This document shows positions 1-63,046 of a stretch of 63,046 bases of DNA, one piece after another. The notes under the pieces are model-generated. The model saw only the letters and a program-made list of their open reading frames with translations. It was not told where the DNA came from and did no database searches. Origin of the DNA: Chitinophagales bacterium (GTDB lineage Bacteria; Bacteroidota; Bacteroidia; Chitinophagales; LD1); the NCBI GenBank assembly GCA_016786765.1, contig JAEUUZ010000049.1, positions 1-63,046 of the forward strand, written 5' to 3'. The position numbers and the translations under genes were made by a program. Positions within the stretch are counted from its first letter, which is position 1. Each line of letters opens with the position of its first letter.

Positions 1-113
1 CTGGAAGTAGCGATAATATTTTTGAGACATCCATGAAGCAAATCTTATCCAATAGATTCGCTCATGTGCAATTTTGATTCCCTTAGTTATCCTGATTATC
101 AAAAGTTTGTACT

Positions 114-141
114 ATCTTCCGAACAGTTGGGGTGGTGACAC
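114..141. repeat. 28-nt direct repeat, copy A
   Basis: Begins ATCTTCCGAACAGT and ends GTGGTGACAC. It matches copy B at 278-305 at 24 of 28 positions; all differences lie in four consecutive bases in the middle. Its CTTCCGAACA (116-125) is also answered by an exact inverted copy TGTTCGGAAG at 148-157, so this side can form a 10-bp hairpin. Copy B lacks that partner. Confidence 0.75.
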
Positions 142-165
142 TACAAGTGTTCGGAAGAAAAATTT

Positions 166-247
166 CCGTCTTTTCGACCGAGTCCGCGAGTGGAGAAATC
201 TCAGTGAATCATAGACAGAGACTTCTCCTCGGAAGTCGAAGTGACGG
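166..247. repeat. imperfect palindromic intergenic element
   Basis: The left arm (166-202) and right arm (218-247) are inverted copies. The outer CCGTC/GACGG, then TTCGAC/GTCGAA, then GGAGAA/TTCTCC and TCTC/GAGA all pair, around a loop at 203-217; the left arm has extra bases between the inner blocks. From memory it resembles a dispersed Bacteroidota repeat containing TTTCGACC and GGAGAAATCTC, but this was not checked by search. No coding capacity. Confidence 0.65.
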
Positions 248-277
248 TTTCAGTCTATAATTTATTCACAAATTCTC

Positions 278-305
278 ATCTTCCGAACAGTAATTGTGGT
301 GACAC
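278..305. repeat. 28-nt direct repeat, copy B
   Basis: Second copy of the repeat at 114-141 in the same orientation, 24/28 identical. The two copies bracket the palindrome at 166-247, giving a repeat-palindrome-repeat arrangement. Confidence 0.75.
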
Positions 306-426
306 GAACCGAGGGAGAAGTTATCAAAACAGGTACAAGTTAGCCTGCCACAAGCCTAACACAAAACTTGCGCCAGTATGAGCTTTTTTGTATAAAAACA
401 GTACTTTTAAATAAAAAAATGTAGTA

Positions 427-1854
427 ATGCCCCAGCCTCTTAGAGTTATAATTACGTTTACCCTTCTTTTGTTGAGCTACAATACACACGCCCAAAACCT
501 TGTACCCAATGGGGATTTTGAGAATTATTATAATATTCCTGAAGTTGATGAACTAAATAATTGTGTTGGCTGGTTCAATCCTGCAAGACGAACAACACCA
601 GATTATTTTAACCGAGCTTCTCATCCTCCTAGTTATTATGCGGGTAGTTCTAGTCAATTTGCGAAAAGTGTTGGAATTCCTGATAATTGGTTTGGTTATC
701 AAAATGCACACTCAGGTAATGGTTACATTGGCATACATATGTATGATCAACTTTATTTGCCAAGAACACAAAACAGAGAATATGCTACTGTTAGATTATT
801 AAAGCCGCTAGAAGTTGGTGAAACCTACCGTGTTGAGTATTGGGTAAGTTTAGGCGAAGTTGGCAACTTTTGGGGAACTCCACCTCAAGTGTTATTCAAT
901 TTTAACGAGTTCAATAATCAAACAGATCATATTTATGCATATCCTCAAGTATTTTCAACAACAATCATTAGAGATAAGCAACAATGGTTTAAAATATCAG
1001 GAGATTTTATTGCTGATAATGGCTATAACTATCTTACAATTGGAAACTTTTTTGAACTTTCCGATTCCATTTTTATTTATGGTCCAACAAACTTAGGAAA
1101 CTATGATAAATTTACTCTTAACTTTTATATAGATGATATTATTGTTAACTACTCCCCTCCTCCAAAACCAGATTTAGGACCAGATTTTACCATGTGCGAT
1201 AATGAAAAGAGAACATTGTCTTGCAGTCTTAGCGGATACAATTATAAATGGTCAACTGGTGAAACCACTCAAAACATTGTTGTTAATAATGCAGGAGCCT
1301 ACATTGTTACTGTGGAGCGAAAAGGGGTAACCAATAGCGACACTATAATTGTAACCACAATACCATCACCCAAAATCAATCTTGGTATAGATACAGGAAT
1401 TTGCACATCTGATTCCATCGACATAACATTAACATCTGAAGAAGGTAGTTACTTTATCTGGAAGCCTTCTGACTCAACAACTCAATCTATACATGTTAAG
1501 GATTTCGGAACATATTCGGTTCATTCCCTCCTTGAAAATGGATGCAGTAGTGATGATACCATTCGAATTTACAATAATTGCCCACCTTGTTTTTCGGAAT
1601 TAAATGTTTTTCCAAACCCTGTGAAAGAACTTTTACAAATGAGCTTTATTTATAACTACGATAAGCAACATGTAAAATACCGCTTAATAAGTGATATTGG
1701 ACAGGTGATACTTTCAGATTACGTTGATTTAAAGAAAGGATTGAACAAATTAAACGTTGAACTACCTGTACTGAACACAGGCGTTTATTTTCTTGAAATG
1801 AATGTTGAGTGTGGGAAAATGAGGTGTCCCATAATGATTAAACAAGCTGATTAA
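427..1854 (+). CDS. exported protein with T9SS type A sorting domain
   Basis: A 475-residue protein. An N-terminal signal peptide ends near QAQN at residues 22-25. Residues 25-240 begin with LVPNGDFE and look like a beta-sandwich (carbohydrate-binding-like) domain common at the N-terminus of Bacteroidota surface proteins. Two Ig/PKD-like repeats follow (about 247-320 and 321-385), each starting with an LG.D....C pattern. The last ~80 residues start at ELNVFPNPVKE and end near KQAD; the FPNP motif and the GVYFLEM strand fit a type A T9SS C-terminal domain, so the protein is probably exported through the outer membrane and cleaved. The ATG at 427 gives a good signal peptide. The gene is monocistronic and convergent with the lipoprotein gene at 1968. 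The ligand is unknown. Confidence 0.85.
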   Translation: MPQPLRVIITFTLLLLSYNTHAQNLVPNGDFENYYNIPEVDELNNCVGWFNPARRTTPDYFNRASHPPSYYAGSSSQFAKSVGIPDNWFGYQNAHSGNGYIGIHMYDQLYLPRTQNREYATVRLLKPLEVGETYRVEYWVSLGEVGNFWGTPPQVLFNFNEFNNQTDHIYAYPQVFSTTIIRDKQQWFKISGDFIADNGYNYLTIGNFFELSDSIFIYGPTNLGNYDKFTLNFYIDDIIVNYSPPPKPDLGPDFTMCDNEKRTLSCSLSGYNYKWSTGETTQNIVVNNAGAYIVTVERKGVTNSDTIIVTTIPSPKINLGIDTGICTSDSIDITLTSEEGSYFIWKPSDSTTQSIHVKDFGTYSVHSLLENGCSSDDTIRIYNNCPPCFSELNVFPNPVKELLQMSFIYNYDKQHVKYRLISDIGQVILSDYVDLKKGLNKLNVELPVLNTGVYFLEMNVECGKMRCPIMIKQAD

Positions 1855-1967
1855 CTTTTATACTTTATCAGTATTTATTTGAAAGCTATAAAGGATATAA
1901 TTCAAAAGTTGTAATGCAGAAAACTTCAACCATAAGTATATTTGCAAACGCTTAATTTTATAATTAA

Positions 1968-2780
1968 TCATTTCTTGCTGATAATAGCAATTGGACGAAA
2001 TCCAACCTCAGCACTAGGCAACGGATAAAACGTTGATTTATACATAGAACAATTACTAAAAGAATCGTACCAACCACCGCCTTTACAAACCTGCTTGTCA
2101 GATGTCATCTCAGCAACGTTTCCATGTGCATTCCTAACCCCATACCGATTCGCCCAATAAGCGTCAGCTGCTACAGTGAAATATCCACCATCTTGTGCCT
2201 GATTTAATATTGTGTCGACTACCCAATGATTAAAACAATAACAGTTAATTACGTTATCAAAACCGTTAGGACAAGGCACATCAAATCCATCTTTGTTGGG
2301 CTTTGCTATCATTAACCGCCATTCTTCGTCTGTTGGCAATCGAATAAGGATGGTGTTATGCCTAAATTTACTTTTTGCTTTCTCTGTTAGCCATTGACAA
2401 TATTCGTTGGCAGCTTCCCAAGAAATACCGACTATCGGATATGTTTTAAATGCCCGATGTTGAAAATATACTCTTGGCATATGTTCACCAGCAAATGAAT
2501 ATTTTTTCCATACTGATGTATCTACAACACACACTTTATATTTTTCGGGATTAGCAACTTCAATTTCTTTGAGGAACTCTTTGTATCGCTCTTGAGTTAT
2601 CTCAAGATCAGATGCATACAAAGTTTCGTTTACACGAACAAAATTGATATTGTCTACAGAAAAATAGGTTACAGGAAAAGTACTACCGTCTTTCAGATAA
2701 ACAAAACTGCTTTTAAAAATGCTACAGCCTGAGGCAACAAACAGGATGAGAAAGACTAATACAATAACAGGGTTTTTCAT
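1968..2780 (-). CDS. FGE/SUMF1-fold lipoprotein, catalytic Cys incomplete
   Basis: A 270-residue protein. The N-terminus is hydrophobic and ends in a lipobox-like ASGC with Cys19 as the likely lipidated residue. Residues ~50-265 match the formylglycine-generating-enzyme sulfatase family: the start TLYASDLEITQERYKEFL, IVGISWEAANEYCQWL, IRLPTDEEWR, GVRNAHGNVAEMTSD and a final KGGGWYDSFSNC...GFRP. In true FGE enzymes the KGGS-Y-x-C-x4-C block carries two copper-binding cysteines. Here the first is Asp239 and only Cys244 remains, so formylglycine synthesis is unlikely. GldJ and GldK of the gliding/T9SS machinery are non-catalytic lipoproteins of the same fold, but they are much longer. A structural or ligand-binding role is inferred. 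The upstream region (2781-3201) is repeat-rich. Confidence 0.8.
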   Translation of the reverse strand: MKNPVIVLVFLILFVASGCSIFKSSFVYLKDGSTFPVTYFSVDNINFVRVNETLYASDLEITQERYKEFLKEIEVANPEKYKVCVVDTSVWKKYSFAGEHMPRVYFQHRAFKTYPIVGISWEAANEYCQWLTEKAKSKFRHNTILIRLPTDEEWRLMIAKPNKDGFDVPCPNGFDNVINCYCFNHWVVDTILNQAQDGGYFTVAADAYWANRYGVRNAHGNVAEMTSDKQVCKGGGWYDSFSNCSMYKSTFYPLPSAEVGFRPIAIISKK

Positions 2781-2887
2781 AGCGTTTATTTGTGCCGGTT
2801 ATTATATCAAACCTATACCAGCATTTTTTTGTTCCACATTAAATCTAAAAAATCCTCGAAAATATACATACAAAAAAATCCACCCTC

Positions 2888-2980
2888 GCTCGCATCTTGC
2901 GAGTGAGTCTTCAAAAAGCCTCCGGCTAAATATGAATTCATGCCAGAGGCAATAATTATAATTGCTCGCAAGATGCGAGC
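2888..2980. repeat. 93-base nested palindrome
   Basis: The 16-base arms GCTCGCATCTTGCGAG (2888-2903) and CTCGCAAGATGCGAGC (2965-2980) are exact reverse complements. Inside them GCCTCCGGC (2918-2926) and GCCAGAGGC (2942-2950) pair with one mismatch, and the centre carries ATGAATTCAT (2932-2941). Each outer arm is itself a 6-bp hairpin with a 3-base loop. All parts share a centre near 2934-2936, so the whole can fold either as one long hairpin or as several small ones. Confidence 0.8.
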
Positions 2981-3028
2981 AATGGCGATTTGTTCAGCGC
3001 GACAAATAACATTGAAGCACTATGCTTT

Positions 3029-3121
3029 GCGAGAGCGATGGAAGTGGAAATCCTTTTCCCGCTTCATAGCGGGATAAAGATTGCAACGTACAGCGCGGTT
3101 CCGATTCCGAGAGGAACTCGC
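3029..3121. repeat. structured dispersed element, copy 1
   Basis: A closing stem GCGAG (3029-3033) with CTCGC (3117-3121) encloses two hairpins. Hairpin 1 has arms 3049-3063 and 3068-3082 with a TCAT loop and 13 of 15 pairs. Hairpin 2 pairs GTTCC (3098-3102) with GGAAC (3113-3117, sharing one base with the closing stem). The unpaired GGAA upstream of hairpin 1 is shared with copy 2 at 44627-44717, while the stem sequences differ but stay paired. Strand of action is unknown; no protein is encoded. Confidence 0.7.
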
Positions 3122-3139
3122 CCAAAAGAAAAAATGAAT

Positions 3140-3166
3140 CTTGGTCGGTGGCGGAACACCAACCAA
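3140..3166 (-). terminator. probable terminator of icmF
   Basis: The inverted repeat CTTGGTCGGTG / CACCAACCAAAG has a GCGGAA loop and one mismatch. On the minus strand it is followed by a T-rich stretch (ATTCATTTTTTCTTTT) and lies about 35 bases past the icmF stop codon. Confidence 0.5.
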
Positions 3167-3201
3167 AGGGAAAAAATCTTAAATCGATAAATCTTAAATG
3201 C

Positions 3202-6200
3202 CTACATGCTTCTTCGGTACTGTCCGCCCACTTCGTATAAAGCACGGCTGATTTGCCCTAAGGAACAGTGTTTCACGGTTTCCATGAGTTCTGCAAAGAG
3301 GTTGCCGTTGTTCACCGCCACGTGTTGTAAGCGTTTCAAGGCTTCTTCACTTTTATCGGCATGGCGTTGTTTAAACGCATTCAAGGTGCTGATTTGGAAT
3401 TCTTTTTCTTCGGTTGTGGAACGAATCACCTCCGTTGGAATAATGGTAGGCGAACCGTTTTTGCTCAAGAAAGTGTTCACGCCCACAATCGGGAATTCGC
3501 CCGTGTGTTTTTGATGCTCGTAGAACATGCTCTCTTCCTGGATTTTGTTGCGTTGATACATGCGTTCCATAGCGCCTAACACGCCTCCGCGTTCGGTCAA
3601 TCGCTTGAACTCCGTCAACACAGCTTCTTCCACTAAGTCGGTCAACTCTTCAATTAAGAACGATCCTTGATTTGGGTTTTCGTTTTTAGCCGTTCCCAAC
3701 TCGCGGTTAATAATTAACTGAATGGCCATGGCTCTGCGCACACTCTCTTCGGTAGGCGTGGTGATGGCTTCATCGTAGGCATTGGTGTGCAGCGAGTTGC
3801 AATTATCGTAAATGGCATAGAGCGCCTGCAAAGTGGTACGAATATCGTTGAAGTCGATTTCCTGCGCGTGCAAACTTCTACCCGAGGTTTGAATATGGTA
3901 TTTCAATTTTTGCGAACGATCGTTGCCTTTGTATTTCTGCTTCATGGCTTTAGCCCAGATTCTGCGCGCCACACGGCCAATCACGGAATATTCGGGGTCC
4001 ATGCCGTTACTGAAAAAGAACGATAAATTAGGCGCGAAATCGTCAATGTTCATACCGCGACTCAAGTAGTATTCTACATAAGTGAAACCGTTCGATAGCG
4101 TGAACGCCAACTGGGTGATAGGATTCGCACCGGCTTCGGCAATGTGGTAACCGCTAATCGACACCGAATAAAAATTCTGCACCTTTTGCTGAATGAAATA
4201 TTCTTGCACATCGCCCATCATTTTCAACGCGAATTCGGTAGAGAAAATGCAAGTGTTTTGTGCTTGATCTTCTTTCAAAATATCGGCTTGTACGGTGCCG
4301 CGTACAGACGATAATGCTTTTGCTTTGAGTTGTTCGTATACGTCTTTCGGCAACACATCGCTGCCGCTCAAGCCCAATAGCTGCAAGCCTAAGCCGTTGT
4401 TGCCATTAGGTAATTCGCCATTGTATTTCGGCAAATCTAATGCGGCTAATTGAGCTTTTACTTGCTCTTCAAGTCCGTTGGCTTTAATGTATTTTTCGCA
4501 CTCTTGATCAATGGCAGCATTCATGAAAAAGGCCAGCACCATGGGAGCCGGACCGTTGATGGTCATACTCACCGATGTTTTCGGGCTGCATAAATCGAAG
4601 CCGCTGTAAAGTTTTTTCGCATCATCTACTGTGGCAATACTCACACCTGAGTTACCCACTTTTCCATAAATATCGGGGCGATGAGCAGGGTCTTCGCCAT
4701 AGAGAGTAACACTGTCGAACGCTGTAGATAAGCGGTGTGCAGGTTGCCCTAACGATACATAGTGAAACCGTTTGTTGGTACGTTCCGGTCCGCCTTCTCC
4801 GGCAAACATTCGCGTTGGATCTTCGCCTTCGCGCTTCAACGGAAACACACCTGCGGTGAACGGGAACTCGCCCGGCACATTTTCTTGCAATTGCCATTTC
4901 AAAATATCGCCCCAGTCTTTGTAGCGCGGCAAATACACTTTGCGAATAGAGGTGCCACTCAACGATGTGTACGTGAAAGGCAAATCCAACACTTTATCAC
5001 GCACTTGAAAGGCAAAGGTTTCGCCTGAATATTTTTTGATCTTTTCGTTCCACTCGGCAATTAACTTCCAATTTTCGGGCGCTAATCTTAATTGATAGGC
5101 GGCTAGTAAAGCGCTCACTTCTTCGCTGTTTTTCAGCTCGTCTTTGATCCCGTTGAGTTGATACAATTTTGTGGCAATGGTGCATTGTTCGTTCACCCAT
5201 TCATCGTAGCGTTCATTGTTTTCGGCTATTTCAGCCAAGTAGCGCACACGAGCCGGTGGAATAATTTGCGATTTAGTAACAGTATCTTTTGATACTGTCC
5301 GTGTTCCCTCCCCTTTGGGGAGGGTTAGGGAGGGGTGTTTTTCGCTCACACTGTGCATCAACAATTCAAACAAATGGTTCACACCTGCATCGTTGAATTG
5401 GGAAGCGATAGTGCCTACTACCGGAACCTCTTCATCTTTCGCTTGGAAGATATTATGACTGCGTTTGTATTGTTTACGGACATCGGCCAAGGCATCTAAT
5501 GCTCCGGCTTTGTCGAATTTATTGATGGCAATCACATCGGCATAATCCAACATGTTGATTTTCTCTAACTGTGTGGCTGCACCATATTCGGGCGTCATCA
5601 CCAACAACGATACGTTGCAATAATCCAAAATAGATGCATCGCTCTGACCGGTTCCCGCACTTTCCAAAATAATGAAATCGAAATGAGCTGCCTTGCAAAC
5701 ATCAATGGCTTCTTGTACGTGTACGCTGAGGGCTTTGTCGCTTTCGCGGGTTGCCAGCGAACGCATGTAAGCGCGTGGATTCGAAATAGAGTTCATTCGA
5801 ATTCTATCGCCCAACAATGCTCCGCCTGTTTTCTTTTTACTTGGGTCAACCGAAATAACGGCAATGGTTTTATTGGTATAGTGTTTTAAAAATCTGCGTA
5901 CAATTTCATCGGTTACCGAAGATTTTCCGGCTCCTCCGGTTCCGGTAATGCCTAAAACAGGAATAGTTGACGGTTGTGTTTTTACAGTAGACTTTCCGTT
6001 CTCTGCCAGTGTAATTAATTGTGCAATCGATTTCCATTCCTTCGGACTTAAGGTATCTGCATCTCCGCTAAAGGTATTCAGTGTTTCAAAATCGCAAGCA
6101 TTCACCACTTCTTCAATCATACCTTCGAGGCCAAGGGTACGGCCATCGTCAGGCGAATAAATTTTAGTGATACCATATTGGTGCAGTTCTTCAATTTCGG

Positions 6201-6510
6201 TAGGCAAAATGGTTCCACCGCCACCGCCAAAAATTTTGATATGTCCGCAGTTGCGTTCTTTCAACAAATCGTGCATGTATTTAAAGAACTCTACGTGTCC
6301 GCCCTGATACGATGTAAGGGCAATACCTTGAGCATCTTCTTGAATAGCGGCTTCCACTATTTCTTGTGCGCTGCGGTTGTGACCCAAGTGAATCACTTCG
6401 GCCCCTTTAGCCTGCATAATTCTGCGCATTATATTAATGGCGGCATCGTGTCCATCGAATAGCGATGCGGCTGAAACGATTCTAACTTTGTTCTTCAATG
6501 GTAAACTCAT
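3202..6510 (-). CDS. icmF: fused isobutyryl-CoA-type mutase IcmF
   Basis: A 1102-residue cytoplasmic enzyme in the known IcmF order: B12-binding domain, G-protein chaperone, acyl-CoA mutase. The B12 domain (1-140) has DGHDAA with His21 as probable cobalt ligand and a glycine run at 95-99. The MeaB-like GTPase (about 185-390) has Walker [10 protein letters not shown] (K196) and NKFD (330-333). The mutase (about 415-1102) includes [12 protein letters not shown]. IcmF enzymes interconvert isobutyryl- and n-butyryl-CoA with adenosylcobalamin, and the G domain helps load and protect the cofactor. The start is the ATG at 6510, where the B12 domain begins; an upstream in-frame extension is not conserved-looking. 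Oddity: the linker after the G domain (about 391-412) is encoded by palindromic repeat DNA (5279-5335). It is divergent from the transketolase half and has no methylmalonyl-CoA epimerase neighbour. IcmF assignment, rather than plain MutB, rests on the fusion order. Confidence 0.93.
5279..5335. repeat. palindromic repeat inside icmF
   Basis: Two adjacent perfect hairpins lie within the icmF reading frame. ACAGTATC-TTTT-GATACTGT spans 5279-5298. CCCTCCCC-TTT-GGGGAGGG spans 5306-5324 and is followed by TTAGGGAGGGG to 5335. Read on the minus strand they encode the linker [11 protein letters not shown] and following residues. The second looks like an intergenic repeat translated in frame. Confidence 0.75.
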
Positions 6511-6548
6511 ATTCCTTCCCTTAGCGGTTATTATCGATAAAATACAGA

Positions 6549-6582
6549 CGAAGTTATAAGAATGAGACAAATGAAAAGCAAA
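6549..6582 (-). promoter_or_regulatory. candidate Bacteroidota promoter of icmF
   Basis: On the minus strand TTTG (6582-6579), 22 bases, then TAACTTCG (6556-6549), one mismatch from the phylum's TAnnTTTG -7 box. It would give a leader of about 30 bases before the ATG at 6510. Pattern match only. Confidence 0.3.
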
Positions 6583-6618
6583 TCGGGCAAAATTATTCCC
6601 TATTGTGGAGCGAATTAC

Positions 6619-6650
6619 TTTGAAAAAAATCAAGCTAAACTATATCTTTA
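6619..6650 (+). promoter_or_regulatory. candidate Bacteroidota promoter of transketolase half
   Basis: TTTG (6619-6622), 20 bases, then TATCTTTA (6643-6650), close to the TTTG-N~20-TAnnTTTG consensus. The predicted start near 6657 lies ahead of the chosen ATG at 6695, which supports that start over any further upstream. Confidence 0.4.
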
Positions 6651-6694
6651 GTCGCGACAAAAAATCCATTTCCCGAACAACAATTTTATACCCA

Positions 6695-7540
6695 ATGGCG
6701 AACATTCAACAGTTGAAAGACCTCAGTACACAAATCAGAAGAGATATTTTACGCATGGTGAATGCCGTTGCTTCAGGGCATCCGGGCGGTTCTATGGGTT
6801 GCACCGAATATTTTGTGGCTTTGTATTTCGAAATTATGAAACACAATCCGGCATTCCATATGGATGGGGCAAACGAGGATTTGTTTTTCTTGTCGAACGG
6901 ACACATTTCCCCTGTGTTTTACAGCACCTTGGCGCGTAGTGGGTATTTCGATGTAGCGGAATTGGCTACGTTCCGAAAATTGAATACGCGTTTGCAAGGA
7001 CACCCTACTACACACGAACATTTGCCGGGCATTCGAATGGCTTCGGGCTCTTTAGGTCAAGGGCTTTCCGTAGCATTAGGGGCTGCAAAAACGAAAAAAA
7101 TGAATGGCGATTCATCGCTTGTTTTCTCTTTGCATGGCGATGGGGAATTTCAAGAAGGACAAATTTGGGAAGCCTTGATGTTTGGTGCACAATTCAAATT
7201 AGATAATGTGATTGCCACTATGGATTACAACGGCAAACAAATTGATGGCGATACCGATGATGTGATTTCGTTAGGCGACATTGAAGCGAAAATCAAAGCC
7301 TTTGGTTGGGATACGCTATGGATTGAAAACGGTAACGATATCGAACAAGTGCTGGCCGGTTTGAATGAAGCAAAAGCCCGCACCGGAAAAGGGAAACCTG
7401 TTTTTGTGATTATGCGTACACAGATGGCGTATGGTGTTGATTTTATGCAAGGACAGGGCAAATGGCACGGTAATGCTCCAAGCAACGAACAGTTGGAAAA
7501 AGCATTGGCGCAATTGCCTGAAACGGTGGGAGATTATTAA
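6695..7540 (+). CDS. transketolase, N-terminal (TPP-binding) subunit
   Basis: A 281-residue protein equal to the first half of transketolase. Visible marks are ASGHPGGSMG with His29, a second histidine in SNGHISPV, QGHPTTH (His103), GSLGQGLSVALGAA and the thiamine-diphosphate motif GDGEFQEGQ starting at 148, ending with Asn179. Transketolase moves two-carbon ketol units in the pentose phosphate pathway, and split forms need a separate C-terminal subunit carrying the pyrimidine and C-domains. No C-terminal half follows: the next gene (7724) is a secreted surface protein after 183 non-coding bases. The partner must be elsewhere if the enzyme works as usual. The ATG at 6695 fits the family start (MANIQQLK) and lies behind a candidate promoter at 6619-6650. 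It is transcribed divergently from icmF. Confidence 0.9.
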   Translation: MANIQQLKDLSTQIRRDILRMVNAVASGHPGGSMGCTEYFVALYFEIMKHNPAFHMDGANEDLFFLSNGHISPVFYSTLARSGYFDVAELATFRKLNTRLQGHPTTHEHLPGIRMASGSLGQGLSVALGAAKTKKMNGDSSLVFSLHGDGEFQEGQIWEALMFGAQFKLDNVIATMDYNGKQIDGDTDDVISLGDIEAKIKAFGWDTLWIENGNDIEQVLAGLNEAKARTGKGKPVFVIMRTQMAYGVDFMQGQGKWHGNAPSNEQLEKALAQLPETVGDY

Positions 7541-7723
7541 GTAATTGCCCATTATTAAATCGATTGTTTTCTGCCTTTAAGCGCTCAACAATTTAGTATA
7601 CATAACTTTCCTCAGACTTATTCGTATTCATTAGCATACATTTCTATAATACTGTTCACAGGTTATAAAAATGTTACATAAGATATTTGCTGAAAAACTA
7701 GTTTTGACTCAGAATTTTAAAAC

Positions 7724-10700
7724 ATGAATGGTAACCGTATACTCGTTGCTCTACTTTTTGTAATTGTATTTTCCACTGATATTTCCGCCCAAGACCGCGC
7801 CTATAAGGCCATGATGAAAGACTTCAGTATAAATTTTTATACCGTTTGCGACTCGTTTAATGCGTACTTCAAAAATCGAGATAAAGGAAAAGGTACCGGC
7901 TACACCCCTTTTCTGCGCTGGAAAAACGAAAACGAAGCCAAATACTATCCATCGGGAAACCGTATGGTAGATCACTATCTTCCCTACAAAGAATTTGAGC
8001 GAATAAAAAGCGAAGAAGCTAAAAACCCTACACATCGTTTGTTTCAAACCGGTGGATGGCAAAATTTAGGACCAGATTCAATGGGCCAGATTACCGGACA
8101 TTATGCAGCAGGATTAGGACGTGTTGAATTTGTAGAAGTCAATCGCAGTAATGCACAGCAAATTTATTTGGGTTCCAGAAGTGGCGGTTTATGGAGAACC
8201 AGCGATGAAGGGGTTACATGGAGTCATCATACTGATTTTCTTCCAGGTTCGGGCGTGAATGCTATTGCCGCTGCTCCATCGCATTTCGATTCTGTTTTAG
8301 TAAATGTGCGCATTGCCGATAACGGTACTTCGTTCGGTGTTTATCGTTCCACCGATGGAGGAATTACTTTCACTCCAACCGCTTTTACACCTGCCAATGT
8401 GGGCTTTGGCGGCCTCGGCTCTAACTTTCAAGTGTATTGCATTAAGTATCATCCGCGCATTGCCAATTTAGTGTTTGTGGGTACAAGTCAGGGGATTTAT
8501 CGCTCTACCAATAACCTGCAAACATGGACATTGCAAATTTCCGGGGGCGATGTATATGATATTGATTTTCACCCAACCGATAACAACATTGTGTATATCT
8601 ACGATGGCTACTATTGGGGAACTAACAAAAACAGAATACTCAAATCTACCAATCAGGGGGTAAGCTATTCCAACTTAATGGACTTACCGGGCAACAATAA
8701 TGCGCGTATAAAAATTACAACAACAGCTACTTGTCCTGATTGTGTTTTCGCCTCTTCTGATAACGGCATTTGGAAGTCGTATGATGCAGGAGCAAGCTTT
8801 GTAACCACAGTAAGTCCGGCACCTGCGGGAGTGAGTTTATACTCTGCCGTTCCGAACGATTTAGATACCGGCAAATTTGTGAGCGGATATTTGGATTTAT
8901 ACCGAAGTACCGATGGGGGTTCTTCCTTTAATCAGTGCACGTGGTGGAGTTTAGGCAGTGCGCAACACGGTGGAGGATCAAATCAACAAGCATACAATAA
9001 CAGCACAAAGTATATTCATGCCGATAACAACTACATGGACTGCATCAACGGTAGTTTCTATTCTTGCTCTGATGGGTTTTTGAGCAAATCATCCGATAAT
9101 GGTGTATCGTGGCGCAAACTAAGCACCGCTGTTGGTATTCGCGAAAATTATAGAGTGGGTTTATCGCAATCAAACCATTATGTGGCTATTTGCGGCTCGC
9201 AGGATAATGGAACCAGCATCAGAACCCAAGGCGGATGGATAGAGGCATACGGAGCCGATGGTATGGAAGCTTTGGTGCATCCGTTGAACGATCAATGGAT
9301 GATAGGCAGTACACAAAATGGCGGAAGAATACGCACACAAAACGGTGGAGGTTCTATGGGTGGCGTTGCGCCTCCGGGGCAAAATGCATCATGGATTGCA
9401 CCCATGTTTTTCGACCCGAACGACCACATGACCGTTTATTCGTTTGGTGAAAAGGTGCATAAAACCACCAATTTTGGAACGAGTTGGGTAGATTTAGGTG
9501 CTCCTGCATCATTCACCGGCACTATTCAATTAGGTGCCATTGCGGAACACAACAGCAAAATTATCGTTATCACGAAAGACCAATACATCGACCTTTCTAA
9601 AGATGGAGGACTTACTTTTGCAAGCATCAAGGGCACTTTACCGAATAATTATATTTCGGGATTAACCATCGACCCAAAACACGATTCAACCATTATTGTT
9701 ACGTACACCGATTACCAAGCCAATAATCAGAAAATATTTATCTCTAAAAACTTGGGGGTAAGTTGGCAAAACATTACTTACAATCTTGGTAATATGCCTA
9801 TAGAATCGGTTGTTATCGACCATTCTGATTCTTCTTTCATATATGTAGGGGCCGCTATTGGCGTCTACAAAAAAGCAATGAACGCCACCACTTGGACGAT
9901 TTACAATCAGAATCTTCCAAATGTAACTGTACAAGATGTAAAAATCAATTGGGGCTCAAATACCCTGCGTGCAGCTACATGGGGTCGTGGTTTGTGGGAA
10001 TATTCACTTTCGGGAAGAAACGATTTCCCGGCTGTGTTACACACAAGCATAACATCTACGGTTTCTTTAGATGCACCCAAAACATCCGTAGCGCAGTATG
10101 TTTCCTCACAAATTACATACAGCGGTGCGCTCACTAGTGTATTTGTACGTTGGGCGAAAAACGCTCCTGCTTTCAACAATACCAATGTGATTCCAATGAC
10201 CTTAGTAGCAGGTGTTTGGACATCAAACAATCCTTTACCTGACGATACAGCAGGAATAAAGATTTTCTTTAAGGTGTATGCGGTAGGTTCAAACAACGAC
10301 ACCACAGAAACTTACAAGTTTATGTACACCTTAAAGCCTTATGAATACTGCGCTGCAAGTGGCGAAAGTATTAATGGCAACTTGTACATAAGCAGATTCC
10401 GATGTGCGAATCTCGACAATAACGGCACCACCAATAATGCCTATACATACTATTCCAACTTACCGGTGATTTTGTATACAGATTCTACATATATCACAAC
10501 TGGCAATTTCAATACATCGTGGGGGAATAACGATTTTGTAGTTTGGATAGATTATAACAACGATGCTGTTTTCTCAGCTTCGGAAATTGTGGCACTCGAT
10601 CCAAACACAACAAACTTGGGTACAGGAACATTTACTGTACCGAATACAGCTGTAGAAGATACCGTTCGTTTAAGAGTGCGCTTAGGCTATTGGGGGAATA

Positions 10701-13120
10701 CAGGTAGCAGTGACGATCCTTGCGGCACAACGCTTGGCGAAGTGGAAGACTATCCGGCTATTATTCGCAAAGTGCCTACCATCAGCTATTCCGGAAATAC
10801 GAATTTCTGTTTTGGCGATAGCTTGAATCTTAGTTATACCGGAAGTAATGTAGACTCTATAAAATGGACGCTATCGAATGGAGGAAATAACTACTTGTTT
10901 GCGGGTGCTATTGTTAAACCTAATACATTACCCGCAGGAACCTATTCCATTGCATTAAGTGGCTACAAATATGGTATTGCCTACCCAAAAAATGTGGCGA
11001 ATGCCTTTACTATTCATAGCTTACCAACGGTAACCGCCTCAAATGACGGGGCTTTCTGTCCGGGCGATAACATTACATTACATGCTTCACCGTCCGGATA
11101 TACTACCTACGCATGGTCAGGTCCATTAGCTTATGCTGTTGCTAATAATATGAATCCGTTGCGCAGTTCTTCAACTTCAGCTATGAGTGGAAACTATAAC
11201 GTTACGGTAACTGATGGCAATGGTTGCTCTGCGACTACAAGTACTGCTGTTACTGTGCTTTCGGCATGTGGTTATACATGGAACGGTTCTGTTGATGGCA
11301 ATTGGAATAATGCTGCCAACTGGTCGCCAAGCGGCATTCCAAATACTTGTGCCATCGATATTAATATTCCTGCCGGCACACCAAATACTCCGGTGATAAA
11401 CTCTTCTAATATACAAGTAGGTGCTGTAAGTATTGCCAACGGAGTGAATATAACCATCAGCAATAATAGCGTGTTGAGTGTTTGTAAGAATTGGTCGGCA
11501 AGTACCGGTGCCGATGCCACTGTTACTGGAGGAGGAACACTTGTGCTGAATGGAACTACAGCGCAAACCATTAGTGGCAACAGCCGTTTTGCTAAAGTGC
11601 GATTGAACAACACAACAGGTGCAACACTTACCGGCACATTAGATGTTGAAACTGTACTCGAATTACAATCAGGCAATTTCAATGCATCATCAGGAACATT
11701 AACATTCCTTAGTCCTGATGAAAACAATTGCGCGATTGTTGACAATTTTAGTCCAGGTTTCAATGGTACCCTTAGTGGGGCTGTGATTGCGCAGCGTGGA
11801 CATCTAACCTCGCTTACCTACGGGCAACATTATATGAGTACACCGGTTAACAACACGCCTTTCTCGAGCTTGGCAACTATGAGTGGTGCAAACGGAGTGG
11901 CCGTAACGGCTACTGCCAACTGCGATGAAACTCAATTAGCCGTTGGTAGCAACTATGGTAACGCTTTCGAATGGGATCAAAGTTTAGCGGCAAGTTGTAT
12001 GCTGAATGGCTGGATAGTACGCAGTTCCGGGGTAATGGATAACGCCAAAGGCTATTCATTTATTCCAAACAACAACCCTTCAGTGGTACAAGGAAATTTG
12101 AATTTCGGGGCGAACTATTCACTAACCGGTTTATCTGATGCGGGATGGAGCAACACGAGCCTACAGGCCCGTCCTTATAATAGTGGCTGGCATTTGGTTG
12201 GAAACCCATACTTGGCCGGATTAGATCCTGATGGTGCAGGCAACGCTGCTTTCGATAATATTGGTGGCATTTGGCACACAAATGGAATCTTTGCCGGCAC
12301 CTATCAACCACTCGACATGAGTAGCTCTACAACCGTGGCCCCTTTTCAGGCATTCATGGTGCACAAGGCTTCACCGGCAGGGACATCTACATTCACTATT
12401 AATACTTCCGATAGAAGAACTACCGTTTCTCCTTTTTATAAATCATCGGCATATGCTATAAGCTTGTTGGTAAGTGGTAATGGTTTCAACGACATCACTT
12501 ACATAGACTTTGAACAGCAGGCCAGCACAGCATTCGACAGTCAATACGATGGTTACAAATTGCCTGGCAAGGTCAATCAACCGGCTATATACACTACACA
12601 AGACGGAAATTGGTTGAGCGTTCAATCCAATCCGGATATATTATCCAAAACAATTATTCCTGTCGGTTTTATGGCAGGGCAAGATGGCAACTACACCATT
12701 ACTTCAACAGGTTGTGATTCGTTTAGCAACACAACAGTTTATTTAAAAGACTATAAAACTGGCGCTTTGCATAATCTATCACTCCATGCAACCTACAACT
12801 TCCAAGGTGCAGTTGCAGATAATGCAGCAAGATTTGAGTTACTGTTTGACATTCAAGAACCTAATGCCATTAAAAACTTAACTTCTGTTTGGAACACTAT
12901 CCTTTACCCAAATCCGGCAAAAGATAAATTGACATTAGCTACTGAAAATACTGGTTTGATAACCACAACAATACTGACTATAGACAATAAAGTTGTTGAA
13001 TCTTTCACATTCAAAAAAGAATATGTGTTGAATACATCTATGCTGAATGCAGGCGTTTATATCGTACAACTAACGGATGAGAAAGGAAATAAATCTATCA
13101 AACGATTTATAAAGAAATAA
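7724..13120 (+). CDS. giant Asp-box/GEVED surface protein, T9SS type A
   Basis: A 1798-residue exported protein. A signal peptide ends near residue 23 (DISAQ). Residues ~110-760 carry about ten Asp-box-like motifs (SDEGVTW, STDGGITF, SSDNGVSW, TTNFGTSW, SKDGGLTF and others), as in sialidase/sortilin-type beta-propellers. A GEVED domain spans about 900-1010 (WIDYNNDAVFS ... GEVEDYP). Ig/PKD-like segments follow (about 1020-1180), then a region opening WNGSVDGNWNNAANWS (about 1182) seen in large adhesin-like proteins. The last ~75 residues contain LYPNPAKDKL and end in KRFIKK, a T9SS type A sorting domain. Catalytic sialidase residues were not identified, so an enzymatic role is not claimed. 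TAGTTTTG at 7699-7706 matches the -7 consensus but has no clear -33 partner. It ends 25 bases before the convergent lolA-like gene. Confidence 0.88.
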   Translation: MNGNRILVALLFVIVFSTDISAQDRAYKAMMKDFSINFYTVCDSFNAYFKNRDKGKGTGYTPFLRWKNENEAKYYPSGNRMVDHYLPYKEFERIKSEEAKNPTHRLFQTGGWQNLGPDSMGQITGHYAAGLGRVEFVEVNRSNAQQIYLGSRSGGLWRTSDEGVTWSHHTDFLPGSGVNAIAAAPSHFDSVLVNVRIADNGTSFGVYRSTDGGITFTPTAFTPANVGFGGLGSNFQVYCIKYHPRIANLVFVGTSQGIYRSTNNLQTWTLQISGGDVYDIDFHPTDNNIVYIYDGYYWGTNKNRILKSTNQGVSYSNLMDLPGNNNARIKITTTATCPDCVFASSDNGIWKSYDAGASFVTTVSPAPAGVSLYSAVPNDLDTGKFVSGYLDLYRSTDGGSSFNQCTWWSLGSAQHGGGSNQQAYNNSTKYIHADNNYMDCINGSFYSCSDGFLSKSSDNGVSWRKLSTAVGIRENYRVGLSQSNHYVAICGSQDNGTSIRTQGGWIEAYGADGMEALVHPLNDQWMIGSTQNGGRIRTQNGGGSMGGVAPPGQNASWIAPMFFDPNDHMTVYSFGEKVHKTTNFGTSWVDLGAPASFTGTIQLGAIAEHNSKIIVITKDQYIDLSKDGGLTFASIKGTLPNNYISGLTIDPKHDSTIIVTYTDYQANNQKIFISKNLGVSWQNITYNLGNMPIESVVIDHSDSSFIYVGAAIGVYKKAMNATTWTIYNQNLPNVTVQDVKINWGSNTLRAATWGRGLWEYSLSGRNDFPAVLHTSITSTVSLDAPKTSVAQYVSSQITYSGALTSVFVRWAKNAPAFNNTNVIPMTLVAGVWTSNNPLPDDTAGIKIFFKVYAVGSNNDTTETYKFMYTLKPYEYCAASGESINGNLYISRFRCANLDNNGTTNNAYTYYSNLPVILYTDSTYITTGNFNTSWGNNDFVVWIDYNNDAVFSASEIVALDPNTTNLGTGTFTVPNTAVEDTVRLRVRLGYWGNTGSSDDPCGTTLGEVEDYPAIIRKVPTISYSGNTNFCFGDSLNLSYTGSNVDSIKWTLSNGGNNYLFAGAIVKPNTLPAGTYSIALSGYKYGIAYPKNVANAFTIHSLPTVTASNDGAFCPGDNITLHASPSGYTTYAWSGPLAYAVANNMNPLRSSSTSAMSGNYNVTVTDGNGCSATTSTAVTVLSACGYTWNGSVDGNWNNAANWSPSGIPNTCAIDINIPAGTPNTPVINSSNIQVGAVSIANGVNITISNNSVLSVCKNWSASTGADATVTGGGTLVLNGTTAQTISGNSRFAKVRLNNTTGATLTGTLDVETVLELQSGNFNASSGTLTFLSPDENNCAIVDNFSPGFNGTLSGAVIAQRGHLTSLTYGQHYMSTPVNNTPFSSLATMSGANGVAVTATANCDETQLAVGSNYGNAFEWDQSLAASCMLNGWIVRSSGVMDNAKGYSFIPNNNPSVVQGNLNFGANYSLTGLSDAGWSNTSLQARPYNSGWHLVGNPYLAGLDPDGAGNAAFDNIGGIWHTNGIFAGTYQPLDMSSSTTVAPFQAFMVHKASPAGTSTFTINTSDRRTTVSPFYKSSAYAISLLVSGNGFNDITYIDFEQQASTAFDSQYDGYKLPGKVNQPAIYTTQDGNWLSVQSNPDILSKTIIPVGFMAGQDGNYTITSTGCDSFSNTTVYLKDYKTGALHNLSLHATYNFQGAVADNAARFELLFDIQEPNAIKNLTSVWNTILYPNPAKDKLTLATENTGLITTTILTIDNKVVESFTFKKEYVLNTSMLNAGVYIVQLTDEKGNKSIKRFIKK

Positions 13121-13145
13121 CGTATAGCTACAATGGAAATGAACG

Positions 13146-13862
13146 CTAATTTTTAGTTTCATCAAATACAGCGTCCGGCAATTTTTTGTTTACGGTGTAT
13201 TGCGAAAAATTAAGGGTTATTTTTCCAGTACCTTTTACACCAGAGGCATTCGATGATTTGGGCGAAGATTTGCTGTTAATGTCTACTGCCACTGCTTTAG
13301 GCACTTTAAACTTGGTTACATCCACCGTAAAAAGCATTTTATCCGGTAAAGCATAAGCCATGTTCGTACCGAAAAAATTTTCGATTTGTATTGTCCCGTT
13401 CGACTTGGTTGTCCACTGCGATTTTAATACAACTGCATTCTTTTTATCAATCCAAAACTTACCGAGGATCAAATCGCCTTCACTATTTGGAATCACATTA
13501 ATGATAGTTGTTGTGCTATTATTTATTTTTTCTTCACCACTGAGTATAGCTGTATAACTGTTGCTGTCGGACAAAGCAGTAATAGCGAAATAAGGATTTT
13601 GCTTTGGCAAAAAAACGATGCCCTGTGTTTTGATGCGAAACTTGTTGGGTTTTTTATAAAACACTTTTCCGTCAATTTTTTGAAGATTAACGGAAGGTAT
13701 ATCGAATTGCATATTTATAACGGCTGAATAGTCGTTAACCAATCCGAATTTTTTCGTTACAGCGGCTATAATCTGTTTGGCTGTTTGCGCATAAGTGGTC
13801 GAGTAAAAAAGAACAAATAAAAGCAGCACCAGCGGCTTTCGTACAGTTGATTGTAGTAGCAT
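13146..13862 (-). CDS. LolA-like periplasmic lipoprotein carrier
   Basis: A 238-residue protein with a signal peptide ending near STTYAQ. The body resembles LolA-type outer-membrane lipoprotein carriers: TAKQIIAAVTKKFG, then alternating beta strands (FDIPSVNLQKIDGKVFYKKPNKFRI, here paraphrased as one strand-turn-strand unit), and ENFFGTNMAYALPDKM. LolA shuttles lipoproteins across the periplasm in a beta-barrel hydrophobic cavity. The start is the ATG at 13862, which nearly abuts the stop of the ABC permease (13864). It is the last gene of a three-gene minus-strand operon with the permease and ATPase. Whether it handles lipoproteins or another lipid-like cargo of that transporter is unknown. 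The C-terminal part has a Ser/Lys-rich insertion (SKSSPKSSNASG) that is probably a loop. Confidence 0.72.
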   Translation of the reverse strand: MLLQSTVRKPLVLLLFVLFYSTTYAQTAKQIIAAVTKKFGLVNDYSAVINMQFDIPSVNLQKIDGKVFYKKPNKFRIKTQGIVFLPKQNPYFAITALSDSNSYTAILSGEEKINNSTTTIINVIPNSEGDLILGKFWIDKKNAVVLKSQWTTKSNGTIQIENFFGTNMAYALPDKMLFTVDVTKFKVPKAVAVDINSKSSPKSSNASGVKGTGKITLNFSQYTVNKKLPDAVFDETKN

Positions 13863-13863
13863 A

Positions 13864-14712
13864 TTAATTTTGAATGTCTTTTCGTGTAAAATGATAAAAG
13901 GCAATGCTTAGAAAAAGTATAATGTGACCCACTAACACGGTAATGGAGGTTATAATTTGCGATTTAGGTAAAGGATTATCAAATAAATTGCGCCAAATAA
14001 TCATGTGTGTTGTAAACAAAAAGGGCTTAAGTTGGTCGAAAAATGGAATATCGATAGTGCCGATAATGGTAAACAAGATAATTACCGACATGCTGGTAAT
14101 GATGGGCCCAATAGAATTATCGGTAAAACAAGAAAGCATTAATGAAAACGTAGCGATTACATTTAAGCTTAAAAAAGCAATCACGAATGCACCCAAAAAC
14201 CGCCAGAGTATGTCGCCATCGCGCAGTATCACCAGCTCTTCGCTTTTAAGCACCATTAAATCACCATGGCCAAATACCAAATAACCGCCACCTAATGCTA
14301 ACACCCCTAACCAAAGAATAAGAAGAAAGGTGTAAATACTTCCTGCCAAATATTTCGCCATTAAAATGTTTGCGTGTGAAACCGGTTTGGTCAATAACAA
14401 ACGAATAGTACCGCCTGCTGCTTCTCCTGAAATTAAATCGCCTGTAACGAGCGCCACCATTAAAGGCATTTGAACAATCAGCATTTGCAGAATTATAAAA
14501 CAGATCAAATTGCCATTCAGAATATTTCCTTGAATGGTAAACGATTGCTCTAACGTTTGCATAATGAATTGCAAATAGGTTTTTCCGTCAATATAAAACG
14601 CAAATTCAATTAAGAGCACAATTACAGTGATGGCTAGAAACCCAATATAGCTGCGGGGCTTGGTAGTAATCTTAAACAATTCTATGGGTGTCATTTGGAA
14701 TAGCGCTTTCAT
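13864..14712 (-). CDS. ABC-2 type transporter permease
   Basis: A 282-residue inner-membrane protein with six likely membrane segments: about 22-42, 70-90, 110-135, 170-195, 205-225 and 255-275. The stretch GDLISGEAAGGTIRLLLTKP is the typical first-loop signature of ABC-2 permeases (ABC2_membrane_2 type), where S.E...GT(I/L)...L..P contacts the ATPase. It starts inside the end of the ATPase gene (4-nt ATGA overlap at 14709-14712), so the two are translationally coupled and must form one transporter. The substrate cannot be told from sequence. The LolA-like gene begins two bases downstream. Confidence 0.88.
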   Translation of the reverse strand: MKALFQMTPIELFKITTKPRSYIGFLAITVIVLLIEFAFYIDGKTYLQFIMQTLEQSFTIQGNILNGNLICFIILQMLIVQMPLMVALVTGDLISGEAAGGTIRLLLTKPVSHANILMAKYLAGSIYTFLLILWLGVLALGGGYLVFGHGDLMVLKSEELVILRDGDILWRFLGAFVIAFLSLNVIATFSLMLSCFTDNSIGPIITSMSVIILFTIIGTIDIPFFDQLKPFLFTTHMIIWRNLFDNPLPKSQIITSITVLVGHIILFLSIAFYHFTRKDIQN

Positions 14713-15626
14713 ACTTGGTGCGTTAACTTTAGAAAATAATCTTCCAAACTACGTTGATAGGTAATGCCGGAAACAGATACGCCTTTTTCTACTAAAAAGC
14801 TGTTCAGTAATGGAATTTCGTCTTTTGAAATTTGCATAAACAGTCTCCCGTTTTCATCATTTCTAAAAAAGGTGTTCCATTGCGAAAAACCAATTTCGCT
14901 TTTTGCACGCTCAGTATCCGACACCTCAAATCGAACAATCAAATCTTCGTTAGATAATAGTTCCGCTACCTTACCTTGTACAACCGCCTTTCCTTTGTTA
15001 ATAATCACCATACTGTCGGCTATCAATTCCATTTCACTCAGAATGTGTGATGATAAAACAATGGTTTTCCCGAACTCATTTTTCAACCGAAGTATGAGGT
15101 TTCTTAAATCAATTATCCCTTGCGGATCGAGACCGGTGGTAGGTTCATCCAACACAATTAAAGCAGGTTCATGAATAAGCGCTTGCGCCAACCCCAATCG
15201 TTGTTTCATGCCATGCGAATAGGTTTTTACACTATCGGACGAACGACCTGCTAAGCCTACTAGATCAAACATCTCTTCCAGTTTTGAAGCACTTGGTCTT
15301 AGACCATTCATCCTAGCGAATAGCTCTAAATTCTTTTTTGCGCTTAGATAAAGATAGAAGTCGGGTTTCTCGATGATACAGCCAATGTTAGCTAAGATAG
15401 CATTGCGCTCTTTAGCTAACTGTTTTCCAAAAATAATTACATCGCCTTTCGTAGGCGTAATTAAGGAAAGCATCATTCGGATTGTGGTACTTTTCCCGGC
15501 ACCATTAGGACCTAAAAAACCGAATATTTCGCCAGTATTGACGGTTAAACTCAAATCGTTAACAGCAGTAATATGCTTATACTGCTTGCTTAAGTTTTTT
15601 AATTGAATTGCTAACTCTTGTGCCAT
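14709..15626 (-). CDS. ABC transporter ATPase
   Basis: A 305-residue cytoplasmic ATP-binding subunit. Walker A is GPNGAGKST (39-47), the signature is YSHGMKQRLGLAQAL, Walker B is LIVLDEPTTGLDP and the H-loop is SSHIL. The length and the ~75-residue C-terminal extension after the H-loop fit CcmA/NatA-like ATPases that work with ABC-2 permeases. It is first in an operon with the permease (4-nt overlap) and the LolA-like protein, so together they probably move or extract a membrane molecule or drive envelope remodelling (inference). A strong palindromic terminator for the upstream regulator lies at 15797-15822, so this operon probably has its own promoter in 15627-15796. Confidence 0.9.
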   Translation of the reverse strand: MAQELAIQLKNLSKQYKHITAVNDLSLTVNTGEIFGFLGPNGAGKSTTIRMMLSLITPTKGDVIIFGKQLAKERNAILANIGCIIEKPDFYLYLSAKKNLELFARMNGLRPSASKLEEMFDLVGLAGRSSDSVKTYSHGMKQRLGLAQALIHEPALIVLDEPTTGLDPQGIIDLRNLILRLKNEFGKTIVLSSHILSEMELIADSMVIINKGKAVVQGKVAELLSNEDLIVRFEVSDTERAKSEIGFSQWNTFFRNDENGRLFMQISKDEIPLLNSFLVEKGVSVSGITYQRSLEDYFLKLTHQV

Positions 15627-15796
15627 TGCAATCCACTAACAACAGTATTGATATTTAGTTCAACTACGCATTGTTTAAATTGTAAAACTTTGTTATCGCG
15701 TCTAATGGAATTTGCGCAAACGAATTACAAACACTGAAACTTAGCGCTAGAAGAATACTAGTCTTTCTCGTTTTAGTTGGCTGTTGTTTAAAATTA

Positions 15797-15822
15797 AACA
15801 ACTCGACAAATGTCGAGTTGTT
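15797..15822 (-). terminator. palindromic terminator after response regulator
   Basis: AACAACTCGACA (15797-15808) and TGTCGAGTTGTT (15811-15822) form a perfect 12-bp stem with a 2-base centre. On the minus strand the stem is followed by TAATTTT. It lies about 225 bases past the regulator stop, which is far, so an operator role for the ABC operon is an alternative. Confidence 0.5.
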
Positions 15823-16002
15823 ATGATTCGGGGGTATTGTTTACAATCCGATATTCAAGGCTCCTTCTTGCGGAACAAAACAAACTTAGCTTTTGAAAGA
15901 CAAATACAACCTGTGTCATGTCCAACGCTCTCATTATGGTAATAGTATTGTGTAGCAGCACGAATTTCACTACAAACATATATGAACGAAACCGAATAAG
16001 GT

Positions 16003-16020
16003 ATAGGTATAAATACCTAT
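16003..16020. repeat. 18-base perfect palindrome
   Basis: ATAGGTAT-AA-ATACCTAT, 28 bases past the stop of the response-regulator gene. It has no T-run on the minus side (ACCTTATT follows), so it may be a weak terminator or a dimeric-regulator site rather than a classic terminator. Confidence 0.45.
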
Positions 16021-16047
16021 TTTGCAGCTAACGCCATCTTGGGGCAA

Positions 16048-16716
16048 CTACCCTTCGTGCAACAGGCCATTAACGAGAGCAAACTTGATAAGCCCAATCG
16101 TGCTCTTGGAAGAAGTTTTGTCTAATATACTCGCTCGGTGATTGTCTACCGTTTTTTTACTGATAAAGAGTTTAGAGGCTATTTCCTCGCTGGTGTATTC
16201 TTCAACAATTAAGGTTAACACTTCAAGCTCTCTTTTTGAAAGCAATGTTTGATGTTCCTTTTTACGACTCTCTTTACTAGCTTGTTGTGCAAGAATGGGG
16301 ATGATTTCTTCTGAATAATAAGTACCATGATTACAAACCGCTTGTAATGCTTCTATCAACACTTCTTTGCCTGCATTTTTCAGCACATAACCATCGGCTT
16401 CAGCATGAATACAATCTCGCACAACAGCAGGGCTACTATACATAGATAGAATGAGCACTTTGATTGCGGAATAATCTTGCTTTACCTTACGACATAAATC
16501 AATCCCGGTCATTACCGGCATACTCACATCAGCAATAATGACATCGCAAAAATTGGGTTTATTCATTAAAAGAGATAATACTTCTTGGCCATTCAATGCC
16601 TGACCCACAATCTCGAAGCCGGGATGTGTGCCTAGCATACTTTTTATACCATCAATAACAATTTCGTGATCGTCTGCAATTATAACTTTAGGTCTTTCCA
16701 TCTCTTTTTCTTTCAT
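16048..16716 (-). CDS. LuxR/NarL-family response regulator
   Basis: A 222-residue regulator. The receiver domain (about 8-128) has the acidic pair Asp15-Asp16 and the phospho-acceptor Asp63 in IADVSMPVMTG, with VLKNAGKE carrying the conserved lysine. The C-terminal GerE-type helix-turn-helix (about 150-215) reads LSKRELEVLTLIVEEYTSEE, then IASKLFISKKTVDNHRASI. Such regulators are phosphorylated by HisKA_3 kinases, and the gene directly upstream (25-nt gap) encodes exactly that type, so they form one two-component system. Targets are unknown; the next operon downstream (ABC transporter and LolA-like) is a candidate by position only. The start may be residue 1 or Met6; both keep the domain intact. 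Confidence 0.93.
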   Translation of the reverse strand: MKEKEMERPKVIIADDHEIVIDGIKSMLGTHPGFEIVGQALNGQEVLSLLMNKPNFCDVIIADVSMPVMTGIDLCRKVKQDYSAIKVLILSMYSSPAVVRDCIHAEADGYVLKNAGKEVLIEALQAVCNHGTYYSEEIIPILAQQASKESRKKEHQTLLSKRELEVLTLIVEEYTSEEIASKLFISKKTVDNHRASILDKTSSKSTIGLIKFALVNGLLHEG

Positions 16717-16741
16717 CGTTTAATGTAGCATTTCGCCCGGT

Positions 16742-18565
16742 CTACAAAGGTATTATCAGCTTCACAGTAGTTCCGCTTTTAGGGTCTGATGTTATATCCA
16801 CTTGCCCGTTCAGAATTTTAGCTCGCGCAATAACATTCTGCCAACCAATACCCGAATTTTTTTCGAGCATCGTTACATCAAAACCTTTCCCATTGTCCTT
16901 CATAACTAAACTTATCGAATGACCCTCGTTAAACAAAACAATTTCCATTTTTGTAGCCTGCGCATGCTTCACCATGTTACTGGTTACTTCTTGTACAATA
17001 CGAAAAACGACCAATTCAATTGATCTAGACAACTGTATCTCTTCCAATGATAGTGAAACTTCAAGATGGCCATGTTGCTTAATTCTATCCGCTAATTCTT
17101 CAATGGCTTTCTTCAATCCGAAATTTAGTTCTTCCGGTATCAAATTATGCGAAATCACTCTCACTTCCGAAATGGCCTCGTCAATAAAACGTCCAGCGTT
17201 TTCAGACCCATTTTCGGGCAGATACATTTTAGCCACAGCTAACTTCTGGCCTATACTATCATGTAAATCACGCGCAAATCGAATGCGCTCTAACTCTTGC
17301 ATTTTGTATAAGTTGTTAACGTATTGCTGGCGATTCTGTTCCAGTAGAAAAGCTGTTCTTTCGCGCTCTTCAAGCACCTGTGTGTATCGATAAATAAGTG
17401 CAATGGTATAAACGAGGAGTTCAAAAAAAACGGCAAACTCCCATAAATAACTGCTGTGAAACACTCCAACTATTGTGAATATATGAAGGAAGTGGAGCAA
17501 TGTATTTAACGTTAATGGAATAAAGCTCACCAGATACACCCAGGCTAATGCGTAGCCTTTTTTTGCCGCTGAATAAAAATGCCCAATAATTAAAAAGGAT
17601 GCCATAAAAAGGATGCTCTTGAATACATAGATCAACCATTGATAAAGCATTGGGCTATCGGGAACAACAACCGTAATAAGCAACAATAAAACGTTAATAA
17701 CAAATGCCAACATCAACCCACTTCTTAGCCAATAATTTGAAAATTGTTTAGGTATTAAAAAGTAGAAATATAATAGCGAGTTGATTAACAAAACACCATT
17801 GAATAGACCTCTCAAGTCATATGGGTAAAAGTTAAAATAGTCCAGGTAAGGATAAATCCAGCCTTTAACAGAAAACACATTAACAATATTAGATAGCAAG
17901 AAAAAAGGATAAAGCACGAAAATTATTTGTCGTACAAAAACACCTATAATCAACACAATAACAATTGCAAACAATATAACCCCTAAAAGAATATATCGGG
18001 TTGATATTCGCTCGGTAAAAGAAATCCTTCTATCCATAAATTCGGCTTTCTTCCAAACCTTTATCGACATTCGTTTGGCCGTATATCGGGAGTTCGATTT
18101 TAGGAGTAGCGTTGTTACCCCTTTACTGAGTGTTACCGGTATCGTATAGTTACACGTATGGGGATCCAAATAAGGAAAGCTGTTTTCCTTTCTAAAGGAT
18201 GTTCCGGTATACTCCGACATAAAAGTGGTAGTTCCATCTACAACACAAAACAACCGTAAGCTATCTGTATAAAGCGGATTTACCTCTACAATCAACACTT
18301 GGGGGGCTGAAGCATAAACGTCAATTTTCAACCATACCTGATGATCTGTGTAGCCGAAATTAAGTATCCCGTTACTCGAAGCTTGATGCATCCGATTTTC
18401 GTAAGGAAGGGTTGTGTCGTTATATTGCCTGGATGTGTCTACGAAAAAAGAGAAATAACGATTGACTTGCTTTCCGGAACCTAAACTATCTACACTAATG
18501 TGCTGAGCCAGAACAATCGACCAGCTAGTCATTAGAATAAAAAAAAGTAGTGCCCTAATTTTCAT
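16742..18565 (-). CDS. 7TMR-DISM sensor histidine kinase
   Basis: A 607-residue membrane kinase. A signal peptide (about 1-20, ending VLAQ) leads to a periplasmic beta-sandwich sensor of the 7TMR-DISM extracellular type (about 25-180), then about seven membrane helices (about 185-400) and a coiled coil. The HisKA_3 dimerisation domain has RFARDLHDSIGQ with His435 as phosphate site. The HATPase domain (about 500-605) has the N-box QEVTSNMVKHAQ and DNGKGFD. DISM sensors are thought to bind small molecules, often carbohydrates, in the periplasm. It lies 25 bases upstream of its LuxR-type regulator and 53 bases after the sulfatase gene on the same strand, so read-through from the sulfatase is possible. 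Confidence 0.92.
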   Translation of the reverse strand: MKIRALLFFILMTSWSIVLAQHISVDSLGSGKQVNRYFSFFVDTSRQYNDTTLPYENRMHQASSNGILNFGYTDHQVWLKIDVYASAPQVLIVEVNPLYTDSLRLFCVVDGTTTFMSEYTGTSFRKENSFPYLDPHTCNYTIPVTLSKGVTTLLLKSNSRYTAKRMSIKVWKKAEFMDRRISFTERISTRYILLGVILFAIVIVLIIGVFVRQIIFVLYPFFLLSNIVNVFSVKGWIYPYLDYFNFYPYDLRGLFNGVLLINSLLYFYFLIPKQFSNYWLRSGLMLAFVINVLLLLITVVVPDSPMLYQWLIYVFKSILFMASFLIIGHFYSAAKKGYALAWVYLVSFIPLTLNTLLHFLHIFTIVGVFHSSYLWEFAVFFELLVYTIALIYRYTQVLEERERTAFLLEQNRQQYVNNLYKMQELERIRFARDLHDSIGQKLAVAKMYLPENGSENAGRFIDEAISEVRVISHNLIPEELNFGLKKAIEELADRIKQHGHLEVSLSLEEIQLSRSIELVVFRIVQEVTSNMVKHAQATKMEIVLFNEGHSISLVMKDNGKGFDVTMLEKNSGIGWQNVIARAKILNGQVDITSDPKSGTTVKLIIPL

Positions 18566-18618
18566 AGTTAAAACGATCCTGAATAAACGCTTATTAAGCC
18601 TTCATTGCGCGATATACA

Positions 18619-20232
18619 TCAAAAAGCAAAAGTACTCGTTCCCAAACTGTCTTTGTAAACATAGTTTACTACCCTAGGCCAAAGCGGTTGTATCATGTTC
18701 TTCTCCCAAGCATTAAATTCTTTCTGCAGCGCCTCCACCACTTTCGGATGCTCGGCAAATACATTTCGGGTTTCACGCACATCGGTTTTCAAATTATACA
18801 GCACATTCGTTTTGTCAAACTCATTCATCAACATTTTCCATTCGCCCTTACGAATGCCTTTGCTGAATTCTGAACGCCAACATAACGCCCGTTCAGTGTT
18901 TATGCTATGGTTGGCTAAAGCAAGTAAATCAATACCATCATAATCTCTATCAGTTGGCAATGTAATTCCCACGGCATTTGCAACCGTTTTGAAAATATCG
19001 AGTGAAATCACTGGTGTAGAAACCGTTGTTCCGGGCTGAATTTTTCCTTTCCATTGCATCATGAAAGGCACACGAATACCGCCTTCAAAATTGGTGAGCT
19101 TACCTCCGCGATAGGGAAAATTATCTGTTGTTCCGTTATACACTGCGCCACCGTTATCGCTCAAGAAAAAGATAATTGTGTTTTCCTCTAATCCGTTTTC
19201 TTTCAAATAATTCATCAGTCGGCCTACTTCATCATCCAAGTTTTTAATCATGGCCGCATAGGCACGCTTTACCGGATCCTTTATGTTCTTAAATTGACTG
19301 TAATATTTGTTCTGTGCCTGAAGCGGTGCGTGTGGAGCATTATACGGCAAGTACAGGAAAAATGGTTTTGTTTTACTTCGATCGATATAAGCGATGGCCT
19401 CATCTGTCAATTTATCGGTGAGATATTTACTTTCTTCTTGTCGTTCGCAACAATTACGCAAAATGGCACAATTTCCCGTTCGTCCTTCTGCCTCGTTCCA
19501 TTGGTGCTTATCCATAAAATCGCCCTTAACCGGCACATCGGTTACACTTGTATCTGACTTTGGCGAATACAAAGTAAATGCTTCATAAAATCCATACTGA
19601 TAATCAAATCCACGTGCACAAGGTTTCGCAAAATCGGCAGCGCCTAAATGCCATTTGCCAATAATGCCGGTTTGATAATCGTATTTTTTTAAAACATCGG
19701 CTATTGTTATTTCGGAGGGCGGAAGTCCTTGTCGTAAACGCTCTTCTGCTTCGGGAACTTCTTTCATTTTAATAGGACTCAACGGACGAAATCGCGGCAA
19801 CAATTTAAACCCATAGTATTCAATCATACTTTTCAGATAACGGTTACTGGGTTGGATTTCGTGTCCGAAACGTTGTTGATAACGCCCTGTTAACAATCCT
19901 GCTCGCGATGGAGAACACACGGGCGAAGTAATATATCCTTCTGCAAAAGTAACCCCGTTTTTACCAATCGCATCAATATTTGGTGTGCTCACTTTTGTAC
20001 CACCATACAAGGAAATATCGGTCTGCCCCAAATCATCCGCTAAAATAATTATCACATTCGGACGTTCATGTGATGAAATAACCTCGGGCTCCTCCGCTAA
20101 ATAATTGGCTTTGCCCTTGATTAATTTCTCGTTCCAATATATTTTGAACTTCTCGCTTTCTTTTGTGCGGAGAAAAAATGCAGACGTCAAAATAAATAAA
20201 CAGATAAGAAGTAAAATTACTTTTGTTCGCAT
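18619..20232 (-). CDS. exported type I sulfatase
   Basis: A 537-residue sulfatase of the alkaline-phosphatase superfamily. An N-terminal hydrophobic segment (5-20) serves as signal or anchor. The core starts at PNVIIILADDLG (Asp66, Asp67 as metal ligands). The signature is CSPSRAGLLTGR with Cys106, the residue that anaerobic or copper-type maturases convert to formylglycine. Further marks are GIIGKWHLG, FFLYLPYNAPHAPL and FFLSDNGG. It should hydrolyse sulfate esters of sugars or aryl compounds in the periplasm. The start is the ATG at 20232; the 11 upstream residues are not signal-like. There is no SusC/SusD pair or glycosidase beside it, and the FGE-like lipoprotein at 1968 lacks a catalytic cysteine and is not a credible maturase. 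It is divergent from the VWA pair. Confidence 0.92.
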   Translation of the reverse strand: MRTKVILLLICLFILTSAFFLRTKESEKFKIYWNEKLIKGKANYLAEEPEVISSHERPNVIIILADDLGQTDISLYGGTKVSTPNIDAIGKNGVTFAEGYITSPVCSPSRAGLLTGRYQQRFGHEIQPSNRYLKSMIEYYGFKLLPRFRPLSPIKMKEVPEAEERLRQGLPPSEITIADVLKKYDYQTGIIGKWHLGAADFAKPCARGFDYQYGFYEAFTLYSPKSDTSVTDVPVKGDFMDKHQWNEAEGRTGNCAILRNCCERQEESKYLTDKLTDEAIAYIDRSKTKPFFLYLPYNAPHAPLQAQNKYYSQFKNIKDPVKRAYAAMIKNLDDEVGRLMNYLKENGLEENTIIFFLSDNGGAVYNGTTDNFPYRGGKLTNFEGGIRVPFMMQWKGKIQPGTTVSTPVISLDIFKTVANAVGITLPTDRDYDGIDLLALANHSINTERALCWRSEFSKGIRKGEWKMLMNEFDKTNVLYNLKTDVRETRNVFAEHPKVVEALQKEFNAWEKNMIQPLWPRVVNYVYKDSLGTSTFAF

Positions 20233-20361
20233 GAAGTAAATATATAATTTGTGATTGCAGAACATCAGATTTTATAAAAAGAAGAAAAATAAATTGTCTA
20301 AAATCAACACCTATACTATTTACAACACGTATACATTTATTGATCGATCAAAGCAGAAAAG

Positions 20362-21735
20362 TTGAAGTCATTCGTTATCGTTTTTTTTACACTGTTGCTG
20401 TTTGGCAACGCCTATAGCCAAGAAGTAAAGCGCTTTAAAGCCAATGATGTGCGCATTCTTTTCCTTTTGGATGTATCCGGAAGCATGAACGAAACATGGA
20501 ACGGAAGAAAGAAAATTGATGTAGCAAAAGAAGTACTGCGTGATTTAGCCGACTCCATTCAGAAAAAATATCCAAAAGTAACATTCGGCTTACGTGTGTT
20601 TGGTGCTGATTTTCCAAGAGAACAAAAAAACTGCAAAGACAGTCGCTTACTCATTCCTTTCTCCAACAAAAAAAGCGATTTCACGCAAAACAATTTTACC
20701 GGCTTAACCCCCAAGGGAATGACCCCTATTGCCTACTCACTGGAACAGGCCGCTAAAGATTTTCCTAACGATAGTAATGCCGTTCACGCTATTGTTTTAA
20801 TTACCGATGGTGACGAAAATTGCAGTGGCGACCCTTGCAAATCGGCCAACTTTCTGGTGCGCAAAAAAATATCGTTTCGCCCGTTTATTGTTGGTTTAGG
20901 CGTAACCGAAAAAGTAGCCAAACAGTTTGATTGTATCGGACAATTCACCAACTCCACCGATGATGTTTCGTTGAAACAAACTGTTGGAGTGATTATTCGT
21001 CAAACCATGAACAGTACTTCTGCACAAGTGAATTTACTGGACGCACAAGCGAACCCTACCGTAACCAATATTCCCTTTACCCTTTACGATAGTGAAACCG
21101 GAAAAGCAGAATACAACTTCATTCACACGCTCAATGCTGCCGGAATGCCGGATACGTTGTTCCTCAATCCGCTTGGTATATACAACCTAGTCGTACATAC
21201 TTTTCCACCCCTTCGCAAAGATAATATCGAATTGGCTGTGGGTATCCATAATATCATCTCCGTTGATGTTCCGGTGGGCACTCAAACCACTATTTGCAAT
21301 GGTTCTGCCATAACCAACAACGATGCACAAGTGGTCGTTCGAACGCAAGACAACAGTATTCTAAACGTGCAAGACTTAAACGAAAAAGAAGACTACTTAA
21401 CCCATCGATACACCACCCAAGTGCTCACAAACCCTTTTTATCAAAAGGAGATTAACCTAGCGCCCTTTACCGAAACAGAAAATAAAATTCCCGGATTCGG
21501 CACCATTATCGCAACAAGTTTGCAAAATAAGCGAGTCACCCTATTGTATGAATCGAATCGTTTATGGAAGAAAGCTAGCGAGTGGACAATAGGCGCAAAA
21601 CCTGAAACCATCAAGCTTCAACCGGGCAACTATAGAATTGTCTATCAGCCTTTGGGCAACACGGATACCGAATCGTGCAAAACAAAATTCGTTGAGCTGG
21701 AGGAAGGAAGAACTTTAACATTAACGTTAGACTAA
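20362..21735 (+). CDS. exported VWA-domain protein, first of tandem pair
   Basis: A 457-residue protein. The start codon is TTG at 20362: the frame has an upstream stop at 20341 and no ATG in between, and the TTG gives a clean signal peptide ending NAYSQ (about 20). The VWA domain (about 30-215) has a complete MIDAS: DVSGS (Asp37, Ser39, Ser41), Thr121 in KGMTPIAYSLE, and Asp149 in ITDGDENC. Conserved cysteines (91, 154, 159, 191) probably form disulfides in the periplasm. The C-terminal half has beta-rich repeats with ALKP-like ends (KLQPGNYRIVYQPLG), resembling surface Ig-like modules. It overlaps the paralogue at 21735 by one base (TAATG). A role in metal-dependent protein binding at the cell surface is inferred; the partner is unknown. 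Confidence 0.85.
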   Translation: MKSFVIVFFTLLLFGNAYSQEVKRFKANDVRILFLLDVSGSMNETWNGRKKIDVAKEVLRDLADSIQKKYPKVTFGLRVFGADFPREQKNCKDSRLLIPFSNKKSDFTQNNFTGLTPKGMTPIAYSLEQAAKDFPNDSNAVHAIVLITDGDENCSGDPCKSANFLVRKKISFRPFIVGLGVTEKVAKQFDCIGQFTNSTDDVSLKQTVGVIIRQTMNSTSAQVNLLDAQANPTVTNIPFTLYDSETGKAEYNFIHTLNAAGMPDTLFLNPLGIYNLVVHTFPPLRKDNIELAVGIHNIISVDVPVGTQTTICNGSAITNNDAQVVVRTQDNSILNVQDLNEKEDYLTHRYTTQVLTNPFYQKEINLAPFTETENKIPGFGTIIATSLQNKRVTLLYESNRLWKKASEWTIGAKPETIKLQPGNYRIVYQPLGNTDTESCKTKFVELEEGRTLTLTLD

Positions 21736-23159
21736 TGCGAGCAACTATCATCCTGTTATCTATCATCAATGTATTCGCGCTTTGGCTTTCAAGGCGAATA
21801 AAAACAACTGTGCTCGTTACACTTCTTGTTCCAGCTTTTGCTTTTGCCCAAAACAATCAAAAAACCAATATTTTGTTTTTGATGGATGCATCGTTCAGCA
21901 TGCGCAAAGAATGGGACGGTGGAACAAAATGGAAAACCGCAGTAAACACGCTCACTGAAATTGTTGACAATACCGCTCATATCGATAATGTAAATATCGG
22001 TCTGCGCTTATTTGGTCATTTGTATGATGAATCGGAATCGAATTGCAAAGACACGCGTTTAGAATTACCTATAGGCAAATACACCAAAGAACGATTCGCA
22101 AATAAAATTGGAATCATTCGTCCGAAAGGCATCACCCCTATTGCCTACTCGCTCGAAAAATGTGTAGCCGATTTTGGGGAAGATAACAACGCTAAAAACA
22201 TCCTTATTCTGATTACCGATGGAGAAGAGTCGTGTACCGGTGATCCGTGCAAAGCGGCTTGGATGTTGCAACAGAAAGGGATTGTTCTTAAACCCTTTGT
22301 GATTGGTATGGCGCTCACAGAAGCCGCTACCAAAAACTTTTATTGCATTGGGCAAACAATTAATACGGCAAGCGATAAGGAGTTCAATCAAACGTTGAAA
22401 AACATGGTTGACGAATCCATTGCAAAAACAACATTGCAGGTCAATTTGCTCGATTCAAAAAACAAAGCCACAGAAACGGATGTAGCGATGACTTTCTACG
22501 ATTCTGAAACACACTTAGCTAAAGAACACTTCATCCATACATTGAATAGCAGAGGTAACCCCGACACTATCACCATTTCTCCGTTCTTCAACTACGATAT
22601 TCAAATACACACTATTCCTGAGTTATGGATTAAAGGCGTTACTTTAAAACGCAATATACATAACGAAGCTACCGCGAATGCAGCACAGGGAAATTTAGCA
22701 TTCAAATTACAAGGTGTACTTTCTAAAACCGCTGTGGTAGATCGCATCAAATGTATTATTCACCAAAACGATTCAACAGCAACTGTGCATGTGCAAAAAC
22801 TAAACACAACAGCAAAGTTGCTCACCGGAAAATACGACTTGGAAATTTTAACGCTACCAAGAATTTTCATCAATAACGTTCAAATCGATGACGACAAAAC
22901 CACGCACATCGAAATTCCAACACCGGGCATTCTGACCATGAATAAGAGCTATGAATACTACGGTGTGCTTTTTATGCAAGAAAAAGGTGAGCTAAAAAAA
23001 ATCTACGATTTGAAACCGGCACTTAAACAAGAAACTATTGCTTTGCAGCCCGGCAAATACAGCATAGTGTATCGTGCAAAATTTGCTAAATCCGGACATA
23101 ATACAATCGAGAAAGAATTTGAAATTTTAAGTGGAGGAAGTATCAGTATTCGGCTTTAA
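21735..23159 (+). CDS. exported VWA-domain protein, second of tandem pair
   Basis: A 474-residue paralogue of the preceding protein. The N-terminus is unusually long before its hydrophobic core: two hydrophobic stretches (about 4-18 and 24-38) end at FAFAQ. The VWA domain has MIDAS DASFS (Asp51, Ser53, Ser55), Thr134 in KGITPIAYSLE and Asp162 in ITDGEESC; the GDPCK and FYCIGQ blocks match the first copy. The C-terminal half also ends with IALQPGKYSIVYRAKF. The start shares one base with the previous stop, so translation is coupled. Divergence between the copies is large, pointing to an old duplication. The last four bases overlap the convergent scpA gene. Confidence 0.85.
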   Translation: MRATIILLSIINVFALWLSRRIKTTVLVTLLVPAFAFAQNNQKTNILFLMDASFSMRKEWDGGTKWKTAVNTLTEIVDNTAHIDNVNIGLRLFGHLYDESESNCKDTRLELPIGKYTKERFANKIGIIRPKGITPIAYSLEKCVADFGEDNNAKNILILITDGEESCTGDPCKAAWMLQQKGIVLKPFVIGMALTEAATKNFYCIGQTINTASDKEFNQTLKNMVDESIAKTTLQVNLLDSKNKATETDVAMTFYDSETHLAKEHFIHTLNSRGNPDTITISPFFNYDIQIHTIPELWIKGVTLKRNIHNEATANAAQGNLAFKLQGVLSKTAVVDRIKCIIHQNDSTATVHVQKLNTTAKLLTGKYDLEILTLPRIFINNVQIDDDKTTHIEIPTPGILTMNKSYEYYGVLFMQEKGELKKIYDLKPALKQETIALQPGKYSIVYRAKFAKSGHNTIEKEFEILSGGSISIRL

Positions 23160-23920
23160 AGTTCTTTTTCATCTTCACGCTTTAGCCGCAACCAGAAATT
23201 ATTGTAGCCTTCACCAACAACAATCATTAAAAATTGCTCTTGGATAAGTTCCAACATCGACAAGAATGTGAAAATAGCATGTACGCGATTTTCAACGCCT
23301 TCAAACACCTTTTCAAAAGTAACCTCACTGCCATCTTTCACTAAATCGCGGAGTAACATTTTTTCTCCCTCTATGGTGTAGGGCGGTTGAACGATATTAT
23401 GAACAACTTTGTTTTTTTCTTTGTCTACACGCAACAAAACATTTTGAAACGCTTTCATCAAACGGAACATGGTCAATGCTTGCATTTCGTACTCCGTTTC
23501 GAAAAGGGATGCAATTTCTTTTACCTCTTCCTCAATGTTTCCGCGCTTATTTATGCTTTGGCGATCGTCTTCAAATAAACGAAGCGCATCGGAAGCTTCT
23601 TTGAATTTTTTGTATTCCAACAAACGACTTACTAATTCTTCCCGAGGATCTATTTCTACTCCTTGCGCATCTATCTCTTTTCTTGGCAGAAGCATTTTCG
23701 CCTTAATCCGCATTAGTGTTGCGGCCACCAAAATAAATTCACTCGCCAATTCAATATCCAAATGCTCCATTTGGTGGATATAAGCCAAGAAATCCGTAGT
23801 AATCTTAAAGATAGGTATATCATAAATATCCAACTCATCGCGTTCAATAAAGAACAACAACAAATCAAAAGGTCCTTCGAACTGAGGGAGCTTTATGGAG
23901 TATGTTTCTGACGTAGCCAT
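23156..23920 (-). CDS. scpA: segregation and condensation protein A
   Basis: A 254-residue kleisin subunit of the bacterial SMC-ScpAB condensin. The N-terminal FEGPFDLLLFFIERDELDIY and the following FLAYIHQMEHLDIELASEF, with LRIKAKMLLP-like MRIKAKMLLPRK, are characteristic of ScpA. The C-terminal winged-helix part (about 190-250: VTFEKVFEGVENRVHAIFTF, then LSMLELIQEQF) contacts the SMC head. It acts on the nucleoid in chromosome compaction and segregation. scpB is not next to it here. Its stop codon overlaps the last bases of the convergent VWA gene by four bases. Confidence 0.95.
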   Translation of the reverse strand: MATSETYSIKLPQFEGPFDLLLFFIERDELDIYDIPIFKITTDFLAYIHQMEHLDIELASEFILVAATLMRIKAKMLLPRKEIDAQGVEIDPREELVSRLLEYKKFKEASDALRLFEDDRQSINKRGNIEEEVKEIASLFETEYEMQALTMFRLMKAFQNVLLRVDKEKNKVVHNIVQPPYTIEGEKMLLRDLVKDGSEVTFEKVFEGVENRVHAIFTFLSMLELIQEQFLMIVVGEGYNNFWLRLKREDEKEL

Positions 23921-23992
23921 AGCAAAAAATGAGCGGTGAAGATAATAGTGAAAACGGATTAAACCATTTTTAATGCATGGATTTGACTTTCT

Positions 23993-24025
23993 TTTGGTTG
24001 GAAATTGAAATTTCTCTTATTTTCA
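23993..24025 (+). promoter_or_regulatory. candidate promoter of lectin adhesin gene
   Basis: TTTG (23993-23996), 21 bases, TATTTTCA (24018-24025), near the Bacteroidota consensus. It predicts a start near 24032 and so favours the ATG at 24083 over an in-frame ATG at 24005. Confidence 0.35.
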
Positions 24026-24082
24026 CCAACCTTTTTGGGTAAAAAACTGTCTTATATCAAAATCAAACATTCAAACGCATAT

Positions 24083-27000
24083 ATGAAAAAACAATTATTT
24101 GTTTTTGTACTCGGTCTATTTTCTGCATTCTCCGCATTTTCACAAACACCTCAAGGTTGCAACATTGCTGCAATTAGAGCTGCTTTTGCAAATGCTGGGC
24201 ACTATACCGAATTGCCTGTTTCAGGGCAATCATGCAGTATGTATTTTGTAGATAACAACTCCTATGATGCAGCCACTGCGGAAAGTAACGCGAATACCTT
24301 AGGCGCACATATGGTGGTATTTAACGATGCCGCAGAAAACACAAATGTGGTTGCAGCACTTAACGCTGGAGGATATCTTGCAGGTGGTGCAACAATATGG
24401 ATAGGTGTGAAAAGGGTGAGTACAGGTAATCCTCTTTTCTACATGCTAGACGGTTCTTCCGGTAATTTTACCCCAGGTCCTGCAACACCATCATTATATC
24501 AAAACTGGTCAGGGGGAGAACCAAACAACAACGATTATCAGTGCTCACCGGGTTGCTTAATAGGTTGTAATGCTTATAAATGTAACAATGGTGAACAATG
24601 CGTTCAAATATACTCCGGTGGACAATGGAACGATTTACCTTGTGACGAAACCAGTAAATCTGTAATTGAGGTTAACCTTTGTCCGCAAATCACTGCTTCA
24701 AACGATACCATTGTTTGTTCAGGCGGAGCTGCTACACTTAAAGCTAGAACTATTTTAGGCTCTGCGCCTATTAATCAAGTGTGGAACCCGGGTGCATTAA
24801 CCGGTAATTTCCAGATTTTTTACCCAACCGCTCCAACCGCATATGTTATCACCTCAACTGACAGATATAGCTGCTTTGCAACAGATACAATTAATGTTGG
24901 AATTAATACCGGTTGCAATGCCCCTCCTGCACCAAAAGGGTGTGGAATTCAAGCCATAAGAAATGCCTTTACTGCAGCAGGAAACTATACTGAACTGCCT
25001 GTTAGCGGACAAGCATGCAGTATGTATTTTATCGATGAAAATGCTAGTGATGCGGCTACAGCAGAAGCTAGAGCAAACACACTTGGTGCCCATTTGGTGG
25101 TAATGAACGATGCTACTGAAAACGCAAACGTAGTTGCCGGCATCAATGCCGCGGGTTATTTGTCGAGCGGACAAAAAGTTTGGATTGGCTACAAACGAGT
25201 TGGAACAAACCAAACCAACTTTTACTCTTTAGATGGTTCAACAGGAAGTTTTACTCCCGGAGCACCATCGCCTACTTTATTCCAAAACTGGTCGGGTGGC
25301 GAACCCAACAATTCAGGCTATAGCGGATGTTGCAATATCTTCTGTAATTATACCGATTGCAATGGGGAACAATGCGTTCAAATTTATTCAAATGGCTTGT
25401 GGAACGATGAAGACTGTTCGGATGGAAGCAGTAAATCCGTTGTTGAGGTAAACTTATGTCCGCAACTTCGGGGAACAGCAAACGACACCCTAATGTGTAA
25501 TCCTGCCCCAATTAATATCACCACAAATACCATTTTAGGTTCCGTGCCTTACTCCTATTCATGGACTCCGGGCGGACAAACCACTCCGAATATTACCGTA
25601 ACCCCTCCGGTGGGTGTAACTAGTTATATTGCCAGAGCAACAGATCGATATGGTTGTTACGGAGAGGACACCACCAAAGCAAATGTAGTGCCTATCAGTG
25701 CTCCTGTTATCAGTTCAGTGCCTACACCTCCAACGGTTTGTGTGGGTCAAAACATTGATATAGATTTCGCTAATACCTACTCGGCAACAGCTATTCAAAA
25801 TTGGTTTTTTGATGGTGGTACCATTGCAGGAACCAGTGGCGTTTTACCGTATGGTGTAAGCTGGAGTTCTGCGGGAGTTAAAAATGTAACCATGTTTATT
25901 ACTGACCAAGGGTGTACATCTCCAATGACAACTTTCCCGGTTACTGTAAATCCTTCCCCTACACCTACTGCAGGGCCTGATTTGCAGATTTGTTCCGGTG
26001 TTAATGCGAATCTTGGAGGTGCAACTGCGGCAAATACAACGTATAGTTGGAACCCTCCATTCGGGTTATCTTCCGGCAGTATTTCTAATCCGGTATTTAA
26101 CGTAGTAAACCCTGGCGATACTAATCTTTATTATCCGTATGTAGTGGTGGCTACATCCAATGGCTGTATTGGTGTAGATACCGTCAACCTCACGCTCTAC
26201 CCGCCCGTCACCAGCACCTTTAGGGTGAGTAAGTCTGCAATCTGTTCTGTGGAAACCGATTCCGTGATTTATACCGGAAAGAACAGCGTTGGTGCAACCT
26301 ATACATGGAATTTTGATGGCGGCACTGTAGTCTCGGGCAGTGGGCAAGGGCCTTACGTAGTCCAATGGAGTACCGGAGGAACAAAAAATATTACATTAGA
26401 TGTAACAGAAAATGGCTGTCCAGGGACACAAGGCACACAAACTGTTGTTGTAACCCAACAACCTATTGCCAATGCCGGTCCGGATGTAAGTGTGTGCCCT
26501 GCCACGAATCAAACACTAGGTGTTGCCGCGATTGGAGCCACCACTTATTTCTGGGATCCGCCTACTTTCCTTTCCTCTACATCAACTGCAGATCCAACAT
26601 TTAACGGCACAAATAATACTACTGCGAACATCACACAGCAATATACACTTGTAGCTACAGAAGGGGTATGTGTCTCTAGAGATACTGTAATTGTTACACT
26701 CTACAATACACCAACAAGCACATTCACTGCTTCTCCAACCAATTTATGCGTAAGCCAACAAAGCACTACGCTCACCTATACCGGCAATGGAACAGCAGGC
26801 GCCACGTATACTTGGAACTTTGACGGAGGAACTAATACAGGAACCGGTCAAGGTCCAATATCGGTACTTTGGAATACAGTGGGCACAAAAAATGTGACCT
26901 TAGATGTTACACAAAATGGTTGTCCTTCTTCACAAACAGCTATCGCCATTAACGTAGGCAGCCCACCAACAGTCGATGCCGGTCCTGATGTTAACGTTTG

Positions 27001-28417
27001 TTCCGGAGGTACTATAGCCATCGGATCTGCACCAATTGGCGCATACACCTACGAGTGGAATACGCAATCGGTATTGAACGACTCTACCATATCGAATCCA
27101 AACTTCAGCTATACAAACACCGGTGCTTCACAAATTTTCACCTTAACGGTTACCGCTTCTGACAATGGTTGTAAAGCTTCGGATGATGTTAATGTAACTG
27201 TTGATGCTCCGCAAGCAACAACTATTATCGCTAACGATCCAACCACTTTCTGTGATGGAGGAAGCGCAAACTTGGCCTCAAACGATCCGATTATTATTTC
27301 ATGGAATTGGTCAACAACCGAAACAACTCAATCGATTACGGTGAGTGCTTCAGGTACATACTCGTTAAATGGTTTTGATGCTAATCATTGCTATTATGAA
27401 AGCAATCCAATCATCATCAATGAAGTGCCAAATCCTACAGTAAACCTATCCGGTACTGGTGTTGTAGATGAATCGTGCTCCAACTATAAAGATGGCTCAA
27501 TTACAGTGCAAGCATCTAGTGGAACGCCTGCATACCAGTATGTGTGGAACACAACTCCTATACAAACAGGCAATGCAATCAGCAACTTAAGTCCGGGTAC
27601 CTACGATGTGCTCGTTACCGATTTAAATAATTGTACCGTAACCGGTTCTTACACCGTAAACACAGCCAACGTGTTTTTTGTGGTAGTAGATAGCGTTTGG
27701 CACGCATCCTGCTTTGGCTTTAGCGATGGTGCCATTTTTGCATCGGTTAACGGAGGAAACTCTCCTTACTCGTACGTTTGGTCGAATGGAAGTACTAAAC
27801 AAGATTTGACTAAAATTAAGGCCGGCAACTATTCGGTAACAGCAACCGATGGACAAGGTTGTAAAAATGATATGGCTGTTACGATTGGTGAGCCTGCTGA
27901 AATTGTTACAACAACTTCATCCAATTTAAGTATTAAATTTACTGAAGAAACCGACATAGATGTAACTGTAACACCGGGTACAGCCTATACCTATTTATGG
28001 TCGCCAGCGGCTTCGCTAAGTTGTTCTGATTGTGAAGATCCGCGCGCTTTCCCGGTAAGAACTACAGCTTACACGCTAATAGTGACCGACCCAACTACTT
28101 TGTGTAAGGATACCACCATTATCAAATTGGTTGTTGACCCGGCTAAGAAGGTATATATCCCGAATGCTTTCACACCTAACAACGACTCCAAGAACGATAC
28201 TTGGAAAGTTTTTGCATTTGGCGTAAAATATTTCCAAGCAACAGTGTTCAATAGATGGGGCGAAAAAGTCTTTGAATCGGCAGATATTTTAATCGGTTGG
28301 GATGGAACATTCAAGGGCGCTCCGGTACAACCTGGGATATACACCTACTTAGTAAATGTGACTTACCTCGATGGGGAAGTCGTTAAAAACCAAGGGAGCT
28401 TAACGGTATTAAAATAA
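24083..28417 (+). CDS. T9SS adhesin with two C-type lectin domains
   Basis: A 1444-residue exported protein. A signal peptide ends FSAFSQ (about 20). Two C-type lectin domains follow (about 25-200 and 287-460). Each has the mannose-type calcium/sugar motif EPN (Glu146-Pro-Asn; Glu407-Pro-Asn) and WND (Trp182-Asn-Asp; Trp440-Asn-Asp). Then come several PKD-like repeats (about 560-1100), two SprB-type repeats (about 1129-1195 and 1203-1270) and a CHU_C gliding-type domain (about 1356-1444: IPNAFTPNNDSKNDTW, then FNRWGEKVF), which is a T9SS type B signal that leaves proteins at the surface. A calcium-dependent glycan-binding adhesin is the natural reading. The start is the ATG at 24083, giving a normal signal peptide and lying behind the candidate promoter. 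A strong terminator follows at 28433. Confidence 0.9.
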   Translation: MKKQLFVFVLGLFSAFSAFSQTPQGCNIAAIRAAFANAGHYTELPVSGQSCSMYFVDNNSYDAATAESNANTLGAHMVVFNDAAENTNVVAALNAGGYLAGGATIWIGVKRVSTGNPLFYMLDGSSGNFTPGPATPSLYQNWSGGEPNNNDYQCSPGCLIGCNAYKCNNGEQCVQIYSGGQWNDLPCDETSKSVIEVNLCPQITASNDTIVCSGGAATLKARTILGSAPINQVWNPGALTGNFQIFYPTAPTAYVITSTDRYSCFATDTINVGINTGCNAPPAPKGCGIQAIRNAFTAAGNYTELPVSGQACSMYFIDENASDAATAEARANTLGAHLVVMNDATENANVVAGINAAGYLSSGQKVWIGYKRVGTNQTNFYSLDGSTGSFTPGAPSPTLFQNWSGGEPNNSGYSGCCNIFCNYTDCNGEQCVQIYSNGLWNDEDCSDGSSKSVVEVNLCPQLRGTANDTLMCNPAPINITTNTILGSVPYSYSWTPGGQTTPNITVTPPVGVTSYIARATDRYGCYGEDTTKANVVPISAPVISSVPTPPTVCVGQNIDIDFANTYSATAIQNWFFDGGTIAGTSGVLPYGVSWSSAGVKNVTMFITDQGCTSPMTTFPVTVNPSPTPTAGPDLQICSGVNANLGGATAANTTYSWNPPFGLSSGSISNPVFNVVNPGDTNLYYPYVVVATSNGCIGVDTVNLTLYPPVTSTFRVSKSAICSVETDSVIYTGKNSVGATYTWNFDGGTVVSGSGQGPYVVQWSTGGTKNITLDVTENGCPGTQGTQTVVVTQQPIANAGPDVSVCPATNQTLGVAAIGATTYFWDPPTFLSSTSTADPTFNGTNNTTANITQQYTLVATEGVCVSRDTVIVTLYNTPTSTFTASPTNLCVSQQSTTLTYTGNGTAGATYTWNFDGGTNTGTGQGPISVLWNTVGTKNVTLDVTQNGCPSSQTAIAINVGSPPTVDAGPDVNVCSGGTIAIGSAPIGAYTYEWNTQSVLNDSTISNPNFSYTNTGASQIFTLTVTASDNGCKASDDVNVTVDAPQATTIIANDPTTFCDGGSANLASNDPIIISWNWSTTETTQSITVSASGTYSLNGFDANHCYYESNPIIINEVPNPTVNLSGTGVVDESCSNYKDGSITVQASSGTPAYQYVWNTTPIQTGNAISNLSPGTYDVLVTDLNNCTVTGSYTVNTANVFFVVVDSVWHASCFGFSDGAIFASVNGGNSPYSYVWSNGSTKQDLTKIKAGNYSVTATDGQGCKNDMAVTIGEPAEIVTTTSSNLSIKFTEETDIDVTVTPGTAYTYLWSPAASLSCSDCEDPRAFPVRTTAYTLIVTDPTTLCKDTTIIKLVVDPAKKVYIPNAFTPNNDSKNDTWKVFAFGVKYFQATVFNRWGEKVFESADILIGWDGTFKGAPVQPGIYTYLVNVTYLDGEVVKNQGSLTVLK

Positions 28418-28432
28418 ACAACCCGAAGGCAT

Positions 28433-28471
28433 AAAAAAAACCACGAAGTCAAAAGCTTCGTGGTTTTTTTT
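28433..28471. terminator. strong bidirectional terminator
   Basis: Eight A residues, CCACGAAG (28441-28448), a 7-base loop, CTTCGTGG (28456-28463), then eight T residues. A textbook intrinsic terminator 16 bases past the adhesin stop; it separates the adhesin from the TonB-receptor gene. Confidence 0.92.
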
Positions 28472-28562
28472 GCATGTTTTTTTACAATAATATAACAATC
28501 TCTTTGTTTTTTTTATCTTCGGACACCATACTAAAAACCATTATCAACCAAACCTATTGAAC

Positions 28563-31397
28563 ATGAAAAGATGTATACTTTTCTCCATTTCATTTATTCT
28601 TGCAATTTCCGCTTTCGCTCAAACCAGAACAATCACCGGGCGTGTTGTTGACCCATCTACTAAGGAAAGCCTTTTTGGTGCATCAGTTATTGAAAAAGGG
28701 ACAACCAATGGCGTTACAACCGATGCAAACGGTGCATTCAGTTTACCGGTTTCAGCAGGAGCCAAAGCGCTAACCATTTCCTATATTGGCTATACCACCC
28801 GCGATTTAGCGTTAACAGCTACTACGAATTATGTGATTTATTTAGAGTCTTCTTCAATACTAACGAAAGATGTAACCGTAACCTCTACCCGAACACCTGA
28901 AACTGTAAAACAAGCCTCGGTACAAATCGAGAAAATGGGTATACGTGAAATCAAAAGTTCGGCTTCCGGTGACTTCTATCAAGGTATTGGAAACTTCAAA
29001 GGGATTGATGTGGTGTCTTCATCTTTTGCCTTCAAAACTATCAACTTAAGAGGTTTTGGTGGCACATCTGCTGTTCGTTCATTGCAAATTATTGATGGCG
29101 TAGATAACGCGGCTCCCGGTCTTAACTTTCCGGTAGGGAACTTAGTGGGGGTAAACGACTTAGATTTACAGAGCGTAGAAATTATCAGCGGTGCAGCTTC
29201 CGGTCTTTATGGAGCGAGCGCTTTGCAAGGAGTTATCAATATGCAATCCAAAAACCCGTTCGATTATCAAGGCTTTTCTGCCATGATTAAAGGTGGGGCT
29301 ACTACCAGACCCGCAGGGTATTATGAAGGTCAGTTCCGCTACGCACAAGCCTTTGGAAAAAACAAAAAATGGGCGTTCAAAGTAACGGGCTCCTATTTTC
29401 AAACAAAAGATTGGATTGCCGATGATGATTCTTTAAACCAATACGGAAATATTGAAAGCACGCAAAACATTTCAGAAATCCTAAGAAAAAGGGCATTACA
29501 AGACGTAAGTCCAACTTTTTCGCAAGAAGATAAAGACAAATTGATTCGACTTAACAATTGGCTAGATTTCAATCCTATAGCTAATCCCAACAACTTAGAC
29601 ATCGAAGCTCCGGGATACCAAGAGAAAACGTTAACCGATTACAATACCTACAGCTTAAAACTTGGTGCTGAGTTGCACTACAAAATTACCGAAAACACGG
29701 TTATTTCATACATGGGTAAATTTGGTATGGGATCAACAGTATATCAAGGGGTGAATCGTTACCAAATCAAAGACATTCAATTCCAGCAACATAAATTGGA
29801 GTTAAAAGGTAAAAACTTTTTCATTCGAGGTTATGGCGTTCTTGAAGATGCCGGCAATTCGTACGATATAAAATTCACCGGTATTAATATTTCAAAAGCA
29901 TCTTTTTCAGACTATATCACAGCCTTCAATACCTCATACTTTGATTCATTACGTGTTTATACAGATGGCTTTAATGCCGATAATGAAGCGAAAAACTGGA
30001 TGGTAGATTCGGCTAGGAAAGTAGCTATCGCTCACGCCAATGCTACAGGCTGGGTACAACCGGGCTCTTCACGTTTTGATTCGCTGCAAAAAGTGATTAC
30101 AAAAGATGGAAGATTATCGGGCTTAGGTTCTAAATTTATCGACAAATCTTCCATTTGGCATGTTGAAGGGCAATACAATTTTGACATTCTGAAAAAAGAC
30201 AAACTATTTAATTGGGATATGGCTGTAGGTGGTTCATACAGAATCTACTTGCCGAATTCAAGAGGAACTATTTTTGAAGATTCGTTAGTTAATCCGAACG
30301 ATACCATTGAAGGCGGAGCGCCAAATCCGGATGGAACCTATTATAAAATTAAAAACGATGAGTTTGCTTTCTATGCGCAATCGCAAATGAAATTTTGGGA
30401 TAACCATATCCGTTTAATCCTTACTGGACGATTCGATAAAAACGCCAATTTCAAAGCACGGTTTTCTCCGCGTGCAGCCTTGGTGTTTAATTTTGGCGAT
30501 CATACTTTCCGTGTTGGAGCAGCCACAGCATTCCGAAATCCTACATTACAAAACCAATATATCCACTTGAATTTGGGGCCAATTACATTGGTAGGTAACC
30601 TTTACGGAAACGACAATCTCTACACGCTGGAATCCTTGAAAGACTACAACAATTATCGAGATACAGCCGCCATACCAACGGCAGAACAAGCCATTAAATA
30701 CTTGCAAACGACCAAAGTAGAAGCGATGCGTCCGGAACGAGTGACTTCAATAGATTTTGGATACAAAGGCGATTATTTAAAGAAACGTTTGTCTATCGAC
30801 TTATCGGGTTACTATAGCTGGTACAAAGATTTCTTAGGCTTTACAAGAGTTGTATCGCCTAACATAGGAAAAGCAGGACAGCAATCCGGTGAAGATCAAA
30901 TCCTAGGACAAAACTACACTGTTCTTCAGATGACCGCCAACTCTTCAGGAACAGTTCCATCGTGGGGCGCTATGGTAGATGTCCGTTACTATATTGGTCG
31001 CGGCATTCGTCCATATTTCAACTATACCTACACCGATTTGAATGATAAAAACCTAAGTACTTCAGGCAATTTGGTGTTATCAGGATTCAATACGCCTAAA
31101 CATAAAATTAACGTAGGTGTTGAAGCTTATAAAGTTTGGAAAGGATTGGGATTCACCGCCAATTTCAAATGGGTTGATTCCTACGCTTACCAAAGTGCGT
31201 TTGCGGATGGGGTTGTACCTTCGTTCCATACCCTAGATTTACAAGTTGCTTACGAGTTTGAAAAACTCTTCTCTACGCTTCGTGCAGGTGGGTCAAACAT
31301 TTATAACAATATGCACATTGAGGCAGTGGGTTCTCCTAGAATTGGGGGGCTTTATTATGTGTCTTGGACATTTGACTACGGCAAATTTTTGAAATAA
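28563..31397 (+). CDS. TonB-dependent outer-membrane receptor
   Basis: A 944-residue receptor. A signal peptide ends ISAFAQ (about 20). A carboxypeptidase-D-like regulatory domain (about 21-105: RTITGRVVDPSTKESLFGAS) leads to the plug (about 106-235: LRGFGGTSAVRSLQIIDGVD, GAASGLYGASALQGVINMQS) and a 22-strand-type barrel to the C-terminus (WTFDYGKFLK). No SusD partner is adjacent, so it is not clearly a polysaccharide-locus SusC; siderophore, cofactor or peptide uptake are equally open. The ATG at 28563 is preferred over a TTG two codons earlier because it begins the MKRC signal peptide. TATCTTCG at 28514-28521 resembles a -7 box without a clear -33 partner. It is flanked by terminators on both sides, so monocistronic. 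Confidence 0.93.
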   Translation: MKRCILFSISFILAISAFAQTRTITGRVVDPSTKESLFGASVIEKGTTNGVTTDANGAFSLPVSAGAKALTISYIGYTTRDLALTATTNYVIYLESSSILTKDVTVTSTRTPETVKQASVQIEKMGIREIKSSASGDFYQGIGNFKGIDVVSSSFAFKTINLRGFGGTSAVRSLQIIDGVDNAAPGLNFPVGNLVGVNDLDLQSVEIISGAASGLYGASALQGVINMQSKNPFDYQGFSAMIKGGATTRPAGYYEGQFRYAQAFGKNKKWAFKVTGSYFQTKDWIADDDSLNQYGNIESTQNISEILRKRALQDVSPTFSQEDKDKLIRLNNWLDFNPIANPNNLDIEAPGYQEKTLTDYNTYSLKLGAELHYKITENTVISYMGKFGMGSTVYQGVNRYQIKDIQFQQHKLELKGKNFFIRGYGVLEDAGNSYDIKFTGINISKASFSDYITAFNTSYFDSLRVYTDGFNADNEAKNWMVDSARKVAIAHANATGWVQPGSSRFDSLQKVITKDGRLSGLGSKFIDKSSIWHVEGQYNFDILKKDKLFNWDMAVGGSYRIYLPNSRGTIFEDSLVNPNDTIEGGAPNPDGTYYKIKNDEFAFYAQSQMKFWDNHIRLILTGRFDKNANFKARFSPRAALVFNFGDHTFRVGAATAFRNPTLQNQYIHLNLGPITLVGNLYGNDNLYTLESLKDYNNYRDTAAIPTAEQAIKYLQTTKVEAMRPERVTSIDFGYKGDYLKKRLSIDLSGYYSWYKDFLGFTRVVSPNIGKAGQQSGEDQILGQNYTVLQMTANSSGTVPSWGAMVDVRYYIGRGIRPYFNYTYTDLNDKNLSTSGNLVLSGFNTPKHKINVGVEAYKVWKGLGFTANFKWVDSYAYQSAFADGVVPSFHTLDLQVAYEFEKLFSTLRAGGSNIYNNMHIEAVGSPRIGGLYYVSWTFDYGKFLK

Positions 31398-31415
31398 TCA
31401 ATAATGCTTTCTTTT

Positions 31416-31446
31416 AAAAACGCTCCAACTCTTTGGGGCGTTTTTT
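31416..31446 (+). terminator. intrinsic terminator of TonB receptor
   Basis: AAAAACGCTCC, 8-base loop AACTCTTT, GGGGCGTTTTTT (one G-T pair), 18 bases past the stop codon. Confidence 0.85.
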
Positions 31447-31465
31447 GTTTTAAATGTTACTTTCG
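31432..31465 (+). promoter_or_regulatory. candidate mfd promoter overlapping terminator
   Basis: TTTG (31432-31435, in the loop/arm of the preceding terminator), 22 bases, TACTTTCG (31458-31465), one mismatch from TAnnTTTG. It predicts a start near 31472 and a leader containing the hairpin at 31478-31500. Confidence 0.35.
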
Positions 31466-31477
31466 CAACTCATTTTC

Positions 31478-31500
31478 CCCGAAGCGGATTCCGTTTCGGG
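31478..31500. promoter_or_regulatory. hairpin in probable mfd leader
   Basis: CCCGAAGCGG-ATT-CCGTTTCGGG: a 10-bp stem with one G-T pair and a 3-base loop, 37 bases before the mfd ATG. It is followed by TTAATCGTTTTTG, so attenuation is conceivable, although the T-run is not immediate. Confidence 0.45.
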
Positions 31501-31537
31501 TTAATCGTTTTTGTGTAAACTGAAAACATTTACCGCT

Positions 31538-34500
31538 ATGCAATTATCAGACATCATAAAACAATATTCCTCGTCTTCCACAGTAGAGGCAGTGAACGCT
31601 TGGCTGAAAAACACAACTAGCGGAGATTTGCGGTTGATGGGCTTAGTAGAATCGAGCGATAGTTTTGTGGCTACAGGCGTTTTCAAAACAAGCACCTTTC
31701 ATCACGTTTTTGTATTGAACGATAAAGAAAGTGCCGCCTACTTTCAAAACAACTTGGCTTCACTTATCGAGAACAAAGACATTCTCTATTTCCCGGATTC
31801 GTTTAAACGTCCGCAGGAATTCGATGAACTGAATAACAACAATATTCTCATCCGTACCGAATCAGTGAATCGCCTCATCCACCCTAATTCCAAAGCCGAA
31901 TTGATGGTGACTTACCCTGAAGCCCTGATTGAAAAAGTAGTAACGGCTGAAAAGCTTAATGAACAATGCTTGCGCTTGGCTATTGGTGAAAATTTTGACG
32001 ATGACTTTGCCATTGATTTGTTGATTGAATTTGATTTCGAGCGTGTGGATTTTGTATATGAACCCGGCCAGTTCTCGATTCGCGGGGGGATCATTGATAT
32101 TTTTTCCTATGGCAATGAATTTCCATACCGTATCGAATTAGATGACGACACTATTGAATCCATCCGAACGTTCGATCCAAATTCGCAATTATCGCAAAAG
32201 AAAATTCAGAGTATTTCTATTGTGCCGAATGCGCAAACCTATTTCGGCAACGAATTTAAAATCCCGTTCACGCAAATTCTGCCTGCCAATACTGTGTTTT
32301 GGGTGAAAGACATGGGATTAGTGATGGAGGTAATGGAGCAGGCATTAGAGAAAGCCAATAAAAGCTACGAAGCCAACAAAGATAAGGTGTTCGATACAAA
32401 ACATCCCTTTCAAGACGGAACACCACAAGAGGTTTTTGTTACTTCAATTGATACCTTGCAAGAACTCAAAAAATTCCGCATTATTGAGTTTGGCAATAAA
32501 TCGTTTTTGAAAAATACGCAAACCGTTTCCTTTCATACTCGGCCGCAACCCTCTTTCAACAAAAACTTCGAATTGTTGATTACAGACCTGAAAGCCAACA
32601 CCGAAAAGGGCTACGAGAATTTTATCTTCTCGGAAAACGCAAAACAGATCGAACGCTTCTACGCTATTTTTGAAGATTTGAAAGCTGAAGTGAAATTCAC
32701 TCCTGTATACCACGCTATTCATCAGGGTTTCATAGACGATGATTTGAAAATGGCCTGCTACACAGATCATCAAATTTTTAATCGTTACCACAAATACAAT
32801 CTTCGTCAGGGCTTTTCCAAAGATTCGCAACTAGTGCTAAAAACCTTGAAGGAATTGAAACCGGGAGATTTTGTGACACACATTGATCATGGGGTTGGCG
32901 TATTTTCGGGCTTAGAAAAAATTGAAGTGGGCGGACAAATGCAAGAGGCCGTCCGTTTGATTTATTCCGGTAACGATGTGTTGTATGTGGGCATCCAATC
33001 GCTGCACAAAATTTCAAAGTATGTAGGAAAGGATGGAACGGAACCTCGTGTCAACAAACTTGGCACCGATACATGGAATAATCTTAAGAAAAAAACAAAA
33101 AAGCGAATCAAGGAATTAGCCTTCGATTTGATTCAGTTATACGCCAAACGCAAAGCACAACGAGGTTTCGCCTTCGCCCCCGACAACTATATGCAAACGG
33201 AATTGGAAGCTTCGTTTATGTATGAAGACACGCCCGATCAAGCGAAAGCCACGGAAGACGTGAAACGCGACATGGAAAAAATGTCGCCCATGGATCGCTT
33301 AGTATGTGGCGATGTAGGCTTCGGTAAAACTGAAGTAGCCATTCGTGCGGCATTCAAAGCCGTGTTGGATGGGAAACAGGTAGCTGTTTTAGTGCCCACC
33401 ACCATTCTAGCGATGCAGCATTTTAAAACGTTTAAGGAGCGTTTGGCTGAATTTCCGGTTACCGTTGACTACATTAATCGTTTTAAAACAGCGAAAGAGA
33501 AAAAAGAAACATTAAAAGCGTTGGCAGAAGGTAAAGTGGACATTTTGATTGGTACACATGGTATTGTTGGAAAATCAGTCAAATTCAAAGACCTGGGTTT
33601 AATGGTGATTGATGAAGAACAGAAGTTTGGTGTGGGGGTAAAAGAGACCCTTAAAGAATTACGAGCCACAGTTGATTCGCTTACCCTAACAGCTACACCA
33701 ATCCCAAGAACCTTGCAGTTTTCAATGATGGGAGCGCGTGATTTAAGTATTATCAATACACCACCACCTAACCGATTACCCGTTACTACTGAAGTTCAAA
33801 CGCTAAATCCGGACGTAATTCGCGAAGCCATTGAATATGAAGTTTACCGAGGCGGACAAGTATTCTTCGTACACAATCGCGTGAAGGACATTGCTGAAGT
33901 GAAGCTGATGCTGAAAAAAATTGTGCCGGACATAGAAATTGGTGTGGCTCACGGACAGCTAGAAGGTGAAGAACTCGAGAATATTTTAGTTCGGTTTATG
34001 AACAGAGAGTTTGATGTATTATTGTCTACGAATATCATTGAAGCCGGTATCGACATTCCGAATGCGAATACCATTATTGTAAACAATGCACATCATTTCG
34101 GGATGAGCGATTTGCATCAGTTGCGCGGCAGAGTTGGGCGTTCCAATAAAAAGGCATTCTGCTATTTATTAGCGCCACCACAATCTACACTCACGCAAGA
34201 AGCAAAACAACGTTTAAAAACATTGGAAGAATTTGCCGAACTCGGAAGTGGATTCAACATTGCCATGCGCGATATGGATATTCGCGGAGCAGGAAATTTA
34301 TTAGGCGCTGAACAGAGCGGTTTTATTGCCGACATTGGTTACGATGTGTATCACAAAATTTTGGAAGAAGCCATACGTGAACTGAAACAAACCGATTTCA
34401 AAGAGTTGTATCAAGACGAAATGAATCGCACCAACGATTATGTAAAAGACTGTGCTATTGAAACCGATTTAGAGATGTTGATTCCGGATGCGTATGTAAA

Positions 34501-34924
34501 GAACACGGCAGAGCGTATGATTCTTTACAAGCAACTCAACGAAACGAAAAACGAAGAAGAGTTGAAAAAATTCGAAGCCAACTTAGCCGATCGTTTCGGA
34601 AAAATTCCGAAGCAGATTTTTGAATTGTTTAATGGTGTTCGCTTGAAATGGATTGCCACACAACTAGGCATGGAACAAATGATTATCAAAGGTCGACACC
34701 TGCGCTGTTATTTCATATCAAACCAAGAATCTTCATTTTACAACTCACCTGTTTTTGGAAAAATCTTGGCTTATGTGCAACAACACAAAAAGGGTATTTA
34801 CTTACGCGAAACCGAAAAGTATTTGGTGTTAAACATTGAAGGCGTTACTTCCATGAAAGAAGCGAAAGAGCAATTGGAAAACATAGGTGCTTTTGTATTT
34901 GGAAAAGAAGAAGCAACCGGATAA
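31538..34924 (+). CDS. mfd: transcription-repair coupling factor Mfd
   Basis: A 1128-residue ATPase, close to usual Mfd length. The UvrB-like N-terminal part includes YEPGQFSIRGGIIDIF. The RNA-polymerase-interacting domain reads GDFVTHIDHGVGVFSGLEKI. The RecG-like motor has Walker A GDVGFGKTEVA, VIDEEQKFGV, TATPIPRTLQFSMMGARDLS and RGRVGRS. The C-terminal TRCF domain holds ERMILYKQLNE. Mfd removes stalled RNA polymerase at lesions and recruits UvrA. The ATG at 31538 is chosen over an in-frame TTG nine codons earlier. It is followed after 8 bases by a convergent hydrolase gene. Confidence 0.97.
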   Translation: MQLSDIIKQYSSSSTVEAVNAWLKNTTSGDLRLMGLVESSDSFVATGVFKTSTFHHVFVLNDKESAAYFQNNLASLIENKDILYFPDSFKRPQEFDELNNNNILIRTESVNRLIHPNSKAELMVTYPEALIEKVVTAEKLNEQCLRLAIGENFDDDFAIDLLIEFDFERVDFVYEPGQFSIRGGIIDIFSYGNEFPYRIELDDDTIESIRTFDPNSQLSQKKIQSISIVPNAQTYFGNEFKIPFTQILPANTVFWVKDMGLVMEVMEQALEKANKSYEANKDKVFDTKHPFQDGTPQEVFVTSIDTLQELKKFRIIEFGNKSFLKNTQTVSFHTRPQPSFNKNFELLITDLKANTEKGYENFIFSENAKQIERFYAIFEDLKAEVKFTPVYHAIHQGFIDDDLKMACYTDHQIFNRYHKYNLRQGFSKDSQLVLKTLKELKPGDFVTHIDHGVGVFSGLEKIEVGGQMQEAVRLIYSGNDVLYVGIQSLHKISKYVGKDGTEPRVNKLGTDTWNNLKKKTKKRIKELAFDLIQLYAKRKAQRGFAFAPDNYMQTELEASFMYEDTPDQAKATEDVKRDMEKMSPMDRLVCGDVGFGKTEVAIRAAFKAVLDGKQVAVLVPTTILAMQHFKTFKERLAEFPVTVDYINRFKTAKEKKETLKALAEGKVDILIGTHGIVGKSVKFKDLGLMVIDEEQKFGVGVKETLKELRATVDSLTLTATPIPRTLQFSMMGARDLSIINTPPPNRLPVTTEVQTLNPDVIREAIEYEVYRGGQVFFVHNRVKDIAEVKLMLKKIVPDIEIGVAHGQLEGEELENILVRFMNREFDVLLSTNIIEAGIDIPNANTIIVNNAHHFGMSDLHQLRGRVGRSNKKAFCYLLAPPQSTLTQEAKQRLKTLEEFAELGSGFNIAMRDMDIRGAGNLLGAEQSGFIADIGYDVYHKILEEAIRELKQTDFKELYQDEMNRTNDYVKDCAIETDLEMLIPDAYVKNTAERMILYKQLNETKNEEELKKFEANLADRFGKIPKQIFELFNGVRLKWIATQLGMEQMIIKGRHLRCYFISNQESSFYNSPVFGKILAYVQQHKKGIYLRETEKYLVLNIEGVTSMKEAKEQLENIGAFVFGKEEATG

Positions 34925-34932
34925 ACGGACAA

Positions 34933-35919
34933 CTATTTCTTTTTCAAGTACTCTGCAACCCGTAACGCAACATTTTTACGGATATCCATCCAATACAAAT
35001 TGTAATCCATCAAGTGCAAGACTTTCCAAGTTTGCACAAAGGGCACATTGGTTTTCACCCATAAATAATTGTTGTGGATTTGTGCTGTTGATTTAAATCG
35101 CTTTTTGGCTTTTACACTTAGCAACATTCCTCCGGAAGTACTTGCCGGAAGCGTATCAGTCGTCCACGAAATAGGATTTACGGAAGTTTTCCCTACAAGT
35201 AATGAGCCTTTCTCGGGAATATAGCCATGTTTGAAAGAGGCCCAAGTGATATAGCAGTTCGTTTCGCCAACTGATTTACAAGGTGTAAGCACAGAATACC
35301 ATTCCGGGAAAATCCCATACCCGATAATATAGGCGCAAACGAGTTGTTGTTTCATTTGGGGCGTGTCAAAATAATCTTTCAGCAATTGGCGTGCATGACG
35401 AGTTCCTTGGCTGTGGGAAGCAATAATAACAGGTCGCCCGTTATTGTAATGCGCCATATAATACTCAAAAGCACGTTTTACATCAGTATAGGCAAAATTG
35501 AGTGCTTCTTCTCCGGTGCCGGTTGTATCGTAGAAACATTTGATAATACCCTGTCTGTACCGTGGAGCATAAACACGTGCCACTTGATTAAAAGGAGATG
35601 CCTGAAACTGCACCGGCAATTTATCTAAACGCTTATTCAATTTGCTATCGTTTACATCGGCACACCAGGTTTTCCCTTTGCTGTAAAGGGTTGGATAGAT
35701 ATAAAATACGTCTACCGCTTTCAACGAATCACTCACCCATTTTTCGGATTTGGGAATAACATCAGCTTTATCGTTGTGGAACGGCAAGGCACTCCAATGC
35801 TTTGTGAGGCTGTAATCGGGTGCTGTGGGTTGATCGGCTGCTACAAATTTAGCGGGTAAGGTTTGGGGGAAACATGCCAACCTGATGCTTAAGAGTGTGA
35901 TTAAAATGCCTTTTTTCAT
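34933..35919 (-). CDS. DUF3089 alpha/beta-hydrolase-like exported protein
   Basis: A 328-residue protein with a hydrophobic N-terminus (about 3-16) ending near ACFPQ; Cys at LAC could be a lipid site but the lipobox is imperfect. The sequence fits DUF3089, an alpha/beta-hydrolase-like family: VDVFYIYPTLY, VARVYAPRYRQ, DVKRAFEYYM and the nucleophile-elbow-like IIASHSQGTRHA, whose serine is the probable catalytic residue. Substrate is unknown. The ATG at 35919 is preferred since it begins the signal sequence; ten upstream residues are not signal-like. Convergent with mfd (8-nt gap). Confidence 0.82.
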   Translation of the reverse strand: MKKGILITLLSIRLACFPQTLPAKFVAADQPTAPDYSLTKHWSALPFHNDKADVIPKSEKWVSDSLKAVDVFYIYPTLYSKGKTWCADVNDSKLNKRLDKLPVQFQASPFNQVARVYAPRYRQGIIKCFYDTTGTGEEALNFAYTDVKRAFEYYMAHYNNGRPVIIASHSQGTRHARQLLKDYFDTPQMKQQLVCAYIIGYGIFPEWYSVLTPCKSVGETNCYITWASFKHGYIPEKGSLLVGKTSVNPISWTTDTLPASTSGGMLLSVKAKKRFKSTAQIHNNYLWVKTNVPFVQTWKVLHLMDYNLYWMDIRKNVALRVAEYLKKK

Positions 35920-36085
35920 GTTTGTGAAAATAATAGGATATATGGACAATTACGATATTCCGAGTATTTGTTCTGTTTTGAAATGTTCCTCGCTTAAATT
36001 CTTCTACTGTTAGTACTTTTTTTGGGTCAAAAATTGTCTTTTCCATATTAAAATGTGAATATTTGGTTACCGAAAAACTAATACC

Positions 36086-37426
36086 ATGAACAGATATTTT
36101 CACCGATTCGTTACACTAACCATTTTTAGTTGTTGCTTCTCTTTCGTTTTTGCCCAGAACAAAGATATTGATAAAGGCAAAGAGGTCTTGAAAAAAGCCT
36201 TTGAACAGAAAGATGCCGCCAAGAAAAATGAAATGATTCAAAAGTCTATTGAGCTTTTCACTAAAGGTGGATTGAAAAAAGAAATGAACCTCATTATCGG
36301 GGACGAATTTTTGGAACACAACGATTTAACGCAAGCTTCCAGTTATTATAACCGATGCGATAAAGGAGAAAAAGCCAATGGATTGGAGCGTGTTGCACAA
36401 GCGTACCAAGATCAAGCATTTGGCGATGCAAAAAATGAGGCGAAATTATTGAGAAGTGCAATGAGTTTTTATACCAAAAGCGGTAAAGCAAAAGATGGAG
36501 CGAAATCAATAGGCGATAAATATTTCGAAAAAGGAGAACAATTTTATCCGAGTGCTATTGATTACTACTTTATGGCGCAAGACTCTGCTGCTGTAGAAAA
36601 AGTGGCCGATACCTATGTAGCAAAAGGGGGAGAAGCGGCATTCAAATCTATCGACATTTTGAAACGAATAGGCAGTAAATCAGCTTTAGAAAAAGCGGGG
36701 AATATTTGTTACGATAGAAAACAGTTTGACAGAGCCTATGAGTGTTACTCTAACGGGGATATTACAGCAGGATTAGAAAAAATTGCAGACAAGTATAATG
36801 AAGTAGGCAGAACCACTGAAGCCGGTAACATTTATGTAAAAATTGCGGAAAACTATATGAAAACAGCCAATACCGATGCTGTTGAAAAATTAGGAACAGA
36901 CAATGTTAAAGCAATGAACTTCAGTTTAGCATCCCGTATATACGATAAGGCAGGAAATATGAACAAGTCGAAAAAATACTTAGCGTATAATAAGTTCATG
37001 GAGTTAGATTTGGATAGCGCTAAAATGTTACTTACTGAAGTTGGAGAGCTTGATTTGGTAAAAGCGATTGAAACCAACATGAAACATTTAGACAACATCA
37101 AAAACAATGTAATGGTGTTGAATGATTTTGTACAAAATCAGCCGTTTGTTACTATGGAATCGGATCCGGAAACCGGCAAACAAAGACCTGCTGTAAAAGA
37201 TGAAAACATTTTGATTGAATACTACAAAGGCATTAAAGATGCTATTGTTGAGACGTTCCATGGTATTTCAAAAAGCACTTTGGCTATCTCAAATCCTGAA
37301 TTGAAAAAAATGTTGATTAAACATTTTCAACAGTATCCGGCAGGAACAAAAGTTCTTGACCCAACTACATTTGCGGTGCGTTTGCAAAAATCTACGGCAC
37401 AAGTTAAAGATGTTTATTTGCATTAA
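36086..37426 (+). CDS. exported helical-repeat (TPR-like) protein
   Basis: A 446-residue protein with a signal peptide ending FVFAQ (about 24). Residues 25-310 are a run of amphipathic helix pairs with TPR-like spacing (ASSYYNRCDKGEKANGLERV, SAIDYYFMAQDSAAVEKVAD, FDRAYECYSNGDITAGLEKI), each ending in a V/I-AD-Y or related turn. The last ~120 residues are different, with no recognised domain. It is probably a periplasmic scaffold. No catalytic motif was seen and I do not recognise the family. A terminator follows at 37450. Confidence 0.75.
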   Translation: MNRYFHRFVTLTIFSCCFSFVFAQNKDIDKGKEVLKKAFEQKDAAKKNEMIQKSIELFTKGGLKKEMNLIIGDEFLEHNDLTQASSYYNRCDKGEKANGLERVAQAYQDQAFGDAKNEAKLLRSAMSFYTKSGKAKDGAKSIGDKYFEKGEQFYPSAIDYYFMAQDSAAVEKVADTYVAKGGEAAFKSIDILKRIGSKSALEKAGNICYDRKQFDRAYECYSNGDITAGLEKIADKYNEVGRTTEAGNIYVKIAENYMKTANTDAVEKLGTDNVKAMNFSLASRIYDKAGNMNKSKKYLAYNKFMELDLDSAKMLLTEVGELDLVKAIETNMKHLDNIKNNVMVLNDFVQNQPFVTMESDPETGKQRPAVKDENILIEYYKGIKDAIVETFHGISKSTLAISNPELKKMLIKHFQQYPAGTKVLDPTTFAVRLQKSTAQVKDVYLH

Positions 37427-37449
37427 TCGAATTGCTCAAATAAAGACAG

Positions 37450-37479
37450 ACCGCTATGCTTTGGTGTAGCGGTTTTTTT
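37450..37479 (+). terminator. intrinsic terminator
   Basis: ACCGCTA (37450-37456), 10-base loop, TAGCGGT (37467-37473) and a run of seven T residues. The T-run ends inside the stop codon of the convergent MFS gene. Confidence 0.85.
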
Positions 37480-38719
37480 ATATCGTAAGGTTTCTGATTT
37501 TTCGGAAGAACAAGAGAACAATAAACACCACAGAGAGCGAAAATAAACCACCAAAAAGCACGGCATTTTGCAATCCGAGGCATTGTGCCGCCAACCCGGA
37601 TTCGAAGTCGCCAATTTCGTTTGACGATTTAATGAAAATGGAATTAACAGCCGCAACTCTACCCCGCATATCATCGGGGGTAAACAGTTGTATAATAGTG
37701 GAACGAATCACAACACTCACACCGTCAAAAACACCGCTCAAAATCAAAATACTCAACGACAAGTAAAAGTTGGTTGAAAATGAGAAGGCAATCATGCACA
37801 GCGAAAAACCACCCACTGCTATTAATAAATTTCGTCCTCCATATTTTGTTGGGGGATAGGCCGTGAGGACCAAGGCAATCATAGCGGAGCCCATAAACTG
37901 TGCTGCACGTAAAAACCCTAATCCCGATTGTCCAACATGTAATATATCTTTAGCAAATGCAGGTAATAAGGCTATAACACTCCCAAAGAGTACTACCAGC
38001 AAATCGAGCGTTATCGACCCCATAATGGCTTCTGTACGCCAAGCGAACTTTAATCCAACCAACAAATCATGAAAAAAACTGTTCCCTGTTTCTTTGCGCA
38101 CCACCTCCATTTCGGGTAAACGAAGCGTAAAAAAAACGGCCACAAACATCAAACAGACCACCACACTGTAAGCAATGTGAATGCTTGTTAGTTCATAAAT
38201 AAATCCGATACTAATAGGGCCTAGAATTGCCGCTAAATTCCAGGTCAGACTTCCCCAAGAAGAGCCATTGGCATATAAGTTGCGTGGTAAAATTTGGGCA
38301 TGATAGGCTGTTGCTGCAGGTGCTATAAACGCTCTGCTTATTCCCACTACAGCAATAATACAATAGATGGGATAGGGGCCTGTCTGTTCCAACAACTGTT
38401 CACTTCGCGTAACGACTAATAAAGCCAACGAACAAAGAAAAATGGCAAACCGCGCCCGAACAATTATTTTCCTTCGACTGAACACATCCGCTATATAACC
38501 AGAGTAAAATGTAGTTAAAATAAAGGGAACTGCTTCCGATAAACCGATTAAACCCAACGCCAACTTATCACCCGTTAACACATACACTTGCCATCCAATG
38601 ATAGTTGACTGCATCAACAAAGCCGCCACAAAAAACAAATTGGCCAACTGAAATTCACGGAACGCCTGAATTTGTAATGCACCGAAAGTGGCCGATGATT
38701 GTGTGTTATTTTGTGTCAT
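37478..38719 (-). CDS. MFS transporter, EntS/MFS_3 type
   Basis: A 413-residue inner-membrane transporter with about 12 hydrophobic segments. The loop-2/3 signature GYIADVFSRRKIIV is the usual MFS motif A variant, and the second half has FDGVSVVIRSTIIQ and DDMRGRVAAVNSIFI, as in the enterobactin exporter EntS/MFS_3 family. It probably exports a small molecule such as a drug or siderophore; the substrate is not visible. The ATG at 38719 is chosen over a TTG six codons earlier. TATTTTTG just upstream on the minus strand matches the -7 consensus. It is divergent from the amino-acid permease. Confidence 0.9.
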   Translation of the reverse strand: MTQNNTQSSATFGALQIQAFREFQLANLFFVAALLMQSTIIGWQVYVLTGDKLALGLIGLSEAVPFILTTFYSGYIADVFSRRKIIVRARFAIFLCSLALLVVTRSEQLLEQTGPYPIYCIIAVVGISRAFIAPAATAYHAQILPRNLYANGSSWGSLTWNLAAILGPISIGFIYELTSIHIAYSVVVCLMFVAVFFTLRLPEMEVVRKETGNSFFHDLLVGLKFAWRTEAIMGSITLDLLVVLFGSVIALLPAFAKDILHVGQSGLGFLRAAQFMGSAMIALVLTAYPPTKYGGRNLLIAVGGFSLCMIAFSFSTNFYLSLSILILSGVFDGVSVVIRSTIIQLFTPDDMRGRVAAVNSIFIKSSNEIGDFESGLAAQCLGLQNAVLFGGLFSLSVVFIVLLFFRKIRNLTI

Positions 38720-38868
38720 TGTTATTTTACGATTCAAAAATAAATAAATTGCGTCCTTTTACAGCTTGTGAAACACAAATGAAATACCCTTACCAAAAAT
38801 GCAAGAATGCGCAAAGATGAATATTCGCTTCGTTTGGCATAAGCAATTAACAAACAAATCTTTAGTGG

Positions 38869-40176
38869 ATGAAACATAAAATTGGATTTTATACTGCACT
38901 ATCTATAGTAGTGGCTAACATGGTAGGCACAGGAGTGTTCACCAGCTTAGGCTATCAACTCCTAGGTCTAAACAATTTTGCTGCCATTATTCTATTGTGG
39001 AGTGTAGGAGGATTGATTGCACTTTTTGGATCTTTTGCTTACAGCGAATTAGGAGCAGCCATTCCGCGATCTGGAGGCGAATATCGTTTTCTCAGCGAAA
39101 TCTATCATCCTTTTATTGGATTTCTCTCGGGCTGGATTTCGGCCACCATAGGCTTTGCAGCACCTATTGCTGCTGCATCGTGGGCACTAGGCAAATATGC
39201 AGCCACTATTTTTCCGAGTATTCCTCCCCAGCTATTAGGGGCTTTAGTAATTGTGTTGGTAACCTTGGTGCAATCGCTCAATCATAATGTTGGAGGGCGT
39301 TTTCAATCGATAGCTACCACACTTAAAATTATTTTGATTCTTGTACTTGTAGGCTTTGGTTTGTTAAGTGCTCCGGCATTGAACATCACTTTTGCTCCAA
39401 CCGCTGCTACGTGGAAGGAAGTAACCAGCGCTTCGTTCGCTATTTCGTTGGTGTATGTTTCGTATGCCTATTCCGGATGGAATGCATCCTCTTACATTGC
39501 CGGAGAAATGGAAAACCCGAAAAAAAACATTCCGCTTTCAATTTTAAGCGGAACCGTTCTGGTTGCAATTTTGTATATCCTACTGAATTATGTTTTCTTG
39601 CGTACTGCACCCGTAGAAGAAATGAAGGGTGTAGCAGAAGTCGCCTTCGTGTCAGCCAAATACATATTTGGTGACTATGGCAGCAAAGTGATTTCTGTAA
39701 TGATTTCCCTTTTACTTGTCTCTACCATCAGCTCTATGGTAATTGTTGGACCAAGAGTAATTCATGCTATGGGTGAGGATTATCCCTTATTTGCCATCAT
39801 TACCAAAAAGAACAATCACGGCATACCCGTTTACGCCATTATCTTGCAATCGCTTATTGCTATTGTATTGTTATACTCTTCCAGTTTCGACACTATAATC
39901 ACTTATATTTCGTTCACCTTAACTTTATTCTCAACACTTACTGTATTAGGCGTTATTATCTTCCGTATAAAACAACCCGATGTAGAACGACCGTATAAAA
40001 CATGGGGTTACCCGGTTACACCTATTGTTTACATACTTGTTAACGGTTGGTTTTTATACTTTGTCATTAAAGGAAAACCTAACGAATCACTTATAGGTGT
40101 TGGCATTGTGGCAATTGGTGCAGTGGCCTATTATTTAACAAACCATTTCTTGTCTAAAAAAGAACTTTCAAAATGA
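38869..40176 (+). CDS. APC-family amino acid permease
   Basis: A 435-residue inner-membrane protein with about 12 helices. The first unwound helix VANMVGTGVFTSLGY carries the G[ST]G[IV]-type substrate motif of the APC superfamily, and the conserved SELGAAIPRSGGEYRFL follows. It imports or exchanges amino acids or related amines. Its stop overlaps the start of the BatD/protease fusion gene by four bases (ATGA at 40173-40176), so both are made from one message. The upstream TTTG at 38833-38836 has a poor -7 partner. Confidence 0.92.
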   Translation: MKHKIGFYTALSIVVANMVGTGVFTSLGYQLLGLNNFAAIILLWSVGGLIALFGSFAYSELGAAIPRSGGEYRFLSEIYHPFIGFLSGWISATIGFAAPIAAASWALGKYAATIFPSIPPQLLGALVIVLVTLVQSLNHNVGGRFQSIATTLKIILILVLVGFGLLSAPALNITFAPTAATWKEVTSASFAISLVYVSYAYSGWNASSYIAGEMENPKKNIPLSILSGTVLVAILYILLNYVFLRTAPVEEMKGVAEVAFVSAKYIFGDYGSKVISVMISLLLVSTISSMVIVGPRVIHAMGEDYPLFAIITKKNNHGIPVYAIILQSLIAIVLLYSSSFDTIITYISFTLTLFSTLTVLGVIIFRIKQPDVERPYKTWGYPVTPIVYILVNGWFLYFVIKGKPNESLIGVGIVAIGAVAYYLTNHFLSKKELSK

Positions 40177-41642
40177 AAAGATTATTTACCCTTTGTGTAG
40201 CAATATTATTGGTTTCAGAACTATTGGCACAAGTTAGCATTGTGGCTTCTGTAGATAAAAACCCGGTGAGTATTGGTGAAAACTTTCAACTCAAATACAC
40301 CGTGATTAACTATTCCCCCAACAAACTCAACACCCCTATGTTTATTGGTTTTGAAATTGTAAGTGGCCCAAAAAAAACCGAATCAATGGTTTTGCGCAAC
40401 AACGAGGAAGCGATATCTGGAACCGTAACGTACACGCTAAAAGCGCTACAATCCGGCACTTTTAAAATTGGAAAAGCAACGCTAACAGATAGCAGCAAAA
40501 CCTTTGCCTCGGAAGAAATCAGCTTGGTAGTAACCGACACCAAGATTGTTGACATTGTGGACGAACCCCGTTCAACAACAATTACACCCGTGCTCTCCTC
40601 CAACGATAGCCTTTATTTTAAAGATGGTACGGTGATTTCAGGGAAAGGCGCATTAGTTCAAGAATGTGTGAGTGGCATGGGAAAAAAGAAAAAGAAAAGA
40701 GATGAATTAAACGTGGATGCTGATGCTGCTTGTACCTGTATGATGGAAAAAATCGCAAAACATTATACCTATGCTGAGTTCCTTGGAGATGGCACTAAAA
40801 ATGGAGGAAACTTGTTTACTCGTTCACAAACCGAAAACCCTGAGGCCTACAAAGATATGTTGAGTTGTGTGTTTGAAAACATGGGCGCCAAAGCAAACAA
40901 TGATGCTGATAAAAAAGCTAAAACATCCGCAACAAGTAATGCTTCAACGCAGCAACCTAACGGTGATTTTATGGAAAAGTTTTTTGTTGATGCCTGTGTT
41001 CAAGCGGCTACTAAGTCGAAGGAATATAAGCAGATGAATGTTGATGCAAATAGCTATTGCCAATGTACATGGGATAAGATTCAAGAAAAGGGATTGTCGT
41101 TGGACAAACTGGGAGACTTGAACGACCCGAACTCACCCTTATTCAACGAAATTATTACTCCGTGTATAATGGCAGCCATAAAAGGCAAGAAAGATGAGCC
41201 ACAAGGCAGTACCACTTTTCTGAGAAACCCGGATGACATCAAAGGAGCAAACCCATCGGAAACAGTGAGCTTAACAAAATTGATGAACGTATACAAATTG
41301 AAAGTTTCTTTTGGCAGTGTTGAAAAATATTTCACATTGGACTCTGGGGCAAACGATGTGTTTATCAGCAGCGATTTTGAACGTGATTTGTTATTGGAAG
41401 GATTAATTAAAAAATCAGACTATCTAACAGCACGTACCTACAGAATGGCCGATGGCAGTCAAGTAGAGTGCAGACGATTAAAATTAAGCAACATCAAGAT
41501 TGGAGGGTTTACCGTTAATAACGTAATTGTTGCGATTACCGAAAACGCGAATGGTATGTTACTGTTGGGTAAATCGTTGCTTGACAAATTTAGCGATTGG
41601 AAAATCGACAATCAAAAGGAACAGTTAATTTTAACGCGATAA
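40173..41642 (+). CDS. BatD-like / retropepsin-like fusion, exported
   Basis: A 489-residue exported protein (signal peptide to about residue 19). Residues ~20-121 resemble the first domain of BatD proteins (VDKNPVSIGENFQLKYTV, then VSGP and GTVTYTLKA). Two similar cysteine modules follow: C165...NVDA...C187-T-C189...C232 and C275...NVDA...C296-Q-C298...C331. The C-terminal ~115 residues are a single-motif aspartic protease of the retropepsin type: FTLDSGANDVF with Asp390, a flap-like strand region, and GMLLLGKSLLDKF. Retropepsins act as dimers, one Asp per chain. The combination is unfamiliar to me. It is translationally coupled to the amino-acid permease. It ends one base before the convergent deacylase gene. 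Proteolysis in the periplasm or at the surface is inferred. Confidence 0.82.
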   Translation: MKRLFTLCVAILLVSELLAQVSIVASVDKNPVSIGENFQLKYTVINYSPNKLNTPMFIGFEIVSGPKKTESMVLRNNEEAISGTVTYTLKALQSGTFKIGKATLTDSSKTFASEEISLVVTDTKIVDIVDEPRSTTITPVLSSNDSLYFKDGTVISGKGALVQECVSGMGKKKKKRDELNVDADAACTCMMEKIAKHYTYAEFLGDGTKNGGNLFTRSQTENPEAYKDMLSCVFENMGAKANNDADKKAKTSATSNASTQQPNGDFMEKFFVDACVQAATKSKEYKQMNVDANSYCQCTWDKIQEKGLSLDKLGDLNDPNSPLFNEIITPCIMAAIKGKKDEPQGSTTFLRNPDDIKGANPSETVSLTKLMNVYKLKVSFGSVEKYFTLDSGANDVFISSDFERDLLLEGLIKKSDYLTARTYRMADGSQVECRRLKLSNIKIGGFTVNNVIVAITENANGMLLLGKSLLDKFSDWKIDNQKEQLILTR

Positions 41643-42752
41643 TTAAAAACACATACCGGTAGCTACTTCCCAATATTGTGCAACAGAAGTGTGTGATTTC
41701 ACGTTCATGCCCACAAAACACTTGAAGCCTTTGCGTTTACCAAATTCTGCGAGATAGTAGTTGCAGCCTGTTTTAAAATAAATAGGCTTGGTCATCATTT
41801 TAGATCCTGACACATACACCCCTAAGCCAATAAAATAGCCAATACGGCCCACAAGCACTTCATCGCCCCAAAACAAAGAGGTAACAAAAGCACTTTTTCT
41901 AGCTTCTTTTTTGGAGGCCAAATCGTTTACATAAAGAAAATCGGTAAGCCCGGGAAAATACTCCAACGCAACGCCTGCAAAAACTTTGTTCGCGGTGCTT
42001 GTATAGCGTGCATAGGCAATGGAGGCTACATGCGCAAAATAAGTGGGTCCGTTTAATCCGTTCTTTTGGTAGAGCCCTAAACCGTATCGAGCAATCACTT
42101 CATCGTGCTTTTTGGGTCGCACTTTTGTGCAGTTATAGCTATAGGTGCCTAGCTTAGGATAAACTTTGAGCCCTACTGTACCCATGGCCAAATTAATGCC
42201 ATAGTTAGGCAACTTAGCAGAGCCATTGGAAAAGTGCGCAAATGTAAAGGCTGTATTCAATACAACCTGTTTACTTACTTTCCACTCAAAACCCAAGCGA
42301 AAAGAAAAGGCTAAATTAACGGTTGATCCTACAATGTTGTTATTGGGATTCGTGATGTAGTCGTAATGCCGAGTAAGAAAGCCTAAACCAACACCAATGC
42401 GGGCGTAGCTGTTCACCACTTTGGTGCGAAACAAATAAAACTTAACAAAATGGGTTAGCGCAAAAGCATCACCAAAAATTTTATTGTCGCCAAAATGATA
42501 ATAGGTGAAAGAAAACCCCGTTTCGGGAAAATTGAGTGCTTTATGCCATGGTTTTTCGCCAAAGGTTTTTCGCGCTACAGCCAACTCGAACGAATGTGTG
42601 AAGCCTTTCGGTACATTATTGATTTTAGCGGTATGCTTTATGAAAGAACATAATTGATAATTGCCTTCAATATTCCATTTGCCCACATTCACTTCTTGTG
42701 CATGAAGGGACAAAAAAAGTAGCGCGAAAAGGAAGGTAATTGGCTGTTTCAC
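41643..42752 (-). CDS. PagL-like lipid A deacylase (acyloxyacyl hydrolase)
   Basis: A 369-residue outer-membrane protein with a signal peptide ending SLHAQ (about 19). The body is beta-barrel-like. The strand FAHFSNGSAKLPNYGINLA carries the His-x-Ser active-site pattern of PagL (His173, Ser175), here followed by the usual N..PN.G stretch. PagL enzymes remove a 3-O-acyl chain from lipid A in the outer membrane. It is about twice the length of classical PagL, as seen in other Bacteroidota homologues; the C-terminal half has similar barrel-like strands. It is convergent and nearly contiguous with the protease fusion gene. Confidence 0.82.
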   Translation of the reverse strand: MKQPITFLFALLFLSLHAQEVNVGKWNIEGNYQLCSFIKHTAKINNVPKGFTHSFELAVARKTFGEKPWHKALNFPETGFSFTYYHFGDNKIFGDAFALTHFVKFYLFRTKVVNSYARIGVGLGFLTRHYDYITNPNNNIVGSTVNLAFSFRLGFEWKVSKQVVLNTAFTFAHFSNGSAKLPNYGINLAMGTVGLKVYPKLGTYSYNCTKVRPKKHDEVIARYGLGLYQKNGLNGPTYFAHVASIAYARYTSTANKVFAGVALEYFPGLTDFLYVNDLASKKEARKSAFVTSLFWGDEVLVGRIGYFIGLGVYVSGSKMMTKPIYFKTGCNYYLAEFGKRKGFKCFVGMNVKSHTSVAQYWEVATGMCF

Positions 42753-42859
42753 AATTTCTAAAGTAGCATATTTTCGATGATCGGAAAAATTCTTTCGAGC
42801 AGGTAACCGCTGTCAAAGCCAATTTGTGGCAGATAGTCGTTCAATCTAAAAACAAAAGC

Positions 42860-42867
42860 TATTTTTG
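42860..42867 (+). promoter_or_regulatory. candidate -7 box of DUF502 gene
   Basis: TATTTTTG matches TAnnTTTG exactly, 17 bases before the ATG at 42884. The -33 position has only GTTC, so support is partial. Confidence 0.3.
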
Positions 42868-42883
42868 AGCTCAAATTATTCTC

Positions 42884-43525
42884 ATGTCGAAGACAAAGCA
42901 GAGCTTTAAAGATCTTATGAATCGAATTATTCGGTATTTTCTTCAAGGTTTGTTGCTTATAGCTCCCATTTTTGTTACGCTCTATTCGATTTTTGCGCTC
43001 TTCAATATGCTCGATTCGAGCGCTAACGATGTATTTGAGGCCATCTTCAAATTTCGTTTCCCCGGGGTTGGCTTATTGGTAATGTTTGTGGTGGTTACTT
43101 TTATTGGCGCAGTGGGTTCTACCATTTTTATTCAACCTATTATGGATGGTTTGGAAAGTTTGCTCGAGCGTACGCCTTTGGTGAAAGATATTTATTCTTC
43201 TATCCGCGATTTTGTTTCGGCCTTTTTGAGCAACAAAAAGAAATTTAATAAGCCTGTAATTGTGGAAATGGGAAAAGGATTGGGCATTTTCAAGCTCGGA
43301 TTTATAACCGATGCGGATTTAGAGCAATTTGGTATTACAGATAAGGTTGCCGTTTACTTTCCGCACTCCTACAACTTTTCGGGCAATTTATTTATAGTGA
43401 ATGCCAGCCAGGTAAAAGAATTGCCTACCACTAACGGGTCGGCCGATGTGATGAAATATATTGTATCGGGAGGAGTGATGGAAATGGAAGATGCGTCAAA
43501 AGATGCGATAACGGAAAAACAATAA
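42884..43525 (+). CDS. DUF502 family membrane protein
   Basis: A 213-residue protein with two membrane helices near the N-terminus (about 16-38 and 60-85). The pattern IAPIFVTLYSIFALFNMLD, then GVGLLVMF, ERTPLVKDIYSSIRDFVSAF and AVYFPHSYNFSGNLFIV matches DUF502. The family is widespread; its function is unknown to me. A second gene for a different membrane protein follows after 45 bases on the same strand, so the two are probably co-transcribed. The acidic C-terminal tail (MEMEDASKDAITEKQ) is probably cytoplasmic. Confidence 0.9.
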   Translation: MSKTKQSFKDLMNRIIRYFLQGLLLIAPIFVTLYSIFALFNMLDSSANDVFEAIFKFRFPGVGLLVMFVVVTFIGAVGSTIFIQPIMDGLESLLERTPLVKDIYSSIRDFVSAFLSNKKKFNKPVIVEMGKGLGIFKLGFITDADLEQFGITDKVAVYFPHSYNFSGNLFIVNASQVKELPTTNGSADVMKYIVSGGVMEMEDASKDAITEKQ

Positions 43526-43570
43526 TCGCTACAGTCGCTCACAGCCAAAACCTTTTTTAATAATGGCATT

Positions 43571-44530
43571 ATGGAACTAAGCGAAATTTCAAATCTTGAA
43601 ATTGTTCTCTATCAGCATACTACATTCACGAATAGCGATGCAGCTATTTTAACGGTTGTTACTCCTTTTTTAGTGTATTTACTGTTCGGCATCGATTTCC
43701 CGTTTCTTGTTTTTGTTTCGCTACTTCTTTTTCCGATTTCCTTTTATTTGTTGCACAACATGGCTGTGGTTTTTGATCTTGAAAAGCATGAGGTTTATCG
43801 CAGACTGCCGCTTTTAGGTGAGTTTAAGATTGCAGACTTCAACAATATTTACAGTATAGAAGTGCTGCAACCCAGTGGATTCAATGCCTTGTTCAACGAT
43901 AAGCATATTGTTTTTTGTATGATTCGAAGAAAGACGAATCCGTTCGGAATAGGCATTCCGATTATCAGTAATTTAGATAAACGCACTGCAGCATTTGAAA
44001 CGTTTCGCACCGTAACATTACCTAGAATACAAGACAGTATTGAAACCTATCAAAAGCAAACACAACAGCACAAACCCTTTTTGTTGCTGAAATCGGAAGG
44101 AAATGGGGTGTATACCTACTCGCGTTGGGGCGTGCATTCGATTTTTCCACCGCTGTTTTTGCTTTTTATTGGTTTAATTTTTCTTTGGAAACTCGTTACC
44201 CATGATTATAGCGAAATAGCCGACCTTTACCCTTTGTTCTTTATTCCTTTAGGGGGCTACATGTTCCTGAAAAACACATTGCTACTTAGGTTTGATACCC
44301 AAGACGGCATGTTTTCGGTGTCTTACTTTTTTGATATAAAGCAGAAAAAATATTCGTTTGATGCCTTTGCTAATTTTACGGCAACCAAAAACAACGAAGA
44401 TGCACTTACTACAGAGATAGAGGTAGGTATAGTGTTAATCAACAAAGTAAAAATTGAGATTGGAAAATTTTCGAATGAGCGAAAGAGTGAGATTTTAATG
44501 ACAGAAATATTGGCGGTATTAGGTCGGTAG
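43571..44530 (+). CDS. unrecognised four-helix membrane protein
   Basis: A 319-residue protein I do not recognise. Two hydrophobic segments lie near the N-terminus (about 25-45 and 45-68) and two more in the middle (about 191-209 and 218-238). The soluble stretches between (about 69-190) and after (about 240-319) are mixed alpha/beta with no visible motif; the central one has LGEFKIADFNNIYSIEVLQ followed by a basic CMIRRKTNPFG. It follows the DUF502 gene by 45 bases and probably shares its transcript. A PH-like membrane-associated domain is possible but not claimed. Confidence 0.65.
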   Translation: MELSEISNLEIVLYQHTTFTNSDAAILTVVTPFLVYLLFGIDFPFLVFVSLLLFPISFYLLHNMAVVFDLEKHEVYRRLPLLGEFKIADFNNIYSIEVLQPSGFNALFNDKHIVFCMIRRKTNPFGIGIPIISNLDKRTAAFETFRTVTLPRIQDSIETYQKQTQQHKPFLLLKSEGNGVYTYSRWGVHSIFPPLFLLFIGLIFLWKLVTHDYSEIADLYPLFFIPLGGYMFLKNTLLLRFDTQDGMFSVSYFFDIKQKKYSFDAFANFTATKNNEDALTTEIEVGIVLINKVKIEIGKFSNERKSEILMTEILAVLGR

Positions 44531-44626
44531 TATTGTAAACACTAGGCTTTAACGCTATATCCCTACTATTGATGTTTCACAGCATTCTGTATAATGAGAA
44601 GAAGATTTTTCAATGAACCGAAATGT

Positions 44627-44717
44627 GCGTGAGGGATAGCAGCGGAAATCCTCTGCCATTTCCGAAGGGCAGAGATTGAAGCGAATAGCCCGACCCCGCT
44701 GCTTAGTGGGGGCACGC
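44627..44717. repeat. structured dispersed element, copy 2
   Basis: A closing stem GCGTG (44627-44631) / CACGC (44713-44717) encloses hairpin 1 (arms 44647-44657 and 44668-44677, 10 pairs and a bulged C) and hairpin 2 (CCCCGCT 44694-44700, loop GCTT, AGTGGGG 44705-44711). It shares GGAAATCC and AGATTG with copy 1 at 3029-3121 in the same order; the stems differ but remain paired. It lies 68 bases ahead of the nadE start codon. Confidence 0.72.
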
Positions 44718-44784
44718 CCAACACCGGCTGTTTTCTTGGCCGAATTTGTGCTATTATTACAGCGGGCAAAAGCCCTTTTATACC

Positions 44785-46413
44785 ATGAAAATAGCACTGG
44801 CGCAACTGAACATACATGTTGGAAATTTTGAGCAGAATAAAGCGAAGATTATTGCTGCGATTGGGCAGGCGGAAGCACAAGGCGCGGAGATTGTACTGTT
44901 TAGCGAATTGAGTGTGTGTGGGTATCCGAGTAGAGATTTTTTGGAGTTCGACCATTACATTCAATTGTGCGAAAGCAGTGTGTTGGAAATTGCGGCACAC
45001 ACCAAAAACATTGCTGCGGTGGTGGGTGCTCCGGCTCGCAACCCCGTGAAAGAAGGAAAAGATTTATACAATGCTGCGTACTTTTTGTATGACGGAAAAA
45101 TACAGCAGGTGATTCACAAAACGTTGTTGCCTACTTACGATGTGTTTGACGAATACCGCTATTTTGAGCCGAATAAGGAGTTTAAAACCGTGCAATTTAA
45201 GGAGCAAAAAATTGCGGTGACGGTGTGTGAAGATATTTGGAATGTGGGCAACGATAACCCGCTATATACGGTTTGTCCGCTCGATGAATTGCGTAGCGAG
45301 CAACCCGATTTTATTTTGAATTTATCGGCTTCACCGTTTAGCTACAAACAGCACGAAGAGCGCACAAAGGTGATACAGGCCAACTGCCAGCGCTATGGTA
45401 TTCCGATGGTGTATGTGAATCAGGTGGGAGCGCAAACGGAGTTGGTTTTTGATGGGGGCAGTATAGTTGCCGATGCACAGGGAAATGTGGTGAAAAGACT
45501 ATCGTTCTTTGAAGAGGCATTGGAAATTATTGACACGAAAGATTTGGTGAAAGCGAATGATGTTGTCCCTTCAGAAATTGAACGCATACACGATGCGTTA
45601 GTGCTAGGCATAAAAGATTATTTCGCGAAACTGGGTTTTAGCAAAGCGGTATTGGGCTTGAGCGGTGGCGTAGATTCGGCACTGGTGTTGTATTTGGCAG
45701 TGCAGGCGTTGGGAAAAGGCAATGTACTTTCGGTGTTGTTGCCATCGCATTTTTCGTCATCGCATTCAGTGGAGGATTCGTTGGCGTTAGTGAAAAACCT
45801 AGGATCTCCGCACGAGGTGATTGAAATTGAAGATTGTTTCCAACAATACTTAACCACCTTGAAACCACAGTTTAAGGATTTACCTTTTGGTATTGCAGAA
45901 GAAAATATTCAAGCACGGGTTCGGGGTACCTTGCTGATGGCGATGAGCAATAAATTTGGTTACATATTATTGAACACTACCAATAAAAGTGAGGCAGCTG
46001 TAGGCTACGGTACGCTGTATGGCGATATGTGCGGTGGTTTGGCAGTGTTAGGCGATGTGTACAAAACGCAGATTTACGATTTGTGTAAATTCATCAATCG
46101 CAATACAGAAATTATTCCGGAGCATATTCTTACTAAAGCACCATCGGCTGAGTTACGTCCGAATCAAAAAGACAGCGATTCCTTGCCGGATTACGACATT
46201 TTAGATAAGGTGTTATTCCAATACATTGAACAGCGCAAAGGGCCTGTAGAGTTGGTGGCCATGGGCTTTGACGAGGCCTTAGTGAAGCGTGTGCTGCGCA
46301 TGGTGAACATGAACGAGTGGAAACGTTTTCAGGCGGCTCCTATTTTGCGTGTCTCGCCTAAGGCTTTTGGTATGGGAAGAAGAATGCCGATTGAGGGGAG
46401 GTACTTGGGGTGA
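44785..46413 (+). CDS. nadE: glutamine-dependent NAD+ synthetase
   Basis: A 542-residue cytoplasmic enzyme that makes NAD+ from deamido-NAD with glutamine as nitrogen donor. The N-terminal nitrilase-type glutaminase (about 1-255) has the triad Glu41 (FSELSVCGYP), Lys112 (IHKTLLPTYD) and Cys148 (VTVCEDIW). The C-terminal synthetase (about 275-542) has the P-loop SGGVDS beginning at Ser293 and NTTNKSEAAVGYGTLYGDM. The start is the ATG at 44785 (MKIALAQLN), the family-like beginning, rather than an upstream TTG in frame. A small hairpin GGGC-AAAA-GCCC ends 8 bases before the start. It is convergent with nadK 10 bases away. Confidence 0.96.
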   Translation: MKIALAQLNIHVGNFEQNKAKIIAAIGQAEAQGAEIVLFSELSVCGYPSRDFLEFDHYIQLCESSVLEIAAHTKNIAAVVGAPARNPVKEGKDLYNAAYFLYDGKIQQVIHKTLLPTYDVFDEYRYFEPNKEFKTVQFKEQKIAVTVCEDIWNVGNDNPLYTVCPLDELRSEQPDFILNLSASPFSYKQHEERTKVIQANCQRYGIPMVYVNQVGAQTELVFDGGSIVADAQGNVVKRLSFFEEALEIIDTKDLVKANDVVPSEIERIHDALVLGIKDYFAKLGFSKAVLGLSGGVDSALVLYLAVQALGKGNVLSVLLPSHFSSSHSVEDSLALVKNLGSPHEVIEIEDCFQQYLTTLKPQFKDLPFGIAEENIQARVRGTLLMAMSNKFGYILLNTTNKSEAAVGYGTLYGDMCGGLAVLGDVYKTQIYDLCKFINRNTEIIPEHILTKAPSAELRPNQKDSDSLPDYDILDKVLFQYIEQRKGPVELVAMGFDEALVKRVLRMVNMNEWKRFQAAPILRVSPKAFGMGRRMPIEGRYLG

Positions 46414-46423
46414 TTACAAGCGA

Positions 46424-47293
46424 CTAATTTCGCTGATCAATCCCCCAGTTCAATTTGTTTTTCAGCGATGAAATAAAGTTCATATCCGTTAAACGCACTA
46501 GGTTGGCGGTAAATGGCGCTTTCTTAATCGCAATTTGATAAGAAGAATCAATAGTTTCGAAACGCGAATCGAGCGTACACAAGAAACTGTTTCCACGGCC
46601 CGACACTTCAAAAGATAAAATCACATCGTCTGAAACTACTATAGGTCTTACGTTTAAGTTATGTGGTGCCACCGGAGTAATTACAAAATTACCTGAGGTA
46701 GGATAGAGAATTGGGCCTCCGCAACTGAGCGAATAACCGGTAGAACCTGTTGGTGTAGAAATAATCAAACCATCGGCCCAATAGGCATTCAGCAGTTCGC
46801 CATTCAAGAATGTTTTTACTGTAATCATGCTCGATTGGTCTTTACGCTGAATGGTCATTTCGTTCAACGCAAAATTCATGTTTCCGAATAAAGGCTTGTT
46901 GCTATTGAGTTCCAGCAAGCTTCGTTTATCAATTAAATATTTACCGCGAGCAACAATATCGATGGCTTGATGAATTTGTTCTTTACCTACGTTAGCTAAA
47001 AAGCCTAAACGACCAAAGTTAATCCCTAGGATTGGGGTTTGTGTATTTTTGATGAACGTTAGCGCTTCGAGGATGGTTCCATCTCCGCCCAAGCTAATCA
47101 GAATCTCCGTTTTGTTTCGGATTTCATCGAAATCGGAAAAGGTATCGCAAGCAAAATTCACTTGGTCTTTAACAAGTTCGCCATATTTTTTTTCGATGGC
47201 AAACGGCAACCCCAACTTGGTTAGGTAGTCGATTATTTCCTGAACGAAAATGATGTTTTGCGGATGCAGTGTTTTTCCAAAAAGTGCTATCAT
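46424..47293 (-). CDS. nadK: NAD kinase
   Basis: A 289-residue cytoplasmic enzyme that phosphorylates NAD+ to NADP+. The GGDGT motif at residues 69-73 (ISLGGDGTILEA) carries the catalytic Asp71; NMNFALNEM is the NE/D motif; WADGLIISTPTGSTGYSLS, then CGGP, is the conserved C-terminal block. It is close to the usual length. It lies tail-to-tail with nadE, which makes its substrate, with only ten bases between stops; each must have its own promoter, so this is proximity of pathway partners rather than an operon. Confidence 0.96.
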   Translation of the reverse strand: MIALFGKTLHPQNIIFVQEIIDYLTKLGLPFAIEKKYGELVKDQVNFACDTFSDFDEIRNKTEILISLGGDGTILEALTFIKNTQTPILGINFGRLGFLANVGKEQIHQAIDIVARGKYLIDKRSLLELNSNKPLFGNMNFALNEMTIQRKDQSSMITVKTFLNGELLNAYWADGLIISTPTGSTGYSLSCGGPILYPTSGNFVITPVAPHNLNVRPIVVSDDVILSFEVSGRGNSFLCTLDSRFETIDSSYQIAIKKAPFTANLVRLTDMNFISSLKNKLNWGIDQRN

Positions 47294-47335
47294 AATACAA
47301 CAAAGTTAATCAATTAATCAGAATAGTAATTCGGA

Positions 47336-49867
47336 TTAGAAGTTAGGCGTAAAGCCTATTTTTACCATAAACTTCGGCACTCCGGGCGTATCACGGTAGG
47401 TGAGTCGCCACATAAAGTCAACACGAAATACATTTAAGATGTTTTCGATACCAAAACTCGCTTCCATATATGGAATTTTGGAGGGTGAATACACTTCAGA
47501 AGGCAGATTAATTAATGCCGCGTTAGCTTTGCTATAGCTACCCCATAATCCACGGAAATAAATTACTTCTCGTAGTTTCAGCTTGTTAAACACCGGAATT
47601 TTGTTGAAGAAAAAACCATCAAAATGATGTTCAATCCAAAGCGTCATGTACTGATCGTTTACAAACTCGAATTCCTTAAGCATGTTGAAGTTGGTGCGAT
47701 CGAGAATAATGCCGAAACCCGCAGCAGTAACATAAGAGAGTGGATAAGGCACTTTGCCAAACATTTTAGCCGCTTCGAACTTGTAGTTGGTATGCCCCAG
47801 TTGCCAAGAGAGTCGCTGTGTTATGGTAAGCGATAATTTGTGATAGTTGCTTACACGATTAGCCATATTCAAAAAGCCTAAGTTGTATTTGAACATAAAC
47901 TCGGGATACTTCGTTTTCACAAACCAGCGATAAAATCCAGCTTTGTAATACTTACCATAAGGGGCATAGCGCGAGTCGATACCGATTTCGGTAGTGTTGA
48001 ATAGTTTCAATTGCTTTGGTGTTCCGCTTGGGGTATTGTAATTAAAATCGAACACACCCGGAATTGCATAGAATGTTTTATTGGTAAGCCCCATTATACT
48101 GGAAAAGCCTCTTGTCCATTCGTTTTCAATGTCCACATGTGCTTCTCTGATTTTCATCATTCTGGTTAAAAGTCTACCACGCACTAACGTAAGAATATTG
48201 TCGAACGTGATGAGTTGGTTTTCCTGACCCAGAACATTCAAATCGTATCGATAGTACATAGTAAGCATGCGCCACTTCTCGTTTTGCGAAGGGATGAATG
48301 CTTTGAAGATGGCTTCATATTTCCAGTCTTTGTCTTTAGTGCCATAGGCTACGTAAGACGAAAAATAAACCTTCTTAGAAAAGTATTTGTTGGTTTGTAA
48401 GCCAAAGCGGATACGCCATCCTTCAATGTTGTTCTTACTGGCGAATTTATAGAATCGGCCAAACTCCACCGGACCGGCTTGAAAATAAGCTGTGGTTAAG
48501 AGCTTGATGGTCCACATATATGTTTTAAACATGGGCACCTTGGGCATGGTATCGTGTATCCAAAACACTTTTTTCTCGAACTTATTGAGCTGCGGGTCTC
48601 GATTTTCTTCCCAATATTCACGACCCTTTGTTCGGGCATCTTCCGCCACAATTTCTTGGTCGCCTTTGCTGAATAACGAGTCTTCCATTGGCACATTCAC
48701 CTCAATGTTTCGTCTGTCGTAAAAACGCTGAACAATAACCGACATGGCGTTCTTGCGTTTAAATATACTTCCAACAGATTGCACATTCTCGCCTTTCAAC
48801 ATCCATGTTTTGTTGTTGATGAGTTTGAAGGTTTGTGAGATACTATAGTCGCTAATAAAATTGAGATTTGATTTTTCGTTTGGCCGGAAATAAATCGATT
48901 GAATGGCCCAAGTGGCGGAGTCTATCCATGCATAGCCTTTCAACGCTAAGTCTACTTTGGAAATGCCAACGAAGTGAATTTTATATGTAGTTCTGTTATC
49001 TACTTGTTGCGTATCGGTAAGAAAATAACGATAGGTGGCTAAAGCGCCCGGAGAAAATGGCGACACGAAAGACTTTCCTGCCAACACAAATAAATTATCG
49101 TAGGCATTAATGGTTACAAAGGTTCCGTTGGCTAATTCGGAAATAGAAATGTTGTCGATTCCGGTAATTTGTGTTGCTTTCGTGTATCTTCTAGTTACTT
49201 TAGGTTTCTTTCGGTAATACACATCCGTTAAGTCTTCTTTGATAATACCACGAATGTAGACCTTGCCTTCATCGATTGTATCTTTGTTATCGAACACAAA
49301 ACGAAAGGGTTTAAAATACCAGCGATTGATGAATTTTTCGCGCGGGTTAAGTAAACCAACCTCCAGTTTCTGGTATTCTTCGAGTTTGTAACTATCCAAA
49401 TTATCTTCGCGATTAGTGGATTTGTTTTTCACCACCTTATGGTAAACGTAATTAGCGGTTGTATCTACATACTTTTTCCGTTTACCGGCCTTAATGGTAA
49501 CTTGTGTTAACTCGATGTTCTCTGAGCCCATTTCCACATTGAGCACCTGAGTAGATCCTCGTTTGATTTTATACGCCTTACTTGGATAACCGAGATAGGA
49601 AAATATAATCGAGTCGGCTTTTTCAACGGTGTTGAGGTAGTAAAACCCGCCATCGTCTGAGGTAGTAGCCGTTATCGTTCCTTTTAAGCGCACATTTGCA
49701 TATGAAAGCGGCTCTTTTGTTTTCCCATCAATAATTTTACCGCGAATTTCAGTGAGTTGGGCAAAAACAGACTGCCCTGCCAAAAGGCAAATCAAAAACG
49801 AAAGACGAAAGGGGGTAAAAACGCTATTTATCACAATTACACAAAGAAAGGCAGATTTCTGAAACAA
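47336..49867 (-). CDS. DUF5686 outer-membrane protein with CarboxypepD domain
   Basis: A protein of 843 residues from the TTG at 49867, or 832 from a GTG at 49834; no ATG fits and the GTG gives the tidier signal peptide (ending SVFAQ). A carboxypeptidase-D-like regulatory domain (about 38-115: IRGKIIDGKTKEPLSYANVR) is followed by the large DUF5686 body (about 130-843) with barrel-like strands such as FGRFYKFASKNNIEGWRIRF and a C-terminal PKFMVKIGFTPNF, typical of an outer-membrane barrel. The family is almost restricted to Bacteroidota and its function is unknown. It is 43 bases downstream-separated from nadK on the same strand. Confidence 0.88.
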   Translation of the reverse strand: MFQKSAFLCVIVINSVFTPFRLSFLICLLAGQSVFAQLTEIRGKIIDGKTKEPLSYANVRLKGTITATTSDDGGFYYLNTVEKADSIIFSYLGYPSKAYKIKRGSTQVLNVEMGSENIELTQVTIKAGKRKKYVDTTANYVYHKVVKNKSTNREDNLDSYKLEEYQKLEVGLLNPREKFINRWYFKPFRFVFDNKDTIDEGKVYIRGIIKEDLTDVYYRKKPKVTRRYTKATQITGIDNISISELANGTFVTINAYDNLFVLAGKSFVSPFSPGALATYRYFLTDTQQVDNRTTYKIHFVGISKVDLALKGYAWIDSATWAIQSIYFRPNEKSNLNFISDYSISQTFKLINNKTWMLKGENVQSVGSIFKRKNAMSVIVQRFYDRRNIEVNVPMEDSLFSKGDQEIVAEDARTKGREYWEENRDPQLNKFEKKVFWIHDTMPKVPMFKTYMWTIKLLTTAYFQAGPVEFGRFYKFASKNNIEGWRIRFGLQTNKYFSKKVYFSSYVAYGTKDKDWKYEAIFKAFIPSQNEKWRMLTMYYRYDLNVLGQENQLITFDNILTLVRGRLLTRMMKIREAHVDIENEWTRGFSSIMGLTNKTFYAIPGVFDFNYNTPSGTPKQLKLFNTTEIGIDSRYAPYGKYYKAGFYRWFVKTKYPEFMFKYNLGFLNMANRVSNYHKLSLTITQRLSWQLGHTNYKFEAAKMFGKVPYPLSYVTAAGFGIILDRTNFNMLKEFEFVNDQYMTLWIEHHFDGFFFNKIPVFNKLKLREVIYFRGLWGSYSKANAALINLPSEVYSPSKIPYMEASFGIENILNVFRVDFMWRLTYRDTPGVPKFMVKIGFTPNF

Positions 49868-49942
49868 TAAAATTAATCATCCGGCAAAAAAGAAAATGGT
49901 TCTCGGAATAACCGAAAACCATTTGTATTGATGTATGTCTTG

Positions 49943-50896
49943 TTACTTTTTTAAACCGATTTCGCGTAAGCGTTCATCTAAATATTCGCCTGCACTTGAA
50001 GCCGGGTAAGCCAATGGATTTTTTTCGGTAACGCAAGATGGCAAACAATCCAGTCGCATTTCAGAGCGTGGGTGCAAGAAAAATGGAATGGAGTAGCGAT
50101 GCGTATGCCATTTCTCTTTAGGTGGATTGACTACACGGTGCGTAGTGGAACGTAGCTTATTGTTGGTTAAACGCTGCAACATATCACCTACATTTACTAC
50201 AATACAACCTTCCGGAGCTGTGATATTAAGCCATTCGTCTTGTTTGTTCAACAATTGCAAACCATCGGCAGAAGCACCCACAAGTAAGGTAATGAGATTA
50301 ATGTCTTCATGTGCTTCCGCTCTTATTGAAGATTTAGGTTCTTGTGTAATAGGCGGATAGTGAATTGCTCGTAAAATTGAATTTCCGTTGTGGATGTGCT
50401 GATCGAAATAAAACTCGCCTATACCCAAATGAATGCCAATAGCGCGCAATAACTCTTTTCCTGATTTTTCGAACGATTTAAACAGCTGATTCCCTAAGTC
50501 GGCAAACTCCGGTAACTCATTTACTTTGATATTATCAGGATAATCTTTTTTATCCAACACCTCACCTTCTACTTCTTGCCCGATTTGCCAAAACTCTTTT
50601 AAATCAGGTGCTTCACTGCCCTTTGCATGCTCTCTTCCGAAAGAAGTGTAGCCGCGTTGTCCGGCATATTCAGGTATCTCATACGCCTTTTTCTGTTCGG
50701 TTGTTAACTGGAAAAAGTTTTCTGTTAGTGTATAGTAACGATCTATAAGCTCTTGTGGAACACCATGATTACGAACAGACACAAAGCCTGTTTCTTCGAA
50801 AGCCTTTCCTAATTCTTCTACAAACTTTTGTTTGGATTCGTTGTCGCCTTTTACGAATTCGTTGAGGTCAACAATTGGAATAGTTGTTAATGACAT
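49943..50896 (-). CDS. 2-oxoglutarate/Fe(II) oxygenase, IPNS-like
   Basis: A 317-residue cytoplasmic enzyme of the isopenicillin N synthase-like family. The N-terminal DIOX_N part has TIPIVDLNEF and GFVSVRNHGV. The jelly-roll holds the iron triad His196-x-Asp198 (AHEDINLITLL) and His253 (STTHRVV), and Arg267-x-Ser269 (HRYSIPFF) binds 2-oxoglutarate. Such enzymes hydroxylate or desaturate small molecules using oxygen and 2-oxoglutarate. The neighbours give no substrate clue. It stands alone: 61 bases after the membrane-protein stop and 76 bases before the DUF5686 start. Confidence 0.92.
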   Translation of the reverse strand: MSLTTIPIVDLNEFVKGDNESKQKFVEELGKAFEETGFVSVRNHGVPQELIDRYYTLTENFFQLTTEQKKAYEIPEYAGQRGYTSFGREHAKGSEAPDLKEFWQIGQEVEGEVLDKKDYPDNIKVNELPEFADLGNQLFKSFEKSGKELLRAIGIHLGIGEFYFDQHIHNGNSILRAIHYPPITQEPKSSIRAEAHEDINLITLLVGASADGLQLLNKQDEWLNITAPEGCIVVNVGDMLQRLTNNKLRSTTHRVVNPPKEKWHTHRYSIPFFLHPRSEMRLDCLPSCVTEKNPLAYPASSAGEYLDERLREIGLKK

Positions 50897-50957
50897 ACTG
50901 TTTAGATTGATTATGTTGGAAAAATAACTGTTTTGCTTTTAAAAACGAAGCTATTCT

Positions 50958-52505
50958 TTACTGAACTGTTGTTGTATCGGTAATTTGCATACTCGACATA
51001 TTCGAGCCGGAAGCAACAAAAATTCTGCCACTGTGCAGCTGTCTCAATTTTAAAAAAGCAACCGCTTCGCTCGCATTTTTTATTACACGTAAGTTTCGTC
51101 CGGCATAAAAATTAACCTGTGGCTCGGGTTTCACATATACAAATAACACCTCGTCTTTATGGCTGTTTTGTGCAATATATTCTCCCCAAGTTTTATCGAT
51201 AGCATAGGCTTCTCCCTTATAATTTTTGGGTCCGGGAAGGTTCGACAGCGTGTATTGTGCAACGAGTAAAATCAATGTAATCAAAACCATTACATTCAAT
51301 TTCACATCGCTGATAACGCCCGCTTTCTTTACCTTATCATACAATATGCCTATCAACACAGCAAAGAACAATGACGCATAGAGTACTGTGAAATCATGGG
51401 CCGAATAATTTAAAAAGAGGAGATGTAACAACACGATTGGAAGTACCGATAGCCAAATAAAACGATAACCGTTTTCAGAGAAAACAATTTTCAGCTTGGA
51501 CTTGGAAATACCTAGCCACACAAAGGCTGCAATAAGCAAGTAATAGATAAAATAATTAACGAGGTAGTTGAAGAAAATGTTTTTAAGATACATAAAATAA
51601 GAGACTAAAAAACTGAAATAGCCCCCACCTCTATTGCCTATGCTGCCACGAATCAAATAACGATTGAACCATTCTATAGACAACGCTAAATCACCTGCAA
51701 TTTGAGCGTATTGAAAAGCGGCCAATCGCATTGCAAAAATCGAGACCACGATGGTACTCCACAACAACATACGAAAACCCTTTTCTTGCTTTACATGCAA
51801 CAAGGAGTATACGACCACACCTAAAGCGAAAAACACTCCCAACCAAGAGGTATACAGCATTAGAAATAAAATCACTACATAAAAAAACACATACTTGGGG
51901 ACGAAGAATTTTCTGCGGATGATCATTTTAAGTGCTACATAAACACCTATTACAAAAACCGTTTGCACTGCCATATCACTCATGTATACATTGCCCTGAA
52001 ACCACATAGTAGCAGGAGAAAACAAGTAAAACAAAAAGGCGATGAATGAAGACACATGGAGGTGACTTCGTGCGCGATTAAAGCTTAACAAACAAACAAT
52101 AAAGTAAACAAACAACGCTGAGAGAAAATGAAGACAATAGTTGAAAATCTGAAGCGAAACAACATCGGGTCGAACATGTATCAGCTTAAAAACTAAGTAA
52201 GGGAAGTAATAGGCGAAAGGAGGATGAGACACATAGTAATAGTTTCCTTCGTCATCAACTATTTTCCCTGTAGCATTCGCGAAGTTATTGATGAACTTAT
52301 CGGCTTCGTTGTTGTATGTCATTACCGGATTGTAATGATACTTTTCGACACCATTATCCCACCACACTTGTAAAACCCGCAATGTTACAGCAGTGCAAAA
52401 TTCGTGATGCTTCGACAACGGACGACCCAACTGCGGTAATCGAACTGCAACCGAAAGTAGGAACGCCACTAAAAGTATGGGTAATGTTTTGCGAAGAAAT
52501 AGCAT
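50958..52505 (-). CDS. GT-C/GT39-like membrane glycosyltransferase
   Basis: A 515-residue inner-membrane protein with about ten to eleven helices. The first periplasmic loop after helix 1 has RLPQLGRPLSKHHEFCTA, where the acidic Glu35 sits at the position used by GT-C enzymes for catalysis. A short soluble C-terminal domain (about 430-515: KTWGEYIAQNSHKDEVLFVY) follows the helices. GT-C enzymes transfer sugars from polyprenyl-phosphate donors in the periplasm. Family membership is by topology and the first-loop motif; the acceptor is unknown. It starts 14 bases after the DUF4290 stop and is probably co-transcribed with it. Confidence 0.72.
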   Translation of the reverse strand: MLFLRKTLPILLVAFLLSVAVRLPQLGRPLSKHHEFCTAVTLRVLQVWWDNGVEKYHYNPVMTYNNEADKFINNFANATGKIVDDEGNYYYVSHPPFAYYFPYLVFKLIHVRPDVVSLQIFNYCLHFLSALFVYFIVCLLSFNRARSHLHVSSFIAFLFYLFSPATMWFQGNVYMSDMAVQTVFVIGVYVALKMIIRRKFFVPKYVFFYVVILFLMLYTSWLGVFFALGVVVYSLLHVKQEKGFRMLLWSTIVVSIFAMRLAAFQYAQIAGDLALSIEWFNRYLIRGSIGNRGGGYFSFLVSYFMYLKNIFFNYLVNYFIYYLLIAAFVWLGISKSKLKIVFSENGYRFIWLSVLPIVLLHLLFLNYSAHDFTVLYASLFFAVLIGILYDKVKKAGVISDVKLNVMVLITLILLVAQYTLSNLPGPKNYKGEAYAIDKTWGEYIAQNSHKDEVLFVYVKPEPQVNFYAGRNLRVIKNASEAVAFLKLRQLHSGRIFVASGSNMSSMQITDTTTVQ

Positions 52506-52519
52506 GTAACGAATTTAGC

Positions 52520-53221
52520 CTACTTAGGATTATTGTTTCTGTTCTTGCCGTAATATTTATTTCTGTTTTTGTTGTTACCCGAACCTCCGTTGTTGTTGCG
52601 CTGTCCGTTTTGTCCGCCACGATTATCTCGCCCAGGTCTTGCACTCACATCGTTGCGAATACGGCTATTGTTGCCATTAGAAGTCAACGCACTGATATTG
52701 TCTTCCAATCCCAATTTCAAACCGTCATGCGACAAAATACGCAAGTCGTTTTTGATGATGTCATCATTCGTGTTTTCTTTGGTCCAGTTCTGATAAACCA
52801 GCTTCATGTAGTTACCAATAGTTTGCGCAAAAGCCTGACGCTTTTCCGGATCCTTTTCTTCCAAAGCCTTTTTCACTAACGATTCTACATTCTTACCATA
52901 ATGGCGATGACGAATTTTCCCTTGCGGATAAGGTAGTGGTTCGGGCTTTTTCTCTACCAACGCACGTGTAGTTTTCGGGTAAGGAGAATCGACATCTAAT
53001 TTAAAATCAGAAATGATAAATAGCTGATCCCACAATTTGTGACGAAAATCCTCCACGTTTCTGAGCGCAGGATTGAGTTGCCCCATTAATTCGATAATCT
53101 CGCGCGCCATTTGGTTGCGTTTTTCGCGGTCTTCAATCTTTACACAAATCTGAATGATTTGCTGCACATGTCTGCCGTATTCATGCAGGTTGATATCTTC
53201 ACGTAATGTATTGTATTCCAT
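52520..53221 (-). CDS. DUF4290 protein with Gly/Asn/Arg-rich tail
   Basis: A 233-residue cytoplasmic protein. Residues 1-180 match DUF4290, a Bacteroidota family: MEYNTLREDINLHEYGRHVQ, then KIRHRHYGKNVESLVK and GNYMKLVYQNWTKEN. The last ~45 residues (after DVSARPGRDN) are a low-complexity Gly/Asn/Arg run of the RGG kind, seen in RNA-binding proteins. The start is the ATG at 53221, where the conserved part begins; eleven upstream residues are dispensable. In many Bacteroidota the gene neighbours murA (remembered, not checked), but here the next gene is a GT-C-like membrane protein. Confidence 0.85.
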   Translation of the reverse strand: MEYNTLREDINLHEYGRHVQQIIQICVKIEDREKRNQMAREIIELMGQLNPALRNVEDFRHKLWDQLFIISDFKLDVDSPYPKTTRALVEKKPEPLPYPQGKIRHRHYGKNVESLVKKALEEKDPEKRQAFAQTIGNYMKLVYQNWTKENTNDDIIKNDLRILSHDGLKLGLEDNISALTSNGNNSRIRNDVSARPGRDNRGGQNGQRNNNGGSGNNKNRNKYYGKNRNNNPK

Positions 53222-53346
53222 ATAAAGCTTAGCTGTTTTGTAGTTAAAAAACACACCTCCTTGAAAAAGGGGATGTCAAAATGCGAAAGAAAATGTGTGT
53301 GTTCAGAAGAATAAACCGAAGGCAAACGGAAGGATTGATGCTCGGT

Positions 53347-55632
53347 TTAAGTAGAACGAATTATCTTAAGCTTAGCAAATTTCAACATTATTTTCTTTTC
53401 TCCAAAGTTTGGGAAGAATATAGTTGCAATGCGGTTGGTAGCATTGCCTTCTAGCGCTAATACCTTGCCATCGCCAAATTTCTCATGTTTTACCTCCATA
53501 CCGGTAGTTAATCCGGAAACATCATCCGGCACAAAAGGCTCGGAAGGTCCTGTTCTAGGAGCTGTTGGCGTTGATATCGGTTGTCGTTGAACCAATTTTC
53601 CAAGTCCGGAAATACTGGATGTGCCACCAAAACTGGTCTTTATTGCAGTTGACTTATTCTGTTCACCATGCACCGATAAAATACTGTCGGGCAACTCCTT
53701 TAAAAAGCGCGATGGTTCGCCAAATTGTACATTCCCGAATTTATAGCGCGATGTGGCATACGTAAGAAACAATCGGGTTTCTGCACGTGTAATAGCTACA
53801 TAAAACAACCTTCGCTCTTCCTCTAAGTCGTCCATGGAGTATAGTGATTGTGCAGAAGGAAACAGACTCTCTTCCAATCCAACAACGTAGACCACAGCAA
53901 ACTCGAGCCCTTTGGCGGCATGTGTTGTCATTAACTTCACACAGTCTTCGTTTTCGGTTTCCTTTTCCGTTCCTGTTAACAACGAAATGTTTTGTAGGTA
54001 AGCGCCCAATGTTCTATCGTCTACAAACTCGTCTTCACTCACCACTAAATCTTCTTCTACGAATTCTTTTATACCGTTTAGTAACTCTTGAATGTTCTCA
54101 TATCGTGCAACGCCTTCAACAGTTTTGTCGTTATACAAATCAGCCAAAAGTTTTGTGGTTGTAGCGATGTGGGTTGCCAAGTCAAATGCTGTTTTTTGTG
54201 TCGACAGCGCTTGAAACGATTTAACCATTAGCACAAATTCGTGAATCAGTGTTTTGGTGCGCGTTTGGAAATCGTACTGGAAAATATTTTCCATAATATC
54301 CCACGGCCGCTTGCCTTCATTGGCCGCAAAAATTATGATCTTATCAATAGACGTTTGCCCAATACCTCGCACCGGATAATTAATCACGCGCTTCATCGCC
54401 TCTTCATCGTAATGATTAATCGAGAGCTTTAAATAGGCTAATAAATCTTTAATCTCTTTGCGTTGGTAGAACGACATTCCTCCATAAATCTTATAGGAGA
54501 TATTGTGTCTGCGCAACGATTCCTCAAAGGAACGCGACTGGGCATTGGTTCGATACAAAATAGCAAAGTCGTTATTCTTGTAATGCTTTCTATTCTTGAG
54601 CTCCATGATGCTATCGGCCACCCAACGCCCTTCTTCATTATCGGAAGCTGTTCGAACCACTTCAATCAATTCGCCTTGATCGTTCGATGTCCAAATTTCC
54701 TTTTTGATTTGATTTTTGTTTTTATAAATCAACTCATTGGCTGCTTGTACAATGTTTTTAGTAGAACGATAATTTTGCTCCAACTTAAACACTTTCAAAT
54801 CCGGAAAATCGGTTTCGAAATTTAAAATATTATCTATCGTTGCTCCTCGAAATGCATAGATACTTTGTGCATCATCGCCCACTACGGTAATGTTTTCATG
54901 CACAGCAGCGATACTCTTTATGATGGAATACTGCAATTGATTCGTATCTTGAAACTCATCAATCAACACATACTTAAACTTGTGCTGATATTTATATAAA
55001 ACCTCCGGAAATCGATTCAATACCTCATAGGTCTTCAACAACAAATCGTCAAAATCCATAGCACCTGATTTGAAACAGCGATTGCAATACTCGGCATAAA
55101 TCGTTTTGGTTTCAGGACGTCTGGTATCGCGGTCTTCACTTAACAAATCAGCATCCTTGGCGTAGTCTTCCGGAAAAACCAAAGCGTTTTTACAAGCTGA
55201 AATGCGCCATTGGATTGTGGAAGGTTTGTAGATTTTATCGTCAAGTCCTTTCTCCTTAATAATCGTTTTAATCAACGACTTAGAATCTTCGGTATCGTAA
55301 ATGGTGAAATTGGCCGGATAGCCAATTTTCTGGGCATCAACGCGCAATAATCGAGCGAATATTGAGTGGAAAGTTCCCATAAAAAGAGAACGCGCATTAG
55401 TACCTGCTATCTTTTCAATTCGTTGCCGCATACTCTCCGAAGCCTTGTTGGTGAAGGTAAGCGCCAAAATAGAAAATGGATTAACGCCATGCTGCAGTAG
55501 ATGCGCAATACGATAAGTTAACACACGTGTTTTCCCAGAACCCGGTCCGGCTACAATCATTACGGGTCCATCGGTGTTTATTACAGCGCCTCGCTGTACC
55601 TCATTTAATTCGTCTAAATAGTTCTTATTCAC
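53347..55632 (-). CDS. UvrD/PcrA-type DNA helicase
   Basis: A 761-residue superfamily 1A helicase. Motifs are in order: Q-motif LNEVQRGAV, Walker A AGPGSGKTR (Lys34), Ia TFTNKAS, II LIDEFQDTN, III VVGDDAQSIYAFRGA, IV QNYRSTKNIV, V TTHAAKGLEF and VI FYVAITRAETRLF. It unwinds DNA 3' to 5' in nucleotide-excision and mismatch repair and in replication-fork restart. The C-terminal ~60 residues (VKHEKFGDGKVLALEG, then FFPNFGEKKIML) match the Tudor-like tail of PcrA that binds RNA polymerase. It could be named pcrA or uvrD; I leave the symbol empty. No operon partner is obvious. Confidence 0.95.
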   Translation of the reverse strand: MNKNYLDELNEVQRGAVINTDGPVMIVAGPGSGKTRVLTYRIAHLLQHGVNPFSILALTFTNKASESMRQRIEKIAGTNARSLFMGTFHSIFARLLRVDAQKIGYPANFTIYDTEDSKSLIKTIIKEKGLDDKIYKPSTIQWRISACKNALVFPEDYAKDADLLSEDRDTRRPETKTIYAEYCNRCFKSGAMDFDDLLLKTYEVLNRFPEVLYKYQHKFKYVLIDEFQDTNQLQYSIIKSIAAVHENITVVGDDAQSIYAFRGATIDNILNFETDFPDLKVFKLEQNYRSTKNIVQAANELIYKNKNQIKKEIWTSNDQGELIEVVRTASDNEEGRWVADSIMELKNRKHYKNNDFAILYRTNAQSRSFEESLRRHNISYKIYGGMSFYQRKEIKDLLAYLKLSINHYDEEAMKRVINYPVRGIGQTSIDKIIIFAANEGKRPWDIMENIFQYDFQTRTKTLIHEFVLMVKSFQALSTQKTAFDLATHIATTTKLLADLYNDKTVEGVARYENIQELLNGIKEFVEEDLVVSEDEFVDDRTLGAYLQNISLLTGTEKETENEDCVKLMTTHAAKGLEFAVVYVVGLEESLFPSAQSLYSMDDLEEERRLFYVAITRAETRLFLTYATSRYKFGNVQFGEPSRFLKELPDSILSVHGEQNKSTAIKTSFGGTSSISGLGKLVQRQPISTPTAPRTGPSEPFVPDDVSGLTTGMEVKHEKFGDGKVLALEGNATNRIATIFFPNFGEKKIMLKFAKLKIIRST

Positions 55633-55685
55633 TGTGGCGAATATAGCCGATTGATGAAATGAAATGACATTATTTTGTTCACAAA

Positions 55686-55714
55686 AAACGCAAACTGAAT
55701 GTCAGTTTGCGTTT
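55686..55714 (-). terminator. terminator of giant surface-protein gene
   Basis: AAACGCAAACTGA (55686-55698), a 3-base loop, TCAGTTTGCGTTT (55702-55714): a perfect 13-bp stem. On the minus strand it is followed by TTTTGTG, 26 bases past the stop codon at 55741. Confidence 0.85.
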
Positions 55715-55740
55715 CGATAACAAGGCAATAAAAAACGTGG

Positions 55741-58700
55741 TTATTCTTTTACGAATTGTTTCACCACAACGTTATTGCCCATAATTACTTTAATGAAGTA
55801 TTCACCGGAAGGTAAGTCTTCAACGGACATTCTTTCGTTTGGTGTAACGTTTTTCACAGCCTGTCCAATCATATTGTACAATACCGCCTCTACAATTTGA
55901 TTAGAGCCAAGAATTTGAACGTTAATAAAGTCTTTTGAAGGCGAAGGGTAAACAATAATTGAAGGCGCTGTTTCATCGCCATCAAAATTAACAGCTACAA
56001 TGTTAGTATACTCAAAATCGCCATCAAAGTCTACTTGTTTCAAACGATAGTAGTTCCAACCTGAAAGCGGAGTTTTATCCATCCATTGATAATCCTGACG
56101 AACGGTTGTACTGCCTGCACCTTTCACTGACCCAATAGCTTCAAAATGCACCCCATCGCCACTTCGTTCAACAACAAATTTTTCGTTATCGATTTCAATG
56201 GCAGTAGCCCAATCTAACTGACTGTAGTTCTCTACTTTCTTACCTGTGAAGTAGATCAATTTAACCGGCAAACCTGTTCCTCCGGCATTTGCACCGTTCA
56301 CTGTAAACTTAGAGAATGATGTCATGCCGGACAATGTATATTGATTCGGACAAGCAATAAATCCAACTGTTGGATAATCAGCTCCTCCGCTAGCTGTTGT
56401 AAAGCCTGTATTACCAGGTTCTCCGTTTTTCAATAAATAACGAATTGGTGTACCACCAGCCGATGTAACCGGGCTAATATCTTGTCCTCCATTCGCATTA
56501 ACAGTAACATTATAAGAAGTAATACCTCCCCCCGGATTGGTAATATCCCATTGCAACGGAGAGGCTAAATTAAATACTACCTGATCCAGTGCACCATCGG
56601 CCCCGGCTGAGCCTTGACCAATTTGTTGACCCGGAGCAGTTTTCGTTTCTAAATCGCAATACGCCACTGTTTTTACAGGGGTAGTTCCATTTGTTTCCAA
56701 ATAGCCTAACACATCTGAGCCACTTGTTCCGGTTGGCGTTATCGTAAATCCTTGTGCATTTTGTGAACTGTGTCCGATAGGGAATGAATAGGTAGAAGAT
56801 CCGTCTACTTTTCGTTGAAGTCTACCTTGTACATATTTATCATTACCGGAAGTGTTGCCTGCTTTTATGGCATTAGTAGCAAGATTTGATACGTTTATCG
56901 TACTGCTGTTTGTTTTTACAATTCCGGTATAGAAAACAAGGGTATCTGTTATTTCTTCATCTTGCGTAATCGTAACCAAGTTTCCGGCAGAAGCTTTATC
57001 TAAGTACATGTTTACCATTTTAGAAGGCAACCCCGTACCGGGATCTTGAGGTGTTATACTTCCTACAAAACCATAACTTGCTGTTGTTGGGAATGTTCTT
57101 GTATCCGTTCGAACATTACCTGTTGCACCACTAGTTGCAATAGAGCCGCCATATTTAAATGTCGCTCCGGGTTTAACCTCAAAAGTTGAAGTTCCGGCAT
57201 CAGTAATGGTAAATCCGCTACCCAATTGGAAACATGCAGGCGAATTCACATTCATCGTTCCGGCAACTCCAAATCCGGCACCTGCAACAACGTTTGCACC
57301 AAGTGCTCCTACGTTTGCTCCAGTTGAATTGATGTCTACATTAAAATAATTAATGTTTACTGAATTGCCATCTGTTCCGCGTAATGAATGCGTTTGAGAC
57401 GAAGATGTTCCATACCATTCCACAGTTCCTCCTGTCAAGGAATATGTTTTTGCAGTTCCTAATAATTCCGGAAGTGTTGTATTCAAGAGTTTCATTCGTA
57501 ATCGCGAATCCGTTCCGCTCATAATCAATCCACCGTCTCCTGTAAACGATACAGCTCCACCTGAATTGTCGATACAATCAACAATTGCTCCATTGGTGAC
57601 AATTAATGATGAATCAATCACTACATTGCTGGATAAATTTTTGTAATCGGTAAGTGTTGGATAGCTGTAAGTAGAATTCGTTCCGCTAAAATTAATGTTC
57701 TTGTAGGTTCTGCCTCCTCTGAGTGTTTGGAACACATGCGAAGCTCCTGTTCCGGCCAATTCTATTGTTCCTCCGGTTAAGTTATATGAAAAAGCACTAC
57801 CTAACAATCGAGGAATGTAAGTTCCTCCGGAAGAGCCAACCTCTGTAGTTAAAGAACTGTATCCAGCCGGCACATAGTACAAGGTTCCCGGACTCATGTA
57901 CAATGTTCCGGTAGAGCCGGTAATATAAGCAGTTGTACTTTCAATTACCTGACCCTTGCGAATATCGAGCTTTCCACCTGTTGCACTTATTGTTGTTGTT
58001 CCTGTTATTCCTGTAGAATTTGTAAAGGTTAGCTGTTTCGTGTTGTCCACTAATTCGCAAATAATAATTTTTGCTGTACTCGTTGTATTGATTCCATTTC
58101 CGGTTACTTGGTTATCTCGTCCGATGTACCAGAATGTAGCAACTTGACTAAAACTTCTGTTTCCGGCTAACACCTGAACATTGCCAATAGATCCGGTAGT
58201 AGAAATGCCTTGAAGGTGAGTTATCTTCAACGTACTTCCCTGATTAGAGGTAAAGTAAGTTCCTGTATTCGATCCGGCAATTCCCGTTATCCAAGCCGTT
58301 GTCGAAGAGCCATTAAACCCAAAATCTAAAGTGCCTAAATCTTCAACGGTAATTCCACTGTTTGTTCCAAAATTTAAATCCCTGTTAATCAACTGCACAT
58401 ATGCTCCTCCTTTTACAAAAAGTCGGGTACGCATCAAATCGTTTGTAGTTTGCGTTGCTACATCTATCGTTTGAGTTGTTCCGCTTCCGGTGAAATTAAG
58501 GGCATCGTTCGTATAGCCGGAAGAATTAGAGTTTGTGAGATAAGCAGCAGCAGCCTTGTATAAATTGCCTTTCAAATTAATAACGGTTGATGGCCCTCCT
58601 GAAGAAGTAGTACTGAAATAAAAGAAACCTGCATTTATATCGATGTTACCATCCACGTTTAATACTAAATCATTGCCGGAAGAAGCTGTGCCATATGGGT

Positions 58701-61700
58701 GAATTCTAAAATTACCGCTTCCGTTTTTAGTTAAGTTTCCATCTACAGTAAAGGTTAATGAACCGGCTCCCGCTTGCATTTGAACATTACCGGCTCCTCC
58801 AACTATCATGTTGTTTCCTACCCTAATAGTGGATGTATTTCCAGTGTATAAACTTATATTATTAGCATCATCATTACTAATAAGAAAATCGCCATGCGTA
58901 AGATTTCCGCTAACTCCTGATGGTAAAATCCCAGTCCAATTCGCGGTTAACCCTCCACTAGGAATTTCAATATAGAGATGTCCAAACATAGCGCTATAGC
59001 CCGATACTGTGGTTGTAGAAACGATGGATGAGCCTGTACCCGTAAACAAGGGATTTGCATCACTCCAATCTATTATATCAAAATATGAATCTTCGTGAAA
59101 AATCTCCGTACCTGTCCAAGCATTAGCGATGTAACTGTATACAAAAACATATCCACCATTTTCAACCTCCCAAGTAGAACTTGCGTTTCGAATAAAATTG
59201 GAAGAAGCGCTTGATATATCAATCTCTGCTCCTGCTCGTACAATCATTTGAGCTGTGCCTTGCAAATCTAATTTTCCGGACAGATCTAGAATTCCCTTCT
59301 TAATGTCTAACGTTTTACCTGTTGCAATGGTAAGTCCGGTAGTTGTATTTCCGGAGAAGATATACGTAGATGAAGTTGGCAAATCAATTTGAATGTTATT
59401 ATAGGCTCTACCACCTGCAACATCAATGTATCCCCCGCTAATAACGTATATGTTTGGTGGCACTGTTGAAACAAATTCTGGAGCTGCTGTTGCACTTGAG
59501 CCCGTTACATCAACCCAAGCACTTCCATTCCACGTTTGCCAAGGACGAACACCACTAATAGCAGTTGTGGAACTAAAAAATACTGTTCCAGAACTCCCTA
59601 ATGCCGGATTTGTTCTGTAGTCGCCAACACTCGCTGTAACAACAGTGATGTTGAAATTGTTTGATGTTCCGGTTAGTGAAGGAGATGTAACTGTACCTGT
59701 TAAATTGATTCCCGATTGAGCTGAACCATATTGAACATCACTAATTGTTACAGAACCAGAAGTTAGTGCATATGGAGAAGAGGAGGTCATACCCGTGCCG
59801 CTAGTAGTTAAGGCAACGTTTTCGGTACGGTCTAAATCTGTTTTGTTGTTGGCGTCCTGGGCTGTTACTGTAAATGATGGCAAATTAATACCTACATTAC
59901 CATCTGCAACTGTAGAGACGGTCAATTTAGTGGCCACAACTTCAATTCTATTTCTGTCGTTAGCGCCACTGTTATCAGAGACTGCAGCAAATGAAGTAAA
60001 TAATGAGGAAGTATTGCTTGCCGCGGCAGTTGCTCCACTAACTGTAAAAACTAATTTTTCATTATCTGTTACTGATGTCGTAAACGTAACACGTAAAATC
60101 ATCTGTACTGTTCCACCGTCCGCTGCTGTAACGCTTGCACCGCTCAGTCCTGTAAAGGCAATACTGTTTGCGCCAATGGTTGTAGCATCGGCAATTTTAG
60201 TATTAGACGTTGTAAATAAAGCAGCTGCTCGAACAGTATTGGCTGTACCGGTATAAGTATAATTAAGTGTATTTAAAATAGTTGGCAAGTTGTCGGCATC
60301 TGCTCCATCGGTTATTATTATGTTATGAACCCCTACACTACTCGCTGCAGAAGAAGGAACAGGTGTAGTTTGGAAGTTCGCATACAATACGTTTGTCGTG
60401 TAGCTATAGGTAGCATCTGTAGTAATGGTGCTCAGCGTATTCGGTGTGCCTGTTCCCGTAAAATTAACAACATAGGCGGTTTGGTTGGATGAGTTATTGT
60501 TGATGGTAACGCTTCCAGCAAAAGCACCAATAGCATTTGGCGTAAAACGAACGGTAAAGGTAGCTGTGCCTCCTATAGCAACAGTAGTAGGTGCAGCTCC
60601 TTGTAGCGCAAACCCCGAACCTCCAAATGTTAAACTTGAAATGGTCATTACTGCTGTACCCGTATTGTTTATTGTAAACGTTTGGTCTGTGTTCGACCCC
60701 CACTCCCTACTTCCATAGGCGAATGTGCTATTGTGCGCATAGCCGGTTACGGAAATGGTGGGTGTTAATGCAATTACATTAAAAGAACTACTATTTCCTG
60801 TGGCTGTTAAAGCACCAGATGTGCCAGTTAATACCAAGCCAGTTCCTGCTACAGTATGAACAACACCGCTATAAGTAGCTAAGCCAGCACTTGCCGCAAC
60901 TGTTATAGGCGCTCCCGTCATGGTACCAGTTGAAGCCAATAAAACATTTGAAGTATAGCCCAAATCTCTATTATTGTTTGGGTCGTTTGCGCTAATGGTT
61001 ACCGATGGCGACATAGTAGCATTTTGATTCACATTGGTTGGTTGCGCTACAAAATTTAACTTAGAAGCAACAACAGCTACTGCATTGTTTGTACTGCCCG
61101 ACTCTACCACTGTTCCGGCACCACTTTCGAACTGAGTGGAAGAGGCTGAACTCGCAGTGGTGAAATTTGTTCGGTCTATTTTAAAAGCCAAATTCAATCC
61201 ATCAATAGTTGTTGGCAAGGCTCCTCCCAAAGCTGATTTTAACCAAATTTTGAGTGTATACGTTTTTGTTCCTCCATCAGAAATATTGCCCAATGCGCCT
61301 GATCCGGTAGATATACTTGAAAAGGTGATGGATGTAGCGGCAACAGTTCCTGTAAGTGTATTTGTTCCATCGCTCAGCTCCGCCCCTTGAATGGCTTGTG
61401 TCCAATCGGCAATATCATTTCCTGTTCCTTGAGGCAACACGATCTGTGTAATTAGGGTTGGTAACGCATCGTTACCGCTTGTTGTGTTGGCGTCATCAGT
61501 GACTAAAAAATCAAAGTTCAACACTGCATTTTGTTGTGGAGCAGATGCACCAGTTAAAGCGGTTGTTAGCGATGACAACGTTGAAGGTTCTGAACCAGCG
61601 CCAGCGGTAACTCCAGAATAAGAAGATGCGCCTGTTGTTGTGCCATTACATGTTGCTGCCGCTGCATAATTATAGGCTTTGTCAAACGTATATACACGGT

Positions 61701-62520
61701 AATAATATGTTGTTCCTGAGCTTAAACTACCGTCAGTGAAACTTGTTCCAGTACCCATGTATACAACCGTTTCCCCAGATGCTATTGTATTTCCTACAGC
61801 ATAGATTCCATTTACATTTGGTGATGTTGTTGGATCGGTAACACCTCTAACTACAAGGTACCCACCTCCGTCCACCCCTCCAGATGCGGCTGTCCAGCTA
61901 ACACTTAATGAGCTTGCACTTGGGCTTGACGTGCCGGCTGCTGTTGCAGAACTTGGAGCTGTGTTATCAACTGCTCCAGTATAAACTGCCATGTCATCTA
62001 CAAACATATCTCCACCGGTACCTTTTGCACGATGCAAAAACAGTCCTGAAATTGTTGTCCATGTTGACGATGCTTTATTATAAGTAACTTTAGTCCATGT
62101 TCCTCCACTACTCCCTGTTGAATATGCGCCTGATAAACCTTCAGCGTTATTAATTATTCCCGGTTGTTGTTCTTGCGAATTTGTTGTATTTGCAACATTG
62201 ATATAAAACTGAACGGTTACTTGTGAAGTTGTCGAACTTACTGTAAAATTTGGTGACCAAACCCTTCTTCCTGTTGTAGAACTATTATTTACACTCAATG
62301 AATTTGCCCCAGAACGAACTGTTGACGTTACTTTTGCAATTGTTTGGGTAGCATTTGCTTTTCTCCATACCCCTGCTGCAGGAGCCGTTTGAGCTGTTGC
62401 ATTGTCAATTGTTGCTGAACCTTCCAAGCCTCCATCTAAGCCTAAGTAGGACACTTGTCCCCAAGCATTACCAGCAAAAATCAAAATCAAAAATGCAATC
62501 AGTGTACGTGTTATTTTCAT
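55741..62520 (-). CDS. 2259-residue T9SS type A surface protein
   Basis: A very large exported protein with a signal peptide ending NAWGQ (about 22). A possible carbohydrate-binding-like module (about 30-185) precedes a fibronectin type III-like domain (about 188-298: TAPSSATAAGTS, SGTTYYYRVYTFD). Two similar ~250-residue modules follow (about 305-590 and 700-970), each with a D.LPT...LN start, ADGGT or SDGGT in the middle and VVA.KL near the end. They are separated by a choice-of-anchor/ASPM-like domain (about 593-697: INNTGTAVMTISSLTFGGSG). A long Gly/Thr/Ser-rich beta-helix-like stretch (about 1000-2000) precedes a final type A sorting domain (about 2190-2259: VYPSPSKDFINV, ending KQFVKE). 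A surface adhesin or matrix protein is inferred. CGAATGTA at 62540-62547 (TACATTCG on the minus strand) resembles a -7 box. Confidence 0.88.
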   Translation of the reverse strand: MKITRTLIAFLILIFAGNAWGQVSYLGLDGGLEGSATIDNATAQTAPAAGVWRKANATQTIAKVTSTVRSGANSLSVNNSSTTGRRVWSPNFTVSSTTSQVTVQFYINVANTTNSQEQQPGIINNAEGLSGAYSTGSSGGTWTKVTYNKASSTWTTISGLFLHRAKGTGGDMFVDDMAVYTGAVDNTAPSSATAAGTSSPSASSLSVSWTAASGGVDGGGYLVVRGVTDPTTSPNVNGIYAVGNTIASGETVVYMGTGTSFTDGSLSSGTTYYYRVYTFDKAYNYAAAATCNGTTTGASSYSGVTAGAGSEPSTLSSLTTALTGASAPQQNAVLNFDFLVTDDANTTSGNDALPTLITQIVLPQGTGNDIADWTQAIQGAELSDGTNTLTGTVAATSITFSSISTGSGALGNISDGGTKTYTLKIWLKSALGGALPTTIDGLNLAFKIDRTNFTTASSASSTQFESGAGTVVESGSTNNAVAVVASKLNFVAQPTNVNQNATMSPSVTISANDPNNNRDLGYTSNVLLASTGTMTGAPITVAASAGLATYSGVVHTVAGTGLVLTGTSGALTATGNSSSFNVIALTPTISVTGYAHNSTFAYGSREWGSNTDQTFTINNTGTAVMTISSLTFGGSGFALQGAAPTTVAIGGTATFTVRFTPNAIGAFAGSVTINNNSSNQTAYVVNFTGTGTPNTLSTITTDATYSYTTNVLYANFQTTPVPSSAASSVGVHNIIITDGADADNLPTILNTLNYTYTGTANTVRAAALFTTSNTKIADATTIGANSIAFTGLSGASVTAADGGTVQMILRVTFTTSVTDNEKLVFTVSGATAAASNTSSLFTSFAAVSDNSGANDRNRIEVVATKLTVSTVADGNVGINLPSFTVTAQDANNKTDLDRTENVALTTSGTGMTSSSPYALTSGSVTISDVQYGSAQSGINLTGTVTSPSLTGTSNNFNITVVTASVGDYRTNPALGSSGTVFFSSTTAISGVRPWQTWNGSAWVDVTGSSATAAPEFVSTVPPNIYVISGGYIDVAGGRAYNNIQIDLPTSSTYIFSGNTTTGLTIATGKTLDIKKGILDLSGKLDLQGTAQMIVRAGAEIDISSASSNFIRNASSTWEVENGGYVFVYSYIANAWTGTEIFHEDSYFDIIDWSDANPLFTGTGSSIVSTTTVSGYSAMFGHLYIEIPSGGLTANWTGILPSGVSGNLTHGDFLISNDDANNISLYTGNTSTIRVGNNMIVGGAGNVQMQAGAGSLTFTVDGNLTKNGSGNFRIHPYGTASSGNDLVLNVDGNIDINAGFFYFSTTSSGGPSTVINLKGNLYKAAAAYLTNSNSSGYTNDALNFTGSGTTQTIDVATQTTNDLMRTRLFVKGGAYVQLINRDLNFGTNSGITVEDLGTLDFGFNGSSTTAWITGIAGSNTGTYFTSNQGSTLKITHLQGISTTGSIGNVQVLAGNRSFSQVATFWYIGRDNQVTGNGINTTSTAKIIICELVDNTKQLTFTNSTGITGTTTISATGGKLDIRKGQVIESTTAYITGSTGTLYMSPGTLYYVPAGYSSLTTEVGSSGGTYIPRLLGSAFSYNLTGGTIELAGTGASHVFQTLRGGRTYKNINFSGTNSTYSYPTLTDYKNLSSNVVIDSSLIVTNGAIVDCIDNSGGAVSFTGDGGLIMSGTDSRLRMKLLNTTLPELLGTAKTYSLTGGTVEWYGTSSSQTHSLRGTDGNSVNINYFNVDINSTGANVGALGANVVAGAGFGVAGTMNVNSPACFQLGSGFTITDAGTSTFEVKPGATFKYGGSIATSGATGNVRTDTRTFPTTASYGFVGSITPQDPGTGLPSKMVNMYLDKASAGNLVTITQDEEITDTLVFYTGIVKTNSSTINVSNLATNAIKAGNTSGNDKYVQGRLQRKVDGSSTYSFPIGHSSQNAQGFTITPTGTSGSDVLGYLETNGTTPVKTVAYCDLETKTAPGQQIGQGSAGADGALDQVVFNLASPLQWDITNPGGGITSYNVTVNANGGQDISPVTSAGGTPIRYLLKNGEPGNTGFTTASGGADYPTVGFIACPNQYTLSGMTSFSKFTVNGANAGGTGLPVKLIYFTGKKVENYSQLDWATAIEIDNEKFVVERSGDGVHFEAIGSVKGAGSTTVRQDYQWMDKTPLSGWNYYRLKQVDFDGDFEYTNIVAVNFDGDETAPSIIVYPSPSKDFINVQILGSNQIVEAVLYNMIGQAVKNVTPNERMSVEDLPSGEYFIKVIMGNNVVVKQFVKE

Positions 62521-63046
62521 AGTTTCCTTTTAAGCGGTGCGAATGTAATGTATATGTATTGTGATAATGTTATTTTTTTCGGAAAAATCTTCACGAGCCG
62601 TATAAGCAAATCCTTTGCCAAAAATGGGGGTAACATCGAAATTTGTCGTTTAATTTCTTTTATGTGTTTTTTTGCTTTTTTCTCATTCTGAAAGCATCAC
62701 AAACAAAGCGCTTGGGGAAATGTTTCGTTTTCGAAAAATTTATTTTTTATGTCTCGTTATTGCCTTCTTTACATTGAGGTAATACGAGTGTCTAATTTAT
62801 TAGCATTGTGCTGTCTAATTGAACAGTCGGAAAATTGCTTTTTCTGGGCTATACTTTTTACAGTGTTGTCGATTTTAACAAATTGTTAGTTTCAAAACGG
62901 ATGCTGCGTGAGGGATTTCTATGGCAAAACCAAATTTTTCTGATAAACAGTTTTGTGGTTGATCAAAGCAAAAATCCTGTGAATAATTTTGTTTCTAATG
63001 GCATTTAAAACACACATTTTATTTTTCCCTTCTTCTACCTTTCTCA
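62521..63046. other. gene-free right end
   Basis: 526 bases upstream of the giant surface-protein gene with no coding region I can support on either strand. It is A/T-rich. A lone GCGTGAGGGAT at 62906-62916 matches the start of the structured element at 44627, but none of the following hairpins is present. Any gene to the right begins outside the window. Confidence 0.55.

Follow-up and report, generated by a model that had tools for sequence, protein, structure and literature searches.

The window, a stretch of 63,046 nucleotides from a Chitinophagales bacterium, carries on its forward strand a gene for a 489-aa protein that joins a BatD-like domain, two four-cysteine modules, and a retropepsin-like aspartic protease domain behind a predicted signal peptide. 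The gene overlaps the end of a permease gene, and the features that matter here are as follows.

40173 to 41642, forward strand: whole gene; 489 aa, predicted exported BatD-Cys4-Cys4-retropepsin protein, with a full-length homolog (L005/L040) of 52% identity.
40173 to 40229, forward strand: signal peptide (aa 1-19), predicted by inspection of the sequence, which shows a hydrophobic core followed by ELLAQ and no lipobox; aligns with BatD signal peptides.
40230 to 40535, forward strand: BatD first domain, a predicted beta-sandwich (aa 20-121); PF13584 at E 6e-15, pLDDT ~85, aligns with BatD N-terminal ends.
40617 to 40892, forward strand: four-cysteine module 1, predicted helical (aa 149-240), with C165, C187, C189, and C232; the KDG box of the family precedes it.
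40959 to 41192, forward strand: four-cysteine module 2, predicted helical (aa 263-340), with C275, C296, C298, and C331; three helices in a single-module model, pLDDT 83.
41247 to 41639, forward strand: retropepsin-like aspartic protease domain (aa 359-489); PF13975 and PF13650 above cutoff, structure match to 5c9f.
41340 to 41351, forward strand: putative catalytic motif DSGA with Asp390; D, G, and A invariant in 10 aligned rows.
41556 to 41570, forward strand: MLLLG (aa 462-466); L464 invariant and G466 nearly invariant in the alignment.
38869 to 40176, forward strand: upstream amino-acid permease; PF13520 at E 1.6e-48, with a 4-bp overlap between its stop codon and the protease start codon.

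The coordinates and length of the reading frame, the eight module cysteines, the two NVDA motifs (positions 180 and 289), and the DSGA motif at 390 all agree with the first-pass annotation of this DNA; with positions 8 and 433, the cysteines of the protein are 8, 165, 187, 189, 232, 275, 296, 298, 331, and 433. The frame is no assembly chimera, since the full-length homolog has the same domain order and comes from another genome, a MAG of a different genus in the same family (G021, the contig of L040). Conservation between these two BatD-fused proteins is highest in the protease (70% identity) and in module 2 (64%), lower in module 1 (45%) and the BatD part (42%), and falls to 18-28% in two of the linkers. 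Such a pattern would be expected from selection on folded domains.

The C-terminal domain exceeds the gathering scores of both gag-asp_proteas (PF13975; 39.8 bits, E 7.1e-10, Pfam cutoff 28.2) and Asp_protease_2 (PF13650; 39.7 bits, E 8.2e-10, cutoff 24.3). The clan AA DTGA family TIGR02281 matches partially, over the catalytic domain, at 30.8 bits against a curated cutoff of 57.95, and the protein is therefore not filed there. Its sequence holds a single D[ST]G per chain followed by Ala (DSGA) and, downstream, the MLLLG stretch, which we take to be the equivalent of the retropepsin hydrophobic-hydrophobic-Gly motif. In an AlphaFold2 model of the full-length protein built on ten family members, the protease (residues 360-489) and BatD regions mostly reach pLDDT 80-92, and the module regions are of moderate confidence. 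The best PDB match of modeled residues 359-489 is APRc of Rickettsia conorii (5c9f; Foldseek E 2.4e-8, TM 0.71 on target), which VIA-align superposes with a Z of 13.7 and an rmsd of 3.0 over 123 residues at 23% identity; APRc again came first in a PDB sequence search (E 1.5e-7). The next structure matches include the C-terminal domain of Rv0977, the FIV and HIV proteases, and Ddi1, with a Z of 10-11.6 for the viral enzymes and Ddi1. Curated profiles and a predicted retropepsin fold thus bear out the single-Asp retropepsin-like domain that had been read from the sequence. A search of viral_contigs found no viral relatives. With activity a prediction for every family member, an alternative would be a protease fold that has lost its activity and now serves as a binding protein. 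We regard such a loss as very improbable: D-[ST]-G followed by A/S and the Leu-Gly motif are kept in members ~26-30% identical to the 489-aa protein, with DTGS in place of DSGA in one distant member, and no other part of the protein is as well conserved as the protease.

At the other end, the BatD profile (PF13584) matches aa 25-120 with 56.1 bits (E 6.1e-15, cutoff 24.1), and this curated match together with the structure model confirms the proposed BatD-like domain. BatD similarity and the aspartic-protease fold, on which the first-pass annotation had staked its reading, are thus both present in the domain search and the structure model. The likeness is local. The signal peptide and the first domain align only with the N-terminal end of the BatD proteins of related genomes, at ~32-40% identity, and neither further BatD domains nor a C-terminal membrane anchor was found in the 489-aa protein, where the match is confined to aa 25-120. 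On another contig, the source genome encodes a complete BatD beside BatE; it is 644 aa long, and inspection of its sequence shows a hydrophobic anchor segment. The protease gene lies outside the bat operon, flanked by the permease gene and a PagL-like gene. The latter (lipid A deacylase family; 41643 to 42752, reverse strand) is convergent with the protease gene and directly abuts its stop. The simplest history would be that the source species and G021, whose protease domains group together in the protease tree with a support of 93/97, share an ancestor in which the 5' part of a batD gene became joined to a gene for modules and protease. Within the literature searched, no paper linking BatD with an aspartyl protease was found; the papers mentioning both concern fungi.

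The annotation had called the combination of BatD, modules, and protease unfamiliar, and it proves rare: a search for the same domain order found it, among the fetched relatives, only in the source species and in G021/L040. The architecture of signal peptide, two modules, and protease is more widespread, being complete in 10 of 398 genomes of the order and cut by a contig end in one more. Members occur in G027, G034, G468, G571, G591, G599, G711, and G768, and also in MAGs labeled Crocinitomicaceae, Flavobacteriales, and Bacteroidales; L047 instead combines transmembrane segments with a single module. When 395 genomes were sampled more broadly across the phylum, no further fused member was found at the threshold applied. 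In the protease tree, 13 module-bearing rows, with that of Hymenobacter tentative, stand apart from seven Bacteroidota retropepsins lacking modules with a support of 94/92, just below the starred level of the tool. The protein of the Hymenobacter monticola plasmid (L034:4548-6056, WP_243520725.1) is counted among the module bearers only tentatively, since the module profiles score it weakly, with no match above 8.4 bits. This protein is annotated as "energy transducer TonB," and Pfam finds in it both a retropepsin-like protease domain and a TonB C-terminal domain. Other fusions surfaced as well. A single reading frame in L037:1-1938 (G233:C22) links M28 peptidase, cyclophilin, FKBP, and retropepsin-like protease, and in L112, L113, and L035:2866-4755 Bacteroidota retropepsin-like domains are fused with TPR-looking repeat regions.

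The two cysteine modules had been described as a duplication with identical cysteine spacing and a shared NVDA. The duplication holds and the equal spacing does not, the intervals being 22/2/43 in module 1 and 21/2/33 in module 2; NVDA is not conserved in the alignment of the module-protease family. With the 489-aa protein left out, a profile of second modules matches module 1 with 17.8 bits; a profile of first modules matches module 2 with 20.2 bits, and one made from standalone small proteins only matches modules 1 and 2 with 28.6 and 31.2 bits, respectively. In 200 shuffles with the cysteines held fixed, the best scores were 8.7 bits for the module-2 profile and 5.2 bits for the small-protein profile. 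By this profile evidence, modules 1 and 2 are homologous and the duplication is beyond chance. No Pfam or NCBIfam family scored above its cutoff for module 1, module 2, or ten standalone relatives. The single-module model consists of three main helices, with the first cysteine in the first, the CxC in the second, and the fourth cysteine in the third. Its comparison with the PDB returned no fold match (best Foldseek E 2.2), and a missing match does not amount to a new fold. A PDB sequence match of the module to IcmE/DotG (E 0.0055 over 33 positions) was taken as chance.

Module-profile matches were obtained in 29 of 299 genomes of the order. Standalone modules occur in one to three copies, in tandem or alone, in predicted exported or membrane-anchored proteins of mostly about 98-240 aa. 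All four cysteines fall within the aligned stretch in 50 of 60 distinct module copies, most of the others being cut by the local alignment; in L072, L102, and L103, the first cysteine of module 2 is absent. The sole other copy found in the source genome besides the two of the 489-aa protein (L087; G000:C6:289898-290107), which lies outside the window, resembles module 2 and sits at the N terminus of a TonB-dependent receptor, whose gene adjoins an endonuclease/exonuclease-like gene. In another genome, a 235-aa predicted exported protein (L060:1054-1758; G053:C14) has both modules and the pre-module segment of the family and lacks the protease, which looks absent or lost.

What the conserved cysteines do bears directly on the regulated or redox-sensitive proteolysis suggested in the first-pass annotation; under such a scheme, the module cysteines would switch between reduced and oxidized states and thereby govern dimer formation or active-site access. 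The near invariance of the four cysteines of each module and the predicted exported location are compatible with such gating, as are the results for oxidative folding enzymes: neither VKOR nor DsbB was found in the source genome, so the cysteines may not be permanently oxidized. The suggestion is nevertheless not supported, because modules occur free-standing in small exported proteins and at a TonB-dependent receptor, with no protease to gate, and because one branch dispenses with a cysteine; C433, the lone cysteine of the protease, is likewise not conserved in the family. We therefore consider redox gating unlikely. Binding of a metal ion or an iron-sulfur cluster, which would make the N-terminal part metal responsive or metal carrying, is also improbable in our estimate. 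The conserved CxC with its two outer cysteines and the lack of VKOR and DsbB matches would suit it; against it, an exported location usually favors disulfides, and the branch just mentioned keeps three cysteines in module 2. The single DSBA-family match in the source genome is FrnE-like; together with the failure to find VKOR or DsbB, this counts to some extent against disulfides in the modules.

Genomic context might be expected to point to a substrate. The 4-bp overlap with the APC permease gene, an M19 dipeptidase gene immediately upstream of the homolog in G021, and a trypsin-like protease as the next gene in L045 would all fit a general degradative enzyme for peptide feeding that works together with the permease. 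Yet the permease orthologs of relatives have no protease and another gene next to them, and G021 has the protease homolog without a permease ortholog; neighbors differ among the relatives examined, and the permease was rejected as a conserved operon partner. Bacterial retropepsins with a known function, moreover, cut specific substrates rather than bulk protein (PMC4140852, PMC12239564), and we judge a role in feeding quite unlikely. Since no neighbors are shared in the protease family, context yields no substrate.

The reading that we favor, and regard as fairly probable, is that of a retropepsin-type aspartic endopeptidase that is exported, works as a dimer, and uses its N-terminal modules for binding or positioning. 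We infer export, dimerization, activity, disulfides, and docking roles for the 489-aa protein as follows. It would be periplasmic or secreted, and soluble. Residues 359-489 would form the catalytic unit, and the active form would be a homodimer in which the two Asp390 residues meet; by homology to APRc, the protein should need dimerization. Each module would be a small unit of three helices, probably held by disulfides, and would bind or position either the second subunit or a substrate or partner; the recurrence of modules without a protease suits a binding or structural domain. In the source species and its BatD-fused relative, the front of a BatD protein, comprising its signal peptide and first domain, would have taken the place of the original signal peptide or been added to it, and this piece would probably serve to dock the protease at another partner in the envelope. 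A bolder extension makes the module a recognition tag or docking unit common to the protease, the small exported proteins, and the TonB-dependent receptor, with the BatD domain tethering the protease to the Bat machinery so that it processes module-bearing envelope partners; we hold this to be doubtful.

The catalytic type is already known, and the module is not in the profile libraries searched (Pfam, NCBIfam). The analysis defines a new subfamily of bacterial retropepsins, predicted to be exported, together with a recurring cysteine-rich domain absent from both libraries. In the literature searched, we found no description of Bacteroidota retropepsins, of the module-protease family, or of the BatD fusion. 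The fusion also offers a handle on the binding target of the first domain of BatD.

Among known systems, BatD of the Bat aerotolerance operon shares the signal peptide and first domain with the 489-aa protein, which lacks the later BatD domains, the membrane anchor, and adjacent bat genes. The function of Bat is itself unsettled, and full bat deletion in Leptospira biflexa caused no oxidative-stress defect (PMC3557215). RloA of Pseudomonas aeruginosa, compared here by its description, is likewise a bacterial enzyme of the retropepsin type, secreted and with an N-terminal signal peptide; it differs in the one disulfide inside the protease domain of its described structures and in its operon with RloB and RloC (PMC12239564), no comparable shared operon having been found around the protease-family loci examined. 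Known roles of bacterial retropepsins extend from action on surface proteins for APRc (PMC4140852) to osmotic stress tolerance and biofilm formation for RloA (PMC12239564). APRc (PDB 5c9f, 5c9b, and 5c9d) resembles the 489-aa protein in the fold of the catalytic domain, the retropepsin-type active site, and, given the predicted export of the latter, a bacterial cell-envelope location. It differs in being described as membrane embedded, and its description includes neither BatD nor four-cysteine modules. Experiments on the Rickettsia protein showed an active retropepsin-like enzyme, its accumulation in dimeric form, and its dependence on the catalytic Asp (PMC4140852).
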